Of a stretch of 64,000 bases of DNA, positions 1 through 64,000 are shown piece by piece. Source of the stretch: Rhodobacteraceae bacterium QY30 (GTDB taxonomy: Bacteria; Pseudomonadota; Alphaproteobacteria; Rhodobacterales; Rhodobacteraceae). Where the stretch lies: the NCBI GenBank assembly GCA_002356635.1, contig CP023454.1:186001-250000 (forward strand). Reading direction: 5' to 3'. The notes under the pieces were generated by a model. It had not been told where the DNA came from and made no database searches. It saw only the letters and a program-made list of their open reading frames with translations. The position numbers were made by a program, and so were the translations under genes. Numbering within the stretch: position 1 is the stretch's first letter; every line of letters starts with the position of its first letter.

Positions 1-1557
1 CCGCTGAGACCGGGGGTCTGGGGCGTCGGAGGCGGCTGGGTGGCAGCGGCGGCGCTGCTTCTGCTGACGCTCGGAACCACGGCTGCCGTGCTTTGGCGGG
101 CCGGGGCTGCCCCCTTGCCGGGGGCGGCCGATTGGGTGGCCGTGCGCTTTACGGTGATGCAGGCGGCGGCCTCTGCGGCGATCAGCGCCGCGCTGGCCAT
201 CCCGGTGGCGCGGGCCCTGGCCCGGCGTTCCTTTCCGGGGCGCGGGCTTCTCATCTCGCTGATGGGGGCGCCCTTCCTTCTGCCGGGGATCGTGGCTGTC
301 ATCGGCATCCTTCATGTCTTCGGCCGCTCGGGCTGGATCAGCCAGCTGCTGGGGCGCTTCGGCCTGCCCCCGCTTGAGATCTACGGGCCGGTGGGCGTCG
401 TTCTGGCCCATGTCTTCTTCAACCTGCCGCTCGCGGTCCGACTGATCCTGCAAGGCTGGCGCGACATCCCGGCAGAACGGTTTCGTCTGGCCGCTTCGCT
501 GGGCTTCCGGTCCCGTGACATCAACCGCCTGCTGGAATGGCCGATGCTGCGCGCGATCCTGCCGGGCGTGGTGTTGGCGATCTTCCTGATCTGCCTGACC
601 AGTTTCGTCGTCGCGCTCACCCTCGGGGGTGGCCCACGGGCCACCACGGTCGAGCTGGCGATCTATCAGGCCTTCCGCTTCGACTTCGATCCGGGCCATG
701 CCGCCATGCTGGGTGTGGTGCAATTCGCGCTGTGTCTTGGCGCAACGCTGGTGGCGCTTTGGGTGACCGCGCCCACGGGCTTTGGCGCAGGACTGGACCG
801 CCCGCTTCGGGTGTGGGCGGCGTCAGGGCCTCTGGCCCGGCTGGTGGACGCTGCGATCCTTGCGGCTGCGGCAGCGTTCCTTCTGGCGCCCCTGCTGGCG
901 GTTCTGCTGGCGGGCCTGCCGGCGCTGACCCGGATCCCGGCATCGCTGGGCCAGGCCGCCCTGCGATCCGTGGTGATGGCGGGCCTCTCCGCCAGTATGA
1001 CGCTGGGCCTGACACTGGCCCTTGCGCATGCCGCACTGTCCCGGGGTCTGGCCGGCCGCCTGGCCGAAGCCGCGGGAATGCTGACTCTTGCCGCCTCGCC
1101 GCTGGTGATGGGCACGGGGCTTTTCCTGCTGCTTTACCCGATCATGGACCCGACGTCGGCCGCCCTTCCGGTGACGGTCGTGGTGAACGCGGCGATGGCG
1201 GTTCCCTTCTCGCTGCGCGTTCTGCTGCCCAGCCTGCGAGAGGTTGACGCCGACTATGGCCGTCTGTCCGAAAGCCTGGGCATCCGGGGATGGACCCGCC
1301 TGCGCCTGGTCACCCTGCCGCGACTGCGCCGGCCGATCGGCTTTGCGGCCGGTCTGGCCGCCGCGCTGGCGATGGGCGATCTGGGGGTCATCGCGCTGTT
1401 CGGAAACCCCGACCAGCCCACCTTGCCGCTTGAAGTCTTCCGCCTGATGGGCGCCTATCGGACCGAGGCCGCGGCCGCCGGGGCAGTGCTGCTGCTGGCG
1501 CTCAGCTTCGGGCTGTTCTGGATCTGCGACACATGGGGACGGAATGCTGACGCTTGA
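1..1557 (+). CDS. thiP: Thiamine/TPP ABC transporter permease ThiP (5' end outside window)
   Basis: Inner-membrane permease of the thiamine ABC importer, working with ThiQ and a periplasmic ThiB expected upstream. The reading frame is open from base 1; a GTG at 40 would give 505 residues, but in-frame codons continue upstream, so the true start is probably before the window. The protein has about twelve hydrophobic segments in two repeated halves, each with a binding-protein-dependent permease signature (first half around RLAASLGFRSRDINRL, second half around RLSESLGIRG), as expected for the fused double-permease ThiP family (about 520-540 residues). Its 3' end overlaps thiQ by 14 bases, which implies one transcript and translational coupling. 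An iron(III)/sulfate-type double permease is the alternative; the small ThiQ-type ATPase favours thiamine. Confidence 0.85.
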   Translation, partial: PLRPGVWGVGGGWVAAAALLLLTLGTTAAVLWRAGAAPLPGAADWVAVRFTVMQAAASAAISAALAIPVARALARRSFPGRGLLISLMGAPFLLPGIVAVIGILHVFGRSGWISQLLGRFGLPPLEIYGPVGVVLAHVFFNLPLAVRLILQGWRDIPAERFRLAASLGFRSRDINRLLEWPMLRAILPGVVLAIFLICLTSFVVALTLGGGPRATTVELAIYQAFRFDFDPGHAAMLGVVQFALCLGATLVALWVTAPTGFGAGLDRPLRVWAASGPLARLVDAAILAAAAAFLLAPLLAVLLAGLPALTRIPASLGQAALRSVVMAGLSASMTLGLTLALAHAALSRGLAGRLAEAAGMLTLAASPLVMGTGLFLLLYPIMDPTSAALPVTVVVNAAMAVPFSLRVLLPSLREVDADYGRLSESLGIRGWTRLRLVTLPRLRRPIGFAAGLAAALAMGDLGVIALFGNPDQPTLPLEVFRLMGAYRTEAAAAGAVLLLALSFGLFWICDTWGRNADA

Positions 1558-2239
1558 TCACCTGTCCCTGACGCTGGGAGCCTTCCGTCTGGAGGCCGAC
1601 CTGACCGTCCCCGGTCCCGGCGTCACGGCGATCATCGGCGCTTCAGGTTCCGGCAAGTCGACGCTGCTGGCCGCCATCGCCGGTTTCCTTGCTCCGGTCT
1701 CGGGACGCATCCTGTGGAACGGGCAGGACATGGCAACGCTGGCGCCGGGTGACCGGCCGTTGACCATGCTGTTCCAGGACCAGAACCTGTTCCCGCACCT
1801 GAGCGCCCGCAAGAACGTCGCGCTGGGCCTGTCGCCCGCGCTACGCCTGACCGCCGCCGAATGGGCCCGCGTCGATGAGGCCATGGCCCGCATCGGGCTG
1901 GGTGGTCTGGAAAACCGGTTGCCTGCCCAGCTTTCCGGCGGTCAGCAGGCCCGCGTTGCCTTGGCGCGCGTGCTTCTGCGGGCGCGGCCGCTTCTTCTGC
2001 TGGACGAAACCTTCGGTGGCCTCGGCCCGGCCCTGAAGGAGGAAATGCTGGACCTGGTCGCCCGGCTTTCGGCCGAAACCGCTGCCACCGTCCTTCTGGT
2101 CAGCCATGATCCGGATGATGCCCGCCGGATCGCGCCGCAGACCATCCTGGTGGCGGACGGCCAGGCCCAGCCGCCGGTTGCCACTGCCGATCTGCTGGCC
2201 AATCCGCCGCCGGGCCTGCGGCGCTATCTCGGCACATGA
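1544..2239 (+). CDS. thiQ: Thiamine ABC transporter ATP-binding protein ThiQ
   Basis: Cytoplasmic ATPase that powers ThiP. The 231-residue protein has a Walker A (GASGSGKST near residue 32), Q-loop (LFQDQNLFPHL), ABC signature (LSGGQQARVALARVL), Walker B (LLLLDETFGGL) and switch histidine (LLVSHD). Length matches E. coli ThiQ (about 232) rather than the longer Fe/polyamine ATPases with a C-terminal TOBE domain, which is absent here. The Walker B glutamate is followed by T rather than the usual P (DETF for DEPF). The start codon lies inside the end of thiP; a strong hairpin follows directly on the stop codon. Confidence 0.87.
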   Translation: MLTLDHLSLTLGAFRLEADLTVPGPGVTAIIGASGSGKSTLLAAIAGFLAPVSGRILWNGQDMATLAPGDRPLTMLFQDQNLFPHLSARKNVALGLSPALRLTAAEWARVDEAMARIGLGGLENRLPAQLSGGQQARVALARVLLRARPLLLLDETFGGLGPALKEEMLDLVARLSAETAATVLLVSHDPDDARRIAPQTILVADGQAQPPVATADLLANPPPGLRRYLGT

Positions 2240-2268
2240 AGAAGCCCCGGTCGCGGCCGGGGCTTCTT
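2239..2268 (+). terminator. Hairpin terminator of the thi operon
   Basis: A perfect 12-bp inverted repeat (arms 2239-2250 and 2257-2268, AAGAAGCCCCGG / CCGGGGCTTCTT) with a 6-base loop starts at the last base of the thiQ stop. The following bases on the plus strand are only moderately T-rich (CATTTCGTCCTT). It sits between convergent thiQ and petC, so it may act on both strands. Confidence 0.75.
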
Positions 2269-2334
2269 CATTTCGTCCTTGTTCCAATCCTCTGGGGTCC
2301 GGCGGGGGGATGAGCCCTGCCGGCCTTGTCCAGG

Positions 2335-3537
2335 TCAGTGCTTGCCCTTGTGAGGCGCCCAGAGGCGCTTGTTCGACAGGTACAGAAGCACCGTCAGCAG
2401 GCCAAGGAACAGAACACCCAGGAAGCCCGCCTGCTTGCGCGCCATCATGTGCGGCTCGGCCGTCCACATCAGGAAGGTCGCCACGTCCTCGGCCATGTGC
2501 TTGACGTCGTTCGGCGAACCGTCGGCGAAGGTCACCTGGCCGTCCGACAGCGGCGGCGGCATGGCGATCCAGCCGGTCGAGAAGGCGTGGTTCTGGTAAT
2601 AGGTCGTGCCGGCTTCGTCCTTGGTCTCGCCGGTGTAGCCCGACAGGATCGCGACGATGTATTCCGGGCCGCCCATGCCCTTGACGATCTGGTTGATGCC
2701 CAGCCCCATCGGCCCGTGGAAACCGGCGCGGGCCTTGGCCATCAGGCTCAGGTCCGGCGCGTTTTCCATCCCCGAACGCGGGAAGTTGTCCTTCGGCTCG
2801 GCCGGACGATCTTCGCCGGTGTCCTTGTCGGTCACGGTGAAGTTCTTCGCATAGGCGCGCACCTGGTCTTCCGGCAGGCGCGGCCCGCCTTCATCCGAGA
2901 GCGACCGGATCGGCACGAACTTCAGCCCATGGCAGGCCGCGCAGACTTCGGTGTAGACCTGAAGGCCGCGCTGAAGCTGGTGTTCGTCGAACTTGCCGAA
3001 CGGACCTTCGAAGCTGAAGGCCACGTCCTCGATCTCGGGCGCGCCATGCGCAGCGGCAGCCGGAGCCTCCGCCGGTGCGGCGGCGTGGTCGGCCGCCGAA
3101 GTGGTCGCCGGGGCTTCCGTGGTGGCAGGGGCAGCTTCCGTGGTCGTTGCGGCCGGTGCTTCGGTCGTGGTTGCGGGCGCTTCCGTCGTGGTCGCTGCCG
3201 GTGCTTCGGTCGTTGCCGCCGGAGCTTCCGTCGTCGCGGCCGGGGCCTCGGTCGTCGTCGCTGCCGGAGCCTCGGTCGTCGCTGCCGGCGCCGTCGTGGT
3301 TGCGTCGGTCGCAGCCGGGGCCGTCGTCGTCGCCTCGGTGGTCGTCGGCGCAGCGGTCGTTGTTTCCGGCGCCGCGGTGGTGGCCGGTGCTTCCGTCGCC
3401 ACCGGTGCCGCGGTGGTTGCCGCGGGCTCGGTGGTTGTCGTCGCGGTCGTCGTGGCCGTCTGGGCGATCACGCCGCCCGACAGCACGGCGGACAGGGCCA
3501 GAGCCGAAACCGCTGCGATCTTGGTGTTTCTCAGCAT
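2335..3537 (-). CDS. petC: Cytochrome c1 of the bc1 complex, with Thr/Ala/Pro-rich N-terminal extension
   Basis: Haem-c subunit of ubiquinol-cytochrome c reductase, passing electrons from the Rieske protein to soluble or membrane cytochrome c. A Sec signal peptide (about residues 1-25, ending GGVIA) is followed by about 140 residues of low complexity (26-165) built from ATTEAPA-like units. The catalytic domain then carries the haem motif CAACH at 199-203, the axial-methionine region GWIAMPPPL, and a C-terminal anchor ([18 protein letters not shown]). Total 400 residues, compared with about 280 for most c1 and about 450 for Paracoccus denitrificans, which has a known acidic Ala-rich extension in the same place. 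Last gene of the petABC operon, 18 bases after petB. Confidence 0.93.
3043..3462 (-). repeat. Tandem TEAPAAT-type codon repeats in petC
   Basis: Codons 26-165 of petC consist of degenerate repeats encoding Thr, Ala, Pro and Glu, with the unit TTEAPAA or TTTEAPAA recurring at least eight times between residues 87 and 145. The region is rich in Thr and Ala with roughly one Glu per eight to ten residues, so it is only mildly acidic. It would form a flexible, disordered periplasmic linker. The repetitive DNA is the sort that changes length by slippage. Confidence 0.85.
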
Positions 3538-3555
3538 TTCAATCTGTCCTTTTCG

Positions 3556-4878
3556 TCACTCGGCCGCGTGGGATTTGGCGCCGTAGTGGGCATTGAAGTC
3601 GTCCTCGATGGTCGCGGGCTGCATCAGCGGCTTTTCGATCACGCCCAGCAGCGGCAGGATCACGAGGAAATAGGCGAACCAGTAGGCCGAGGCGATGATC
3701 GAGATCCAGGAGGTGACATCGGTCGGCGTCTGCGCGCCCACCCACATCAGCACCACGAAGTCGATGACCAGAAGCAGGAACCACCACTTGAACATCGGCC
3801 GGAAGCGGCCCGACCGAACGCGCGAGGTATCGAGCCAGGGCGCCAGCGCCATGACCGCGATCGCCCCGAACATCGCCAGCACGCCGAAGAACTTGGCGTC
3901 GACGATGCCGAAGGTGATCCAGTTGGCGAACATCACGACCCAGACATCGGCGGTGAAGGCGCGCAGGATCGCGTAGAAGGGCAGGAAGTACCATTCAGGC
4001 ACGATATGCGCAGGCGTCGCCAGCGGGTTCGCCTCGATGTAGTTGTCGGGGTGGCCCAGGTAGTTCGGCATGAAGCCGACGACCGCGAAGAACACCACCA
4101 GCACCAGACCCAGCGCGAACAGGTCCTTCACGACGAAGTACGGCCAGAAGGGCAGGGTGTCCTTGTCGGCTTCGGCTTTCGACGTACGGCGCACTTCGAC
4201 ACCGGTCGGGTTGTTGTTGCCCGTGGTGTGGAAGGCCCAGATGTGAACGGCAACCAGCGCGGCGATCACGAAGGGCAGCAGGTAGTGAAGGCTGAAGAAG
4301 CGGTTCAGGGTGGCATTGTCCACCGCCGGCCCGCCCAGAAGCCAGGTCTGGATCGGCTCACCGATGCCGGGGATCGCGCCGAAGAGCCCGGTGATCACCG
4401 TGGCGCCCCAGAATGACATCTGCCCCCAGGGCAGCACATAGCCCATGAAGGCGGTCGCCATCATCGCCAGGTAGATCAGCATCCCGATGATCCAGGTCAC
4501 CTCACGCGGCGCCTTGTAGCTGCCGTAGAACAGGCCCCGGAAGATGTGGATGTAGACGGCGAAGAAGAACAGCGACGCGCCGTTGGCGTGCAGGTAGCGC
4601 AGCATGTGGCCACCATTCACGTCGCGCATGATGTGTTCGACCGAGGCGAAGGCCAGGCTGACATGCGGCGTGTAGTGCATCACCAGGACGATGCCGGTGA
4701 CGATTTGCAGCACCAGGCAGAATGCCAGGACGATGCCCCAGATCCACCACCAGTTCAGGTTCTTCGGCGTCGGGATCATCAGGGTGTCGTAGACCAGGCT
4801 GACAAGCGGCAGGCGCTGGTGAAGCCACTTCTCGAAACCGGATTTCGGTTCGTAGTGGTCGTGCGGAATACCAGACAT
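3556..4878 (-). CDS. petB: Cytochrome b of the bc1 complex
   Basis: Di-haem membrane subunit that holds the quinol-oxidising (Qo) and quinone-reducing (Qi) sites. The 440-residue protein has eight or nine hydrophobic helices. Haem ligands are visible as H97/H111 ([20 protein letters not shown]) and H198/H212 (HYLLPF...VHIWAFH), with the usual 13-residue spacing in helix B and helix D. The Qo-site PEWY motif is at 294-297. It is the full-length, non-split type with both b6-like and subunit-IV-like halves, typical of proteobacteria. It lies 9 bases downstream of petA. Confidence 0.97.
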
Positions 4879-4887
4879 GTTGCCCCC

Positions 4888-5451
4888 TCAGCCCAGCAGG
4901 ATGGTATTTTCGTCGGTGAACTTCGCCACCGGAACGGGAAGGTTGCGCGGCGCCGGGCCTTTGCGGATCCGGCCCGCGGTATCGTAGTGCGACCCGTGGC
5001 AGGGGCAGAACCAGCCGCCGAAATCGCCCGATCCGTTGCCCAGAGGCACGCAGCCCAGGTGCGTGCAGACGCCCATCATCACCAGCCATTCGCCGGCTTC
5101 GTCCAGCGTGCGGTTCTTGTCTTCCGCGGTCGCGGTCGCCTCGATGTTGGCGTTCTCGGCGCCCTTGTCGATCAGGTCCGCCAAGGCGACCTGGCGGCCC
5201 TTCTCGATTTCCTCAGGGGTGCGGCGGCGGATGAACACCGGCTTGCCGCGCCACTTGACGGTCAGCTGCGTGCCGACTTCAACCGCGCTCACATCGACGA
5301 AAATCGAGCTGAGCGCCTTCACGTCGGCCGAAGGATTCATCTGGTCCACCAGGGTCCAGACGGCCGCGCCACCGGCAACGGCACCGACACCGGCGGTAGC
5401 GTAGTACAGGAAATCCCTCCGGGTGCCTGCGTGCTCTTCTGCGTGGGACAC
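4888..5451 (-). CDS. petA: Rieske iron-sulfur subunit of the bc1 complex
   Basis: 2Fe-2S protein that takes the first electron from quinol at the Qo site. The 187-residue protein starts at GTG (5449-5451), preceded by GGGAGA seven bases upstream. A Tat-type twin-arginine signal anchor ([12 protein letters not shown], residues 10-21, then a hydrophobic helix) shows export of the folded protein. Cluster ligands are C129/H131 and C149/H152 in CTHLGC and CPCHGSHYD, with the structural disulfide pair C134/C151. First gene of petABC. Confidence 0.96.
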
Positions 5452-5528
5452 GAGATCTTCTCCCTTTCTTGGCCGGGGTGGCCATGTATCGAAGGGCCGC
5501 GGTTTCCCGCAGCCATCACGGGCAGGTT

Positions 5529-5556
5529 ATTATCTTTCAAAATTGGGGGCGTCCAG
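5529..5556 (-). promoter_or_regulatory. Candidate sigma-70 promoter of petABC
   Basis: Reading the minus strand, CTGGAC (5551-5556) and GATAAT (5529-5534) are spaced by 16 bases, about 78 bases upstream of the petA GTG codon in an AT-richer patch. The -10 is a good match and the -35 a weak one. Confidence 0.4.
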
Positions 5557-5649
5557 CACACAAAGGGGTGGGAAGCCCCGAGATTCCGCCGTTTACCCGA
5601 AGTGTTCCCGTGGCGACACGTCGCACCCCTGTCCTGTGCTGCCCTTACG

Positions 5650-6258
5650 TCAGGCGGCAGGCGCCGTGGCAAGCATCGCCGGCCGCCGCGCAAAGGCGGC
5701 CTGCCAGGCTGCCAACTGCGGGCGGGTTCTGCGCCAATCGCGGTCGGTCAGGCGGAAATCCAGGTATTCCAGCGCGCAGCCGATGGCGATCTGCCCCATG
5801 TCCAGCGGTCCTTGCAGATGCGCGATCCAGCGCGCCTCAAGTGCATCAAGTGCCCGGTCGATCTTGGCCAGCTGTCCTTCCGCCCAAGGGGCAAAGCGCG
5901 CCGCCTCGGGCCGCAGGCGTCCTTCATAGACCACCAGAACCGCTGCCTCCATGATGCCATCCGCCGTCGCCTCCAGCGTCAGCGTGTCCCACAGGCGTGG
6001 CGCGGTCGGGTAAAGCCGCCCACCCGCGCGATCGTCAAGAAAGCGGCAGATGACCCGGCTGTCATACAGCGCCGGACCATCGTCACGTTCCAGCGCCGGG
6101 ACCTTGCCCAAGGGGTTCTGGGCCAGGGGCATCCTGGCGGGGTCAAGCGGGGTCCCCGATGCGGAGATCATGGCCACATCGGCAAGCTGTCCGGTTTCGT
6201 GCAGAACCACCATCACCTTGCGAACGAAAGGCGAGGTCGGCGAATGGTAAAGGCGCAT
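5650..6258 (-). CDS. Glutathione S-transferase family protein
   Basis: Soluble GST-fold protein, substrate unknown. The N-terminal thioredoxin-like domain begins MRLYHSPTSPFVRKVMVVLH, where S9 in the SPTSPFVRKV segment is the likely glutathione-activating serine; the cis-proline loop is GKVPALERDDGPALYDS. The rest is the all-helical C-terminal domain. I chose ATG 6256-6258 (202 residues), preceded by GAAGGA, over an upstream in-frame ATG at 6312 because the family motif starts directly at this methionine. It follows mtaB on the same strand after 85 bases that contain a hairpin overlapping the ribosome binding site. Confidence 0.85.
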   Translation of the reverse strand: MRLYHSPTSPFVRKVMVVLHETGQLADVAMISASGTPLDPARMPLAQNPLGKVPALERDDGPALYDSRVICRFLDDRAGGRLYPTAPRLWDTLTLEATADGIMEAAVLVVYEGRLRPEAARFAPWAEGQLAKIDRALDALEARWIAHLQGPLDMGQIAIGCALEYLDFRLTDRDWRRTRPQLAAWQAAFARRPAMLATAPAA

Positions 6259-6268
6259 GGGGTCAGTC

Positions 6269-6287
6269 CTTCGATCAGGGATCGAAG
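6269..6287 (-). promoter_or_regulatory. Hairpin overlapping the GST ribosome binding site
   Basis: CTTCGATC / GATCGAAG form a perfect 8-bp inverted repeat with a 3-base loop (6277-6279). On the minus-strand mRNA the 3' arm overlaps the GAAGGA Shine-Dalgarno sequence (complement of 6267-6272) that lies before the GST start codon, so folding would mask the ribosome binding site. It could also be a weak processing site between mtaB and the GST gene. Confidence 0.45.
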
Positions 6288-6343
6288 ACCACTCTCGGAC
6301 GGCCAGGGCCATTCGGCAAGCGTGGCGCGCGCCCGGTCGGGCC

Positions 6344-7597
6344 TCAGGCCAGAAGCTGCCCGTGCGCCTGCCCGGTGATCGTGGACGTCAGGATCGTGCC
6401 TTCGGGCTGATCCTTGGCGAAGACGACTTCGGCGAACTGTTCGGTCCGTCCCAGGCGCGGGCCTTCAGTCAGGATCCGGTGGACCTGCCCCACCTGTCCG
6501 CGAAGGTGGCGGTCCAGCGCGGCATTGCCCGCCGCGCGCAGGCGGGCGGCGCGGTCCTTTACCTCGGGTCCCTTGACCTGCGGCATCCGGGCGGCGGGGG
6601 TGCCCTTTCGCGGGCTGAAGGGGAAAACGTGCAGGAAGGTCAGGCCGCAGTCGTCGACCAGCTTCAGCGAGTTTTCGAACATCGCCTCGGTTTCCGTGGG
6701 GAAGCCTGCGATGATGTCCGCGCCAAAGACGATCCCGGGCCGCAGGCGCCGGGCGTCCTCGCAGAAGCGAATCGCGTCATCGCGCAGGTGGCGGCGCTTC
6801 ATCCGTTTCAGGATCATGTCGTCCCCGGCCTGAAGCGACAGGTGCAGGTGCGGCATCAGGCGCGGCTCGGTTGCGATGGCCTGCATCAGGTTCTCGTCCG
6901 CCTCGATCGAATCGATGGAACTGATCCGCAGGCGCGGCAGGTCGGGGACCAGCTTCAGGATCCGCATGACCAGATCGCCCAGACGCGGCGTGGCAGGCAA
7001 GTCCGCCCCCCAGGATGTCAGGTCGACCCCGGTCAGCACCACTTCGTTGAAGCCGCGATCGACCAGCCGCTTGATCTGGTCGATCACCACGCCCGCAGGG
7101 ACCGAGCGGGAATTGCCCCGGCCGTAGGGAATGATGCAGAAGGTGCAGCGGTGGTCGCAGCCGTTCTGGACCTGCACATAGGCGCGATGCCGGCCGAACC
7201 CGTCGATCAGGTGGCCCGCGGTTTCCCGGACCGACATGATGTCGTCGACCTGCACCTTTTCGGTGACGCCGATCAGATCGGGCGCGCGAAGGCGCGTCCA
7301 GGTGTCGGCCTGCATCTTTTCGTGGTTGCCGATCACGCGGGCCACTTCCGGCATGGCGGCGAAGGTTTCGGGCTCGGTCTGGGCAGCGCATCCCGTCACG
7401 ATGATCGTGGCGCCGGGATGGTCGCGCGACAGGCGCCGGATTTCCTGCTTGGCCTTCCGCACCGCCTCGGCCGTCACCGCGCAGGTGTTGACGACGACGG
7501 CATTGTCGATGCCCGCCGCTTCAGCCAGTTCCTTCATCGCCTCGGTTTCGTAGGCGTTCAGGCGGCAACCCAGCGTGGAAAAGACCGGGGCGGTCAT
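6344..7597 (-). CDS. mtaB: tRNA t6A37 methylthiotransferase MtaB
   Basis: Radical-SAM enzyme converting t6A37 to ms2t6A37 in tRNAs reading ANN codons. The 417-residue protein has the N-terminal UPF0004 domain with three cysteines for the auxiliary 4Fe-4S cluster (TLGCRLN, NTCAV, VTGCAAQ) and the radical-SAM motif CxxxCxxC in [17 protein letters not shown]. The [11 protein letters not shown] start and the absence of a strong C-terminal TRAM extension fit the MtaB/YqeV branch better than MiaB or RimO. Its ATG overlaps the dapF stop by four bases (TCAT, 7594-7597). Confidence 0.93.
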
Positions 7598-8433
7598 CGG
7601 ACCCCGGCCAGGTAGTCGGGCGAAAGGCGTCCTTCGAACACCAGGGCAACCGGCCCCGACAGCCAGACGCCGTCGTCGCGCCAGTCCACCGTCAGAACCC
7701 CGCCATCCACGTCCAGCGTCACCTTGCGGCCCGTCAGTCCGCGCTGATGTGCCGCCACCGCCGTGGCGCAGGCGCCCGAGCCGCAGGCAAGCGTGATCCC
7801 CGCCCCGCGTTCCCAGACCCGCATCCGCAGACGGTCCGGACCGATCAGGCTGGCGAATTCGACGTTGGTGCGGGCGGGGAACAAGGGATCATGTTCGACC
7901 AGCGGCCCCCGCGCGGGCAGATCCACCGCTTCGGCATCCGGCACGAAGAAGATGCAATGCGGGTTGCCCATCCCCACCGCAGCCGGATCGCCCGGAAGCG
8001 GCAGATGCAGAAGGTCCGCATCGCGTGCCAGCGGCACCGACGCCCAATCGAGAATCGGGTGACCCATGTTCACACGTACGCTGCCATCGTCCTCACGAAC
8101 GGCGAGCAGCTCGCCCCGCTCGGTCCTGATGCGCAGGCTGTCCCGTCCAAGGCCCGCCATCACATGATGGGCGACACAGCGCGTGGCATTGCCGCAGGCC
8201 CCAGCGCGCGAACCGTCCGTGTTCCAGAAATCCAGCGCGATATCCGCATCCTCGCTGTCGCGGATCTCGGCCAGCTGGTCAAATCCCACGCCCCGGTTCC
8301 GGTCTCCAAGCGTCCGCGCCAGGGCCGGAGTCGTCACGGCCGGCCGTCCCCGGGAATCGAGGACGACGAAGTCATTGCCTGCGCCATGCATTTTCAGGAA
8401 GGCCAGACCCTGGGGGAATTCATTCGCGTTCAT
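7594..8433 (-). CDS. dapF: Diaminopimelate epimerase
   Basis: Interconverts LL- and meso-diaminopimelate for lysine and peptidoglycan synthesis. The two catalytic cysteines are visible as C80 in GACGNATRC and C217 in [10 protein letters not shown]. The start at 8433 ([20 protein letters not shown]) gives 279 residues, matching the family; a longer open frame runs upstream through the tRNA-Lys gene and is not coding. Translationally coupled to mtaB. Confidence 0.95.
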
Positions 8434-8487
8434 GCCCCGCCATATAGGCCCGCCGCGAAAGTTTTGCCAGCGCCCGCATCTTTGCAC

Positions 8488-8516
8488 TTGACCGCCCCCG
8501 CCGCCCAACCTAAAGA
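8488..8516 (+). promoter_or_regulatory. Sigma-70 promoter of tRNA-Lys
   Basis: TTGACC (8488-8493) and TAAAGA (8511-8516) are separated by exactly 17 bases, placing a start of transcription near 8523, a few bases before the mature tRNA. The segment lies between the divergent dapF and the tRNA. Confidence 0.7.
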
Positions 8517-8529
8517 CCCGCCCTGTGAC

Positions 8530-8605
8530 GGGCCCGTAGCTCAGTTGGTAGAGCAACTGACTTTTAATCAGTGGGTCACAGGTTCGAATCCTGTCGGGCT
8601 CACCA
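8530..8605 (+). tRNA. tRNA-Lys (anticodon TTT)
   Basis: The 76-base cloverleaf has acceptor arms GGGCCCG / CGGGCTC (one G-T wobble), D-arm core TAGCTCAG, anticodon stem ACTGA / TCAGT with loop CTTTTAA (anticodon TTT), T-loop GGTTCGAATCC and an encoded CCA end. The T-rich hairpin just after it probably ends the transcript. Confidence 0.97.
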
Positions 8606-8610
8606 CTCAC

Positions 8611-8653
8611 AAACCAAGGGCCTGGGCGGCGACGCTCGGGCCTTTTGGTTTTC
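8611..8653 (+). terminator. Probable terminator of tRNA-Lys
   Basis: AAACCAA-GGGCC (8611-8622) can pair imperfectly with GGGCC-TTTTGGTTT (8638-8651), giving a hairpin that ends in a T-rich run five bases after the tRNA. The pairing needs a bulge. Confidence 0.5.
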
Positions 8654-8680
8654 CGGCCAGGGTGCGGCGCAGGGAGCGGA

Positions 8681-9508
8681 TCAGTCCTGCGCCAGATCCG
8701 GATCGGGCCGCCACCAGGTCCCCAGGGAAATGACCCGCTGCAGCAGCTCTGACGCTTCCTGTAGAAGGGTCGCGCGCCCGGACTCATCGTCATGATGCGT
8801 GCCGGCCAGCGCCATGTCGGTCAGCTGTCCCAGTTTGTCCTGCAGGGCCTTCAGGGCATCCAGGCTGGCGCGCCAGTCGCCGTGGTCGATGACGGGGCCG
8901 AAGAATTCCGTCATGTAGCGGATGGCTTTCACATTCTTGCGAAGCGTGTGAAGCGCCGTGTCCTTCATCTGGTCCAGCGGCTTGCCGGGCAGGATGTCGG
9001 TCCAGGCATGGTCCAGCGCATTTCCCGCCAGCACCCCGATCGGCGACTTGCGCCAACCCTTCGCGCGCTTGCCCTCGGCCTTCCAGCCCTTTCGGTCCAG
9101 TCGATCCTCCAGCCGGGTTGCAAAGGCGCCGGCATCGCGGCGATCCAGGCGTTTGCGCGCCGTTTCCCGGACCTCTTGCGCCACGGTCTGCCGGCGGGAG
9201 CGCTCCTCCTCGGTCCGGGCCGCGGCCAGCAGGATGTCCGCGTCGCGGATCTGCCCCAACTCCCGGAAAATGCGGCGCGATTCGGCCTTCATGTCTTTGA
9301 TGAAGTCGCCGTCCAGGATGGGCTCATAGGCGCGAAGCATGGTTCGCAGACGCCGCAGCGCCACCCGCGCCTGATGCGGCCCATGCGGATCGTCATCCGT
9401 CATTGTCGCATCAAGATGGGTCACGAAGTCATCTGCCGCGTCGAGGGCGATCACCACAAAGGCTTCTTCCGCGGTCATGTCCGGCGTGAGGGGAGTACGG
9501 TCTGTCAT
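8681..9508 (-). CDS. CHAD domain protein
   Basis: A 275-residue all-helical protein of the CHAD family (conserved histidine alpha-helical domain), members of which bind inorganic polyphosphate. Visible family features are the His/Arg-rich helix [20 protein letters not shown] near residue 46 and the second-repeat helix beginning [16 protein letters not shown]. No signal peptide or CYTH (polyphosphatase) domain is fused to it. The start at 9508 is chosen because the preceding AAGGGACGGG is a good ribosome binding site and the family similarity begins here; an open frame extends upstream but is not family-like. Monocistronic. Confidence 0.85.
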
Positions 9509-9665
9509 GGATCCCGTCCCTTTGACTGGGGCTGCACTGTGCCCCGGATCTTCGAAAACTGGTGTAACGAATGTTTGGCAGAAGCCGCGATATGTATGCC
9601 GCGGTTGCGCGACGGACATTAGACGCCTTCGGGGATTCGGCCAAGCCGGCCGGACGGACAGCGAT

Positions 9666-11048
9666 TCAGCACGCCCGCCAGTCATCAAAGCCGAAGGCCG
9701 TATAGTCGCGGGGATAGGCCTCGCGCGCCAGGCGTTGCAGCGCGGGTGTCAGAAAGCCGGCCAGATCCTTAAGTCCGTCCGTATCGGGTGACAGGGGCGG
9801 GCAGGGGGTGCCGACCAGCCGGGCAAGATGGTCCAGTTCCTGGGGAAGATCGGGTTCGTGGATCAGGCGGCCCGGGACCGCAAGCTGCGCGAATCCCGAA
9901 ACAACCGCGCTCTGGCTGGCCCAGGCGGCATGGGGCCGCAGGGGCGTCTGGCCGTTCAGGTTCAGCTTCAGCCAGCGCAGAAAAACAGCAAAGGCATCAG
10001 GAAGCGTCGCTGCCGGGTCCGGGGTGTCCAGCGGCAGACGGTGCACGCGGGTCAGGTGATCGCGCGCCTCGGCGTGACGCCCGGTCAGGATCAGGTCGCG
10101 GAAAGCGACCCAGGCGCGCGGCAGGGGATGACGCAGCACGGCAAAGCTTCGGTGGCCGGGATGCGCCATCTGCCACTGGCGGAGGGTCTTCTGGTTGAAT
10201 CCCTCAGTCAGCGCACCGGTCCCGGCCAGCCAGTCGCGCAGTCGTGCCTCGCCCGTGCCGCGGATCGGCATCATCAGCAGACCCGCATCGCTGGCCACAA
10301 AGCCCGGAACCGCAGGCCCGCGGCGCGCCTCGAAATTCGGGGTCCGGCCCAGATTGAAGCGGTCGATCTGCGCCAGGCCCGCCTGCATCTCGGCCGGGTT
10401 CTCGACCTTGTCCGCCAGCGGCTCGGGGTTCTGCTTGATCAGGTCGCCGGCCAGTGCGGCGACCGGCGGCAGCCCCAGGAACCGCAGAAGGCCGTTGAAC
10501 ACCGCCAGATCATCCAGGTCTTCGTAATCGATCCAGAAAGCCGTCTGGCCCGTGGTCTGCAAGGCGCGCTGCAGTCGCAACTGGTGGTCTTGCAGGCTGT
10601 CCAGATACCCTTCGAACTGCGGCGGCGAAAAGCGGATGCGGGCCGAACGTCTGGCCGCACCATCGCCCCGGATCAGCCACTGGCCGGTTTCCTCGGCGAT
10701 CCGGCGGCTGACATAGCTGTCCAGCGGATTGCGCGTCAGAACGATCTTGGCGCAACGGGGATCCGCAAGCACATGGGCCAGCGCGCGGGGATCATGCGTG
10801 TCGAACAGCCGGAAACCGTTCAGCCCGGGGCTTTGGCGGATCCGGTCCAGAAGCGGCCGCGCGTCCCGATCCCGGTCGTTTCGAGTGATGCCCAGAAGGC
10901 TGTCGCGGCCCGGCTGCCCGATGAACTGCGGGTTGAAGGCCTCACCGTGGCAGGCAAGGCCGGGAACCGCGTTCAGGCGCGATTCCAGCAGATTGGACCC
11001 GGTGCGCATTCCGGCCAGCATCACGAACCAGTCGAAGGGACGCGACAT
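9666..11048 (-). CDS. Sulfotransferase family protein
   Basis: Probable PAPS-dependent sulfotransferase acting on a surface glycan. The protein (460 residues from ATG 11048) opens MSRPFDWFVMLAGMRTGSNL, where RTGSNLLESRL is the 5'-phosphosulfate loop in a Stf0-like form, followed by a helix and the GEAFNPQF segment. VLTRNPLDSYVSRRIAE (near residue 100) fits the 3'-phosphate-binding RxxxDxxxS motif. The C-terminal half (from about residue 240) is less familiar and may hold a second domain (FAVLRHPLPRAWVAF). It starts 4 bases after the upstream gene ends, so it is the last gene of a three-gene operon; cysQ nearby could remove the PAP product. Confidence 0.8.
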   Translation of the reverse strand: MSRPFDWFVMLAGMRTGSNLLESRLNAVPGLACHGEAFNPQFIGQPGRDSLLGITRNDRDRDARPLLDRIRQSPGLNGFRLFDTHDPRALAHVLADPRCAKIVLTRNPLDSYVSRRIAEETGQWLIRGDGAARRSARIRFSPPQFEGYLDSLQDHQLRLQRALQTTGQTAFWIDYEDLDDLAVFNGLLRFLGLPPVAALAGDLIKQNPEPLADKVENPAEMQAGLAQIDRFNLGRTPNFEARRGPAVPGFVASDAGLLMMPIRGTGEARLRDWLAGTGALTEGFNQKTLRQWQMAHPGHRSFAVLRHPLPRAWVAFRDLILTGRHAEARDHLTRVHRLPLDTPDPAATLPDAFAVFLRWLKLNLNGQTPLRPHAAWASQSAVVSGFAQLAVPGRLIHEPDLPQELDHLARLVGTPCPPLSPDTDGLKDLAGFLTPALQRLAREAYPRDYTAFGFDDWRAC

Positions 11049-11052
11049 GGCG

Positions 11053-12747
11053 CTAACCTGCCACGGAACGGTGGCGGCGGGCCGAACCCTTGGCGGGCGC
11101 GTCGGGCAGGTCGCCCACCAGCGTCGGTTGCATGCCCTGGTTGCGCAAATCCTGAAGGAACTGCGCCAGCCCGTCGAGCGGCCGCATCGCAGGCACTTCG
11201 CCCAGCCCGCGCGGGCGGCGGGGCGCGGTTTCGTCAAGGATCGCCTGAAGGACTTCGACCGGGTTTTCCAGGAACTCGCCCAGCGACCAGATCCGGACCT
11301 GGGCCTTCACCTGGGCCGAGCGCAGGATCGCCAGGTGCCGCGTCTCGATCCGTTGCAGGCGGGCCGCTTCGGCGCGGATCGCGCCGAACCCGCCGCTCTG
11401 GTTCATCAGGGGAATGGCCCAGGTGCCGGTGATCGCCCAGACATGCGCGTTCGTGTCCTGGCCGATGAAGCCATTGCAGGCCTGGCTGTCGCGCGGACTG
11501 AACTGGAATACCTGGCGGTCCCCCCGGGCATTCCAGATCAGGCTGGTCAGGAAGGCGCGCGGATTGTAGTCGCGCAAGTCCACGCTGTCGCTCAACGCGC
11601 CGTGGAAAAACCGTTCTCCCCCGGCAAAGGCCACCCGATCGGGCGCAAACAGGTGTCCGTGAACCCGCGCGGCGGTGCTTCGGGACAACCAGCCCTCGAA
11701 ATCCTCGAAAAGGTCGGTAAAGCCGTGAAAGACGCTGTAGGGCGCGGCGGTCTTGCCGTTTTCGCGGTCCGGGCGCGGAAAGCGGCTTTGCATGTACAGT
11801 CCCGACCGCCCCCGCAAACGGCGCTCCACCGCCCGCGAAAACTGCCGGTCGACGCGTCCCGGATGCGGCGACAGCCGCTGGCCGGGCCAGGGGGGTGGGG
11901 CCAGATAGGTCGCAAACAGTCGCTCCGCGCGTGGCCAGACCTTGCGCGCCAGATAGCAGTCCGACCGCCCCAGCAGTTCCAGGTGGTCGTCGTAGAAGAC
12001 GAAGGGGCGGCCCTGCGGGTCGAATTTCGACAATGTCAGCGACCGGCTTTCCAGCCCGGTCGAATAGCGCCGCGCCAGTGACTGGAAATAGCTTTCGTCG
12101 GGGATCCAGACCCGGCGGAAATAGCGGTCGATGCGGGCGCGGTCCGGTGCCTGAAGGATCGCGCTCAGGGTCTCGCGCGTCAGGCACCACCATTGCGAGC
12201 CCAGGTGCGGCTCGACCCCGTCGGGGATGCGGCGCCTGAGGCCAAGGCGGCGTTGCAGGGCGACATAGCGGTCAAACAGCCGACGCCGCTTGCGCCAGGA
12301 AAACGGGAACCGCAGCGTGAAGCGTTCGATGTTCAGACCCCCGACCGTCCAGCCGACGTCGGCGGTCGTGACGCTTTCGATGAAGTCGGTCCGGGGGTGG
12401 GCCTCCAGATAGGCAATCAGTTCGGCTACCGGCCGAAGTGGCAGGCACATGCCCGAGACGAGGCAGACGTGCCGTACCCCGGGATGGTCGCGCAGCAACT
12501 GCTCGGCGGCGCTTTGCGTGGCCGCCACCAGTGACCACGTTCCCCAGTCGCAGACGAATCGCTTTCCGAAGCCGATGGCGGAATGGTCCGCCACCGCAAG
12601 CCGCAGCGCGTTCATGTCCTTCGTGGCCACGCGGCGGTCAACGTGGATGACCACCGGGCAGCCCGCGTCGGCCCAATGGCGGGCCAACTGCGCCGCGCGG
12701 TCCAGCGCCGTGTGACACAGCATCACGATCCCAAGCGTCGCTGTCAT
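11053..12747 (-). CDS. Core-2/I-branching enzyme-type glycosyltransferase with extra C-terminal domain
   Basis: The N-terminal part (about residues 1-270 of 564) looks like the Core-2/I-branching beta-1,6-N-acetylglucosaminyltransferase family (GT14): MTATLGIVMLCHTALDRAAQ, VVIHVDRRV, CLVSGMCLPLRP and GSQWWCLTRE all match the family pattern. The C-terminal 290 residues are a domain I do not recognise in function; it includes RVHGHLFAPDRVAF and an internal WAITGTWAIPLM segment. No signal peptide. It overlaps the preceding GT2 gene by four bases (12744-12747) and is followed after 4 bases by the sulfotransferase, so the three probably build or decorate one glycan. The start at 12747 is fixed by the overlap and family alignment; the longer upstream frame is inside the GT2 gene. 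Confidence 0.78.
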   Translation of the reverse strand: MTATLGIVMLCHTALDRAAQLARHWADAGCPVVIHVDRRVATKDMNALRLAVADHSAIGFGKRFVCDWGTWSLVAATQSAAEQLLRDHPGVRHVCLVSGMCLPLRPVAELIAYLEAHPRTDFIESVTTADVGWTVGGLNIERFTLRFPFSWRKRRRLFDRYVALQRRLGLRRRIPDGVEPHLGSQWWCLTRETLSAILQAPDRARIDRYFRRVWIPDESYFQSLARRYSTGLESRSLTLSKFDPQGRPFVFYDDHLELLGRSDCYLARKVWPRAERLFATYLAPPPWPGQRLSPHPGRVDRQFSRAVERRLRGRSGLYMQSRFPRPDRENGKTAAPYSVFHGFTDLFEDFEGWLSRSTAARVHGHLFAPDRVAFAGGERFFHGALSDSVDLRDYNPRAFLTSLIWNARGDRQVFQFSPRDSQACNGFIGQDTNAHVWAITGTWAIPLMNQSGGFGAIRAEAARLQRIETRHLAILRSAQVKAQVRIWSLGEFLENPVEVLQAILDETAPRRPRGLGEVPAMRPLDGLAQFLQDLRNQGMQPTLVGDLPDAPAKGSARRHRSVAG

Positions 12748-13754
12748 GTCCAGCCGCCGGTGGACATCAGGCCAAGAATTTCCAGCTGCCGCCAGTTCTG
12801 GTAGCGTTCCGACCACCGGCAGGACAGGTCCGTCGCGGAGGCCGTCCGGTCCGCGTAGGCACGGTATTCGGCGCCGTCCTGATAATGTTCGCGGCGGCGG
12901 CTTTCCTCTGCGGCCCGGGCGGGAAAGTCGTTCAGGAACTTGGCGTGCAGAAGGCAACCCGAACTGCGTTCGCCGCCCCATTCGTCATAGACGAGGTTCA
13001 GTCCCCTGGGCAGCAGCATGTGCGTCGAGGCGACATAGGCATAGCGCCGGTTCCATTTCACCAGCGGGATCTTGTTCAGCGCCGGGGCCCTTTCGGGCGC
13101 ATCGGAAAAGAAGACGCGCGCCCGCGGCCCGCCCTGGATCCACAGGTTGCCGAAGCGTTCGTTGCGAACGGCGGTGTAGTTGCCCGGGTCGAACCATCCG
13201 GCCACTTCGAACGGGTTCTGGCCGGGGCGGCAGGGCTGCATCTCGAGCGGACCCTTGGGATACATGTCCAGCAGCATCGCCGGAAAGGATCTCTGCCCGC
13301 CCGTATCCAGCCATTCGGTCAGCGCCGCCAGGGGCCGTGTGTCGCAGAAGGGATAGACCAGGAATTCGTCCGCATCGACGACCAGGCACCAGCGGCCGTG
13401 GCCGTATCGGATTTGCAGCCAGCCGATCCAGTCCATGCCGAAGCGCGCCGCACGGTAGCTTGCATCTGTGTGCCAGACCGAGACATCGGGCTGCGTCACA
13501 AGGTAGTCCGCGGTGCCGTCGGTCGAGCCGTTGTCGACCATCAGGAAATGCCTGACGCCCAGCCTGCGGTAGTAGTCCAGGAACCAGGGCAGACGGTTCC
13601 GTTCGTTCCGCAGCGTCGAAAACAGCAGGATGCTGTCGGGATCCAGCGCCGAGGTGCGATCAGCCAGCGCGGTCAGGGCGCGGCGGCTGCGGAAGGATCG
13701 CCACAGCAAGCGCCGCCGGCGCAGGCGCAGCCTGTATCCCTGCCAGAACCCCAC
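12744..13754 (-). CDS. Glycosyltransferase family 2-like protein
   Basis: A 336-residue GT-A fold glycosyltransferase. DSILLFSTLRNERNRLPWFL is the nucleotide-binding first strand, FLMVDNGSTDGTADYL the second, and LVVDADEFLVYP holds the metal-binding DxD. An Arg-rich N-terminus (RLRLRRRRLLWRSFRSRR) may associate with the membrane. The start codon is GTG (13752-13754) with GGGGAG upstream. First gene of the GT2 / Core-2-like / sulfotransferase operon. Confidence 0.82.
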   Translation of the reverse strand: MGFWQGYRLRLRRRRLLWRSFRSRRALTALADRTSALDPDSILLFSTLRNERNRLPWFLDYYRRLGVRHFLMVDNGSTDGTADYLVTQPDVSVWHTDASYRAARFGMDWIGWLQIRYGHGRWCLVVDADEFLVYPFCDTRPLAALTEWLDTGGQRSFPAMLLDMYPKGPLEMQPCRPGQNPFEVAGWFDPGNYTAVRNERFGNLWIQGGPRARVFFSDAPERAPALNKIPLVKWNRRYAYVASTHMLLPRGLNLVYDEWGGERSSGCLLHAKFLNDFPARAAEESRRREHYQDGAEYRAYADRTASATDLSCRWSERYQNWRQLEILGLMSTGGWT

Positions 13755-13850
13755 CTCGGCATCTCCCCTGACGGCCCGGACCGTCCTGCTGATCCTGCCT
13801 GAATAGACCCGGATGCGCGGCCCGACAACCGGCGGAGTGTCACCGTCCGT

Positions 13851-14837
13851 TCAGGACTTGAAGCCCCCTGTCTGGTGCCAGCGCCAGGCATCGCCGATCA
13901 TGTCGCGCATGTTCGACCGCTTCGGCTGCCAGCCCAGTTCGGTCCGCGCCCGCGCGCTGCCCGAGACCAGCGCCACGGCATCCCCGGCGCGACGTTCGCC
14001 ATAGACCAGCGGCACATCGCGGTTGGTCACATGGCGCGACTGTTCGATCACCTCGCGCACGGAAAAACCGCTGCCGGTTCCCAGGCAGAAGACCCGGCTA
14101 CCCTGGCCGTCCAGCAGCCAGTTCACCCCCAGCACATGCGCGTCCGCCAGATCGCTGACATGGACGTAATCGCGGATGCAGGTGCCGTCGGGCGTCGGGT
14201 AATCGGTGCCGAAGACGGTCAGGGCCGGGCGCTTGCCGTCGATGGCGTCCAGCATCAGGGGGATCAGGTGCGTCTCCGGCTGGTGGAATTCGCCCACCTC
14301 GCCCTCCGGGTCGGCGCCCGCGACGTTGAAATAGCGGAAGATCACCGCACGCAGCCCGTGGCTTGCACCGAAATCGGCCAGCATGTCTTCGATGGCGCGC
14401 TTGGATTTTCCGTAGGAATTGATCGGTCGCTGCGGTGTGTCTTCATCCAGGACAACGCCGTCCTGATCGCCATAGGTGGCGCAGGTCGAGGAAAAGACAA
14501 CATCCAGGCAGCCGGCTTCGACCGCCGCCTCGATCAGGTTCAGCGACCCCAGCACGTTCGCGCGCCAGTACTTGCCCGGATCGCGCATCGCCTCGCCCAC
14601 CAGGCTGAGTGCGGCGAAATGCATCACGGCCACCGGACGGTATTCGGCAAAGGCCGCGTCCAGCGCCGCGCGGTCGAACAGGTCGCCCTGAACCAGCGGG
14701 CCGAAGCGGACGGCATCGCGCCAGCCGGTCGACAGGTTGTCGAAAGTGACGGGCAGGAACCCGGCATTGCGCAGCGCCTTGCAGGCGTGCGCACCGATGT
14801 ATCCCGCCCCTCCGGTAACCAGAACGGCCCGCGTCAT
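13851..14837 (-). CDS. galE: UDP-glucose 4-epimerase
   Basis: Interconverts UDP-glucose and UDP-galactose (or the N-acetyl forms) for glycan synthesis. The 328-residue short-chain dehydrogenase has the NAD motif TGGAGYIGAHAC at the N-terminus, the catalytic SST segment (FSSTCATYG) and YGKSK (the YxxxK pair). It follows galU by 3 bases, so the two are an operon supplying UDP-galactose. Confidence 0.93.
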   Translation of the reverse strand: MTRAVLVTGGAGYIGAHACKALRNAGFLPVTFDNLSTGWRDAVRFGPLVQGDLFDRAALDAAFAEYRPVAVMHFAALSLVGEAMRDPGKYWRANVLGSLNLIEAAVEAGCLDVVFSSTCATYGDQDGVVLDEDTPQRPINSYGKSKRAIEDMLADFGASHGLRAVIFRYFNVAGADPEGEVGEFHQPETHLIPLMLDAIDGKRPALTVFGTDYPTPDGTCIRDYVHVSDLADAHVLGVNWLLDGQGSRVFCLGTGSGFSVREVIEQSRHVTNRDVPLVYGERRAGDAVALVSGSARARTELGWQPKRSNMRDMIGDAWRWHQTGGFKS

Positions 14838-14840
14838 GCC

Positions 14841-15734
14841 TTATTCGGCAGCCTTGCGGACTTGCGTCATCTCGCCAAGGAACTCGGCGAATTCGTCATG
14901 CAACTCAGGCCGAGCCAGGCCGAAGGCCACCGTCGCCTGCAAGAAGCCCGCCTTCGAGCCGCAATCGAACCGCTGGCCGCGGAAGCGATATCCATAGACG
15001 TTGTTCGAGCGCGTGATCTCTTCGGCGATCGCGTCGGTCAACTGGATCTCGCCACCGGCGCCGGTTTTCTTGCTGTCCAGGTTCTCCATGACCTGCGGCG
15101 TCAGGATGTAACGACCGATGACGGCAAGGTTCGACGGTGCCTCCGCGGCCTTGGGCTTTTCGACCATACCCTTGACCGAGACGAGGCTTCCCATGTCTTC
15201 GCGGATGTCGAGTACGCCATAGGACGAAGCCTTCGCGGGCGGCACCTCCATCGCGGCGACGATGTTGCCGCCGACTTCCTCGTAAGCTTCGACCATCTGC
15301 TGCAGGCACGGCTTTTCCGCCGCGATCACGTCATCGGGCAGCAGGACGGCGAAGGGTTCGTCCCCCAGAAGCCGCCGCGCGCACCAGACCGCATGGCCCA
15401 GCCCCAGCGCCTTTTGCTGGCGGACATAGGCGATGGCGCCCGAATCCATGTCGGTCTGATAGAGGATATCCAGAAGATCCTTCTTGCCCTTCGCCTTCAG
15501 CTCGGCCTCGATCACCGGGGCGTGGTCGAAGTAATCCTCCAGTGCCGATTTCCCGCGCGAGGTCACGAAGATGAATTCCTTGATCCCGGCCGCGCGGGCT
15601 TCGTCGATGGCGTACTGGATCAGCGGGCGATCAACCAGCGTCATGATTTCCTTCGGGATCGACTTCGTCGCGGGGAGGAATCGGGTTCCCAGGCCAGCCA
15701 CGGGAAAGATTGCCTTCGTAACCTTGCGCTTCAT
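14841..15734 (-). CDS. galU: UTP-glucose-1-phosphate uridylyltransferase
   Basis: Makes UDP-glucose from UTP and glucose 1-phosphate. The 297-residue protein starts MKRKVTKAIFPVAGLGTRFL, with the nucleotidyltransferase loop GLGTRFLPATKSIPKEI, then VDRPLIQYAIDEA and FAVLLPDDVI (metal-binding Asp). The start at 15734 has GAAGGTGA eight bases upstream; a longer in-frame extension to 15806 is not family-like. Immediately upstream of galE. Confidence 0.95.
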   Translation of the reverse strand: MKRKVTKAIFPVAGLGTRFLPATKSIPKEIMTLVDRPLIQYAIDEARAAGIKEFIFVTSRGKSALEDYFDHAPVIEAELKAKGKKDLLDILYQTDMDSGAIAYVRQQKALGLGHAVWCARRLLGDEPFAVLLPDDVIAAEKPCLQQMVEAYEEVGGNIVAAMEVPPAKASSYGVLDIREDMGSLVSVKGMVEKPKAAEAPSNLAVIGRYILTPQVMENLDSKKTGAGGEIQLTDAIAEEITRSNNVYGYRFRGQRFDCGSKAGFLQATVAFGLARPELHDEFAEFLGEMTQVRKAAE

Positions 15735-16040
15735 CCGTTCACCTTCAGCAAGTCGTTCTGCCCCAATCTTGGACCGGGATCTGTTATGTTGCGCGTCCGG
15801 CAACATTGGGACGCATGTATGTCGAATCGGCGGCGATGAAACGGGGAATTTTCCAGCAATTCGCGCCGTTTCAACGCTTTCCTTGTATACACCATTTCGG
15901 CGCCGGGGCGGGAAGGCGCAAGATCCTCTTATTTCCGATTTGCGACAGGATCCCGCCGCATCGGCGCATTTTCGCGCTGCACTGCGGCATGTGGCGCCAT
16001 TCCGCCGCTTCTTTCGGCATCTTCAGAAGCGGGCGTAGGG
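15735..16040. other. Gene-free stretch upstream of galU
   Basis: 306 bases between kdsB and galU with no convincing gene. It is AT-richer than its surroundings in two patches (15841-15900 and 15921-15950), as expected for the galU promoter region. The only clear structure is the inverted repeat at 15786-15806. Confidence 0.6.
15786..15806 (-). promoter_or_regulatory. Inverted repeat in the galU leader
   Basis: ATGTTGC / GCAACAT is a perfect 7-bp inverted repeat around GCGTCCG, 52-72 bases upstream of the galU start. It may be an operator or a leader hairpin; no known site is recognised. Confidence 0.35.
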
Positions 16041-16841
16041 TCAGTCGATTCCCATCTCGGCCATCATCGACTCGATCCGCGCCACGTCCGAGGGGTTGTT
16101 CAACTCCCAGAACTGGCGTCCCCGGGCCTCGACCTCGACACAGGCGACGGCGCGTCCGTTTTCCAGGAACCGCAGCTGTTCCAGCCCTTCCAGCGTCTCC
16201 AGCGGGCCAACGGGCCAGGTGACATAGTCGGCCAGCGAAGCGGGGCGGTAGGCATAGACGCCGACATGGTGAAACACCGGAGTCGGTTCCTGGGCACCGT
16301 AGTCGCGGCCGGTATAGGGAATGACTTCCTTCGAGAAGTAAAGCGCCCGGCCGCCCGCGCCGAACACTGCCGTCGTGCCGCCGACCCGGCCCGCGCGGCG
16401 GTCCGCCAGCAGGCTGTCCAGCATCGCGCCTTCGCAGCGCAGCACCGGGGTTGCGATTTCGGCCCCCGGATCGGCGCGCAGCGCGGCGATCAGGGATTCA
16501 ATGAACCAGGGCGGCGTCAATGGCGCGTCGCCTTGCAGGTTCACGACGATGTCGTGGGCGCTGCCCAGCTTTTCATGCGCTTCCGCACAGCGTTCGGTGC
16601 CGTTGCGCCACTGGTCCGAAGTCATCACCACCTCGGCGCCGAATCCTTCGGCGTGGGCGCGGATCCGTTCGTCGTCGGTGGCGACGACCACCCGGTCCAC
16701 GCCGGCGATCGACTGCGCGGCCATCCAGCTGCGTTCGATCAGGCTGCGCGTGGTCCCGTTCGCGCCGCGCAGGCCCACCAGCGGCTTGCCGGGATAGCGG
16801 GTCGAGGCATAGCGCGCGGGGATGGCGATCAGAACTCCCAT
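16041..16841 (-). CDS. kdsB: 3-deoxy-manno-octulosonate cytidylyltransferase
   Basis: Activates Kdo as CMP-Kdo for lipid A core or capsule linker synthesis. The 266-residue protein begins with the family loop IAIPARYASTRYPGKPL, followed by VVVATDDERI, the substrate region VVMTSDQWRNGTERCAEA, NLQGDAPL (usually NLQGDEPL; here the acidic residue is replaced by Ala) and ELNNPSDV near the end. It is about 20 residues longer than E. coli KdsB. The D-to-A type change in NLQGDAPL and the ASLADYVTWPVGPLE region are worth noting, since they suggest a branch of the family. Overlaps cysQ by 13 bases. Confidence 0.87.
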   Translation of the reverse strand: MGVLIAIPARYASTRYPGKPLVGLRGANGTTRSLIERSWMAAQSIAGVDRVVVATDDERIRAHAEGFGAEVVMTSDQWRNGTERCAEAHEKLGSAHDIVVNLQGDAPLTPPWFIESLIAALRADPGAEIATPVLRCEGAMLDSLLADRRAGRVGGTTAVFGAGGRALYFSKEVIPYTGRDYGAQEPTPVFHHVGVYAYRPASLADYVTWPVGPLETLEGLEQLRFLENGRAVACVEVEARGRQFWELNNPSDVARIESMMAEMGID

Positions 16842-17722
16842 TCGGACCCCGGCTGCGTCTCGGGTGCGTCCATGTCCTCGTCCTCATCGGCGGGATCGGG
16901 CAGATGCGTCTTGGACAGCAGGACGCCCGGCGAATAGGCGATGAAGAAGGGGTTGGCAAAGCCCGGCTTGCCATAGACGAAGGGGCCGTGGTCCTCGAAC
17001 CGCACCATGGACCCGCCCGCGCCGCGCAGGATCGCATCGCCGGCGGCCGTGTCCCATTCCATCGTCCGGCCCAGGCGCGGGTACAGGTCGGCCTCGCCCG
17101 CCGCGACCAGGCAGAACTTCAGCGATGATCCCGCGCTGGTCAGGTCGCGCACCGAATAGCGGGCGATGTATTCATCCGTCGCGGCATCCCGATGCGACTT
17201 CGATGCCACCACCATCAACGCACGATTGTCGGGCATCGACACCGCGATGCTGGCAAGCTGGCCGGGCTTTTCCTTGGTGAAGGGCATCTTCTCCTCGACC
17301 GAGCGGCCATCGCCCAGCGTGTAGAACAGCCGGTCCTTCGCCGGCGCATAGACCACGCCCCGCAGTGGCACGCCATTTTCGACATAGGCGATGTTGACGG
17401 TGAAGTCGCCGCGCCGCTGCACGAATTCCTTGGTGCCGTCCAGCGGATCGACGATCAGGAAGCGGTCAGCATTCAGGGCGTGGGTCTCGGCCTGTTCCTC
17501 GGTCACGATGGTCAGGTCGGGGAACGCCTCGGCCAGGCCCGCGCTGATCAGGGCATCGGCGGCTTCGTCGGCCTCGGTCACGGGGCTGGCGTCGCCCTTC
17601 TGGCGCACCTCGAAATCGGGTGCGTTGTAGATTTCAAGGATGCGCTCGCCCGCCTCGAGGGCCAGCCGGCGCATCACGAAAGTCAGTCTTTCGAAGTCCA
17701 CGTTCGCGGCTCCCTGCGCCAT
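16829..17722 (-). CDS. cysQ: 3'(2'),5'-bisphosphate nucleotidase CysQ
   Basis: Inositol-monophosphatase-fold Mg/Li-sensitive phosphatase that hydrolyses PAP to AMP, clearing the product of sulfate transfer. Motifs: VTEADEAAD and VTEEQ (metal-binding Glu), DPLDGTKEF (motif 1) and MEWDTAAGDAIL (motif 2). The start at 17722 (297 residues) begins MAQGAANVDFERLTFVMRRL and fits the family; an upstream in-frame ATG at 17800 would overlap nothing useful. Precedes and overlaps kdsB. A PAP phosphatase next to a sulfotransferase operon is functionally suggestive. Confidence 0.88.
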   Translation of the reverse strand: MAQGAANVDFERLTFVMRRLALEAGERILEIYNAPDFEVRQKGDASPVTEADEAADALISAGLAEAFPDLTIVTEEQAETHALNADRFLIVDPLDGTKEFVQRRGDFTVNIAYVENGVPLRGVVYAPAKDRLFYTLGDGRSVEEKMPFTKEKPGQLASIAVSMPDNRALMVVASKSHRDAATDEYIARYSVRDLTSAGSSLKFCLVAAGEADLYPRLGRTMEWDTAAGDAILRGAGGSMVRFEDHGPFVYGKPGFANPFFIAYSPGVLLSKTHLPDPADEDEDMDAPETQPGSEWEF

Positions 17723-17820
17723 TCGTTGCCCGTTCGGGTTGGCGCGATTATGGTGGTTCCTGCCGAAACCGCAAGAATGCCCGTCACTTCGCCCGTCCAC
17801 CCCGCCGGAGACCCGCCCCC

Positions 17821-18639
17821 GTGTTCAGGATCGAACGCCCCCCGACCGCGCTTTCCCGAGGCTTCGGTCTGGCCGAGCGGATCCATCATTCGACCGTTCG
17901 TGTGATAAGGCAGTCACAGGGCAATCCGGTTCTGGGTCTTCTGAAGAATATCCTGCGCACCGTCGTTCTGATCATGGCCTTCCACCTGATGGTCACGCTG
18001 CTGGGCTGGCGGCCCAATGCGATCCGCGGCGATTTCGTTCTTTACCTGATGTCGGGGATCTTTCTCTACATGACGCACACCCGTGCCATCGGTGCGGTCT
18101 TCGGCGCCGAGGGGCCGACCTCGACGATGATGCTGCACGCCCCCATGAACACGGTGATCGCGATCGCGGCGGCGGCGCTTTCGGCGCTGTACCTGCAGTT
18201 CCTGTCGATGGTGGTGGTCCTGTTCGTCTATCACGTCGCCTTCACGCCGATCCGGATCGACCAGCCGATCGGCGCGCTGGGGATGTTCCTGATGTCCTGG
18301 ATCTCGGGCGTGGCGATCGGGATGGTGTTTCTGGCGCTGAAGCCGTGGTTCCCCGCGCTGGCCGCTGGCCTGCAGCAGATCTATTCGCGGGCCAACATGA
18401 TCTTTTCGGGAAAGATGTTCGTGGCGAACGCGCTGTCGTTCACCATGCTGCCGCTGTTCAGCTGGAACCCCCTGTTTCACACCATCGACCAGTCCCGCGG
18501 CTTCGTGTTCCTGAACTACACGCCCCATTACACCGATCCGGTCTATCCGCTGCTGGTCACGCTGCCACTGCTGCTGGTCGGGCTGATGGGGGATTTCTTC
18601 ACGCGTCGGCGCGCCTCGCTCAGCTGGTCGCGGCGCTAG
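17821..18639 (+). CDS. KpsM-like polysaccharide ABC exporter permease
   Basis: Inner-membrane ABC-2 type permease with about six hydrophobic helices, resembling KpsM/Wzm capsule or LPS exporters (LLKNILRTVVLIMAFHLMVT, then WNPLFHTIDQSRGFVFLNYT and FLNYTPHYTDP near the end, all family features). The start is a GTG at 17821 with GGAGA ten bases upstream, giving 272 residues; ATG codons further in would cut off the first cytoplasmic segment. No ATP-binding (KpsT) or accessory (KpsE/D) gene is next to it, so its partner must lie elsewhere. It is convergent with alkB and shares the four bases CTAG (18636-18639), which contain both stop codons. Confidence 0.83.
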   Translation: MFRIERPPTALSRGFGLAERIHHSTVRVIRQSQGNPVLGLLKNILRTVVLIMAFHLMVTLLGWRPNAIRGDFVLYLMSGIFLYMTHTRAIGAVFGAEGPTSTMMLHAPMNTVIAIAAAALSALYLQFLSMVVVLFVYHVAFTPIRIDQPIGALGMFLMSWISGVAIGMVFLALKPWFPALAAGLQQIYSRANMIFSGKMFVANALSFTMLPLFSWNPLFHTIDQSRGFVFLNYTPHYTDPVYPLLVTLPLLLVGLMGDFFTRRRASLSWSRR

Positions 18640-19274
18640 TCCACCACGCGCAGCGTCAGGTTGATGCGCCCGCCCCGCGGCAGCAGGTCGGACGTGCCGA
18701 AATCGATCCGGTCGATGCCGTGGTAGGCCAGCCGCGCCGGACCGCCCATGACCATCACATCCCCCGACTGAAGCCAGACGCTTTCGGTGGGGCCGCCCCG
18801 CTCTGTCCCGCCCATGCGAAAGCGCGCCCGGTCGCCCAGGCTGATCGACAGCACAGGCTGGCCGAAGTCGGCCTCGTCCCGGTCCTGGTGCAGGCCCATC
18901 CGCGCGCCTTCGCCGTAGAAATTGACCAGGCAGCACTCTGGCAGCCGCACCGCGCCGACCACGTCACGCCAGACCGAAAGCACGCTTTCCGGGATCGGCG
19001 GCCAGGGGGTTCCGGCAGGATGGTTTGCGGCATAGCGATAACCGCGCCGGTCCGAGACCCAGCCGTATTTCCCCGCCGAGGTCATCCGCACGCTCATCGG
19101 TTTGCCCCAGGGAGTAACCGGCGAAAACAGGGGCGCTGCCGCGATGACGGCGCGCAGGTCGGCAACCATCGCCTCTTGGGCGGGCCGGTCCAGCCAACCC
19201 TGGTGAAGGACAAAGCCGCGCACCAGAACCGTGGCCGGGCGATCGTTGTGCGAAGGGTCGTCAAACAGGGACAT
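18636..19274 (-). CDS. alkB: AlkB-type DNA repair dioxygenase
   Basis: Fe(II)/2-oxoglutarate dioxygenase that removes methyl lesions (1-meA, 3-meC) from DNA. The 212-residue protein (start MSLFDD at 19274; an ATG at 19286 adds four residues) shows the HxD iron ligands at H129/D131 (GLHQDRDE), the third ligand H185 (AYHGIDRI) and the 2-oxoglutarate/arginine motif RINLTLR at 203-209. YGW and GYRY at 70-80 fit the substrate-lid region. Divergent from dnaK. Confidence 0.92.
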
Positions 19275-19324
19275 GTTTCCCGCCATTTCTTCGAAAATTC
19301 GCGTCTGTCTTGTAACGGGCGATG

Positions 19325-19354
19325 CTTGCAGGGTGATTTTACCCCCCCTATATA
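19325..19354 (+). promoter_or_regulatory. Heat-shock (RpoH/sigma-32) promoter of dnaK
   Basis: CTTGCAG (19325-19331) followed after about 13 bases by CCCCTATATA (19345-19354) matches the RpoH pattern CTTG...CCCCATAT. It would give a 5' leader of about 110 bases before the dnaK ATG at 19471. Confidence 0.65.
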
Positions 19355-19470
19355 CGCCTCGACGCCGCCGGACCGATAGACGCGGACGGCGGGCGGAACT
19401 ATGGGATCGGGGCCCAGAGGCCGCTTACGGGTCTGTGCCCCATAATATCGCCGAAGGAAGGAATTATCAC

Positions 19471-21390
19471 ATGGCTAAAGTCATCGGGATCGACCTCGGG
19501 ACCACCAACTCCTGCGTTGCCATCATGGACGGCGCGCAACCCCGGGTGATCGAAAACTCGGAAGGCGCGCGCACCACGCCCTCGGTCGTGGCCTTCACCG
19601 ATACCGAACGTCTGGTCGGCCAGCCGGCGAAACGCCAGGCGGTGACGAACCCCACCAATACCATCTTCGCCGTCAAGCGCCTGATCGGGCGCCGCGTCAC
19701 CGACGCCGAGGTCGAGAAGGACCGCAAGCTGGTCCCCTATTCGATCGTCGACGGCGGCAATGGCGATGCCTGGGTCGAAGTGAAGGGCGAGAAATATTCG
19801 CCCGCGCAGATCTCGGCCGTGACGCTGCAGAAGATGAAGGAAACCGCCGAATCCTATCTGGGTGAGCCGGTGACGCAGGCCGTCATCACGGTTCCCGCCT
19901 ATTTCAACGACGCCCAGCGTCAGGCGACGAAGGATGCCGGCAAGATCGCGGGCCTTGAAGTCCTGCGCATCATCAACGAACCGACCGCGGCCGCGCTGGC
20001 CTATGGTCTGGACAAGAAGGAATCGAAGACCATCGCCGTCTACGACCTTGGCGGCGGCACCTTCGACATCACCATCCTGGAAATCGACGACGGCCTGTTC
20101 GAAGTGAAATCCACCAACGGGGATACGTTTCTGGGCGGTGAAGACTTCGACATGCGGATCGTCAATTACCTGGCGGATGAGTTCAAGAAGGAACACGGCG
20201 TCGACTTGACGAAGGACAAGATGGCCCTTCAGCGCCTGAAAGAGGCGGCGGAAAAGGCCAAGATCGAACTGTCCTCCAGCCAGCAGACCGAAATCAACCA
20301 GCCGTTCATCTCGATGGACATGAAATCGGGCACGCCGCTGCACATGGTCATGAAGCTGACCCGTGCCAAGCTGGAAAGCCTGGTGGGCGACCTGATCAAG
20401 GCCTCGCTGAAGCCCTGCGCCGCGGCGCTGAAGGATGCCGGCCTGTCGAAAGGCGACATTGACGAGGTGGTTCTGGTCGGCGGTATGACCCGGATGCCGA
20501 AGGTCGTGGAAGAAGTGACCGCCTTCTTCGGGAAGGAACCGCACAAGGGCGTCAACCCGGACGAAGTCGTGGCGCTGGGCGCGGCGATCCAGGCCGGCGT
20601 TCTGCAGGGCGACGTGAAGGACGTGGTCCTTCTGGACGTGACCCCGCTGTCGCTCGGCATCGAAACCCTGGGCGGCGTGTTCACCCGTCTGATCGACCGC
20701 AACACGACCATCCCGACCAAGAAGAGCCAGGTCTTCTCGACCGCCGAAGACAACCAGAACGCCGTGACGATCCGGGTGTTCCAGGGCGAACGCGAAATGG
20801 CCGCGGACAACAAGATGCTTGGCCAGTTCAACCTGGAAGACATTCCGCCCGCGCCGCGCGGCATGCCGCAGATCGAAGTGACCTTCGACATCGACGCCAA
20901 CGGCATCGTGTCGGTCAGCGCCAAGGACAAGGGCACCGGCAAGTCGCAGAACATCACGATCCAGGCGTCGGGCGGTCTGTCCGATGACGAGATCGAGAAG
21001 ATGGTCCGCGATGCCGAAGCCAACGCAGACGCCGACAAGAAGCGCCGCGAACTGGTCGAAGCGAAGAACCAGGCCGAAAGCCTGATCCATTCGACCCGCA
21101 AGTCGCTGGAAGAGCATGGCGACAAGGTCGACGGCTCGACCGTCGAGGCGATCGAACTGGCCATTGGCGCGCTGGAAGAATCGCTGAAGTCCGACGACGC
21201 CGGCAAGATCAAGGGGGGGATCCACAACCTGACCGATGCCGCGATGAAGCTGGGCGAGGCGATCTACAAGGCGCAGCAGGCCGAAGGTGGCCAGAGCGCG
21301 GACGAAGATGGTGAAGGCCCGCGGTCGGTGGATGACGATATCGTCGATGCCGATTTCGAGGATCTTGGCGAAGACAAGAAGCGCCGGTAA
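19471..21390 (+). CDS. dnaK: Chaperone DnaK (Hsp70)
   Basis: ATP-dependent protein-folding chaperone. The 639-residue protein begins [20 protein letters not shown] (phosphate 1 loop), with the NBD signatures [16 protein letters not shown] and [17 protein letters not shown], the linker region [18 protein letters not shown], the substrate domain and a C-terminal tail ending in acidic and Lys/Arg residues. Length and start match the family, with AAGGAAGG as ribosome binding site. An in-frame extension upstream to 19231 is not coding. Confidence 0.98.
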
Positions 21391-21409
21391 TACGCTGGTC
21401 ACATCATGC

Positions 21410-21437
21410 AGCCGGTCCGACTTTGGTCGGGCCGGCT
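21410..21437 (+). promoter_or_regulatory. Intercistronic hairpin between dnaK and dnaJ
   Basis: AGCCGGTCCGAC (21410-21421) and GTCGGGCCGGCT (21426-21437) pair over 12 bp (one G-T) around a TTTG tetraloop. No T-run follows, so it is not a full intrinsic terminator. It could stabilise the 3' end of a processed dnaK mRNA or weaken expression of dnaJ. Confidence 0.75.
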
Positions 21438-21462
21438 CATTGATGCCCGGAAGGGAATGGGA

Positions 21463-22608
21463 ATGGCGAAACGCGACTTCTACGACGTGCTTGGCGTGGC
21501 CCGCGATGCCTCGGCAGCGGACATCAAGAAGGCCTATCGAACCAAGGCCAAGGAACTTCACCCCGATCGCAACAAGGACAATCCGGACGCCGAGTCGCGC
21601 TTCAAGGAAGTGAACGAGGCCTATGACATCCTGAAGGATGCTGACAAGAAGGCGGCCTATGACCGCTTCGGTCACGGCGCCTTCGATGGCAGCGGCGGGG
21701 GTCCGCGCGGCGGCTATGCGCAACAGGGCGACTTCGCCTCGTCCTTTTCGGACGTTTTCGAAGACCTGTTTGGCGATTTCATGGGGGGTCGCGGCGGTGC
21801 CGGCGCGGGGCGCGCCCGGGCGCAGCGCGGCTCGGACCTGCGATACAACTTGCGCGTCTCCCTGGAGGAGGCGTTCAAGGGCTCGCAGAAACAGATCAAT
21901 GTGCCGACCTCGGTGTCCTGCTCGGCGTGCAGCGGCAGCGGCGCGGAAGGCGGCGCCGAACCCGTCACCTGCCCCACCTGCTCCGGCATGGGCAAGGTGC
22001 GGGCCCAGCAGGGTTTCTTCACCGTCGAACGCACCTGCCCGACCTGCGGCGGCCGCGGTCAGACGATCAAGGATCCCTGCAAAGTCTGCCACGGCGCGGG
22101 CCGGGTCGAAAAGGACCGCACCTTGTCGGTCAATATCCCTGCGGGCGTCGAAACCGGCACGCGGATCCGCCTGGCGGGCGAAGGTGAGGCGGGCCTGCGC
22201 GGCGGGCCGTCGGGTGACCTTTACATCTTCATCGAGGTTCGGGAGCATCCCATCTTCCTGCGCGATGGCGTGAATCTTTACTGCCGTGTGCCCATTGCCA
22301 TGACCACTGCCGCCCTGGGCGGCGAGGTCGAGGTGCCCACGATCGACGGGGGCCGCAGCCGCGTCCGGGTGCCCGAAGGCAGCCAGACCGGAAAGCAGTT
22401 GCGCCTGCGGGGCAAAGGGATGCCGGCGCTGCGCGGCTCGGCGATCGGAGACATGCTGATCGAGTTGGCGATCGAAACACCGGTAAATCTGACGTCGAAA
22501 CAGAAAGAACTGTTGCGCGAATTCGAGAAACTGAGCGAAGAGAACAATCCAGAAGGCCGTTCGTTCTTTTCCAAGGTGCGCAACTTCTGGGACGGCATGA
22601 AGGGCTGA
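21463..22608 (+). CDS. dnaJ: Chaperone DnaJ (Hsp40)
   Basis: Co-chaperone that stimulates DnaK ATPase. The 381-residue protein has the J domain with the HPD motif (ELHPDRNKD near residue 32), a Gly/Phe-rich linker ([16 protein letters not shown]), four zinc-binding repeats of CxxCxGxG ([32 protein letters not shown]), and the substrate-binding C-terminal domains. Start at ATG 21463 fits the family; an ATG at 21406 inside the intercistronic hairpin is rejected. Cotranscribed with dnaK. Confidence 0.97.
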
Positions 22609-22616
22609 CCGTGGAT

Positions 22617-22639
22617 CCGCCCCCCTGCTGTGGGGGCGG
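22617..22639 (+). terminator. Hairpin after dnaJ
   Basis: CCGCCCCC (22617-22624) and GGGGGCGG (22632-22639) form an 8-bp stem with a 7-base loop, nine bases after the dnaJ stop. No T-run follows, so termination may need Rho. A second hairpin follows at 22652. Confidence 0.5.
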
Positions 22640-22651
22640 TCTGTGGGCCGT

Positions 22652-22670
22652 GGATGCACCGTGTGCATCC
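22652..22670. repeat. Inverted repeat downstream of dnaJ
   Basis: GGATGCAC and GTGCATCC flank a CGT loop, an 8-bp perfect inverted repeat in the 222-base gap between dnaJ and the LysR gene, which holds no gene. Confidence 0.55.
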
Positions 22671-22830
22671 GCGATGACCGGATCGGCGGCAACACGCCAT
22701 CAGGTCGGGGTCGGGGGTGCCGTGCGCCCATCGGCCGCGGGGTCCGATGCGACCACCGCAACAAGGGGCCTGCCGTGCGGGCTCCGGGGGAGTATCCGCC
22801 ATCGCGCGCGCCGTGCGCGCTTTCCGGTTC

Positions 22831-23715
22831 TCAGGGCCTTTGGGCCGCTGTCCCCTTTTTGCCGGAGTCGGGGCGAAAGTGCCCCCGCAGCAGCGCCAGC
22901 ATCCGCCGGTGCATCGGCCGGTGCCGGTGCCGCATGTGGACCGAAGCAAAGACCGGCTGGGGGATGACGGGCGCATCCGTGACCCAGGCGGCCGCGCCCG
23001 ATGCAACCAGCGCTGCACCGGTTTCTTCCAGCACATAGCCCGCGCCGCCCATGCTGATGATCAGCCCCGCCGCCGCATTGGTCTGCCCCGTCGCAACCGC
23101 TGCCTGCGACAGCGCGGGCAGGAGATCGGCGTGGGTCTGCCCGAAGGCCGGGGAAAAGTTCGTCAGGATGTAGTTATCTGCCCTGACCCCCTCCAGCCGG
23201 TCGACTTCGGTCGAGATCATGCGGTAGGGCACCTCGCCCAGCGTTTCGAACCACAGGTCGGGGTGCATCCGCGCCGTATACATCACCCCAAGGTCCAGCG
23301 CGCCCGTGGCCAGGTCGGTGCACATCGCGGGGGAATAGTCGGCCTCGATATAGAACCGGGTGCCGGGCAGGGCATCGCGGAACCCGCGCACCCAGGCACC
23401 GATCTGGTGGCTGGTCAGGTCGTGCTGGATCCCCAGTCGCAGCGTTACCGCCGCCGACACGTCGGCCTGCGCCGCCGCCAGCGCCTCGGCCCAGGCCAGG
23501 CGCAGGGCGCGGGCATGGGGTTCGAATCGCAAGCCTTCGGTCGTCAGCTGCGTTCCCGCGCGGGACCGGGTGAAAAGCCGCCGCCCCACCGCCATTTCAA
23601 GCGCCCGGATTCGGCCCGAAATGGTCGACTGCATCACGCCCAACCGCTCGGCCGTGCGGTTGAAGCTGCGCGTTTCGCACAGGTCCAGGAAGGTGTCGAT
23701 CAACTCGGTCTGCAT
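22831..23715 (-). CDS. LysR-type transcriptional regulator
   Basis: A 294-residue LysR-type regulator, divergent from the catabolic genes it probably controls. Residues 1-60 form the winged helix-turn-helix (TFLDLCETRSFNRTAERLGV, then STISGRIRALE), followed by a type-2 periplasmic-binding-protein-like effector domain from about residue 88. Effector unknown; the neighbouring demethylating dehydrogenases and MttB homologue suggest a methylated amine or a product of it. Its own start lies 10 bases from a perfect T-N11-A palindrome, implying autoregulation. Confidence 0.9.
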   Translation of the reverse strand: MQTELIDTFLDLCETRSFNRTAERLGVMQSTISGRIRALEMAVGRRLFTRSRAGTQLTTEGLRFEPHARALRLAWAEALAAAQADVSAAVTLRLGIQHDLTSHQIGAWVRGFRDALPGTRFYIEADYSPAMCTDLATGALDLGVMYTARMHPDLWFETLGEVPYRMISTEVDRLEGVRADNYILTNFSPAFGQTHADLLPALSQAAVATGQTNAAAGLIISMGGAGYVLEETGAALVASGAAAWVTDAPVIPQPVFASVHMRHRHRPMHRRMLALLRGHFRPDSGKKGTAAQRP

Positions 23716-23724
23716 CGCGGTTCT

Positions 23725-23741
23725 GATCGGTTTTTCCGATC
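23725..23741. promoter_or_regulatory. LysR-type operator palindrome
   Basis: GATCGG TTTTT CCGATC is a perfect 6-bp palindrome with the central TCGGTTTTTCCGA matching the T-N11-A consensus of LysR boxes. It lies between the divergent LysR gene (start 23715) and the first dehydrogenase gene (start 23818). Confidence 0.65.
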
Positions 23742-23817
23742 AATATCGCAGTGTCTTGCGAATTGAAAGACCCGGGGCCGCGTGGATACTCCGGGCGCAA
23801 GGACTGGGAGGACGGCA

Positions 23818-26256
23818 ATGGCAGAGGTTCGCACGGCGCGTGTGGTGATCATCGGCGGCGGAGTGGTGGGGGTGTCATCGCTTTACCACCTGGCCAAGGC
23901 CGGGTGGACGGATTGCATCCTTCTGGAAAAGAACGAACTGACCGCCGGATCGACCTGGCACGCGGCGGGGAATGTGCCGACGTTTTCGACCAGCTGGTCG
24001 CTGATGAACATGCAGCGCTATTCGACCGAGCTTTATCGCGGTCTGGGGCAGGCGGTCGATTATCCGATGAACTACCATGTCACCGGATCGATCCGGCTGG
24101 GCCACAGCCGCGAACGGATGCAGGAATTCGAACGCGCGAAAGGCATGGGCCGCTATCAGGGCATGGCGCTGGAGGTTCTGGCCCCGTCCGAGATCCGGGA
24201 CAAGTATCCCTTCCTTGAAACCCATGGCCTGCAAGGCGCGCTTTACGATCCGGCGGATGGGGATATCGATCCGGCACAACTGACCCAGGCGCTGGCCAAG
24301 GGCGCCCGCGACATGGGCGCCACGATCCTGCGCCACACCCCCGCAACCGGCGTGTCGCGCGAGAACGGGGAATGGATCGTCCACACCGCCACCGGCGACA
24401 TCCGCTGCGAAATCGTCGTCAACGCAGCGGGCTACTACGCGCAGCGCGTCGGTGAATGGTTCAAGCCCTTTGGCGGCCGCACCGTGCCGATGATGGTGAT
24501 GAGCCACCAGTATCTGCTGTCCGAACCGATCCCCGAGATCGAGAAGTGGTCCCGCGAAGTGGGTCACAAGCTGCCGCTTCTGCGCGACGTCGACAGCAGC
24601 TACTACCTGCGGCAAGAGAAATTCGGCTTCAACCTGGGGCCTTATGAACGGAACTGCCGCGCGCATTGGGTCCGTCCCGACGATCCGATGCCCGAAGATT
24701 TCAGCTTCCAGCTGTTCCCCGACGATCTGGACCGGCTGGAACCCTATATCGAAGACGCGATGGCCCGCGTGCCGCTTCTGGGCTCGGTCGGGGTGTCGAG
24801 CGTCATCAACGGCCCGATCCCCTACGCCCCGGACGGCAACCCGCTGATCGGTCCGATGCCCGGCGTTCCGAACGCGTTCGAGGCCTGCGTCTTCACCTTC
24901 GGCATCGCGCAAGGCGGTGGCGCGGGCAAGGTGCTGGCCGAATGGGTCACCGAAGGCGCGACCGAATGGGACATGTGGTCCTGCGATCCGCGCCGGTTCA
25001 CCGGCTATGCCGATGCCGACTACTGCCTGCAGAAGGGGCTTGAAGTTTATGGCCACGAATACGCCATGCACTTCCCCCACGCCCGCTGGCCCGTGGCGGC
25101 GGATAAGCGGCTGAGCCCGATCCATGACCGCCTGAAGGCCGATGGGGCGCAGTTCGGGGCCTATAACGGCTGGGAGCGGGCGAACTGGTTTGCGAAACCC
25201 GGCGATGACACGTCCTGGGAGGCGACGCAGACCTGGGATCGTGAAGGCCCTTGGGCGATCCGCGTGCGCGAGGAATGCGAAGCCGTCCGCGACGCTGTGG
25301 GCGTGCTGGACCTGCCGGGCTTTTCGCGGTTCGAACTGTCGGGCGATGGGGCGGGCGACTGGCTTCTGGGCCTGATCGCCGGGGCGCTGCCCAAGGTCGG
25401 TCGCATGGCGCTGGCCTATTTCCCCGATGCGCGGGGCCGCATCCTGACGGAAATGTCGATCATCAACCATGGCGCGGATCGCTTTACCCTGATCACTGCC
25501 GGTGTCGCGCAGTGGCATGATGGCGAATGGCTGCAGAAACACCTGGCGCCGGGCCTGACGTTGACCGACAGGTCCGATCAGGTCGGAACGCTGATCGTCA
25601 CCGGGCCCAAGGCGCGCGACCTGTTCGCCGCGATCAGCGACGGCGACCTAACGCTGCCCTGGCTGTCGGTGCAAGAGGCGCATGTTGCGGGGCGCCCCGC
25701 CATGCTGGTCCGTGCGTCCTTCGCGGGCGAGCTGGGCTGGGAAATCCATGCAGCCCAGGGCGACATCCCCGCGATCTATGACGCGGTGCGCGGCCAAGGC
25801 GCGGTGCCCTTCGGCATGTGGGCGCTGGATCATCTGCGGATCGAAAAGGGCTACCGCGCCTGGAAGGGTGATCTGTCCACCGATTACAGCCTGCTGGAGG
25901 GCGGGCTGGAGCGGTTCATCAAGTGGGACAAGCCCGATTTCATCGGCAAGGCGGCGCTTCTGGCCGAGAAGCAGCGCGGCGTGAAGAAGCGTTTCGTGCA
26001 ACTGAAGGTGCAGGCGGGGGCAGCGGATGCGCCCTACATGTCGACGATCTGGCATGGAGGCCAGGTTGTTGGTGAAACCACCAGCGGCGCCTGGGGGCAT
26101 CGCGTGGGCGCGTCGCTGGCGCTGGGGATGCTGCGGGCCGATCTGGCGGTGCAGGGGACCCGCGTCGAGGTCGAGATCTTCGGGGAGCGGTTCGCGGCCG
26201 AAGTTCTGCCCGATGCCCCGGCATGGGATCCCGAGAACCTTCGCATCCGGGCCTGA
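23818..26256 (+). CDS. FAD-dependent dimethylglycine/sarcosine dehydrogenase-type protein with GcvT domain
   Basis: Probably oxidises an N-methyl group and passes the one-carbon unit to tetrahydrofolate. The 812-residue protein has an N-terminal FAD domain (VVIIGGGVVGVSSLYHL) and H48 in STWHAAG, the residue that carries covalent FAD in dimethylglycine dehydrogenase. From about residue 430 the C-terminal half is a GcvT (aminomethyltransferase) fold, including FAGELGWEIH and a repeated NWF/WERANWF region. ATG 23818 is preceded by GGGAGGA. First gene of the cluster. Substrate not determinable; dimethylglycine, sarcosine or a related N-methyl amino acid fits. Confidence 0.87.
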   Translation: MAEVRTARVVIIGGGVVGVSSLYHLAKAGWTDCILLEKNELTAGSTWHAAGNVPTFSTSWSLMNMQRYSTELYRGLGQAVDYPMNYHVTGSIRLGHSRERMQEFERAKGMGRYQGMALEVLAPSEIRDKYPFLETHGLQGALYDPADGDIDPAQLTQALAKGARDMGATILRHTPATGVSRENGEWIVHTATGDIRCEIVVNAAGYYAQRVGEWFKPFGGRTVPMMVMSHQYLLSEPIPEIEKWSREVGHKLPLLRDVDSSYYLRQEKFGFNLGPYERNCRAHWVRPDDPMPEDFSFQLFPDDLDRLEPYIEDAMARVPLLGSVGVSSVINGPIPYAPDGNPLIGPMPGVPNAFEACVFTFGIAQGGGAGKVLAEWVTEGATEWDMWSCDPRRFTGYADADYCLQKGLEVYGHEYAMHFPHARWPVAADKRLSPIHDRLKADGAQFGAYNGWERANWFAKPGDDTSWEATQTWDREGPWAIRVREECEAVRDAVGVLDLPGFSRFELSGDGAGDWLLGLIAGALPKVGRMALAYFPDARGRILTEMSIINHGADRFTLITAGVAQWHDGEWLQKHLAPGLTLTDRSDQVGTLIVTGPKARDLFAAISDGDLTLPWLSVQEAHVAGRPAMLVRASFAGELGWEIHAAQGDIPAIYDAVRGQGAVPFGMWALDHLRIEKGYRAWKGDLSTDYSLLEGGLERFIKWDKPDFIGKAALLAEKQRGVKKRFVQLKVQAGAADAPYMSTIWHGGQVVGETTSGAWGHRVGASLALGMLRADLAVQGTRVEVEIFGERFAAEVLPDAPAWDPENLRIRA

Positions 26257-26262
26257 AGCGCG

Positions 26263-26309
26263 CCGGGGCTCTGCCCCGGACCCCGGGATATTTGGACCAA
26301 GATGAAAAG
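26263..26309 (+). repeat. Rhodobacteraceae-type intergenic element (copy 1)
   Basis: A CCGGGGC TCT GCCCCGG hairpin (26263-26279) is followed by GATATTTGGACCAAGATGAA. This combination of GC hairpin plus TATTTGG..AAGATGAA is familiar from many Rhodobacteraceae intergenic gaps. It directly precedes the start of the next gene. A degenerate copy occurs at 28767. Confidence 0.55.
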
Positions 26310-26319
26310 GCGAAATGAG

Positions 26320-28761
26320 ATGGAACTGCCGAAACAGGCGCGTGTGGTCATTATCGGGGGCGGGATTTCGGGCTGTTCGGTCGCCTATCATCTGGCGCAG
26401 AAGGGCTGGACGGATATCGTGCTTCTGGAACGCAAGCAGCTGACCAGTGGCACGACCTGGCACGCGGCAGGGTTGATCGGGCAGCTGCGCGGATCGCAGA
26501 ACATGACGCGGCTGGCCAAGTATTCGGCCGATCTTTACGTCAAGCTGGAGGCCGAGACCGGGGTTGCCACGGGGATGCGGCAGGTGGGGTCGATTTCGGT
26601 CGCGCTGACCGAGGAACGCAAGCACGAGCTTTATCGGCAGGCGACGCTGGCCCGTGCCTTCGGGGTGGATGTGAACGAGGTGTCGCCCACGGAAGTGAAG
26701 GCGATGTATCCGCATCTGAACGTCTCGGACGTGGTGGGGGCCGTGCATCTGCCGCTGGATGGTCAGTGCGATCCGGCGAATATCGCCATGGCGCTGGCCA
26801 AGGGCGCACGGATGAAAGGGGCGAAGGTTGTCGAGGGCGTGAAGGTCACGCGCGTTCTGGACGACGGTGAAAAGGTCACCGGGGTCGAGTGGGAAGCGAA
26901 CGGGGATCGGGGCGTGATTGCGGCCGACCATGTGGTCAACTGCGGCGGCATGTGGGGGCGCGATCTGGCGGCGCAGTCGGGGGTTACCCTGCCCCTGCAT
27001 GCGGCCGAGCATTTCTACATCGTGTCCGAGCCCATCCCGGGCCTGAGCCGCTTGCCCGTGCTGCGGGTGCCGGACGAATGCGCCTATTACAAGGAAGATG
27101 CCGGCAAGATGATGCTGGGCGCCTTTGAGCCGAAGGCGAAGCCCTGGGGGATGAACGGCATCCCCGAGGATTTCTGCTTCGACAGCCTGCCCGAGGATTT
27201 CGATCATTTCGAGCCGATCCTGGCCATGGCGATGAACCGGATGCCGATGTTCGAATCGGCGGGCATCCACACCTTCTTCAACGGACCCGAAAGCTTTACC
27301 CCCGATGACCGGTATTACCTGGGGCCTGCGCCGCAGCTGAAGGGTTACTGGGTGGCGGCGGGCTACAATTCCGTCGGGATCGTGTCGTCGGGCGGCGCCG
27401 GGATGGCGCTGGCCGAATGGATGGACACCGGCGCCGCGCCCTTTGACCTGTGGGAGGTCGATATTCGCCGGGCGCAGCCTTTCCAGAAGAACCGTCGCTA
27501 TCTGAAGGAGCGCGTGACGGAAACGCTGGGCCTTCTGTATGCCGACCATTACCCCTACCGGCAGGTGGAAACCGCGCGTGGGGTGCGTCGCACGCCGCTG
27601 CACGAACACCTGAAGGCGCGTGGCGCGGTTTTTGGCGAAGTTGCCGGATGGGAACGCGCCAACTGGTTCGCCCGCGAGGGACAAGAGCGGGAATATCGCT
27701 ATGGCTGGCACCGGCAGAACTGGTTCGAGAACCAGAAGGCTGAGCATATGGCGGTGCGGTCCGGTGTCGGGCTGTTCGACATGTCGAGCTTTGGCAAGAT
27801 TCGCGTCGAAGGGCGCGATGCGCTGCCGTTCCTGCAACGGCTGTGCGGGGCGGACCTGGACGTGGCCCCGGGGCGGATCGTCTATACCCAGATGCTGAAT
27901 GACCGGGGCGGCATTGAAAGCGATCTGACAGTGACGCGGCTTTCGGAAACCGCCTTCCTGCTGGTGGTGCCCGGTGCGACCCTGCAGCGCGACCTGCATT
28001 GGCTGCGGTCGCATCTGGGGGATGCCTTCGCAGTGGTGACGGATGTGACGGCGGCGGAATCGGTGCTGTGCGTCATGGGGCCGAAGGCGCGCGATCTGAT
28101 CACCCGCGTCAGTGGCGATGACTTCAGCAATGAAGCCCTCCCCTATGGCTCTGCCCGCGACGTGGAACTGGGCCTTGGCATGGGGCGCGCCCACCGTGTG
28201 AGCTATGTGGGTGAGCTGGGATGGGAGCTTTACGTGCCCGCCGATCAGACCGCCCATGTCTTCGAGGCGCTGGAGGACGCGGGCGCGGATCTGGGTCTGA
28301 AGCTGTGCGGGCTTCATGCGCTGGACAGTTGCCGGATCGAGAAGGCCTTCCGCCACTGGGGCCACGACATCACCGACGAAGACCATGTGCTGGAGGCGGG
28401 ACTGGGCTTTGCGGTGAAGGTGGGCAAGGGCGATTTCATCGGGCGCGAGGCGGTGCTGCGCAAGCGCGAGGCGGGGCTTTCCCGTCGCATGGTGCAGTTC
28501 CGCCTGCAGGACCCGGCACCGTGCCTGTTTCACAACGAGGCGCTGGTTCGGGATGGCCAGATCGTTTCGATCATCACATCGGGCAACTACGGCCATGCCT
28601 TGGGCGGCGCGATCGGCATGGGCTATGTGCCTTGCGAAGGCGAAAGTGCCGAGCAGGTTCTGGCCAGCCGCTACGAGATCGAGATCGCGGGGGAACGCTT
28701 CGCGGCAGATGCCTCGTTGGTGCCCATGTACGACCCGCGGGCCGAACGCGTGCGGATGTGA
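26320..28761 (+). CDS. Second FAD-dependent DMGDH/sarcosine dehydrogenase-type protein with GcvT domain
   Basis: Paralogue of the preceding gene with the same architecture: FAD domain (VVIIGGGISGCSVAYHL), covalent-FAD histidine H48 (TTWHAAG) and a GcvT-like C-terminal half (from about residue 435; YVGELGWELYVP, ALDSCRIEKAFRHWGHDI). 813 residues from ATG 26320, which has AAAAGG nine bases upstream; ATG 26302 would add six residues. The two proteins are clearly distinct in sequence, so they probably act on different N-methyl substrates or successive demethylations. Overlaps nothing; mttB-like gene follows after 38 bases. Confidence 0.87.
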   Translation: MELPKQARVVIIGGGISGCSVAYHLAQKGWTDIVLLERKQLTSGTTWHAAGLIGQLRGSQNMTRLAKYSADLYVKLEAETGVATGMRQVGSISVALTEERKHELYRQATLARAFGVDVNEVSPTEVKAMYPHLNVSDVVGAVHLPLDGQCDPANIAMALAKGARMKGAKVVEGVKVTRVLDDGEKVTGVEWEANGDRGVIAADHVVNCGGMWGRDLAAQSGVTLPLHAAEHFYIVSEPIPGLSRLPVLRVPDECAYYKEDAGKMMLGAFEPKAKPWGMNGIPEDFCFDSLPEDFDHFEPILAMAMNRMPMFESAGIHTFFNGPESFTPDDRYYLGPAPQLKGYWVAAGYNSVGIVSSGGAGMALAEWMDTGAAPFDLWEVDIRRAQPFQKNRRYLKERVTETLGLLYADHYPYRQVETARGVRRTPLHEHLKARGAVFGEVAGWERANWFAREGQEREYRYGWHRQNWFENQKAEHMAVRSGVGLFDMSSFGKIRVEGRDALPFLQRLCGADLDVAPGRIVYTQMLNDRGGIESDLTVTRLSETAFLLVVPGATLQRDLHWLRSHLGDAFAVVTDVTAAESVLCVMGPKARDLITRVSGDDFSNEALPYGSARDVELGLGMGRAHRVSYVGELGWELYVPADQTAHVFEALEDAGADLGLKLCGLHALDSCRIEKAFRHWGHDITDEDHVLEAGLGFAVKVGKGDFIGREAVLRKREAGLSRRMVQFRLQDPAPCLFHNEALVRDGQIVSIITSGNYGHALGGAIGMGYVPCEGESAEQVLASRYEIEIAGERFAADASLVPMYDPRAERVRM

Positions 28762-28766
28762 CAGAT

Positions 28767-28788
28767 GAGTATTTAGGCAAAGAAGAAG
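28767..28788 (+). repeat. Rhodobacteraceae-type intergenic element (copy 2, degenerate)
   Basis: GAGTATTTAGGCAAAGAAGA resembles the TATTTGG..CAAGATGAA part of the element at 26286-26309 without its hairpin. It merges into the AAGGAGG ribosome binding site of the next gene. Confidence 0.4.
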
Positions 28789-28799
28789 GAGGGGGCGCG

Positions 28800-30350
28800 A
28801 TGACGGACGACGCAGTTTGTGAACCTCGGCGCAATGCCAGGGCGGGCGGCAGGGCGGCACGAACGGCAGCGCGGGCCGCGCCCCTGGCCGAGAACCTGCG
28901 CCCGGTGCGCGCGGGGATGCCCGGGGGGCAGTACCGGCCGCTGACCGATGCGGGCGTGGCGCGGATCCATGAGGCGGCGTTGCAGGCGCTGGAGCGGATC
29001 GGGCTGGCGAATGCGCCGAAGTCCGGGGTCCAGATCCTGACCGGGGCGGGGGCGATCCTGGGGGATGATGGTCGCATCCGCTTTCCCCGGGCGCTGGTCG
29101 AGGACATGCTGGCCAAGGCCGCGCGCGACATCACGCTGTTTGCCCGCGATCCGAAATTCGATCTGCACCTGACGGGCAGCAATGTCCATTTCGGCACGGC
29201 GGGGGCGGCGGTGCATATCGTCGATCCGGTGACGCTGGACTACCGCGATTCCACCGCGCAGGATCTGTATGACGCCGCGCGGCTGACGCAGAACCTGGAC
29301 AACGTGCATTTCTTCCAGCGCGCCATGGTCTGCCGCGACGTGCTGGACAATTTCGACATGGACGTGAACACGCTTTACGCCTGTTGCGCGGGAACGAAGA
29401 AACATGTCGGAACATCTTTCAGCGATCCCAGCCATGTGAAGGGCTGTTTCGACCTGATCCACATGATCGCGGGCGGGGAAGAGAAATGGCGGGCGCGGCC
29501 GTTCATCTCGAATTCGAACTGTTTCGTCGTTCCGCCGATGAAGTTCGCCGAGGAAAGCTGCATCACCATGGAGGCCTGCGTTCGCGCGGGCATGCCGATC
29601 CTGCTTTTGAGTGCGGGCCAGGCGGGCGCCACGGCGCCGGCGCCGCTGGCGCTGGCCATCGTGCAGGCGGTGGCGGAGTGTCTGGCGGGGGTGGTCTACG
29701 TGAACGCCATCGCGCCGGGGCATCCCGCGATCTTCGGCACCTGGCCCTTTGTGAGCGACCTGCGCACCGGCGCCATGTCGGGCGGGTCGGCGGAACAGGC
29801 GCTGCTGACCGCCGGTTGCGCGCAGATGCACCGGTTCTACGCCCTGCCGGGCGGCGCGGCTTCGGGGATCTCCGACAGCAAGTTGCCCGACATGCAAGCG
29901 GGCTGGGAACAGGCGATTACCAACGTGCTTGCCGGGCTTTCGGGCCTGAACATGTGCTATGAGGCGGTGGGGATGCATGCCTCGCTTCTGGGGTTCTGCA
30001 TGGAAAGCCTTGTCATGGGCGACGACATCCTGGGCCAGGTCATGCGCTGCGTCCGCGGGATCGAGGTCGACGCCGATTCGACCAGCATCGAGGCGATGGA
30101 GGCGGTCTGCTATGGCCCCGGCCATTACCTTGGGTCGGATCAGACCTTGGCGCGGATGCAAACGGAATACGTTTATCCGGTGGTTGGCAACCGGATGAGC
30201 CCGAAGGAATGGAACGAGGCCGGGAAACCGCTGCTTCTGGACCGCGCCATCGCGCGCAAGAACGACATTCTGGACAAGGCAGGCTGTCAGGTCGATCCTG
30301 CGACAGATGCGGCGATCCGGTCGGCGTTCAACATCCACTTCAGGGGGTAG
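28800..30350 (+). CDS. MttB-family (trimethylamine methyltransferase-like) protein
   Basis: A 516-residue TIM-barrel methyltransferase of the MttB superfamily. Recognisable segments include ARDPKFDLHLTGSNVHFGTA, NSNCFVVPPMKFAEES and GGAASGISDSKLPDMQAGWE. The gene has no in-frame amber codon, so it is the non-pyrrolysine type, whose characterised members (MtgB and relatives) demethylate quaternary amines such as glycine betaine. Those enzymes hand the methyl group to a corrinoid protein, but no corrinoid protein or activase is encoded here. The N-terminus (residues 8-30) is Arg/Ala-rich. AAGGAGG precedes the ATG at 28800. Cofactor and substrate are inference. Confidence 0.82.
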   Translation: MTDDAVCEPRRNARAGGRAARTAARAAPLAENLRPVRAGMPGGQYRPLTDAGVARIHEAALQALERIGLANAPKSGVQILTGAGAILGDDGRIRFPRALVEDMLAKAARDITLFARDPKFDLHLTGSNVHFGTAGAAVHIVDPVTLDYRDSTAQDLYDAARLTQNLDNVHFFQRAMVCRDVLDNFDMDVNTLYACCAGTKKHVGTSFSDPSHVKGCFDLIHMIAGGEEKWRARPFISNSNCFVVPPMKFAEESCITMEACVRAGMPILLLSAGQAGATAPAPLALAIVQAVAECLAGVVYVNAIAPGHPAIFGTWPFVSDLRTGAMSGGSAEQALLTAGCAQMHRFYALPGGAASGISDSKLPDMQAGWEQAITNVLAGLSGLNMCYEAVGMHASLLGFCMESLVMGDDILGQVMRCVRGIEVDADSTSIEAMEAVCYGPGHYLGSDQTLARMQTEYVYPVVGNRMSPKEWNEAGKPLLLDRAIARKNDILDKAGCQVDPATDAAIRSAFNIHFRG

Positions 30351-30353
30351 GCC

Positions 30354-31790
30354 ATGACGATTTCCAGCCATATGGGTGAATTCTTCATCGACGGCGAATG
30401 GGTGAAGCCCTCGGCTGCTGCAACCCGGATGGGGGTCGAGAATCCGGCGACCGAAGAGATCGTCGCCGAAGTAGCGTTGGGGTCGGAAGTGGATGCGGAT
30501 CGCGCGATCCTGGCGGCGCGGGCGGCGTTTGACGGCTTCACCACGACCCCGGTCGCGGAACGCATAGCGCTGTTGAAGCGTATCCACGAGGTCTATCTGT
30601 CCCGCGCCGAGGACTTTGCCGAAGCCATCACGACGGAAATGGGCGCGCCGCTGGAGTTTTCCCGCGCGGCGCAGGTCTGGGCGGGGGATGTCCACATCGG
30701 TGCGACGATCAAGGCCGGCGAGGACTTCGAATGGGAACACCAGCGCGGTGACACGCGCATCGTCCATGAAGGCATCGGCGTTGCCGGGATGATCACGCCG
30801 TGGAACTGGCCGATGAACCAGATCGCCTGCAAGGTCGCCCCGGCCATTGTTGCCGGCTGCACGATGGTGCTGAAGCCGTCGGAGATCGCGCCGCTGTCGG
30901 GGATGCTCTTTGCCGAGGTGATGGAGGCTGCGGGCACACCGACAGGTGTCTTCAACCTCGTGAACGGCGCCGGGCCGGTCGTGGGGGCGCGGCTGTCGTC
31001 GCATCCGCAGGTCGATATGGTGTCCTTCACCGGATCGACCCGGGCCGGGGTGCAGGTGGCGGCCAATGCCGCGCCCACCGTCAAGCGCGTGGCGCAGGAA
31101 CTGGGCGGCAAGTCGGCCAACATCATTCTGGACAGTGCCGATATGGAAGCCGCGGTGATGGGCGGGGTCGAAGGGTGCTTCGGCAATTCGGGCCAAAGCT
31201 GCGACGCGCCCACGCGGATGTTCGTGCCGCGCAAATGGCACCGCGATGCGCTGGAGGTGGCGAAGGCCAAGGCTGAACGCATGGTGACTGGTGATCCCCG
31301 CGACGCGAATACCGATCTGGGCCCGGTGGTCAGCAAGATCCAGTTCGACAAGATCCAGGGCCTGATCCAGAAGGGCATTGACGAAGGCGCGACGCTGGTC
31401 ACGGGCGGCACCGGCCGGCCCTCGGGCCTGAACCGCGGCTGGTATGTCCGCCCCACGGTCTTTGGTGACGTGACCCACGCCATGACCATCGCGCGCGAGG
31501 AAATCTTCGGACCGGTGCTGTCGATCCTGCCCTATGACGATCTGGACACCGCGATCGCCCAGGCCAATGACACCGTTTATGGCCTTGCCGCCTATGTGCA
31601 GGGTGCGCTGCCCGAGGCGCGGGCCGTGGCGCGGCGGCTGCGCGCGGGGCAGGTCAGCCTGAACTATCCCGACTGGGACATCTTCGCGCCTTTTGGCGGT
31701 TACAAGCAATCCGGCAACGGCCGCGAATACGCCGACTGGGGCATCCGCGATTTCTGCGAGGTGAAGGGCATCGTGGGATACGGATCATGA
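30354..31790 (+). CDS. NAD(P)-dependent aldehyde dehydrogenase
   Basis: Oxidises an aldehyde to its acid. The 478-residue protein has the active-site Glu (E249 in AQELGGKSAN) and Cys (C283 in NSGQSCDAP), the cofactor segment TPWNWPMNQ and the folding motif EEIFGPVLSI. Closest in look to the broad-specificity class that includes betaine-aldehyde-like enzymes; specificity cannot be fixed by eye. Starts 3 bases after the mttB stop and overlaps the next gene by 4 bases, so it is in the same transcript. Confidence 0.92.
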   Translation: MTISSHMGEFFIDGEWVKPSAAATRMGVENPATEEIVAEVALGSEVDADRAILAARAAFDGFTTTPVAERIALLKRIHEVYLSRAEDFAEAITTEMGAPLEFSRAAQVWAGDVHIGATIKAGEDFEWEHQRGDTRIVHEGIGVAGMITPWNWPMNQIACKVAPAIVAGCTMVLKPSEIAPLSGMLFAEVMEAAGTPTGVFNLVNGAGPVVGARLSSHPQVDMVSFTGSTRAGVQVAANAAPTVKRVAQELGGKSANIILDSADMEAAVMGGVEGCFGNSGQSCDAPTRMFVPRKWHRDALEVAKAKAERMVTGDPRDANTDLGPVVSKIQFDKIQGLIQKGIDEGATLVTGGTGRPSGLNRGWYVRPTVFGDVTHAMTIAREEIFGPVLSILPYDDLDTAIAQANDTVYGLAAYVQGALPEARAVARRLRAGQVSLNYPDWDIFAPFGGYKQSGNGREYADWGIRDFCEVKGIVGYGS

Positions 31791-32686
31791 AACTTGCCTA
31801 TATCGGTCTGGGAAATCTGGGCGGGCACCTGGCGGCGTCGCTGGTGCGGGCGGGGCATCAGGTTGCGGTTCACGACCGGAACCCATCGCTGGCCGACCGG
31901 CACGTCGCCCTGGGCGCCACCCGCGCATCCTCGGCGGCCGAAGCGGCGCGGGGGGCCGAGGTGGTCTTTACCTGCCTTCCCTCGCCCGCCGTTTCCGAAG
32001 CCGTGCTGGCCGAGATCCTGCCCGTGATGCCGGACGGCGCCGTCTGGGCCGAAATGTCGACGCTGGGCCGCGACGACATCCTGCGACTGGCGGGCTTGGC
32101 CGAGGGCGCGGGCATAAGGGTGCTGGAATGCCCGGTCACCGGCGGAGTCCATCTGGCGGGCCAGGGCAAGATCACCGTCCTGGTGGGGGGCGATGCCGCG
32201 CTCTTTCAGGAAGTGCACCCCCTGCTTCAGGCGATGGGCGGCAAGATCTTCCACATGGGTCCGCTGGGCTCTGCCGCCGTCATCAAGGTCATCACCAACA
32301 TGCTGGCCTTCATCCACCTGGTCGCCGATGGCGAGGCGCTGATGCTGGCCAAACGCGGCGGTCTGGATCTGGACAAGGCCTGGCAGGCCATTGCGGCATC
32401 CTCGGGCACCAGTTTCGTTCATGAAACCGAAGGACAGCTGATCCTGAACGGCAGCTACGACATCGCCTTCACGATGGACCTTGCGCTGAAGGATCTGGGC
32501 TTCGCGATGGAGTTCGGGCGCGATTTCGGCGTGCCGCTGGACCTGGCCGGCATGGTGAACCAGACTTTCGTCCGGGGGCGCGCGGCCTATGGCGGTCAGG
32601 CGCAGTCGACGCAGATCGTCAAGCTGCTGGAGGATGCCCTGGGCACCGATCTGCGCGCGCCGGGCTATCCGTCGCGGCTGGAGTGA
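31787..32686 (+). CDS. Beta-hydroxyacid dehydrogenase (3-hydroxyisobutyrate dehydrogenase family)
   Basis: NAD(P)-dependent dehydrogenase of the 6-phosphogluconate-dehydrogenase superfamily, 299 residues. The dinucleotide motif is GLGNLG at 7-12, the substrate loop is CPVTGGVHLAGQGKITVLVGG (near 115), and the catalytic lysine K167 with N171 is in SAAVIKVITN. Substrate unknown; 3-hydroxyisobutyrate, tartronate semialdehyde or a related beta-hydroxyacid. ATGA overlap with the aldehyde dehydrogenase. Confidence 0.9.
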   Translation: MKLAYIGLGNLGGHLAASLVRAGHQVAVHDRNPSLADRHVALGATRASSAAEAARGAEVVFTCLPSPAVSEAVLAEILPVMPDGAVWAEMSTLGRDDILRLAGLAEGAGIRVLECPVTGGVHLAGQGKITVLVGGDAALFQEVHPLLQAMGGKIFHMGPLGSAAVIKVITNMLAFIHLVADGEALMLAKRGGLDLDKAWQAIAASSGTSFVHETEGQLILNGSYDIAFTMDLALKDLGFAMEFGRDFGVPLDLAGMVNQTFVRGRAAYGGQAQSTQIVKLLEDALGTDLRAPGYPSRLE

Positions 32687-32762
32687 TCTCCGCGCCGGTT
32701 AGCGGCGGAAGATGTCGCAATCCTGCCATCGCTTGCCGCGATCCGCAGGCAGGATCGCCGGC

Positions 32763-34373
32763 ATGAGCGAGTGGGACTACATCATCGTCGGCGCCGGTTC
32801 CGCCGGCTGCGTTCTGGCCGAACGGCTGACCGCGAACGGACGGCATCGCGTTCTGCTGCTGGAAGCGGGGGGGACCGATCGCCGCTTCTATGTCCAGCTG
32901 CCGCTGGGCTACGGCAAGCTTTTCTACAACCCGGCCGTCAACTGGATGTATCGCACCGAAGCCGACCCCGGTCTTGCAGGCAACCGCGACCACTGGCCCC
33001 GCGGCAAGCTGCTGGGCGGCTCATCCAGCATCAACGCCATGGTCTGGATCCGCGGCCATCCCACCGATTATGACGACTGGGAAACGGCCGGAAACGCCGG
33101 TTGGGGCTGGACGGATGTCCTGCCGAACTACCGTGAGATCGAGGATAACGAGGCCGGGGAAGACGCCTTTCGCGGCAAGGGCGGCCCTTTGTTCATCTCG
33201 GCGAACCGGACGGACCTGCATCCGCTGTGTGATACCTTCCTTCAGTCCGCCGCCCGCGCCGGATTGCCGCTGACCGCCGATTTCAACGGCGCCCGGCAAG
33301 AAGGCGCCGGCATCTACCAGATGACGATCCGTCGCGCCCGCCGCAATTCGGCGGCCCGCGCCTTCCTGCGCCCGGCGATGCGGCGGCCGAACCTGCGGGT
33401 CGAGACTCACGCCCATGCCACGCGGGTGCTGTTTCAGGGCCGCCGTGCCGTAGGGGTGGAATACCGGCAAGGCGGCGTCCTGAAGACCGCCAGCGCGGGC
33501 GAGGTGATCCTGTCGGGCGGGGCGATCAATACGCCGCAGATCCTGATGCTGTCGGGCGTGGGGGATGGCGCGCACCTGCAATCGCTGGGGCTGCCCGTCA
33601 TCGTGGACAACCCCAATGTCGGACGGCACCTGAACGACCATCAGGGCATCAACTACACCTGGCGCATGACGGTGCCGACCTACAACGACGTGCTGCGCCC
33701 CTGGTGGGGCAAGTTGGGTGCCGGCGCACGCTACTTCCTGACCGGGAAGGGGCCACTTGCCAAGTCGATCAACCACGCGGGCGGTTTCTTCCGCACCGAT
33801 CCGGCCCTGGATCGGCCCAACATGCAGCTTTACTTCCAGGCCTTCTCGACGCTCTTGCCGCGCGAAGGCGAACGGCCCGTGCTGTCGCCCGACCCGTTCC
33901 CTGGCCTGTCGATCGGCCTGTCGAACTGCCGCCCCACCAGCCGGGGCCAGATCACGCTTGCCTCACCCGATCCGTTTCGTCACCCGAAGATCGTGGCCAA
34001 CGCCTTTTCGACCGATCACGACGTGGCCGAGATGCTGGCGGCTGTGAAGATGCTGCGCCGGATTGCGGATCAGGATCCGATCCGCAGCCTCATCGCCGAA
34101 GAACTGCGCCCCGGTCCGCAGGTCCGGTCGGATGACGAACTGATCGCGGATTTCCGCGCTCGGTCCGGGACGGTCTATCACCCCTCTTGCACGGCGCGGA
34201 TGGGGCCGACCCCGGCGACCGCGGTCATCGGGCCAGACCTGCGGGTTCATGGCATTCACGGCCTCCGGGTCTGCGATGCTTCGGCCTTTCCGACGCTGAT
34301 CGGAGGCAATACCAATGCGCCGGCCATCCTGATGGGGTGGATGGGCGCGAAACGGATAATGGCGGACAGATGA
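32763..34373 (+). CDS. GMC-family FAD alcohol oxidoreductase (choline dehydrogenase-like)
   Basis: Flavoprotein of the glucose-methanol-choline family; oxidises a primary alcohol to an aldehyde. 536 residues from ATG 32763. DYIIVGAGSAGCVLAERL is the FAD motif; GKLLGGSSSINAMVWIRG (near 80) and GAINTPQILMLSGVG (near 260) are the two GMC signatures; catalytic H (GTVYHPSCTARMG, near 470) and N (GGNTNAPAILMGW) are in place. The true choline dehydrogenase gene is often betA; whether this one uses choline cannot be told. Overlaps the next gene by ATGA (34370-34373). Confidence 0.9.
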   Translation: MSEWDYIIVGAGSAGCVLAERLTANGRHRVLLLEAGGTDRRFYVQLPLGYGKLFYNPAVNWMYRTEADPGLAGNRDHWPRGKLLGGSSSINAMVWIRGHPTDYDDWETAGNAGWGWTDVLPNYREIEDNEAGEDAFRGKGGPLFISANRTDLHPLCDTFLQSAARAGLPLTADFNGARQEGAGIYQMTIRRARRNSAARAFLRPAMRRPNLRVETHAHATRVLFQGRRAVGVEYRQGGVLKTASAGEVILSGGAINTPQILMLSGVGDGAHLQSLGLPVIVDNPNVGRHLNDHQGINYTWRMTVPTYNDVLRPWWGKLGAGARYFLTGKGPLAKSINHAGGFFRTDPALDRPNMQLYFQAFSTLLPREGERPVLSPDPFPGLSIGLSNCRPTSRGQITLASPDPFRHPKIVANAFSTDHDVAEMLAAVKMLRRIADQDPIRSLIAEELRPGPQVRSDDELIADFRARSGTVYHPSCTARMGPTPATAVIGPDLRVHGIHGLRVCDASAFPTLIGGNTNAPAILMGWMGAKRIMADR

Positions 34374-36379
34374 CGTATCTACTTGGGATCGACACGGGCG
34401 GCACCTACACCGATGCGGTTGTGCTGGATGAAGAGGCCAGCCGGGTCATCGCCTCGGCCAAGTCGCTGACGACGCGGCCCGACCTGGCCCCCGGCATCGG
34501 CGGCGCCATCGACGCGGCGGTGGCCGAAGCGGGGATCCGGGCGGCCGAAGTCGCGCTGGTGTCACTGTCGACGACGCTGGCCACCAACGCGCTGGTGGAG
34601 GGGCAGGGCGGCCGTGTCGCGCTGGTCTTCATCGGCTTCGAGGAAGCCGAGCAGCACCGCTCCGGCCTGACCGAGGCGCTGAAGGGCGATCCGGTCATTG
34701 CGCTGGCAGGCGGCCACAACCACGCCGGCAATGAGGTGGCGCCGCTGGACCTGGCCGAGCTTGAGTCGGCGGTGCGGGCCTTGGGCGATGGCATCACCGG
34801 CTATGCCGTTGCCGCCAGCTTCGGCACCCGCAACCCGACGCATGAACTGGCGGCCCGCGACCTGATCCGGCGCCTGACCGGGCGGCCCGTTACCTGTTCG
34901 CATGAACTTTCCGCCGCGCTGAACGGGCCGAAGCGCGCCCTGACGGCGGTGCTGAACGCGCGGCTGATCGGAATGATCGACCATCTGATTTCGGCCTGTG
35001 AACAGCACATGGCCGCGCTGGGCATCGACGCGCCCCTGATGGTGGTGCGGGGCGACGGCGCGCTGGTGTCGGCCCGCATGGCACGTGAACGGCCTATCGA
35101 GACGATCCTGTCCGGTCCCGCGGCCTCGATCGCCGGGGCAAGCTGGCTGACCGGAGAGCATGACGCGCTGGTCAGCGACATCGGCGGCACGACGACAGAC
35201 GTTTGCCTGCTGCGGCACGGCAAGCCCGCGATCGATCCAATGGGCGCGCGGGTGGGCAAGTATCGGACCATGGTCGAGGCGGTGGCGATGCGCACCACCG
35301 GTCTTGGCGGCGATAGCGAAGTCCACCTGCTGGAAGGGCTGGCCGGTGCGCTTTGGCTGGGTCCGCGCCGGCTGATCCCGGTGGCGCTGGCGGCGCGGCA
35401 ATGGCCCGATCTGGTGCACCCGGCGCTGGACACGGCGCTGAAGTCCGATGTGCCAAACGAACACGACGGGCGCTTTGCCATCCCGATGTGGGCGGGTGAT
35501 CTGCCCGCAGGTCTGAGCGACCGCGAAAAGACCGTGGCGCAACGGCTGGCGAATGGCCCGCTGCGGCTGGTCGATACGCTGCGGACGCGTCTTGACGGCG
35601 CCTCGCTTGACCGGCTGGTGGCGCGGGGGATGGTGATGCTTTCGGGTGTGACGCCATCGGACGCCAGCCATGTCCTGGGCCGGCTTGATGCCTGGGACGG
35701 CGCGGCCTCGGCCAAGGCGCTGACCCTTCTGGCGCGCAAGCGCAATGGCCGCGGCGAACGGATCGCGCCAGCGCCCGAACCGCTGGCGCAGGCGATCATC
35801 GACCAGTTGACGCGCCAGACCGCCGACTGCCTGCTGGAGGCGGCCTTCGCGGACGACGATCTGGAATGGCAGGATCCACCCGAAGTGCTGGCACGCCATC
35901 AACTGATGCGTGCCGCCATGGCGGGGCACAGCGGCACGATCCGCCTTCAGGCCCGGTTGGGCGTTCCAGTGATCGGCCTTGGCGCCTCGGCCAGTAGCTA
36001 TTACGGCGCGGTGGGTGATATGGTCGGCGCACGAATGATCCTGCCCCGTCACGCAGGGGTGGCCAATGCCATCGGCGCGGTTGTCGGCCAGGTTTCGATG
36101 CACGCCAGCGGCCTGGTCACGGCGGGCGGGCCTGGGGTTTTTGTCGCGCATCTTGCTGAAGGTCCGGCGCGCTTTGCCGAACAGGATGACGCGATTGCCG
36201 CGCTGACGGCCGATCTGACCCGGCAGGCCCGCGCGCAGGCCCTGGCCTCGGGCGTGGAAGAGCCGCGGATCACTGTCACCCGCGATGTCACATCGGCCGA
36301 GGTCGAAGGCCAGCCGATGTTCATCGAGGCCAGCCTGCGCGTGACGGCGCAGGGCCGTCCCCGCATCGCGGTGGGCTGA
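34370..36379 (+). CDS. Hydantoinase/oxoprolinase family protein (HyuA-like)
   Basis: ATP-dependent amidohydrolase or ketone-carboxylase-type subunit, 669 residues. The ATP-binding ASKHA phosphate loop is LLGIDTGGTYTDAVVLD at the N-terminus, with SDIGGTTTDVCLL as the second phosphate motif. It resembles HyuA (N-methylhydantoinase A / acetone carboxylase beta subunit). The usual HyuB partner is absent downstream. Located at the end of the amine cluster by a 4-base overlap, so it is likely cotranscribed; N-methylhydantoin or a carbamoylated amine is a possible substrate, but this is inference. Confidence 0.85.
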   Translation: MTYLLGIDTGGTYTDAVVLDEEASRVIASAKSLTTRPDLAPGIGGAIDAAVAEAGIRAAEVALVSLSTTLATNALVEGQGGRVALVFIGFEEAEQHRSGLTEALKGDPVIALAGGHNHAGNEVAPLDLAELESAVRALGDGITGYAVAASFGTRNPTHELAARDLIRRLTGRPVTCSHELSAALNGPKRALTAVLNARLIGMIDHLISACEQHMAALGIDAPLMVVRGDGALVSARMARERPIETILSGPAASIAGASWLTGEHDALVSDIGGTTTDVCLLRHGKPAIDPMGARVGKYRTMVEAVAMRTTGLGGDSEVHLLEGLAGALWLGPRRLIPVALAARQWPDLVHPALDTALKSDVPNEHDGRFAIPMWAGDLPAGLSDREKTVAQRLANGPLRLVDTLRTRLDGASLDRLVARGMVMLSGVTPSDASHVLGRLDAWDGAASAKALTLLARKRNGRGERIAPAPEPLAQAIIDQLTRQTADCLLEAAFADDDLEWQDPPEVLARHQLMRAAMAGHSGTIRLQARLGVPVIGLGASASSYYGAVGDMVGARMILPRHAGVANAIGAVVGQVSMHASGLVTAGGPGVFVAHLAEGPARFAEQDDAIAALTADLTRQARAQALASGVEEPRITVTRDVTSAEVEGQPMFIEASLRVTAQGRPRIAVG

Positions 36380-36485
36380 GCGAACCGGGCGGCGGCGGGC
36401 GGGGGGCAGGGAATCCTTACCCCCGGCCAACTTGTGATTCCGCCCCCTGTCTGAGAGGATGGCCCTGCAGCCGGGGGAGCCTTTC

Positions 36486-39400
36486 ATGCGCCGTTTTCTC
36501 TTGTCGCTTTCGCTTGTCGTCCTGTCCGTGACCGGCGCCCGGGCGCAAGAGCCGCAGGTCGTACCGGAACGCCACATCGCGCTGTCGCGCGACACCGATC
36601 TGGCGGGCGGCGACATCCAGTCACTTTTCGACACGACGATCGAGGCCTGCGAAACCGCTTGCCTCGCCAATGCCCGCTGCCAGGCCATCACCTTCAACAG
36701 CCGCAAGAACGCCTGCTTCCTGAAATCGACCGTGGGGGAACCTTCGGCCTATGCCGGGGCGTTCAGCGGTGTGTTCCGCGCGACCGATCCGAAGGTGCTG
36801 GCCGGCGCGGCCGAACGCGCCGCGGAACTGTCCTTCCTGCAAGGCCCGGACCTGGAGGGCGCGACCCATCAGGCCCGCACCCTGGCCAATGACCACCTGG
36901 CCGACGGCTGGACCGCCGAGGAACTGATCGCCGCCGCCACCGAAGCGCGCGCCAAGGGCGATCTTCAGGCCGCCCTGCAGGCCGAAGGGGCCGCGGTCAC
37001 CCTGACGGATGCCGCCGACCAATGGGTCGAATATGCGCAGATCCTGCTGGATCTGCCGGCCGCGGACGACAACCAGCGCCAGATCAACAACCAGCGCGCG
37101 GTTTCCGCCGCGATCAACGGCTATCTGCGCACCGCCTCGCCGCCGCTGCGGTCGACCGCGCTTGCGATCCTGGCGCAGGGTCTGGAACGCCTGGGCCGTG
37201 GGTCCGAGATGATCCCGGCGCTGCGTCTGGCGCAGGATCTGTCCCACCGCGACGACATCGCCGCGGCGCTTGACGACGCCATCGGCAAATACGGCTTCCG
37301 CGTCCAGGAAACCCGGGTCGAGGCCGACACTCCCCGCCCGCGCATCTGCGCCGTCTTCAACCAGCCCCTGAAGGCGGGCACCGATTACGCGACCTTCGTC
37401 CAGTTGCCCGAACCGGGCCTGGCGGTCGAAGCCAGTGGCAGCGACCTTTGCGTCACGGGCCTTGCCAATGGCCGGCGCTACACGATCACGCTGCGGCAGG
37501 GCCTGCCGTCCGAGCGAGGCGAGGAACTGGCCAAGCCGACCGAGGTCACGCAATACATCCGCGACCGGTCGCCCGCCGTGCGTTTTCCGGGCCGAGCCTA
37601 CATCCTGCCCCGCGCGGCCGAAGCGGGCATTCCGGTCGAAACCGTCAACACGCAGAAGCTGGACCTGGTCCTGCACCGGGTGTCGGACAGGAACCTGATC
37701 CGCGCCATCCAGCAGGATTATTTCGGACGTCCGCTGGATTACTATTCCAACGAGGAATTCACCGGCCAGATGGCCCAAGAGGTCTGGCGCGGAACGGCCG
37801 AAGTGGCGATGGAGGTCAACCGCGACATGACCACCCGCCTGCCTCTGGATGGGTTGATGCGGGATCTGGGGCCGGGGATCTATGCCCTGCAAGCCGCCGT
37901 TCCCGGACGCGATCCCTATGACAACCCGCCTGCAAGCCAGTGGTTCGTGATTTCCGATCTGGGCCTGACGACGCTGATGGGCAGCGATGGCCTGCATGTC
38001 TTCGTGCGCGGCCTGTCCGACGCCGCAGCACGGGCCGGCGTGAAGGTGACGCTGGTGTCGCGCGCCAACGCGGTGATCGGAACGGCCTCCACCGACGATA
38101 TGGGTTATGCCCGTTTCGATCCGGGCCTGACCAGCGGCGCGGGTGGCGCCGCGCCGGCGCTGGTCAGTGTCGAGCAGGGCGAGGATTATGCCTTCCTCTC
38201 GCTGAGCGACCCCGAGTTCGACCTGTCCGACCGTGGCGTTGCGGGACGCGAGGCCGCGCCGCCTATCGACGTGTTCCTGTCGACCGATCGCGGCGCCTAT
38301 CGCGCGGGCGAGACGGTGAATGCCACGATCCTGGCCCGCGACCCGCAGATGCAGGCCATCGAGGGCCTGCCGCTGACCGCTCGCCTGACCCGGCCCGATG
38401 GTGTGGAATATTCCCGCGCCCTGACAACCGATGAAGGCGCCGGCGGCCAGACCGTCGCGCTTCCCATCGCCGGAAATGCCCCGCGCGGCACTTGGCGGCT
38501 GGAGGTCTTCGTGGACGAAAAGCAGGGCTCCCTGGCGTCGCAAGCCTTCCTGGTCGAGGACTTCCTGCCCGAGCGGATCGACTTTGCACTGGCGCTGCCC
38601 GACACCCCGCTGCGTCTGGGTGCGGAGACGACGCTGGACGTGGCGGCGCGCTACCTGTTCGGCGCGCCCGGCGCGGGACTGGCCGCCGAGGGCGAGTTGC
38701 GCCTGACGGCCGCAGCCGGGATCGACGCTTTTCCGGGGTACCTCTTCGGACGTCACGATGCCTCCTTCATGCCCAGCGTCACCGCGCTGGACGGGCTGGA
38801 CGTGACCGATGCGGAGGGCAAGCTGTCGGTGCCCCTGTCGCTGCCGATGCCGGAAGGGGTCATGCAGCCCCTCGATGCCCGCGTCACCCTGCGGCTGGTC
38901 GAAGGCTCGGGCCGCCCGGTGGAACGGCAGACCACCCGCCGCGTGATGCCCGACGCACCGGTGATCGGGGTGAAGCCGCTGTTCCAGAACGGGGTCTCGC
39001 CCCAGGGCGCCGAGGCCGCCTTCGACCTGCTGGCCATCGGACCGGATGAGAAGCCTGCCGATCTGCCCGTGCACTGGACCATCAACCGTCTGGAGACGAA
39101 TTATCAGTGGTATTCGGTCTACGGCAACTGGAACTGGGAAGTGACCACCAGCCGCATTCGCGTGGCCGAAGGTGACGCGAGCCTTGCTGCCGCGGGTCCG
39201 GTGACGGTGAAGGTGCCAGTGGACTGGGGCCAGTACGAAATTGTCGTGACGGGCGCCGATGGCCGCGCCGCGACATCGACGACCTTCTATGCCGGATGGT
39301 ATGCGCCCGCCGATACCGCCGCCTCGCCCGACACGCTGGAACTGTCGCTGGACAAGCCCGCCTACAAGTCCGGCGATACGGCCACCTTGCGGATCGTGCC

Positions 39401-41927
39401 CCGGGCCGAAGGGGTGGCACTGGTCACGGTCATGTCGAACCATCTGATCGACATGAAGGCCGTGCCGGTGAAGGCCGGGGAAAACGTCATCCCGCTGCCC
39501 GTGACCGATCAATGGGGCGCGGGGGCCTATGTGACGGCTTCGGTGATCCGACCGGTGGGCGATGCCAGCCGCACCCCGGTCCGGGCGCTGGGTCTGTCCT
39601 ATGCCCCCGTCGATCCGGGCGCGCGGCGGCTGACCGCCACGGTCGAGGTTGCGCCGGACGTCGCGCCGCGCGGGCCGCTGCCTGTCGCCGTGAAGGTTCA
39701 GGGCGTCCGGCCGGGGGAGACCGCCTTCGTGACCATCGCCGCAGTCGACCTGGGCATCCTGAACCTGACGGCCTTCAAGTCCCCCGACCCCGAAGGCCAC
39801 TATTTCGGACAGCAGAAGCTCGGGATGGCGGTGCGGGACATCTACGGCCGCCTGATCGACGGACAGAATGGCGCACAAGGCAGCGTCCGTTCGGGCGGGG
39901 ATGCCAACGCGGGACTGAAGATGCAGGCCCCACCCCCGACCGAGGAACTGGTGGCCTATTTCAGTGGTGCGGTCGCGGTGGAAGCGGACGGCTATGCGCG
40001 AACCGAATTCACCCTGCCGTCCTTCAACGGCACGGTCCGGGTCATGGCCGTCGCCTGGTCGAAGACCGCCGTGGGACAGGCACAGGCCGATGTCCTGGTG
40101 CGCGATCCGGTCGTTGTCACCGCTTCGGTGCCGCGCTTCCTGGCGCCGGGCGACGAAAGCCGCCTGCTTCTGGAGATCGTCCATGCCACCGGGCCTTCGG
40201 GCCGCATGGGGCTGGATGTGACGGGCGACGGGCTGACGCTGGGCGGCGCGCCCTCGGGTGTTGACCTGGCGGACAAGGGAAAGGCCACCGTCGTGGTACC
40301 GATCACGGCCGGAGAAGCCGAGGGCATCGACACGATCCGTATTGCGCTGACCACCCCGGACGGAAAGCACCTGGTCAAATCGCTGGTCATCCCCATCCAG
40401 GCCAATGATCCCGAAGTGGTGAAGCGAAGCCGCTTCGATCTGGCGGCCGGTGGCAGGTTCACGCTGGACCGGGATGTCCTTGCCGGCTACCGCGCCGGGA
40501 CCGGGCGGGCGACGCTGTCGATCGGGCCGCTGGCGCGCTTTGATGCGCCGGGGCTTCTGGCCTCGCTCGACCGTTATCCCTATGGCTGCACCGAACAGTT
40601 GGTGTCAAAGGCGCTGCCGCTGTTGTATTTCGACCAGGTGGCCAGGGCTGTGGGCGTGGCCGGTGATGCCGACCTGGGTCAGCGAATCCACCAGACGATC
40701 ACCGAGATCCTTTTGAACCAGTCGTCAAACGGATCGTTCGGGCTTTGGTACGCGGATTCGGGCGATCTGTGGCTGGATGCCTATGTCACCGATTTCCTCA
40801 GCCGCGCCCGGGGCTTGGGTCATGCCGTCCCTGATACCGCCTTCCGAAACGCGATGGACAATCTGCGCAACCAAGTGAACTACGCCCCCGACTTCGACCG
40901 GGACGGCGGACCGATTGCCTATGCGCTGATGGTTCTGGCGCGCGAAGGTGCCGCGGCGGTGGGGGATCTGCGCTACTACGCCGATGTGAAGGCCGAGGCC
41001 TTCGACACCCCGATCGCGGCGGCGCAACTGGGGGCGGCGCTGGCCAGCTACGGCGACCAGACCCGCGCCGACGCGATGTTCGCGCGGGCCGCAAGGCTGA
41101 TGGCCGAACGGCAGGCCAAACCCGAAACCCAGGTCTGGCGCGCCGACTACGGCACCAACCTGCGGGATGGCGCCGCGCTTCTGGCCTTGGCGTCCGAAGC
41201 CGGATCGGGCGCGGTGGCGGTGGATACCCTGGGCGAGGCGGTCGCTTCTGCCATGGCCGGCCGGACGCTTTCCACGCAAGAGGCGACTTGGGCCTTGCTG
41301 GCCACACATGCCCTGATCGACCGGAGCGGAGCGCAGGGGTTCACCCTGAATGGCGCCCCGATCCAAGGGCCATTGGTTCGGGTGCTGACCGACGCCAGCA
41401 GCGAACCGACGGTGATCGGCAACGGATCGGGGAAGGACAGCGACATCACCCTGACCACCTACGGCGTGCCCGCCGTGCCGGAACCCGCCGCGGGCAACGG
41501 CTACTCCATTGCGCGCAGCTGGTACACGATGGAGGGCGAACCCGTTGATCCGGCCAGCATCAAGCAGGGCACGCGTCTTGTGGCGGTGGTCGAGGTGACG
41601 CCGCTTCAGGGCGGCGAGGCGCGGCTGATCGTCAACGATCCGCTGCCGGCGGGCTTCGAGATCGACAACCCGAACCTGATCCGGGCCGGTGACCTGTCGG
41701 GGCTGGACTGGCTGACCACGGTCGAGGAAACGCGCCGGACCGAATTCCGCCAGGACCGGTTCATCGCGGCGGTGGACTGGACCAGCCCGGACCCGTTCCG
41801 CCTGGCCTATGTCGTCCGTGCGGTGTCGCCCGGCAGCTTCCACCTGCCCGCCGCCAGCGTCGAGGACATGTATCGGCCCGATTACCGCGCCCACAGCGAT
41901 GCCGGCCGCGTTACGGTGACGGACTGA
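36486..41927 (+). CDS. Alpha-2-macroglobulin family protein with N-terminal PAN domain
   Basis: Large periplasmic protease-trap protein (YfhM type), 1813 residues. Signal peptide about 1-22 (ending GARAQE, no lipobox cysteine, so soluble or otherwise anchored). A PAN/Apple-like module lies near residues 45-100 (four Cys, ACLANARCQAITFNSRKNAC). MG domains follow; the thioester motif GCTEQ has C1368 and Q1371 in YPYGCTEQLVSK. C-terminal domain ends in RAHSDAGRVTVTD. The pbpC gene starts 3 bases after its stop, the usual pairing in Gram-negatives, in which A2M is thought to protect cells whose wall is breached. The start at 36486 (MRRFLLS) is chosen from the signal peptide. Confidence 0.93.
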   Translation: MRRFLLSLSLVVLSVTGARAQEPQVVPERHIALSRDTDLAGGDIQSLFDTTIEACETACLANARCQAITFNSRKNACFLKSTVGEPSAYAGAFSGVFRATDPKVLAGAAERAAELSFLQGPDLEGATHQARTLANDHLADGWTAEELIAAATEARAKGDLQAALQAEGAAVTLTDAADQWVEYAQILLDLPAADDNQRQINNQRAVSAAINGYLRTASPPLRSTALAILAQGLERLGRGSEMIPALRLAQDLSHRDDIAAALDDAIGKYGFRVQETRVEADTPRPRICAVFNQPLKAGTDYATFVQLPEPGLAVEASGSDLCVTGLANGRRYTITLRQGLPSERGEELAKPTEVTQYIRDRSPAVRFPGRAYILPRAAEAGIPVETVNTQKLDLVLHRVSDRNLIRAIQQDYFGRPLDYYSNEEFTGQMAQEVWRGTAEVAMEVNRDMTTRLPLDGLMRDLGPGIYALQAAVPGRDPYDNPPASQWFVISDLGLTTLMGSDGLHVFVRGLSDAAARAGVKVTLVSRANAVIGTASTDDMGYARFDPGLTSGAGGAAPALVSVEQGEDYAFLSLSDPEFDLSDRGVAGREAAPPIDVFLSTDRGAYRAGETVNATILARDPQMQAIEGLPLTARLTRPDGVEYSRALTTDEGAGGQTVALPIAGNAPRGTWRLEVFVDEKQGSLASQAFLVEDFLPERIDFALALPDTPLRLGAETTLDVAARYLFGAPGAGLAAEGELRLTAAAGIDAFPGYLFGRHDASFMPSVTALDGLDVTDAEGKLSVPLSLPMPEGVMQPLDARVTLRLVEGSGRPVERQTTRRVMPDAPVIGVKPLFQNGVSPQGAEAAFDLLAIGPDEKPADLPVHWTINRLETNYQWYSVYGNWNWEVTTSRIRVAEGDASLAAAGPVTVKVPVDWGQYEIVVTGADGRAATSTTFYAGWYAPADTAASPDTLELSLDKPAYKSGDTATLRIVPRAEGVALVTVMSNHLIDMKAVPVKAGENVIPLPVTDQWGAGAYVTASVIRPVGDASRTPVRALGLSYAPVDPGARRLTATVEVAPDVAPRGPLPVAVKVQGVRPGETAFVTIAAVDLGILNLTAFKSPDPEGHYFGQQKLGMAVRDIYGRLIDGQNGAQGSVRSGGDANAGLKMQAPPPTEELVAYFSGAVAVEADGYARTEFTLPSFNGTVRVMAVAWSKTAVGQAQADVLVRDPVVVTASVPRFLAPGDESRLLLEIVHATGPSGRMGLDVTGDGLTLGGAPSGVDLADKGKATVVVPITAGEAEGIDTIRIALTTPDGKHLVKSLVIPIQANDPEVVKRSRFDLAAGGRFTLDRDVLAGYRAGTGRATLSIGPLARFDAPGLLASLDRYPYGCTEQLVSKALPLLYFDQVARAVGVAGDADLGQRIHQTITEILLNQSSNGSFGLWYADSGDLWLDAYVTDFLSRARGLGHAVPDTAFRNAMDNLRNQVNYAPDFDRDGGPIAYALMVLAREGAAAVGDLRYYADVKAEAFDTPIAAAQLGAALASYGDQTRADAMFARAARLMAERQAKPETQVWRADYGTNLRDGAALLALASEAGSGAVAVDTLGEAVASAMAGRTLSTQEATWALLATHALIDRSGAQGFTLNGAPIQGPLVRVLTDASSEPTVIGNGSGKDSDITLTTYGVPAVPEPAAGNGYSIARSWYTMEGEPVDPASIKQGTRLVAVVEVTPLQGGEARLIVNDPLPAGFEIDNPNLIRAGDLSGLDWLTTVEETRRTEFRQDRFIAAVDWTSPDPFRLAYVVRAVSPGSFHLPAASVEDMYRPDYRAHSDAGRVTVTD

Positions 41928-41930
41928 CGG

Positions 41931-43961
41931 ATGCGCCCGCTCTGGCCCTTGCTGCTGGCGGGCGCCTTGCTGATCGGCGGCGGTCTTCGGGATGCCGCCG
42001 ACCAGTGGATCGACCGGACCGAACTGCCGGTCCTGTTGCGCCCCACCTCGGTCGAGGTCAGGGCGCGCGACGGCAGCCTTCTGCGCGCGTTCACCGTCGC
42101 CGACGGGCGCTGGCGGCTGGAGCCGGGTCCGGTGGACCCGATGTTTCTGAAGATGCTGGTCACCTATGAGGACCGGCGTTTTTACAGCCACCCGGGCGTC
42201 GACCCCATCGCACTGGCGCGCGCGGCGGGACAGGCGGTCTGGAACGGCCGCGTCGTTTCGGGTGGCTCGACCCTGACGATGCAGGTCGCACGCCTGCTCG
42301 AGGACAGCGGCACCGGCAAGGTGGCGGGCAAGCTTCGCCAGATGCGCGTGGCGCTGGCGCTGGAACGGCGGCTGGGGAAGGCACAGATCCTGGACCTGTA
42401 CCTGCGGATTGCGCCCTATGGCGGGAACCTGGAAGGGGTCCGGGCTGCAAGCCTTGCCTACCTGGGAAAAGAACCGCGGCGCCTGACCCCGGCGCAGGCC
42501 GCCTTGCTGGTCGCGCTGCCACAATCCCCGGAATCCCGCCGGCCCGACCGAGCCCCGGACCGGGCCAGTGCGGCGCGCGAACGGGTGCTGCGTCGCATGG
42601 CGGGTGCGGGCGTCCTGTCGGACGATCAGGCCCGGGCCGCACTGACCGAACCGGTGCCGCAGACCCGCAAGCCCTTTCCGGCGCTGGCCCCGCATCTGGC
42701 CGCCCGTCTGCGGGCCGAACATCCCGGCGCGCAGGTCATCGACACGACGATCGACCCCGCCGTCCAGGCCGGGCTGGAAGACCTGGCCGCGCAAACCGTG
42801 CGGACCCGGGGTGACCGGCTGTCGCTGGCCATCGTTGTCGCCGATCACCGGAGCGGGCAGATCCTGGCCAGCGTCGGCTCGCCGGACTGGACGAACGACC
42901 GCCGCGCGGGCTTCGTCGACATGACCCGCGCCTTGCGCTCTCCGGGGTCGACGCTGAAGCCCTTTGTCTATGCGCTGGCCTTCGACGAAGGGCTTGCCCA
43001 CCCCGAAACCCTGATCGAGGATCGGCCCGCGGCCTTCGGAACCTACAGGCCGCAGAATTTCGACAAGACCTTCCGGGGGACCATATCGGTGCGCAGCGCG
43101 CTGCAAATGTCGCTGAACATCCCGGTGGTCAGCCTGGCCGATGCGCTGGGGCCGGAACGCCTGCTGTCCGCACTGGAACGAAGCGGCGCGCGGGTCGAAC
43201 TGCCGGGCGGGCAGGCGGGGCTGGCGGTGGCGCTGGGCGGATTGGGGATCAGCCTGGAAGACCTGGTGCAAGCCTATGCCGCGCTGGCCGGGCTGGGGCA
43301 ACCTGTCCGCCTGTCGCCGCTGGACTCCGTACAGGACGCGCTGCCCCGGATGCTGTCGCGCGAAGCCGCCTGGATGGTCACGGATATCCTGGCGGGCCTG
43401 CCGCCGCCGCCGGGGGCTGCGGCGCACCGCCTGGCCTACAAGACGGGCACCTCCTACGGCCATCGCGATGCCTGGGCGCTGGGCTATGACGGCGCGCATG
43501 TTGCCGGGGTCTGGATGGGACGGCCGGATGGAAGCCCGGTGCCGGGCGCTTTCGGTGGCGACTACGCCGCACCGGTGCTGTTCCAGGTCTTCGGGCGGAT
43601 CGCTCCGGGCTTTGCGCAACTGCCGCCGCCGCCCCCCGCGACCCTGATCCTGCCGAACGCCCGGCTGCCGAAGCCGCTGCAAACCTTCCGCCCCCGCGGC
43701 GCGGTCTTTGCCGACGCCCCGGCCGATGCCCCCCAGGTCAGCTTCCCCCCTGACGGGGCCGAGGTCGAACGGCTGGATGGGCGGCTGACGGTCAAGGTCG
43801 CCGAAGGACACCCGCCTTTCACCTGGCTCGCCAATGGCCGCCCCGCGGCCATTGGCGCGGGGGGGCGCGAAATCGGGCTGGATCTGCCGCCCGGCTTTGT
43901 CACGCTGTCGGTGATCGACGCGACAGGTCAGTCGGCCAGCGTTTCGGTCCGGCTGCGCTAG
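41931..43961 (+). CDS. pbpC: Penicillin-binding protein 1C
   Basis: Bifunctional peptidoglycan synthase with an N-terminal membrane anchor, 676 residues. The GT51 glycosyltransferase domain contains TYEDRRFYSHPGVD (catalytic Glu) and VSGGSTLTMQVARLL; the transpeptidase domain has S340 in SPGSTLKPF (SxxK), a SLN motif (MSLNIPVVSL) and KTGTSYG. A C-terminal BiPBP_C-type domain (about 590-676) is typical of PBP1C. Downstream of the alpha-2-macroglobulin gene. Its stop codon overlaps that of the convergent HPP-CBS gene in the palindrome CTAG (43958-43961). Confidence 0.95.
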   Translation: MRPLWPLLLAGALLIGGGLRDAADQWIDRTELPVLLRPTSVEVRARDGSLLRAFTVADGRWRLEPGPVDPMFLKMLVTYEDRRFYSHPGVDPIALARAAGQAVWNGRVVSGGSTLTMQVARLLEDSGTGKVAGKLRQMRVALALERRLGKAQILDLYLRIAPYGGNLEGVRAASLAYLGKEPRRLTPAQAALLVALPQSPESRRPDRAPDRASAARERVLRRMAGAGVLSDDQARAALTEPVPQTRKPFPALAPHLAARLRAEHPGAQVIDTTIDPAVQAGLEDLAAQTVRTRGDRLSLAIVVADHRSGQILASVGSPDWTNDRRAGFVDMTRALRSPGSTLKPFVYALAFDEGLAHPETLIEDRPAAFGTYRPQNFDKTFRGTISVRSALQMSLNIPVVSLADALGPERLLSALERSGARVELPGGQAGLAVALGGLGISLEDLVQAYAALAGLGQPVRLSPLDSVQDALPRMLSREAAWMVTDILAGLPPPPGAAAHRLAYKTGTSYGHRDAWALGYDGAHVAGVWMGRPDGSPVPGAFGGDYAAPVLFQVFGRIAPGFAQLPPPPPATLILPNARLPKPLQTFRPRGAVFADAPADAPQVSFPPDGAEVERLDGRLTVKVAEGHPPFTWLANGRPAAIGAGGREIGLDLPPGFVTLSVIDATGQSASVSVRLR

Positions 43962-45064
43962 GCCGTCGTGGGCCAGGCCGTGGCCACCACATGCGCCAGC
44001 GCCGCGATCAGGTCGCTGCGGGTGACAAGACCCACCAGCTTCTGGTGATCTACCACCGGAACCGCCTGCTGATGGCCGTCCGCCAGCAGCGGCAACAGCA
44101 CCGCCAGCGGCGTGTCGACGTTCACTGCCTGCGTCTGCGCCTGGGTGGCGATGGTGCGCGCTGTCTGCGCCGTGCCCTCGCGCAGGGCCTCCAGCAGGTC
44201 ATGTTCGTTGACCAGGCCGATGTAGTTGTTCAGCGCATCGACCACCGGCAGCGTCTTGAAGCGGTGGATGTGGAACAGCGCGCTGATCCGGTCGGTGGGG
44301 TCTTCGGGCTGAAGCGTCACCACGTCGCGCGACATCAGGTCTGCGGCGGTAGTCGCGCCGATGTGCCGCGCGGCCGCTTCGGCCTCGGCCGCCGCCAGCA
44401 CCCGGGCAAGGTCTTCGGTGCCGATGTTCGCGGCCAGATTCATGCGCGCCAGAAGCGCCGCCAGATCCTCGGGCGTCAGCCCCAGCCGCCGTTCGGGCGC
44501 TACATCGCGGGTGCCGTGGACCCCCGCCTCGGGCGGCTGGCGAAACGGATAGCGCCGCCCCGTCGGCCGGTTGTAGAGGACGCCCGCCAGGACCAGAAGC
44601 GCACTGTCCAGCGCTACGGGAACGGCGGCCCAGTGAAACTCAGGCGCGCCGGATTGTGCCGCCAGGACCACGCTCAGCGCCACGGCGCCGCCGGGCGGGT
44701 GCATGGCCCGGAACGCCATCATGGCAAACACCGCCCCCGCCACCGCAACCGGCATGGCCAGCCAGATTTGCGGGATCAGGTGAACCGCGATCAGGGCCGT
44801 CAGTGCCGAGAAGGTATTCCCCGCGACCACCGACCAGGGCTGCGCAAGCGGGCTGTTCGGAACCGCAAAGATCAGGAAGGCGCTGGCCCCCAGCGGCGCA
44901 ACCAGCAGGATGCCCAGCGATTCGCTGCCGCGCAGGGCCGAAGCCATCAGTGCTGTCAGCAGCAGGCCGATGCCAACCCCAATCGCGGCGCGAAGGATTT
45001 CTTGAAAGGTCGGCCGGGCGACGGCGGGGCCAAGGGCGCGCAGGATACGGGCAGTCAGTGTCAT
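43958..45064 (-). CDS. HPP-family membrane protein with CBS domain pair
   Basis: Membrane protein with four or five hydrophobic helices in residues 20-170 (HPP motif MHPPGGAV near 117) followed by a cytoplasmic CBS pair (about 245-360: DLMSRDVVTLQPED, ADGHQQAVPVVDHQKLVGL). 368 residues from ATG 45064. HPP-fold proteins have been linked to nitrite and other small-ion transport; CBS pairs sense adenosine nucleotides. Function here is not established. Overlaps holA by 4 bases. Confidence 0.87.
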   Translation of the reverse strand: MTLTARILRALGPAVARPTFQEILRAAIGVGIGLLLTALMASALRGSESLGILLVAPLGASAFLIFAVPNSPLAQPWSVVAGNTFSALTALIAVHLIPQIWLAMPVAVAGAVFAMMAFRAMHPPGGAVALSVVLAAQSGAPEFHWAAVPVALDSALLVLAGVLYNRPTGRRYPFRQPPEAGVHGTRDVAPERRLGLTPEDLAALLARMNLAANIGTEDLARVLAAAEAEAAARHIGATTAADLMSRDVVTLQPEDPTDRISALFHIHRFKTLPVVDALNNYIGLVNEHDLLEALREGTAQTARTIATQAQTQAVNVDTPLAVLLPLLADGHQQAVPVVDHQKLVGLVTRSDLIAALAHVVATAWPTTA

Positions 45065-46083
45065 CGGCGCCCCAGCATTGCCAGCCGGATCAACGCCCGC
45101 TCCATCACGGCCATCGCGGGGGCGCGGGAGGCGGATCGCAGGGTCAGGTCGGTGTCCGTCAGGATTGTCAGTGCCTGTTCCAGCCGGTGCATTCCCCAGG
45201 ATTCCGCTTGCCGGACCATGCGGTCGCGGTTCTTGAAATTGACCGGCGGGCGCAGGCTGCCGATGCCCGCGCCAGCGCCGCCCGGATGGGACGCCGCGGC
45301 GTGAAGGCTGCGGAAATGCCGTGTCGCCCCGATGCACAGCGTCACGGGGTTGACCCCCTGCCCTTCAAGCCGCCGAAGAAAGGGCCCCAGATCCTTGACC
45401 CGCGCCTCGGCGACGATATGGGCGACATCGTCCACGTGGGCCTCGATGGTGACCGGGGCGCAGGCGGCCACGTCGTCGGGGACCAGGGGCGTGGGATCGC
45501 CGAACTTGTAAAGCGCGATCTTCTCGACCGTCTGCCGGAAATCGCCGGGATCCAGTTCTCGCGCCAGCGCCGTCAGGTCAGTCATCGCCTCGCGCCCCGC
45601 CTCATGAAGGCCGGCGGCGCGCAGGATGGCCTCGATCTCCTCGCGGCCGGGCGGATCGTCGTAGATTCCGGCCGCATAGGCGTTGGGGTGATCCTCAAAC
45701 AGCTTTCGCAGCGCCGATTTCGGCGTCAGTTGCCCGGCCGTGACCACGATCACGGCATCGCCGCGTTTCCACTCCTCCAGTGCGGCGCGGACCGCGGGCG
45801 CCGTGGTGTCGGTCGCATCTTCAAGGAAGGCCACGCGCGGCCCGGGAAAGAACCCTTGTGCCTTGGTCGCGTCAGTCAGCGCTGCCGGATCCTTGCGCAG
45901 GTCGGACGCGGGCATCCGTGTCAGCCGCATCTCGGCTTCGCCGGTGGGGCCGATCAGCGCGGCGATCACCTCTTGCCGTTTCAGCGCCACCCGCATCGCA
46001 TCGGGTCCATAAATCAGCAGCCCGGCGCGATCCGGCTCGGGCTTGGCGAAGTAGCGGACGGCGCCCGCTCCGGCCAGTTTCAT
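45061..46083 (-). CDS. holA: DNA polymerase III subunit delta
   Basis: Clamp-loader subunit that opens the beta clamp. The 340-residue protein has an N-terminal region LLIYGPDAMRVALKRQEVIA, a mid AAA+-like fold without a Walker A, and C-terminal helices typical of HolA (LCIGATRHFRSLHAAA). Overlaps lptE (ATGA, 46080-46083) in the conserved lptE-holA pairing. Confidence 0.88.
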   Translation of the reverse strand: MKLAGAGAVRYFAKPEPDRAGLLIYGPDAMRVALKRQEVIAALIGPTGEAEMRLTRMPASDLRKDPAALTDATKAQGFFPGPRVAFLEDATDTTAPAVRAALEEWKRGDAVIVVTAGQLTPKSALRKLFEDHPNAYAAGIYDDPPGREEIEAILRAAGLHEAGREAMTDLTALARELDPGDFRQTVEKIALYKFGDPTPLVPDDVAACAPVTIEAHVDDVAHIVAEARVKDLGPFLRRLEGQGVNPVTLCIGATRHFRSLHAAASHPGGAGAGIGSLRPPVNFKNRDRMVRQAESWGMHRLEQALTILTDTDLTLRSASRAPAMAVMERALIRLAMLGRR

Positions 46084-46580
46084 CGGCCGCCCCAATCCCC
46101 CGACGTGGCGATCAGGCGGGTGACGATCTGGTCCGCCAGAAGCCGCATCAGCCGCAACCGCGCGTCGATTTCCGAGGCATTCGTGGCCACCGGCGTGCCC
46201 GAGGCGGAATAGGAGGTGAAGGTCGTCACGTCGCCTTCGGTCAGCACCCGGTCCGACGGCAGGTCACGCAGCGTGTAGTGGACCTTGCCGTTCAGGTTGT
46301 AGCGGGTGGTGGCGTTGGTGGGCGTGATCGTGCGGCTTTCGGACTGGACATCGATCCGGTAGCTCAGGCGGTACGCGGCGCCGCTGGGACGGCCCAGCCG
46401 CTCCTCCAGCCGCTCGACCAGATCGAAGGCCGAGCGATCCTCGGGCGCGTCGATCAGGACGCGGTCCAGAAGCCCGGCCGCCGGGCTGCCGGGCCCATAG
46501 GCCGGGGTGAACCCGCAGGCCGCAAGGGCCAAAGCCCCAAGCAGCCCGCCAAGGACTGCGCGACGGTCAGACAACCACAT
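46080..46580 (-). CDS. lptE: LPS-assembly lipoprotein LptE
   Basis: Outer-membrane lipoprotein that plugs the LptD barrel. About 166 residues from ATG 46580; signal peptide with lipobox [13 protein letters not shown] (lipid-modified Cys near residue 22). Region [14 protein letters not shown] is typical of the family. Overlaps leuS at the 5' end by 14 bases and holA at the 3' end by 4. A start at 46604 is also possible. Confidence 0.88.
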
Positions 46581-49113
46581 TGATGATGCGCCCCGGAACG
46601 ACAATCAGCTTCTTGACCGGCTGCCCGGCCAGGAACTTGACGACATCCTCGTTCGCCAACGCGATCTTTTCAACCTCGGACGCCGGCATCTCCTTCGGCA
46701 CGCTGATTTCCGCGCGGCGCTTGCCGTTGATCTGGATGGGCAGCGTCACGTTCGTCTCGACCAGCATCGCCGGATCGGCCTTGGGCCAGGGGGCCTGCGT
46801 GACCAGCCCCGCCCCGCCCAGATGCGCCCAGATGTCTTCGGACAGATGCGGCGTCATCGGTGACATGAGTTGCGCCAGGACCAGCGCCGCCTGCTTCTGC
46901 ACCGCCTGGCTGGCATCGGATTTCTGGATCGCGTTCGAGAATTCGTAAAGCTTGGCGATCGCCTTGTTGAAGGCGAAGCCCTCGATCGACTGCGTCACGT
47001 CATGGATCGCGCGATGCATCGCGCGAAGCAGGTCTTCGTCACCCGAACCGGCCTTGTCGGCGGGCAGGGTGGCAATCCGGTCGGCCAGGTTCCAGACGCG
47101 GGTCAGGTGCTTGTAGGCGGCTTCCGCCCCGGCCGCCGTCCATTCCACGTCGCGTTCGGGCGGGCTGTCGGACAGGATGAACCAGCGCGCGGTATCGGCA
47201 CCGAAGGCCTGGATGATGTTGACCGGGTCGACGACGTTCTTCTTCGACTTCGACATCTTGGCCGAAGGGATGATCTCCACGCTCGTGCCGTCGGCCAGTT
47301 TGCCCTCGGTCACGTCTTCGGGCAGGTGATAGACCGGCCGGCCCGCGCCGTCCCGGGTCATGTAGATTTCATGCGTGACCATGCCTTGCGTGAACAGGGC
47401 ATTGAACGGCTCGATCGCCTTTTGGGGCAGGTGGCCGGTCCTGGCCATCGCGCGGGCGAAGAAGCGCGAATACAGAAGGTGCAGGATCGCGTGTTCGATG
47501 CCGCCGATATACTGGTCGACGTTCATCCAGTAATCCGCATCCTCGGCCACGGTCGGCGTCGTGGCGCGGGGCGCGGTGAAGCGGGCGTAGTACCACGAAC
47601 TGTCCACGAACGTGTCCATCGTGTCGGTTTCGCGCCGCGCGGCCTGGCCGCATTTCGGACACGACACATTCCGCCACGTCGGATGACGGTCCAGCGGATT
47701 GCCCGGCTGGTCGAAGGACACGTCATCGGGCAGGCGGACGGGCAGGTTTTCCTTCTTCTCGGCCACCACGCCGCAGGACGGGCAGTGGACGACCGGGATC
47801 GGGCAGCCCCAGTAGCGTTGCCGGGAAATCCCCCAGTCGCGCAGGCGGTAGTTGGTGACACCGCGCCCGATGCCGCGCTCTTCGCATTTCGCGATGGCGG
47901 CGGCGACGGCTTCGTCCCCGGTTTGGGTCACATTGCCGGTCAGGCCGCGCACATAGGTCACGCGTTCGGACTTCATCGGCACGAAAGCCTCGGCCAGCGG
48001 GGCTTCGGCCGTGCCTTCCGGAACGAAGACCGGCGGGATCGGCAGGGCGTATTTCGTCGCGAATTCAAAGTCGCGCTGGTCATGCGCCGGGCAGCCGAAG
48101 ATCGCGCCGGTGCCATAGTCCATCAGGATGAAGTTGGCGATGTAGACCGGCAGTTCCCACGCCGGGTCAAAGGGATGGCGCACCCGGATACCGGTGTCCA
48201 GCCCGCGCTTTTCGGCCTTTTCCAGCGCCTCTTCGCTGGTGCCCACACGGCGGCATTCGGCGACGAATTCGGCCAGCGCCGGGTTCGACTTTTCCAGTTC
48301 CTTCGCCAGCGGGTGATCGGGGCTGATCGCGGCAAAGCTGGCCCCCATCAGCGTGTCGGGCCGGGTGGTGTAGACTTCCAGACGCTCAAACCCTTCCGGC
48401 GCGCCGATGGTGTCGAAGGCGAATTGCAGCCCGCGCGACTGGCCGATCCAGTTCGCCTGCATCAGGCGGACCTTTTCCGGCCAGTCCTTCAACCCGTCCA
48501 GCGCCGCCAGCAATTCGCCCGCATAGTCCGAGATGCGGAAGAACCACTGCGTCAGTTCCCGCCGTTCGACCAAAGCGCCAGACCGCCAGCCGCGCCCGTC
48601 GATCACCTGTTCGTTGGCCAGAACCGTCATGTCGACCGGATCCCAGTTCACGACGGCGTTCTTGCGGTAGACCAGTCCCGCTTCCATCATGTCGATGAAC
48701 ATCGCCTGCTGCTGGCCGTAGTACTCCGGGTCGCAGGTGGCGAATTCCCGGCTCCAGTCGATGGACAGGCCCAGAGGCTTCATCTGCGCGCGCATGTCCG
48801 CGATGTTGCCATAGGTCCAGTCCTTGGGGTGGCCGCCCCGCTCCATCGCGGCGTTTTCGGCGGGCATCCCGAAGGCATCCCAACCCATCGGATGCAGCAC
48901 CGAAAACCCGCAGGACGATTTGTAGCGCGCCACGACATCGCCCATCGTGTAGTTGCGCACATGGCCCATGTGGATGCGCCCCGAAGGATAGGGGAACATC
49001 TCAAGCACATAGTATTTCGGCTTCGCCGGATCGCGGGTGGCGCGGAAGGCTTCGGCCTTGTCCCAGGCTTCTTGCCATTTCGGTTCGCTTTGGGCGGGAT
49101 CGTAGCGCGACAT
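46567..49113 (-). CDS. leuS: Leucyl-tRNA synthetase
   Basis: Class I synthetase, 848 residues, HIGH-type motif [10 protein letters not shown] (near 42) and KMSKS ([13 protein letters not shown], near 607), plus an editing domain insertion. Start at 49113 ([17 protein letters not shown]) matches the family. Followed by lptE with a short overlap, a common alphaproteobacterial order. Confidence 0.97.
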
Positions 49114-49183
49114 GGGGGCGGTTCCGGTCTTGGAAAAAAGGGTCCGGGCCGGGATATACCGCAGGGGCCTTGCGGGCAAGGCT

Positions 49184-49837
49184 TCAGCCGTAGGCGCGCG
49201 CCCCGAAGATCGCGCTGCCGACGCGCACATGGGTGGCGCCGGCTGCAATGGCGGCTTCGAAATCGCCGCTCATCCCCATCGACAGGCCGGTCAGGCCGTT
49301 GCGGGCGGCCATCGCGGCCAGCGTTGCGAAGTGCGGCGCGCTGTCTTCGCCTTCGGGCGGAATGCACATCAGCCCGACGACGGGCAGGTCAAGCGCCCGG
49401 CAGGTGGCGACAAAGGCATCGGCGTCGCCGGGCAGGATCCCGGCCTTCTGCGGCTCGGCCCCGGTATTGACCTGTATGAACATCTGGGGCGCGCGGCCCC
49501 GATCCTGCGCCAGCCGGGCCAGCTTTTCCGCCAGCGAGGGACGGTCGACGGTGTGGATCGCATCGAACAGATCCATCGCAACCTTGGCCTTGTTGGTCTG
49601 CAACGGCCCGATCATGTGGACCGACACCGGACCAAAGCGGTCGCGCAGCGCGGGCCATTTCGCCTGCGCCTCTTGCACGTAGTTTTCGCCGAACACGCGC
49701 TGGCCGGCCTGCAATACCGCCTCGACCCGATCCAGGGGCTGGACCTTCGACACCGCGATCAGTGTCACCGAACCGGGCGCGCGGCCGGCGGCGGTTTCGG
49801 CGGTGCGGATGCGGGCAAGGATGTCGTCAAGCGGCAT
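49184..49837 (-). CDS. yggS: Pyridoxal phosphate homeostasis protein (YggS family)
   Basis: PLP-binding TIM-barrel protein that buffers free pyridoxal phosphate. 217 residues from ATG 49837; the PLP lysine is in IAVSKVQP (near 36), with [18 protein letters not shown] and [12 protein letters not shown] as family segments. First gene before leuS. Confidence 0.92.
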
Positions 49838-49887
49838 GGCAGTCCTGTCGATGGCGGGGGCAACCTGACCCAAAGCGGCGAAAAAGA

Positions 49888-49913
49888 AAAGAGCGGGCCA
49901 AGGCCCGCTCTTT
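49888..49913 (-). terminator. Intrinsic terminator after the first porin
   Basis: AAAGAGCGGGCC / GGCCCGCTCTTT form a 12-bp stem with a 2-base loop (49900-49901). On the minus strand it is followed by TTTTCTTTTTCG, a strong U-tract, so it terminates porin transcripts before yggS. Confidence 0.85.
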
Positions 49914-49935
49914 CCCTGACTTTGATCCGTCAGGA

Positions 49936-50880
49936 TCAGAAGTTGAAGCGAACGCCGACGTCGGCGTAGGTTTCTTCGGCGTAGTCACGCTGGATCGAGC
50001 CGGTCAGCTTGGCGCCGCCCAGGTCGTAGTCAGCGCCGATGCCGAACGCGGTGTCGGTGGCGTTGCCAACGTAGTCGTTGTTGGCGACATAGGCGCGCAG
50101 GGTGGTGGCGCCCATGGTGTAGTTGCCGTACAGGGTGATGGTCTTGCCCAGGTCGGTGCCCGTGCCGGTGCCATCATCACCTTCGTCGACGTAGTTCAGG
50201 CCGACGGTCAGGTCCGGCATGGCCTTGTAGGCGGCGCCCAGGAACCACGCGTCGTTGTCGGCAATGCCGGCACCGTTCTGAACCGCAGCGGCCGACACGG
50301 TGAACAGGTCGGTCGAGTAGGCCAGAGCGATCGACGATTCTTCGTCAACAACGGTCGCGCCGGTCTGGTCCGGGGTCACGAACGACGCCTGGGCCGAGAA
50401 GCCGTTGATCGAGTACGAAGCGTAGACGCCCATGCGGTTTTCTTCGCCGGCCGAATAGCCGTTCGAGTCAAACGCGTAGAAGCTGGTGCGCGGGTCGCCG
50501 AAGGACGAGTCAACCAGGCCCATTTCCGAGTCGTAGATCAGCGCGGCCGAGTCGAACGCGGTGTTCACGTTGCCGACTTCAACGCGCAGGCCTTCGTATT
50601 CGGTGTACAGCAGGGCGGCGGAGTTGCGGGCAGCGCCGTAGCCGTTCTGGTCCTGAATGCGCAGGCGAGCACCGAAGACCACGCCCGAATCGGTTTCGGT
50701 GGTGGCGTCGATGTTCAGGCGCAGACGGGTGTGGACCTGGGTTTCGTTTTCGCCAGCAGCGGCGCCCGAGTAGTGGATCAGACCGAAGCGGCCGTAGCCA
50801 CCCAGCTTCACGCCGGTTTCGGCCGAAGCGACGGTCGCCAGCGAAGCCAGCACGGTCGTCGCGAAGAGAACCTTTTTCAT
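49936..50880 (-). CDS. Porin (paralogue A)
   Basis: Outer-membrane beta-barrel porin, 314 residues, with Sec signal peptide (about 1-20, cleavage after ASA) and C-terminal Phe (VGVRFNF) needed for BAM recognition. The VKLGGYGRFGLIHYSG start and the DYDLGGAKLTGSIQRDYAEE segment place it with Rhodobacter-type 16-stranded porins. Sister to porins B and C just upstream on this strand; loop regions differ, notably the deletion of the GTHGSTTGGG segment seen in the other two. Confidence 0.92.
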   Translation of the reverse strand: MKKVLFATTVLASLATVASAETGVKLGGYGRFGLIHYSGAAAGENETQVHTRLRLNIDATTETDSGVVFGARLRIQDQNGYGAARNSAALLYTEYEGLRVEVGNVNTAFDSAALIYDSEMGLVDSSFGDPRTSFYAFDSNGYSAGEENRMGVYASYSINGFSAQASFVTPDQTGATVVDEESSIALAYSTDLFTVSAAAVQNGAGIADNDAWFLGAAYKAMPDLTVGLNYVDEGDDGTGTGTDLGKTITLYGNYTMGATTLRAYVANNDYVGNATDTAFGIGADYDLGGAKLTGSIQRDYAEETYADVGVRFNF

Positions 50881-51007
50881 CTTTTTTCCCTCGTTGTCTC
50901 AAAGGTGCCCAGTTCAGGGGAATCCGAACTGGGGATGCGGTCTTTGTCAGGCGAGGGGCACCTGTTTGCAATCGAAATGGCCCGGAGGCCGGGAAGAACT
51001 GCCACAG

Positions 51008-51022
51008 TGTTGCAGTATTGCC
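51008..51022 (-). promoter_or_regulatory. Shared upstream motif of porin A
   Basis: TGTTGCAGTATTGCC, third match of the TGNTGCARNNTTGYC pattern, 128 bases upstream of the porin A start. Confidence 0.45.
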
Positions 51023-51080
51023 GTTTCACCTGCGCGACAAAAAAGTCACGCACGCTGGTCCCGGCGGCCCTTCCTGAGGG

Positions 51081-51107
51081 GGAAAGCGCGGGCAGGCCGC
51101 ACTTTCC
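51081..51107 (-). terminator. Hairpin after the second porin
   Basis: GGAAAGCGCGG (51081-51091) can pair with CCGCACTTTCC (51097-51107) with one G-T wobble, 22 bases after the porin B stop. The U-tract is weak. Confidence 0.5.
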
Positions 51108-51128
51108 GATGGCGTGGATCCGCAAGGA

Positions 51129-52088
51129 TCAGAAGTTGAAGCGAACGCCAACGTCGGCCCAGGTGTCTTCGTTGTAGTCGCGCTGGATCGAACCGGTCAG
51201 CTTGGCGCCGCCCAGGTCATAGTCGGCGCCGATGCCGAAGGCGGTGTCCGTCAGGTTGTTGACGTGGTCGTTGTTCGCGACGTAGCCCTTCAGCGTGGTC
51301 GCGCCCATCTTGTAGTTGCCGTACAGGACCGCGGTCGAACCCATCGACACGCCGCCAGCGTTGATGCCTTCGTCGAAGTAGTTCAGGCCGACGGTCAGGT
51401 TCTCCATGCCGGTGTAGGCGCCACCGATGAACCAGGCGTCGTTGTCGGCGCGGCCGGCGCCGTTCTGGACCGCAGCGGCCGATACGGTGAACTGGTCGGT
51501 CTTGTAGTCGACGGCGATCGAGGATTCCTCTTCGACCGGAAGGGCGCCCGTCTGGTCCGGGGTCACGAACGAGGCGCGGACCTGGAAGCCTTCGAACTTG
51601 TAGGAGGCGAAGACGCCCATGCGGTCTTTGGTCGACACGCCCGAATAGGGGGCGGATTCGAAGGCGAAGAAGCTGGTGCGGCTGTCGCCGAACGACTTGT
51701 CGGTCAGGCCCATTTCCGAGCCGTAGATCAGGGCGGCGGTGTCGAACGCGGTGTTCGTGTTGCCGACCTCGACGCGCAGGCCTTCATATTCGGTGTAGAG
51801 CAGCGCGGGAGCGTTGACGCCGCCGCCGGTGGTCGATCCGTGGGTGCCGCGGCTTTGGTCCTGGATGCGCAGGCGCGCACCGAAGACGACGCCCGAGTCG
51901 GTTTCGGTCTTGGCGTCGATGTTCAGGCGCAGGCGGGTGTGGACGGTGGTGTCGTTCAGCGGCGCGGTGCGGTCCGAATAGTGGACCAGACCGAAACGGC
52001 CGTAGCCTCCGATCTTCACGCCGGTTTCGGCCGAAGCCACGGTCGCCAGCGACGCCAGGACGGTCGTCGCGAAAAGAACGTTTTTCAT
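51129..52088 (-). CDS. Porin (paralogue B)
   Basis: Outer-membrane porin, 319 residues from ATG 52088 (MKNVLFATTVLASLATVASA signal peptide). Shares nearly the same strands and C-terminal VGVRFNF with porin A; loop RIQDQSRGTHGSTTGGGV is shared only with porin C. An in-frame open region upstream to 52328 is leader, not coding. The 5' leader resembles that of porin A (both carry GGGAATCCGAA..GGG). Confidence 0.92.
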   Translation of the reverse strand: MKNVLFATTVLASLATVASAETGVKIGGYGRFGLVHYSDRTAPLNDTTVHTRLRLNIDAKTETDSGVVFGARLRIQDQSRGTHGSTTGGGVNAPALLYTEYEGLRVEVGNTNTAFDTAALIYGSEMGLTDKSFGDSRTSFFAFESAPYSGVSTKDRMGVFASYKFEGFQVRASFVTPDQTGALPVEEESSIAVDYKTDQFTVSAAAVQNGAGRADNDAWFIGGAYTGMENLTVGLNYFDEGINAGGVSMGSTAVLYGNYKMGATTLKGYVANNDHVNNLTDTAFGIGADYDLGGAKLTGSIQRDYNEDTWADVGVRFNF

Positions 52089-52218
52089 ATCGTTGTCCCT
52101 CGTTGTCTCTCGAAAGCCGCCCAACCCAGGGAATCCGAATTGGGAATGGCCGCCTTTTCCCGAGAGTCGGGTCGTGAGGCAATCTTGACCGCCGGGCCGC
52201 CGGGAAGATCTGCGCCGA

Positions 52219-52233
52219 TGGTGCAGCCTTGCC
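52219..52233 (-). promoter_or_regulatory. Shared upstream motif of porin B
   Basis: TGGTGCAGCCTTGCC (plus-strand reading) is matched by TGTTGCAGTATTGCC at 51008-51022 before porin A and TGATGCAATCTTGTC at 53434-53448 before porin C. Each lies about 125-131 bases upstream of its porin start. Porin-sense consensus GRCAANNYTGCANCA. It may be a promoter element or regulator site. Confidence 0.5.
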
Positions 52234-52313
52234 ACAGTAACCCATTGAAATGTCATGGTATTTTTACAAATCCGTTTCAAAACTACCTGTGGTGGAACGA
52301 GGTTCTTCGTTTT

Positions 52314-52340
52314 GGGAAGAGCGGGCAACCCGCTCTTCCC
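52314..52340 (-). terminator. Hairpin after the third porin
   Basis: GGGAAGAGCGGG (52314-52325) and CCCGCTCTTCCC (52329-52340) form a perfect 12-bp stem with a CAA loop, 10 bases after the porin C stop codon. No T-run follows on the minus strand, so it may rely on Rho or stabilise the mRNA end. Confidence 0.6.
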
Positions 52341-52349
52341 GGCTTCGGA

Positions 52350-53309
52350 TCAGAAGCTGAAGCGAACGCCCAGGTCGACCCAGGTTTCTTCCTGGTAGCC
52401 GCGCTGGATGCTACCCTGCACCTTGGCGCCGCCCAGGTCATAGTCCGCGCCGATGCCGAACGAGGTGTCGGTCAGGTTGTTGACGTAGTCGTTGTTCGCG
52501 ACATAGGCCTTCAGCGTGGTGGCACCCATCTTGTAGTTGCCATACAGCGTCGCGGTCTTGCCCATCGAAACGCCGGCGGCGTCGATGCCTTCATCGATGT
52601 AGTTCAGGCCGACGGTCAGGTCCGGGTTGACGTTGTAGGCGCCGCCGATGAACCAGATGTCGTTGTTGGCGACAGCGGCACCGTTCTGGATGAACGCGGC
52701 CGACACGGTGAACAGGTCGGTCGTGTAGGCCAGGTTGATGCCCATTTCTTCGTCAAGCGGGCTGGTGGCGCCGGTCTGGTCCGGGGTGATGAACGAGGCC
52801 ATCGCCGAGAATTCGTTCATCTTGTAGGATGCGAAAACACCCATCCGGTTCGTCTGGGCGACGCTGTAGGGCGTCTGGTTGTAGGCGAAGTAGCGCGACT
52901 GCACATCGCCGAAGGACTTGTCCGTCAGGCCCATTTCCGAAGCCGCGATCAGCTTGGCCGATTCACCGACGGTGTTGGTGTTGCCGACTTCGACGCGCAG
53001 CCCCTCATATTCGGTGTAGAGCAGCGCGGCGTTCAGCACGCCGCCGCCCGTGGTCGAGCCGTGGGTGCCGCGGCTTTGGTCCTGCAGACGGATGCGGCCG
53101 CCGAAGACCACGCCCGAGTCGGTTTCGGTCTTGGCATCGATGTTGAAGCGCAGGCGGGTGTGAACGGTGGTCTCGTTCAGACCAGCAGCGGCCGCACTGT
53201 TGTGGATGACGCCAAAACGGCCGTAGCCGCTGATCTTCACACCGGTTTCGGCAGAAGCGACGGTCGCCAGCGAAGCCAGCACGGTCGTCGTGAAAAGTAC
53301 TTTTTTCAT
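52350..53309 (-). CDS. Porin (paralogue C)
   Basis: Outer-membrane porin, 319 residues from ATG 53309, with signal peptide MKKVLFTTTVLASLATVASA and C-terminal VRFSF. First of the three tandem porins on the minus strand. Differs from A and B in extracellular loop residues (GESAKLIAASEMGL, SRYFAYNQTPYSVAQ). Divergent from the lipoprotein gene at 53582 with a 272-base gap that carries AT-rich sequence and the shared porin motif. Confidence 0.92.
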   Translation of the reverse strand: MKKVLFTTTVLASLATVASAETGVKISGYGRFGVIHNSAAAAGLNETTVHTRLRFNIDAKTETDSGVVFGGRIRLQDQSRGTHGSTTGGGVLNAALLYTEYEGLRVEVGNTNTVGESAKLIAASEMGLTDKSFGDVQSRYFAYNQTPYSVAQTNRMGVFASYKMNEFSAMASFITPDQTGATSPLDEEMGINLAYTTDLFTVSAAFIQNGAAVANNDIWFIGGAYNVNPDLTVGLNYIDEGIDAAGVSMGKTATLYGNYKMGATTLKAYVANNDYVNNLTDTSFGIGADYDLGGAKVQGSIQRGYQEETWVDLGVRFSF

Positions 53310-53433
53310 TCCGTATCCCTCATTGTCCCTTGCCCAACCCCGGCCTGGCCCGCGTTGGAACGATTCCGTTTTTTCGGCAAAACCGAGTCCGCACAACAAA
53401 AAGTGCGAGGCAAAACCATACGGTGCCGCACCA

Positions 53434-53448
53434 TGATGCAATCTTGTC
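53434..53448 (-). promoter_or_regulatory. Shared upstream motif of porin C
   Basis: TGATGCAATCTTGTC, 125 bases upstream of the porin C start, in the AT-richest stretch of the window. Confidence 0.45.
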
Positions 53449-53581
53449 ACAATTGCGTACTGTTCGGCAGGTTATCATCACGAGGTTTCGCCGGACCGTG
53501 CCAAGCGGCCTTCGGGAAAAACCTTGTCGCTGTTTCCCCCTTCGGCTAGAGACAGGAAAAATGATCTCGGGGGCAGGCTGC

Positions 53582-54076
53582 ATGGCTATCCAACGCAAGA
53601 TGCGGGTCGTGATTCTGGGCGGCCTGGTGGCAACGGTCGCGGCCTGCGGCGGCATGAAGCGTTCCGCGCCGGATGGTGCCAGGCGCGACACGGTCGAGAC
53701 CCGCGAAGACCAGGAAATGGGCAAGGGCGGGTCGAAGATCTGGGACTTGTTCAGCAATTCCGCCGATGCCAACACGACGGTTGGCGTGAACAAGTACCTG
53801 TGGAACGCCAGCCTTGATGTGCTGAACTTCCTGCCGATCCAGTCGGTCGATCCGTTCTCGGGCGTGATCGTCACCGGTTACGGCACGCCGCCAGGTGGCG
53901 GCCGGGCCTACCGCGCCACGATCTATGTCCAGGATCCGGCGCTTGAGGCGCGGTCGCTGAAGGTGGCGCTGCAATCCAGCGGCGGCGGCGCGGTGCCCGC
54001 GGAAACCACCCGCGCGGTCGAGGATGCGATCCTGACGCGCGCCCGGCAGCTGCGTATCCGCGACAGCAAGCTGTAA
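53582..54076 (+). CDS. Small lipoprotein of DUF3576 type
   Basis: About 164 residues from ATG 53582. The N-terminus MAIQRKMRVVILGGLVATVA ends in AACGG, a lipobox (VAAC), so it is a lipid-anchored periplasmic or outer-membrane protein. Body includes SKIWDLFSNSADANTTVGVN and NKYLWNASLDVLNFLPIQSV, the pattern of the DUF3576 family widespread in alphaproteobacteria. Function unknown. ATG 53561 is an alternative start. Convergent with the dgoK-like gene. Confidence 0.82.
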   Translation: MAIQRKMRVVILGGLVATVAACGGMKRSAPDGARRDTVETREDQEMGKGGSKIWDLFSNSADANTTVGVNKYLWNASLDVLNFLPIQSVDPFSGVIVTGYGTPPGGGRAYRATIYVQDPALEARSLKVALQSSGGGAVPAETTRAVEDAILTRARQLRIRDSKL

Positions 54077-54077
54077 T

Positions 54078-54953
54078 TCAGCCCCCCAGGGCGGCACGGG
54101 CCGCCCGAAGGCCGGCCAAGGCCGCACCATCGGACCCTGCCGACCGGGCGTCCACGCCTTGTGCCTGCAAGGCGGTGCAATAGGCGCGGCCGATGTCCGT
54201 TTCCCCCAGCACGACCACCGACTGACCCAGCCACCAGGGCCGGGCCGCGGCCAGTTCTGTCCCGATCAGGCGTCCGGCGAGCCGCGCCCGGGCCGCGTCC
54301 GGCGTCAGCCCGGCAAGTGCGGACTCGGCTCTCAGGGACAGAAGATCGGCGGCGAGGGTTGCCGGACGGGACATGGCTTCGTCAACCGCCGCCGCGAAGG
54401 CACCTTCGTCCCAGCCCGACGCTGAGATGCAGTCATGCAGCAGCGGGTGGTTCGCCAGAAGGTCCAGCAGATCCTGCGTCATGAAGCTGCGGAAGCTGAC
54501 GACTTCACCGGCGCTCACATGGGCCCAGACGGTTTGCGGGCCGGTCATGCACAAGACCCCGTCAAACCCCGGATGATGGGCAAGGAACCCTGCAACTGTC
54601 GTCTCGGGCCCGCGCATCAGGTCCAGCGGCCTGTCCTGGCGTAGCCCTGGCAGAAGGACCACCCGAAGGCGCGGATCGGCCGTGGCGATGCGCACCGCCC
54701 TGTCCGGGTGCAGCGGCGGGCAGGGAACCGGGACCAGCGGCGGCGCAGTCCATCCCGCCGGCGCACCGGCCAGCACCACGTCCACGCGGCCACCGGCCGC
54801 AAGATCGCTGCCGACCAGCGCCAGCAGCGCCCGTTCCGGATCGCCCGCCGGGGCAGGGGCATCGATCCGACGGATCAGGGCGCCCGCCTCGTCCAGCAGC
54901 CACAGGCGCAGGTACCGGCTGCCCCAGTCGCCACCGACCCAGGCCAGGGTCAC
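54078..54953 (-). CDS. dgoK: 2-dehydro-3-deoxygalactonokinase-like sugar kinase
   Basis: About 291 residues of the DgoK family, which phosphorylates 2-keto-3-deoxygalactonate. Recognisable segments: AWVGGDWGSRYLRLWLLD (phosphate loop near the N-terminus), MRGPETTVAGFL, LCMTGPQTVWAHV and GEVVSFRSFMTQDLLDLL. The start is GTG (54953), overlapping the L,D-transpeptidase stop (GTGA). No other galactonate pathway genes are nearby, so its in vivo substrate is unclear. Confidence 0.82.
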   Translation of the reverse strand: MTLAWVGGDWGSRYLRLWLLDEAGALIRRIDAPAPAGDPERALLALVGSDLAAGGRVDVVLAGAPAGWTAPPLVPVPCPPLHPDRAVRIATADPRLRVVLLPGLRQDRPLDLMRGPETTVAGFLAHHPGFDGVLCMTGPQTVWAHVSAGEVVSFRSFMTQDLLDLLANHPLLHDCISASGWDEGAFAAAVDEAMSRPATLAADLLSLRAESALAGLTPDAARARLAGRLIGTELAAARPWWLGQSVVVLGETDIGRAYCTALQAQGVDARSAGSDGAALAGLRAARAALGG

Positions 54954-55483
54954 GGCGCCTCTCCGGCCAGCGGCGGCACGATGACGCGGGTGCCGGGCAA
55001 GATGCGCGCCGCGATCCAGCGCAGGTCGCGCGGCGCCAGCGCGATGCATCCGGCGGTCGGCGCGCCGGGGCGGCGCCAGGCATGGATGAAGATGGCCGAG
55101 CCCCGATGCGGCCGCGCATCGGGGAAGTTCCAGTCCAGCACCAACACCAGGTCGTACATCGGATCGGCGCGGCGCAGGTTTTCATGGCTGGCGGAAAAGG
55201 GCGCGCGGACCGGACGGTTGTAGCTTGGGTGATCGGGCGCGTCGCACCACAGATCGCCCGGCAGGATCGGTTCGGCCCAACGCGGCAGGCGCGGGTCGGC
55301 GATCCGGTCGGGACGGTAGAGCATCCCGACGATCCGGTGCACGCCCACCGGTGTGCCGCCATCTCCTTCGCGCTTGTCCCGCACCAGCCCGCCGCGCCCG
55401 ATCGTGGCGGGCAGCCTGCGGCCCTGGAACCGCAAGCCCCCCGGCACAAGCACCAGATCGGCAAGTGACAGCGCCGGCGTCAC
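54950..55483 (-). CDS. L,D-transpeptidase-fold (YkuD) protein
   Basis: A 177-residue YkuD-domain protein. The catalytic motif HxX14-17[ST]xGC is seen as IFIHAWRRPGAPTAGCIAL near residues 135-153. Start GTG at 55483 overlaps the ribA stop by GTGA (55480-55483). No signal peptide is visible, which is odd for an enzyme that usually acts on periplasmic peptidoglycan; a missed upstream start is unlikely because the overlap with ribA is tight. Confidence 0.78.
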   Translation of the reverse strand: MTPALSLADLVLVPGGLRFQGRRLPATIGRGGLVRDKREGDGGTPVGVHRIVGMLYRPDRIADPRLPRWAEPILPGDLWCDAPDHPSYNRPVRAPFSASHENLRRADPMYDLVLVLDWNFPDARPHRGSAIFIHAWRRPGAPTAGCIALAPRDLRWIAARILPGTRVIVPPLAGEAP

Positions 55484-56556
55484 AGCAGATGCCCGGACTT
55501 CGCGGCCTTGGTGGCCAGATAGGCGCTGTTGTGGCGGCTTTGGCCGACCTTCAAGGGCACCCTTTCGGTCACTTCGATCCCGCAACTTTCCAGCATCCGC
55601 ACCTTGGCCGGGTTGTTGGTCAGCAGCCGCACCTGCGAAAACCCCAGCCGCCCCAACAGGCGCGCGCCGATGCGAAAATCGCGCTCGTCATCCTCGAACC
55701 CAAGGCGGTGGTTGGCCTCGACCGTATCGAAGCCCTGATCCTGAAGCGAATAGGCCCGCATCTTGTTGGCAAGACCGATGCCCCGGCCTTCCTGGTTCAG
55801 ATAAAGCAGCACGCCCGCGCCTTCGTCGTTCATCCGGCTGAGCGCGGCATGAAGCTGCGGGCCGCAGTCGCACTTCAGGCTGCCCAGCACATCTCCGGTG
55901 AAACAGGCGGAATGCAACCGCGCCAGAACCGGCCGATTGCGCGGCGGCTGGCCCACCTCGATGGCGTAATGCTCCTCGCCGCCGTCGTCGGGGCGGAAGA
56001 TGTGCAGCCGTCCCGCCTCGGCCAGGGCCATCGGAACGCGCGCATTGGCCACCGGCCACAGCAGCGCCGCGCCCGCCAGAAGCGGCTGCAACTCCTCCAG
56101 CGTCAGCGCCGTCAGATCGGCGGGTGCCGCAGCGGACAGGGGCACCAGAACGGCGGCCGGCAGCAGATGGGCGCTTTTGGCCAATGCCACGGCCGCGCGG
56201 TGCAGGTCGGCCGGACCATCGCGTTCGCTTTGGAACGGGCCTTTCATCGGCATGGTCAGGTCGTCTGCCGGGTCGGCCACGGCATGGATCCAGCCCAGCG
56301 GGGCATCTTGCGGCACGACCAGGCGGGCCACGTCCCCGTCATAGGCGCGGGCCTTCAGCGTTTCGGCCCGATGCACGGTCACGACCAGTGTCAGCCTTCC
56401 CACTGCGCGCAACGCCGCAAGACGATCCGCGCCCAGGGTTTCCGCCGCCACCGCCAGCGCCGAGCCCGAGGGCGTGCGCAACACCACCGGAACCCCCATG
56501 CGCAGGTCGGCGCGGGCGCGGTTCAGCCGTTCGGTGGGGGTGGGGCCAAGTGTCAT
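55480..56556 (-). CDS. ribA: GTP cyclohydrolase II with N-terminal degenerate domain
   Basis: First step of riboflavin synthesis. 358 residues from ATG 56556, with GAAGGA upstream. The C-terminal half holds the zinc-binding CxxxxxxxxxCxC cluster (LHSACFTGDVLGSLKCDCG) and the catalytic QEGRGIGL and TNNPAKV segments. The N-terminal 160 residues resemble the degenerate RibB-like domain found in many alphaproteobacterial RibA proteins but lack the acidic DHBP-synthase active-site motif. In the same transcript as the L,D-transpeptidase and DgoK genes. Confidence 0.9.
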   Translation of the reverse strand: MTLGPTPTERLNRARADLRMGVPVVLRTPSGSALAVAAETLGADRLAALRAVGRLTLVVTVHRAETLKARAYDGDVARLVVPQDAPLGWIHAVADPADDLTMPMKGPFQSERDGPADLHRAAVALAKSAHLLPAAVLVPLSAAAPADLTALTLEELQPLLAGAALLWPVANARVPMALAEAGRLHIFRPDDGGEEHYAIEVGQPPRNRPVLARLHSACFTGDVLGSLKCDCGPQLHAALSRMNDEGAGVLLYLNQEGRGIGLANKMRAYSLQDQGFDTVEANHRLGFEDDERDFRIGARLLGRLGFSQVRLLTNNPAKVRMLESCGIEVTERVPLKVGQSRHNSAYLATKAAKSGHLL

Positions 56557-56711
56557 TCTGCTGTCCTTCGTCGCACCTTCAGTTAAAGGCTTCGACAAGG
56601 AATTGAAACATTTCCTGGCCCTGCGACACGACCGCGTGAGGGGTTTGTCGCAAATCTTGCCGCCCCCGTGACGCGGGATCATCTGTCAGGCGACCGGAAC
56701 GGAGGACCACG

Positions 56712-57398
56712 ATGGCCAACCTGAAGAAGATCCTGCTGGTGGACGATGACACCGACCTGCGCGAGGCGCTGGCCGAACAGCTGGTCGCCACGGACGACTT
56801 CGACGTGTTCGAGGCGGGAACGGGCCAGGAGGCCGGCGAAAAGGTAAAAGGCGCCATCTTTGACCTGCTGATACTGGATGTCGGGCTGCCCGACACCGAC
56901 GGGCGCGAGTTGTGCCGCAAGCTGCGCAAGAACGGCGTGAAATGCCCGATCCTGATGCTGACCGGCCAGGACAGCGACTCCGATACCATCCTGGGTCTGG
57001 ATGCCGGGGCGAACGACTATGTGACGAAGCCCTTCAAGTTCCCCGTCCTGCTGGCGCGCATCCGCGCCCAGCTGCGGACGCATGAACAGTCCGAGGACGC
57101 GATCTTCCAGCTTGGGCCCTACACTTTCAAACCGGCGATGAAGATGCTGATCGACGCCAAGGACCGGAAGATCCGGCTGACCGAGAAGGAAACCAATATC
57201 CTCAAGTTCCTTTACCGGGCGTCCGAAGGCGTTGTCCCCCGCGAAGTGCTCTTGCATGAAGTCTGGGGCTACAACGCCGGTGTAACCACTCATACGCTGG
57301 AAACGCACATCTACCGTTTGCGCCAGAAAATCGAACCCGATCCGTCGAATGCCCGCCTTCTTGTGACCGAATCCGGGGGCTACAAGCTGGTGGCATAG
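56712..57398 (+). CDS. OmpR-family response regulator
   Basis: A 228-residue two-component regulator. Receiver domain 1-120 with acidic pocket D11/D12 and phospho-acceptor D56 (LLILDVGLP), plus K near 108 in YVTKPFKF. A winged-helix OmpR DNA-binding domain follows (ILKFLYRASEGVVPREVLLHEVW then HTLETHIYRLRQKI). No cognate kinase is encoded in the window, so it is an orphan. Divergent from ribA. Function not known. Confidence 0.92.
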   Translation: MANLKKILLVDDDTDLREALAEQLVATDDFDVFEAGTGQEAGEKVKGAIFDLLILDVGLPDTDGRELCRKLRKNGVKCPILMLTGQDSDSDTILGLDAGANDYVTKPFKFPVLLARIRAQLRTHEQSEDAIFQLGPYTFKPAMKMLIDAKDRKIRLTEKETNILKFLYRASEGVVPREVLLHEVWGYNAGVTTHTLETHIYRLRQKIEPDPSNARLLVTESGGYKLVA

Positions 57399-57464
57399 AT
57401 CCGCCGCGTTCTGCTTCCCCTTGCCGCCCCGGGGTCATGAGGCGGCACCCTCCCTGTCAACTGG

Positions 57465-57490
57465 CCCGGACCTTCGCGTCCGGGTTTTTC
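57465..57490 (+). terminator. Intrinsic terminator of the response-regulator gene
   Basis: CCCGGAC / GTCCGGG 7-bp stem (57465-57471 and 57478-57484), 6-base loop, followed by TTTTTC. Classic Rho-independent terminator. It belongs to a ~50-base block whose near-copy is at 57647-57709. Confidence 0.9.
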
Positions 57491-57561
57491 TTGTGCCGAA
57501 CGTTGCGCGCGCCGGAAAAATTCACGTCCTGCGGGAACTGATTCCGTGATAGGATGCTTGT

Positions 57562-57707
57562 CATGGCAGGCGGCGTACCTCGGTTCAGGTCTTTCCCCTT
57601 GTCGGGTTCCTGAATGCGCCTGCCACAGGCCCTGCCGTATCAGGGGTTGGATGCGGACTGTCCCTCCCTGTCTCTGACTGGCCCGGGCCTTTTGCGCCCG
57701 GGTTTTT
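57562..57707 (+). ncRNA. Candidate structured small RNA
   Basis: Between the two terminator blocks, GGCAGGCG (57565-57572) pairs with CGCCTGCC (57617-57624) and, inside, GTTCAGG (57583-57589) pairs with CCTGAAT (57609-57615), making a long imperfect hairpin. A TAGGAT at 57550-57555 is a candidate -10 box, placing the start near 57562; no good -35 is seen. It ends at an intrinsic terminator (57682-57707). There is no long open frame that matches it. It could also be 3' untranslated sequence or a 6S-like RNA; I could not identify a family. Confidence 0.5.
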
Positions 57708-57709
57708 CT
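57682..57709 (+). terminator. Intrinsic terminator of the candidate small RNA
   Basis: CCCGGGC / GCCCGGG (57682-57688 and 57696-57702) with loop CTTTTGC and TTTTT after. Near-copy of 57465-57490; the shared block begins with CCCTCCCTGTC and contains CTGGCCCGG. Confidence 0.85.
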
Positions 57710-57716
57710 TGGCGCG

Positions 57717-58271
57717 TCACTTCACCGGTTCGGACTGCGCCACCGGGAACTTGGCTTCCGCCAGGAACGGATAGGCGAGGCTTACCATCTGTTGCTGGGC
57801 CGCGCCTTCGGTGCGGATGAAATACCACGTGTCACCTTCGCGCAGCGCCAGCATCGACTGACGGTTCCGGGTCTTCGCATCGGCCTGCGCGACGGTGAAT
57901 TCCGTCGGGATCACGGCCCAGGTCACGACCGTTCCATCCGGAAGCTTCGAATCGGTGACGTCGCTGTCCTTGGTCTGCGCGGCAAGATCGCTGAAGCGCG
58001 AACCTCCGATCATCGCCTTGGTCTGCTGCGCCAGGGTGGTTTCCAGTGTCGCCGCGTCGGTGCCCGACTGGGTGGCGAAAAGCTGGATGATCCGCGGCGG
58101 GATCGCCTTGACGATGGCCGAGGCGTCGCCGGATTCGATCGCAGCCAGATAGGACTTTACCGCCGTATTCAGAGCCTTTGCTTCGGGCGCGGTCAGATCG
58201 CGGGCTTGGGTCGGCGCCGCCAACGCAAGGAAAAAGACGGCGGCTAGGGCGGAAAGGTCAAGGCGGCGCAT
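57717..58271 (-). CDS. Hypothetical secreted protein
   Basis: 184-residue protein with a Sec signal peptide (about 1-23, MRRLDLSALAAVFFLALAAP). The mature part (about 160 residues) has one predicted helical segment (KALNTAVKSYLAAIESGDAS) and a compact alpha/beta C-terminus (TWAVIPTEF, GDTWYFIRT). I do not recognise a family. Located between the terminator block and the xth gene. The start at 58271 is chosen because the signal peptide begins there; an ATG at 58292 is in frame. Confidence 0.75.
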   Translation of the reverse strand: MRRLDLSALAAVFFLALAAPTQARDLTAPEAKALNTAVKSYLAAIESGDASAIVKAIPPRIIQLFATQSGTDAATLETTLAQQTKAMIGGSRFSDLAAQTKDSDVTDSKLPDGTVVTWAVIPTEFTVAQADAKTRNRQSMLALREGDTWYFIRTEGAAQQQMVSLAYPFLAEAKFPVAQSEPVK

Positions 58272-58429
58272 GGCGGGCGATTCCTGTTGCATGACGGCGT
58301 TTCACCGCGCGATGTGGCATGTTGCTGCCCGACCCTCAAGCAGGCGTGGCGTCCGGATCGGCGGCGCATTGCCGCCGCCTTCACGCGCCGCTAAGGTCAG
58401 CCGCTGTTGCCGCCAGACCGGAGTCCGAG

Positions 58430-59218
58430 ATGCCCTTCACCCTTGCCACCTGGAACATCAATTCGGTCCGCCTGCGCGAAGGACTGGTGGCACGGCTGAT
58501 GTCCGAGACACTGCCCGACATCCTTTGCCTACAGGAATGCAAGAGCCCGGTCGACAAGATCCCGACGGAACAGTTCCGCGCCCTGGGCTACCATCACATC
58601 GTCGCGCGCGGCCAGAAGGGCTACAACGGCGTCGCGATCCTGTCGAAACTGCCGATCGAGGATGCGGGCGACCGGGATTATGCGCGCCTGGGTCATGCCC
58701 GCCACGTTGCGGCGCGTCTGGAAAACGGTGTGGTCATCCACAACGTCTACGTTCCGGCGGGCGGGGACATCCCCGACCGCGCGCAGAACGTGAAGTTCGG
58801 CCAGAAGCTCGACTTCCTGACCGACATGCGCGACGCCTTCCACGTAGACCGGCCCGAACGGTCGATCCTGGTGGGTGACCTGAACATCGCGCCGCGCGAA
58901 GATGATGTCTGGAACCACAAGGCGCTGCTGAAGATCGTCAGCCACACCCCGATCGAGGTCGAGCATCTGGGCGCTGCGCAAGACGCAGGTGGATGGGTGG
59001 ACGTGACGCGGAAGGACATCCCGTCGGGCCCGCTCTATTCCTGGTGGTCCTACCGCGCGCCGGACTGGAACGCCGCCGACAAGGGCCGCCGTCTGGATCA
59101 CATCTGGGCCACGCCCGACATCGCGGGTGCCACCCATTCCAGCCATATCCTGCGCGATGCCCGCGGGTGGGAACAACCCTCCGATCACGTTCCGGTTTTC
59201 GCCACCTTCGACCTGTGA
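58430..59218 (+). CDS. xth: Exodeoxyribonuclease III
   Basis: AP endonuclease and 3'-5' exonuclease of base-excision repair, 262 residues from ATG 58430. Motifs: TWNINSVR at the N-terminus, LQECKS (metal-binding Glu), YNGVAILSK, GDLNIAPRE and RRLDHIW with the catalytic SDHVPV (SDH near the C-terminus). First gene of the xth-trx-LON-Trm112 run. Confidence 0.95.
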   Translation: MPFTLATWNINSVRLREGLVARLMSETLPDILCLQECKSPVDKIPTEQFRALGYHHIVARGQKGYNGVAILSKLPIEDAGDRDYARLGHARHVAARLENGVVIHNVYVPAGGDIPDRAQNVKFGQKLDFLTDMRDAFHVDRPERSILVGDLNIAPREDDVWNHKALLKIVSHTPIEVEHLGAAQDAGGWVDVTRKDIPSGPLYSWWSYRAPDWNAADKGRRLDHIWATPDIAGATHSSHILRDARGWEQPSDHVPVFATFDL

Positions 59219-59232
59219 TGCGGTGCCGCCTC

Positions 59233-59261
59233 TTGGCAGGCCGCACGGTCCGGACCATATA
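59233..59261 (+). promoter_or_regulatory. Sigma-70 promoter before the CnoX-like gene
   Basis: TTGGCA (59233-59238) and CATATA (59256-59261) are 17 bases apart, about 30 bases from the ATG at 59291. Confidence 0.55.
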
Positions 59262-59290
59262 GGGGCAAAGGAATTTTCGGGGACCGAAGG

Positions 59291-60199
59291 ATGCTCGAAC
59301 TGGGAAGTGCGGCCAATGGCGCCGCAGCGGCGGATGTGATCCGCGACGTGACGGAAGCCACCTTCATGGCCGAGGTGATCGAACTCAGCCAGACTGTTCC
59401 GGTCATCGTCGATTTCTGGGCGCCCTGGTGCGGACCCTGCAAGACCCTGGGCCCGATGCTCGAGTCCGAGGTAACGCGCGCCAAGGGCAAGGTCCGCATG
59501 GCCAAGGTCAACGTCGATGAAAACCAGATGATCGCGGGACAGTTGCGGATCCAGTCGATCCCCACCGTCTACGCCTTCTGGCAGGGCCGGCCGGTCGATG
59601 CCTTCCAGGGGGCGCTTCCCGGGTCGCAGATCCGGGATTTTGTGGAAAAGCTGGCCGCGCTGGCCGGTGACGGCGGCCTGGGCGAGGCGATGGATGCCGC
59701 CGACGCCATGCTCGCCGAAGGCGCGGCCGTGGATGCCGCCGAAACTTTTGCCGCGATCCTGGAAGAGGAACCTGAAAACGCCCGTGCCTATGGCGGGTTG
59801 ATCCGGTCGCACCTGGCGCTGGGCAACCTGGACCAGGCCGAAGGGCTGCTGGCCGCCGCCCCCGCCGCCATCGCAAAGGCCCAGGAACTGGAAGCCGCCC
59901 GTGCGCAACTGGAACTGTCGCGCCAGGCCGCCAGCGCCGGCCCCGTGGCCGACCTTCAGGCCGCCGTCGCCGCCGATCCGACCAACCTTCAGGCCCGCTT
60001 CGACCTTGCGCTGGCGCTGCACGCCGATGGCCAGGTCGACGCGGCGGTGGACCAGTTGCTGGACCTGTTCCGCCGCGACCGCGACTGGAGCGACGGTGCG
60101 GCCAAGGCCCAGCTCTTCACCATCTTCGACGCCCTGAAGCCGACCGATCCCATCGTCCTCAAGGGGCGCCGAAAGCTGTCGTCGATGATCTTCGCCTGA
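59291..60199 (+). CDS. cnoX: Thioredoxin-fold co-chaperone (CnoX/YbbN-like)
   Basis: 302-residue protein with an N-terminal thioredoxin domain holding WCGPC (C47/C50) and a C-terminal TPR-like helical region (about 130-302). In alphaproteobacteria, as in Caulobacter, this type keeps a redox-active CxxC and serves as a stress-related chaperone-like holdase. ATG 59291 is the family start. Confidence 0.88.
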   Translation: MLELGSAANGAAAADVIRDVTEATFMAEVIELSQTVPVIVDFWAPWCGPCKTLGPMLESEVTRAKGKVRMAKVNVDENQMIAGQLRIQSIPTVYAFWQGRPVDAFQGALPGSQIRDFVEKLAALAGDGGLGEAMDAADAMLAEGAAVDAAETFAAILEEEPENARAYGGLIRSHLALGNLDQAEGLLAAAPAAIAKAQELEAARAQLELSRQAASAGPVADLQAAVAADPTNLQARFDLALALHADGQVDAAVDQLLDLFRRDRDWSDGAAKAQLFTIFDALKPTDPIVLKGRRKLSSMIFA

Positions 60200-60240
60200 T
60201 TCCGTCCGGGGACAGGCCCGTCCATGAAGGGTCGTGCACG

Positions 60241-60873
60241 ATGATGAAGGATCTGCCCGATACGATCGCATTGTTCCCGCTTCCGGGGGCGCTGGTCCTG
60301 CCGCGCGCCCGGCTGCCGCTGCACATCTTCGAACCGCGCTATCTGGCGATGCTGGACGACACGCTGAAGACCCCGCAGCGCCTGATCGGCATGATCCAGC
60401 CCCGCTCGGGATCCGAGCCGGGGCTGTCCGCCATCGGCTGCGCGGGCCGCGTAACCGGTTTTTCCGAAACCGATGACGGGCGCTACATGATCACCCTTAC
60501 GGGGGTGTCGCGCTTCCGCCTGCGGCGCGAAATCGGCGGTTTTACCCCCTACCTGCGGGCCGAAGTCGACTGGTCGGAGTTTCGCCGCGATCTTGGCCCG
60601 ACCGAACACGACCCGGCCTTCGACCGCCCGGCCTTCATCGAGCTGCTGGGCCGGTTCTTCGCCGCCAACGAGCTGTCCACCGACTGGGATGGTCTGAACA
60701 ACGCCAGTGACGAGCTTCTGATCAATTCGCTGGCCATGCTTTGCCCGTTTGAGCCGGGGGATCGTCAGGCGCTTCTGGAAGCGCCCTGCCTGACCGACCG
60801 CCGCGAAACGCTGGTGGCGCTGATGGAATTTGCCCTCCACGGGGGCCAGAAGGCCGAGGATCGCCTGCAATGA
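60241..60873 (+). CDS. LON-domain (Lon N-terminal-like) protein
   Basis: 210-residue single Lon N-terminal (LAN/PUA-like) domain protein without the ATPase or protease domains. N-terminal [20 protein letters not shown] and [12 protein letters not shown] are family-typical. Members are often annotated as peptidase S16 family, but it lacks the catalytic Ser/Lys dyad. Overlaps the next gene by 4 bases. Confidence 0.87.
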
Positions 60874-61055
60874 CCGAAAACCCGATCACTTTCGACCGCC
60901 GGATGCTTGAGGCCTTGGTCTGCCCCCTGACTCACGCGGTTCTCAGCTACGATGCCGAACGCCAGGAACTGATCTCGAAACCCGCGAAACTGGCTTTCCC
61001 GATCCGCGGTGGCATCCCGATCATGTTGGTGGACGAAGCGCGCGAGATCGAGTGA
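60870..61055 (+). CDS. Trm112-like small protein
   Basis: 61-residue protein of the Trm112/UPF0434 family, known as an activator of methyltransferases. [17 protein letters not shown] and [18 protein letters not shown] match the family; only one of the usual zinc cysteines is obvious (C18). Overlaps the LON gene by ATGA. Confidence 0.85.
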
Positions 61056-61062
61056 CGGCCGA

Positions 61063-61101
61063 GCCCCGCTTTTCCGCATCACCCTGATGCTTCTCCGGGG
61101 C
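61063..61101. terminator. Bidirectional hairpin between Trm112-like gene and polA
   Basis: GCCCCG / CGGGGC outer stem (61063-61068, 61096-61101) with GCATCA / TGATGC inner stem (61076-61081, 61085-61090). It lies between two convergent genes and could end both transcripts. Confidence 0.6.
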
Positions 61102-61109
61102 ACGGCAAA

Positions 61110-63968
61110 TCAGTGCGCCTGGGCCCAATTCGGCCCGCGTCCCGCTTCCACGACCAACGGCACGGCCAATTTGACGGCAGGCGCATCGGCCCCCTCCATG
61201 ACGGCGCGCGCGCGGGCGATCAGGTCGTCAGCGGCGGCTTCCTCGACCTCAAACAGCAGTTCGTCATGGACCTGCAGCAGCATTCGTCCCGGCAGATCGG
61301 CAATCGCCGCCGGCATTCGGATCATCGCGCGCCGGATCACGTCCGCCGCGGCCCCCTGGATCGGCGCGTTGATGGCCGCGCGCCGCGCAAAGCCGGCCGT
61401 CGGGCCCTTCGAATTGATTTCGGGTGTATGGATCTTGCGCCCGAACAGGGTCTGCACATAGCCATTCGCCTTTGCGAAGGCGACCGTGTGATCCATGTAT
61501 TCCCGGATGCCAGGGAAGCGCTGGAAATAGGTGTCGATGAAGGCCTGCGCCTCCATCCGCGGAATCCGCAGGTTGCGCGCCAGGCCAAATCCGGAAATGC
61601 CGTAGATGACCCCGAAGTTGATCGCCTTGGCGCGGCGGCGGATTTCGGGCGTCATCTGATCCAGCGGCACGTTGAACATCTGGCTGGCGGTCATCGAATG
61701 GATGTCGATGCCTTGCGTGAACGCCTCTTTCAGCGCCGGAATGTCGGCCACATGGGCCAGGATCCGCAACTCGATCTGGCTATAGTCCAGGCTGACCAGC
61801 GTCATTCCCGGCCCCGCAACAAAGGCTTCGCGGATCCTGCGGCCTTCCTCGGTTCGGATCGGAATATTCTGAAGGTTCGGATCCGTCGATGCGAGCCGCC
61901 CGGTGTTTGCCCCGGCGATGGAATAGGACGTGTGCACGCGGCCCGTTTCCGGGTTCAGGTAGGTGGGCAGCGCATCGGTATAGGTCGACTTCATCTTGGC
62001 GATCTGCCGCCAGTCCAGAACACGCGCCGCAAGTTCTGCGGCCTTTGGATTGTCCTGCTGCGCCGCCACGTCTTCCAGCACATCGGCACCGGTGGCATAG
62101 GCGCCGGTCTTGCCCTTTTCGCCGCCCTGAACGCCCATCTGATCGAACAGGATCTCACCCAGCTGCTTGGGGCTGCCGACGTTGAAGGGCTGTCCGGCCA
62201 GACCTATGATCTCGGCCTCCAGGCCCGCCATCTGCTGTGCGAAGGCATTGGACATCCGCCCCAGGGTCGCGGTGTCGATCCGAACGCCCGCCATCTCCAT
62301 TTCCGCCAGCACGGTGACCAGCGGACGTTCCAGCGTTTCATAGACGGTCGTCACCTGTGCGCGGTGCAGCGCCGGCTTGAACGCCTGCCAAAGCCTGAGC
62401 GTCACATCCGCATCTTCGCCCGCGTAAGGCGTTGCATCGCAGATCGGCACCTGATCGAAGGTGCGGGACGACTTGCCGCTGCCCAGCAGCGTCTTGATGG
62501 CGATGGGGTTGTGACGCAGGTAACGCTCGGACAATCCATCCATGCCATGCAGATGCTTTCCGGCGTGCATGGCATAGGACAGAAGCATCGTGTCATCGAA
62601 GGGCGCCACCCGGATGCCGTGGCGCGCCATGATCTTCCAGTCATACTTCATGTTCTGCGCGATCTTGAGGATCGAGGCATCCTCAAGCACCGGCTTCAGC
62701 GCCGCCAGCACCTGATCCAGCGGGATCTGGTCTGGCGCTAGCGCCGAGCCGCCGAAAAGATCGCCTGAACCGGTCCTGTGTCCCACCGGGATATAGCACG
62801 CCCGCCCCGGATCTGTGGCCAGCGAAATCCCCACAAGTTCGGCCCGCATCTCGTCCAGACTGGTGGTTTCGGTGTCGAAGGCCACATGACCCTTTTCACG
62901 GATCTGGGCGATCCAGCGGTCCAGCGCGGCCATGTCGGTTACGCATTCATAGGCGGAATGGTCGAACGGCGGATGGCTGTCGTCGGGCGCATGGGTCTGC
63001 TCATGCACTTCATCGGCTACCGGGCGCGGCGCTTCCGGGATCGTCGGCGCCTCGACCTTCAGGCTGTCGGCGACGCGCTTCGTCAGGGTGCGGAACTCCA
63101 TCCGGCCCAGAAAATCCAGAATCGTATCGGGGTCGGGCTTGCGCACCAGAAGCTCATCCGGCGCCAGATCCAGCGGCATGTCGCAATCCAGCTGCACCAG
63201 CCGCTTCGACAGGCGGATCTGGTCGGCGAATCCGATCAGCGTCTCACGCCGCTTGGCCTGCTTGATCTCGCCCGCGCGCGTCAAAAGCGTTTCCAGATCG
63301 CCGTATTCATTGATCAGCAGCGCCGCCGTCTTGACCCCGATTCCGGGCGCGCCCGGCACGTTGTCGACGCTGTCGCCGCACAAAGCCTGCACATCCACCA
63401 CCCGTTCGGGGCCGACGCCGAATTTCTCGATCACCTCGGCGCGGTCGATGGTGCGGTTCTTCATGGCGTCGAACATCACCACGCCATCGCCGATCAGCTG
63501 CATCAGATCCTTGTCGGACGAGATGATCGTGACCCGCCCCCCCGCATCCCGCGCCCGGCAGGACAGGGCGGCGATGATGTCGTCGGCCTCGTAGCCGTCC
63601 GTTTCGATGCAGGCGATGTTGAAGGCGCGGGTCGCTTCCCGGGTCAGGGGGAACTGCGGCTTCAGGTCCTCGGGCAGCTCGGGGCGGTGGGCCTTGTATT
63701 CGGGGTAGATGTCATTGCGGAAGGTCTTCGACGAATAGTCGAAGATCACCGCGACATGAGTCGGCGCATCGGGGCCCTTGTTGTTTTCGACATAGCGGAA
63801 CAGCATGTTGCAGAACCCCGCGACCGCGCCGATGGGCAGGCCGTCGGATTTGCGGGTCAGCGGCGGCAAGGCGTGATAGGCCCGAAAGATGAAGGCCGAG
63901 CCGTCGATCAGATGCAGATGCGTGGTCTTGTCGAATCCGTCGGCCATGCGCGCGCCCTTCGTTGCCAT
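61110..63968 (-). CDS. polA: DNA polymerase I
   Basis: 952-residue replicative/repair polymerase. N-terminal 5'-nuclease domain (HLHLIDGSAFIFRAYHALPP, DKDLMQLIGD), central 3'-5' proofreading domain with the catalytic DTET motif (HVAFDTETTS), so proofreading is intact, and the polymerase domain with SLDYSQIELRILAHVAD, RRAKAINFGVIYGISGFGLA and LLQVHDELLFEV. Start at 63968 has AGAAGGGG upstream; 63947 is an alternative. Confidence 0.96.
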   Translation of the reverse strand: MATKGARMADGFDKTTHLHLIDGSAFIFRAYHALPPLTRKSDGLPIGAVAGFCNMLFRYVENNKGPDAPTHVAVIFDYSSKTFRNDIYPEYKAHRPELPEDLKPQFPLTREATRAFNIACIETDGYEADDIIAALSCRARDAGGRVTIISSDKDLMQLIGDGVVMFDAMKNRTIDRAEVIEKFGVGPERVVDVQALCGDSVDNVPGAPGIGVKTAALLINEYGDLETLLTRAGEIKQAKRRETLIGFADQIRLSKRLVQLDCDMPLDLAPDELLVRKPDPDTILDFLGRMEFRTLTKRVADSLKVEAPTIPEAPRPVADEVHEQTHAPDDSHPPFDHSAYECVTDMAALDRWIAQIREKGHVAFDTETTSLDEMRAELVGISLATDPGRACYIPVGHRTGSGDLFGGSALAPDQIPLDQVLAALKPVLEDASILKIAQNMKYDWKIMARHGIRVAPFDDTMLLSYAMHAGKHLHGMDGLSERYLRHNPIAIKTLLGSGKSSRTFDQVPICDATPYAGEDADVTLRLWQAFKPALHRAQVTTVYETLERPLVTVLAEMEMAGVRIDTATLGRMSNAFAQQMAGLEAEIIGLAGQPFNVGSPKQLGEILFDQMGVQGGEKGKTGAYATGADVLEDVAAQQDNPKAAELAARVLDWRQIAKMKSTYTDALPTYLNPETGRVHTSYSIAGANTGRLASTDPNLQNIPIRTEEGRRIREAFVAGPGMTLVSLDYSQIELRILAHVADIPALKEAFTQGIDIHSMTASQMFNVPLDQMTPEIRRRAKAINFGVIYGISGFGLARNLRIPRMEAQAFIDTYFQRFPGIREYMDHTVAFAKANGYVQTLFGRKIHTPEINSKGPTAGFARRAAINAPIQGAAADVIRRAMIRMPAAIADLPGRMLLQVHDELLFEVEEAAADDLIARARAVMEGADAPAVKLAVPLVVEAGRGPNWAQAH

Positions 63969-64000
63969 TCGCCCCTTCTGCCACGGGCGGGGCGGCCGTG

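Follow-up and report, generated by a model that had tools for sequence, protein, structure and literature searches.

Positions 57399-57716 of the window (the whole 64,000-nucleotide stretch that was analysed) lie between a gene for an OmpR-family response regulator (56712-57398, + strand) and a convergent gene (57717-58292, - strand), and they contain two similar blocks, referred to here as block 1 and block 2. The features of the locus are the following.

56712-57398, + strand: OmpR-family response regulator (PF00072 and PF00486), with SorX in its 3' UTR; 196 of 228 positions identical to the L092 regulator
57413-57491, + strand: block 1, SorX by family match; RF02784 46.2 bits over 57415-57491, own model 58.8 bits
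57448-57458, + strand: start of the SorX core in block 1, CCCTCCCTGTC; the next bases, UUGGAC in relatives, are altered here
57463-57486, + strand: terminator stem-loop of block 1 (terminator scan)
57550-57555, + strand: TAGGAT, -10-like, without a -35 partner (sequence and sigma-70 scan)
57563 (start), + strand: 16-codon open reading frame (sequence)
57564-57625, + strand: extra 5' domain of block 2 with outer stem (57564-57572/57617-57625) and inner stem (57583-57589/57609-57615) (folding); outside the genus only short stretches matched
57624-57711, + strand: block 2, a second SorX-type module; RF02784 38.1 bits over 57628-57709, own model 36.1 bits over 57624-57709
57635-57656, + strand: SorX-type 5' stem of block 2, CCGTATC (57635-57641), loop AGGGGTTG, GATGCGG (57650-57656)
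57662-57672, + strand: core of block 2, CCCTCCCTGTC (sequence)
57680-57704, + strand: terminator stem-loop of block 2 (terminator scan)
57717-58292, - strand: convergent gene of unassigned family, ending 5 bases from block 2

Neither Pfam nor NCBIfam gave a match to the convergent gene at E 0.001. Beyond its stop codon no T-rich terminator was seen by eye on its strand before block 2, so transcripts of this gene might extend into block 2 in antisense orientation.

Block 1 and the SorX family

The original prediction of two look-alike blocks about 215 bases apart holds: CCCTCCCTGTC is found at 57448-57458 and 57662-57672, 214 bases apart, CTGGCCCGG at 57461-57469 and again at 57678-57686, and TTTTTCTTG at 57485-57493 and again at 57703-57711. 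A repeat search found one 46-nt pair, 218 bases apart, at 72% ungapped. Each block also has the stem-loop that was claimed for it, with terminator-like stems at 57463-57486 and 57680-57704; the scan of 56500-58000 gave four such sites, where shuffles averaged 1.2. The resemblance between the blocks goes beyond chance, since both match one covariance model, the SorX model of Rfam (E 2.9e-10 for block 1, 7e-8 for block 2), and likewise a SorX model of our own, built from 41 rows including block 1 and leaving out block 2 (E 2.1e-16 and 5.8e-9, respectively). What had been described as a near-duplicated terminator with its upstream sequence is a duplication of larger extent, which includes a SorX 5' stem.

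At Rfam's gathering cut-offs nothing was named in 57399-57716; the match of block 1 to RF02784, obtained in a permissive scan, fell just short of the cut-off of 46.6 bits. The corresponding copy of the congener L121 scored 61.9 bits. SorX matches at E<=0.001 were present in 141 of 149 genomes of the family, above the cut-off in 116 of the 149, and the only match among 14 control genomes was a below-cut-off one in Caulobacter vibrioides. SorX, formerly RSs2461 (PMC5036791), is described as a 3'-UTR-derived sRNA of Rhodobacter sphaeroides (PMC6238624, PMC8625941, PMC9438474, PMC7821165), where RNase E processes a 116-nt precursor into the 75-nt RNA; the sources cited describe its binding to Hfq for R. 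sphaeroides only (PMC6238624, PMC9438474, PMC5036791 for both points). Block 1 shares with it the place behind an OmpR-type regulator, the 5' stem with a GGGG loop, the CCUCCCUGU core and the terminator.

Eighty loci were gathered around the nearest relatives of the regulator, and 39 of these, together with the window and L121, made up the alignment of 41 SorX sequences. Every one of the seven pairs of the SorX 5' stem has sequences in which both sides are changed, thus the covariation that had been suggested as a check is strong for this stem, and for block 2's own 5' domain it could be followed in two sequences only. The innermost pair of the stem is non-standard in block 1 of the window (model alignment). 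With our own model, 62 of the 80 loci have SorX (E<=6e-10) no more than about 300 nt downstream of the orthologous regulator, a count that includes the 39 rows from which the model was built. The other 18 loci had no such match behind the regulator; two of them, L015 and L018, have too little downstream sequence (50 and 132 nt).

Block 1 lies in the 3' UTR of an RSP_0847-type OmpR regulator. Its core keeps CCUCCCUGU, and the UUGGAC of CCUCCCUGUUGGAC is altered to UC-AAC. Block 1 reads CUGUCAAC at the place of CUGUUGGAC in most relatives. One of the reference loci, L092, was taken as R. sphaeroides by inference, because its SorX begins at 2598225, in agreement with the SorX end given as 2,598,224 in PMC6238624. 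This locus differs from the window in carrying a single SorX in its 3 kb. Judged by family match and position, block 1 is SorX, in a slightly divergent form of a known kind of sRNA. The original prediction saw in it a terminator behind the regulator; the position is right, and the element appears to be more than a terminator.

As for other known RNAs, the suggested comparison with Rhodobacter sRNAs led to the SorX model, which matches both blocks. The comparison with 6S RNA had no such outcome: Rfam gave no 6S match in the window at its cut-offs, and none in 57399-57716 at E<=5. Matches to ncS16, suhB, sX11 and other weak ones (E 0.11 and worse) were taken as terminator likeness. A literature search by core sequence gave, among the matches listed, no paper about this RNA. 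The tandem CcsR1-4 sRNAs of R. sphaeroides, which carry a CU-rich motif, differ in their host gene, ccaF1.

A pseudoknot might form in SorX between the 5' flank, CCC(C/G), and the loop of the hairpin, (G/C)GGG. At least four Watson-Crick pairs between flank and loop (CCCC/GGGG, CCCG/CGGG) are possible in 38 of the 41 sequences; when the loops were swapped among the sequences, with relatedness uncontrolled, the mean was 27.1 and the maximum of 500 was 33.

Block 2 as a probable tandem copy

The score of block 2 (38.1 bits, E 7e-8) is below the cut-off of 46.6 bits, but the block contains the whole SorX module: the flank CCCU, an unbroken 7-bp stem CCGUAUC/GAUGCGG with the loop AGGGGUUG, the core CCUCCCUGU and the terminator. 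Pairing is possible between the flank CCCT (57630-57633) and AGGG in the loop. The stem arose in 3.0% of 20,000 shuffles, stem and four flank-loop pairs together in 0.4%; when the SorX stem was not enforced, another fold was 2.5 kcal/mol better. What sets block 2 apart from SorX is a further hairpin domain at its 5' end and a spacer ahead of the core. From these sequence features we class block 2, a putative RNA, as a tandem paralogue of SorX that carries an added head.

The nested stems that had been predicted in the added head are there. The outer one has 8 bp (GGCAGGCG/CGCCTGCC, 57565-57572/57617-57624), the inner one seven pairs, one of them G-U (GTTCAGG/CCTGAAT, 57583-57589/57609-57615). 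The fold of 57562-57711 had a z-score of -1.93, with 7 of 200 shuffles as good, and over the longer pieces the z-scores were modest, between -0.75 and -1.93. In the full-length ensemble of the window the pair probabilities were 0.54-1.0 for the inner and 0.34-0.54 for the outer stem. The corresponding stretch of L121 folds on its own into the same arrangement, and its inner stem contains two pairs in which both bases differ from the window (G-U to U-A and U-A to G-C). When the full length of the congener's RNA was folded, the inner stem had probabilities of 0.98-0.99 and the outer one 0. Beyond the window's genome the domain was not found as a whole in any of 394 genomes, only in stretches of about 20-43 nt. 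A 156-nt block 2 query matched in 56 of the 394 genomes at E<=0.01, otherwise through its core-terminator part.

The second copy of L121 reached only 18.1 bits; it lacks the SorX stem, and its core is interrupted, with CTCGCCCTG where the window has CTCCCTG, all of which is as decay would predict. The spacer between the blocks is not alignable between the window and the congener, much of the part from core to terminator is, and GATGCGGACTG of block 2 is identical in the two genomes. So block 2 predates the split of the window genome and the congener, and has been conserved only loosely. Constraint on it looks weak, because the 5' domain is present only in the congener, where the stem is lost and the core interrupted.

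Among the 80 loci, eight (L027, L030, L033, L038, L042, L051, L061 and L070) have a further SorX copy downstream at E<1e-5; L033 has two, and the copy of L038 is about 1.5 kb off. Second SorX-type copies were also found in two of 30 further loci (L098 and L109), and the survey of 149 genomes added two more, G022 and G148. On a tree of the regulator genes (87 rows) the tandem label required eight changes, at least three of them forced by well-supported branches, thus the tandem arrangement arose or was lost several times. In the same tree the window and the congener stand apart from the main group. Block 2 looks new to this lineage.

It is in the light of the observed family match of both blocks, the module anatomy and the synteny that we regard it as probable (about 0.65) that block 1 is SorX and block 2 a tandem SorX copy yielding a second RNA with the same core. 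Against this reading stands the fact that both blocks are below Rfam's gathering cut-off. The 3' end of the regulator mRNA would be cut out as a short RNA, block 1, whose unpaired CU-rich core CCUCCCUGU would pair with purine-rich mRNA stretches, for example ribosome-binding sites. The whole module would have been copied in tandem, and the lineage would have added the 5' hairpin domain and the spacer between stem and core. Processing and pairing are inferred, as is the expression of block 2, which would most likely come about through transcription running past the first terminator, or else from a weak promoter that block 2 itself has near 57550. The resulting second RNA, sharing the core, may act on overlapping targets or take up the same partners (Hfq, antisense RNA). 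The TAGGAT that had been pointed out as a -10-like box is present at 57550-57555, but it has neither a -35 element nor a clear counterpart in the congener alignment, and the sigma-70 scan found no promoter-like site. The best-known target of SorX, potA, received no support from duplex energies. For block 1, no candidate start in six potA-like loci paired better than the 9% level of 75 background starts, and for block 2 the best of 17 candidates was an internal start at 2.7%. Of the originally proposed duplicated small RNA or 3'-derived RNA linked to the regulator, the duplicated sRNA stands, with one copy derived from the 3' UTR; block 2 is, rather, a derived copy. What looked like an anonymous terminator pair would then be a named stress sRNA with a young paralogue, a natural sRNA duplication behind one regulator.

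Block 2 could also be only a back-up terminator, left over from a SorX duplication and now shielding the regulator from the convergent gene. What is best preserved between the two congeners includes the terminator and the bases preceding it; L121 has a degraded core and stem, and the convergent gene is only 5 bases away. We nevertheless consider this reading rather doubtful, for in the window SorX stem and core remain intact, and GATGCGGACTG, which lies upstream of anything a terminator would need, is identical in both genomes. The TAGGAT is followed after 7 bases by the ATG at 57563 and its 16-codon frame, a spacing that would suit a leaderless message, and block 2 might accordingly be part of a leader or of a tiny coding gene; the congener has no ATG at the corresponding place and a -35 is missing, which makes this very improbable.

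A different question is whether gene conversion keeps the two cores similar, with block 2 serving mainly as a sequence reservoir, or whether their likeness is recent and meaningless. The cores within the window agree in 44 of 56 columns, more than the block 1 orthologues do (38 of 57), and CTGTC is found in both window copies where both congener copies have CTGTT. However, the comparison extends over about 55 columns and two genomes only, the congener's own pair is less alike (36 of 59), and the block 2 orthologues agree in 42 of 61 columns. These sequence patterns are suggestive only of gene conversion between the core copies, and we think it unlikely that they account for block 2.

Sibling RNAs, FNR-type boxes and a candidate antisense element

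RF02784 matched four places in this genome at E<1e-3: block 1, block 2 and two further loci, L113 and L115. L113 (G000 C1:1449745-1449834, - strand) is a SorY-like RNA behind a LysR-type gene and has the SorX core in common; against the SorY model, RF02651, it scored 63.0 bits (cut-off 111), and its relatives have a promoter-like motif, CTTGATC...CCTAAAT, upstream. SorY resembles the blocks in core and terminator type, and differs in that its counterpart in this genome is behind the LysR-type gene, not behind this regulator. In R. sphaeroides SorY is described as having its own promoter (PMC6238624). L115 (G000 C1:1909866-1909925, + strand) is an RNA with the SorX core near an ialB-like gene, with a weak match to RF02784 (33.8 bits).

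In seven of the 15 second copies examined (L027, L030, the third copy of L033, L038, L042, L051 and L070) TTGATNNNNATCAA, which we take to be the FNR-type box consensus, occurs with 0-2 mismatches, centred 44-47 nt before CCCTG. Shuffles matched box and spacing in 0-0.7% for five of the seven, in 5% for L038 and in 15% for L042. The box of G148 is 77 nt off, and no such box was found in the window, L121, the second copy of L033, L061, L098, L109 and G022. A pattern search of the 394 genomes, allowing gaps of 24-40, returned ten genomes (loci L160-L169) and none with the reversed control; in all ten the gap was 36-39. Taken together with the seven second copies, the box centres lie 44-48 nt before CCCTG. 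The end of the regulator gene is just upstream in nine of the ten (eight by script, L165 by eye), and the box overlaps its stop codon in five. These five keep the SorX 5' stem, thus part of the fixed gap may stem from the size of the stem. Binding of FnrL upstream of RSs2461 (that is, SorX) in R. sphaeroides was found by ChIP-seq, with no effect measured in that source (PMC4263372), so the FnrL link is already in print as binding; the fixed spacing is an observation of this analysis. The end of the 116-nt SorX precursor was considered as an FNR-dependent start and rejected, since it is 27.5 nt, not about 41.5 nt, from the centre of a two-mismatch box.

Close behind the L115 copy lies an element complementary to the SorX core (G000 C1:1910036-1910053, + strand; L228, also L115 and L191), a conserved putative sRNA, AAGTCGGCCAGTCCGACAGGGAG, with a sigma-70-like promoter and a terminator. 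We regard it as a candidate antisense RNA or sponge against the shared core of SorX, SorY and block 2. The exact 18-mer GGCCAGTCCGACAGGGAG is present in 28 of 149 genomes, three of which were dropped by eye as the other strand of sRNA genes. All 25 remaining loci have TTGAC-N1-N17-TANNNT upstream, with a 17-nt spacer; a T run follows the element in 24, a core-like motif lies within 300 nt upstream of it in 19, and a crude ialB-like signature was seen in 12. Under a stricter script, 4 of 15 loci had both the core and its complement. The duplex energies of the element with block 1 and block 2 were -33.5 and -36.0 kcal/mol, the minima of 300 shuffles each being -26.8 and -30.5. For five loci of the element Rfam named nothing, apart from a ctRNA match below the cut-off in L224, on the side of the terminator, and a thin literature search found nothing on the element. 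In a mutant of stsR, SorX and SorY are reported to rise (PMC8307010).

A wider and tentative reading, which we hold to be possible but would not bet on, is that SorX-type RNAs (SorX, tandem copies such as block 2, SorY and the copy near ialB) form an expandable family of siblings with one core. Several lineages of Rhodobacterales would have copies behind an FNR-type box centred 44-48 nt before CCCTG, a distance at which transcription from a class II promoter would begin at the core itself. The family would be restrained by a conserved small antisense RNA with its own sigma-70-like promoter, made up of AAGUCGGCCAGUCCGACAGGGAG and a terminator; block 2 would be an additional member with a different head that draws on this antisense RNA as well. 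If this is true, one core serves several sRNAs that are controlled differently (through the regulator mRNA, oxygen or heat-shock sigma factors) and faces one opposing antisense RNA, and crosstalk and buffering among the siblings become directly testable.

Elsewhere in the window, 18386-18537 (- strand) matched the Ruegeria Cis2 sRNA family with 78.6 bits, and 29868-29967 (+ strand) matched the pyrrolysine insertion sequence family PYLIS_3 (mttB) with 48.4 bits, above the cut-off.
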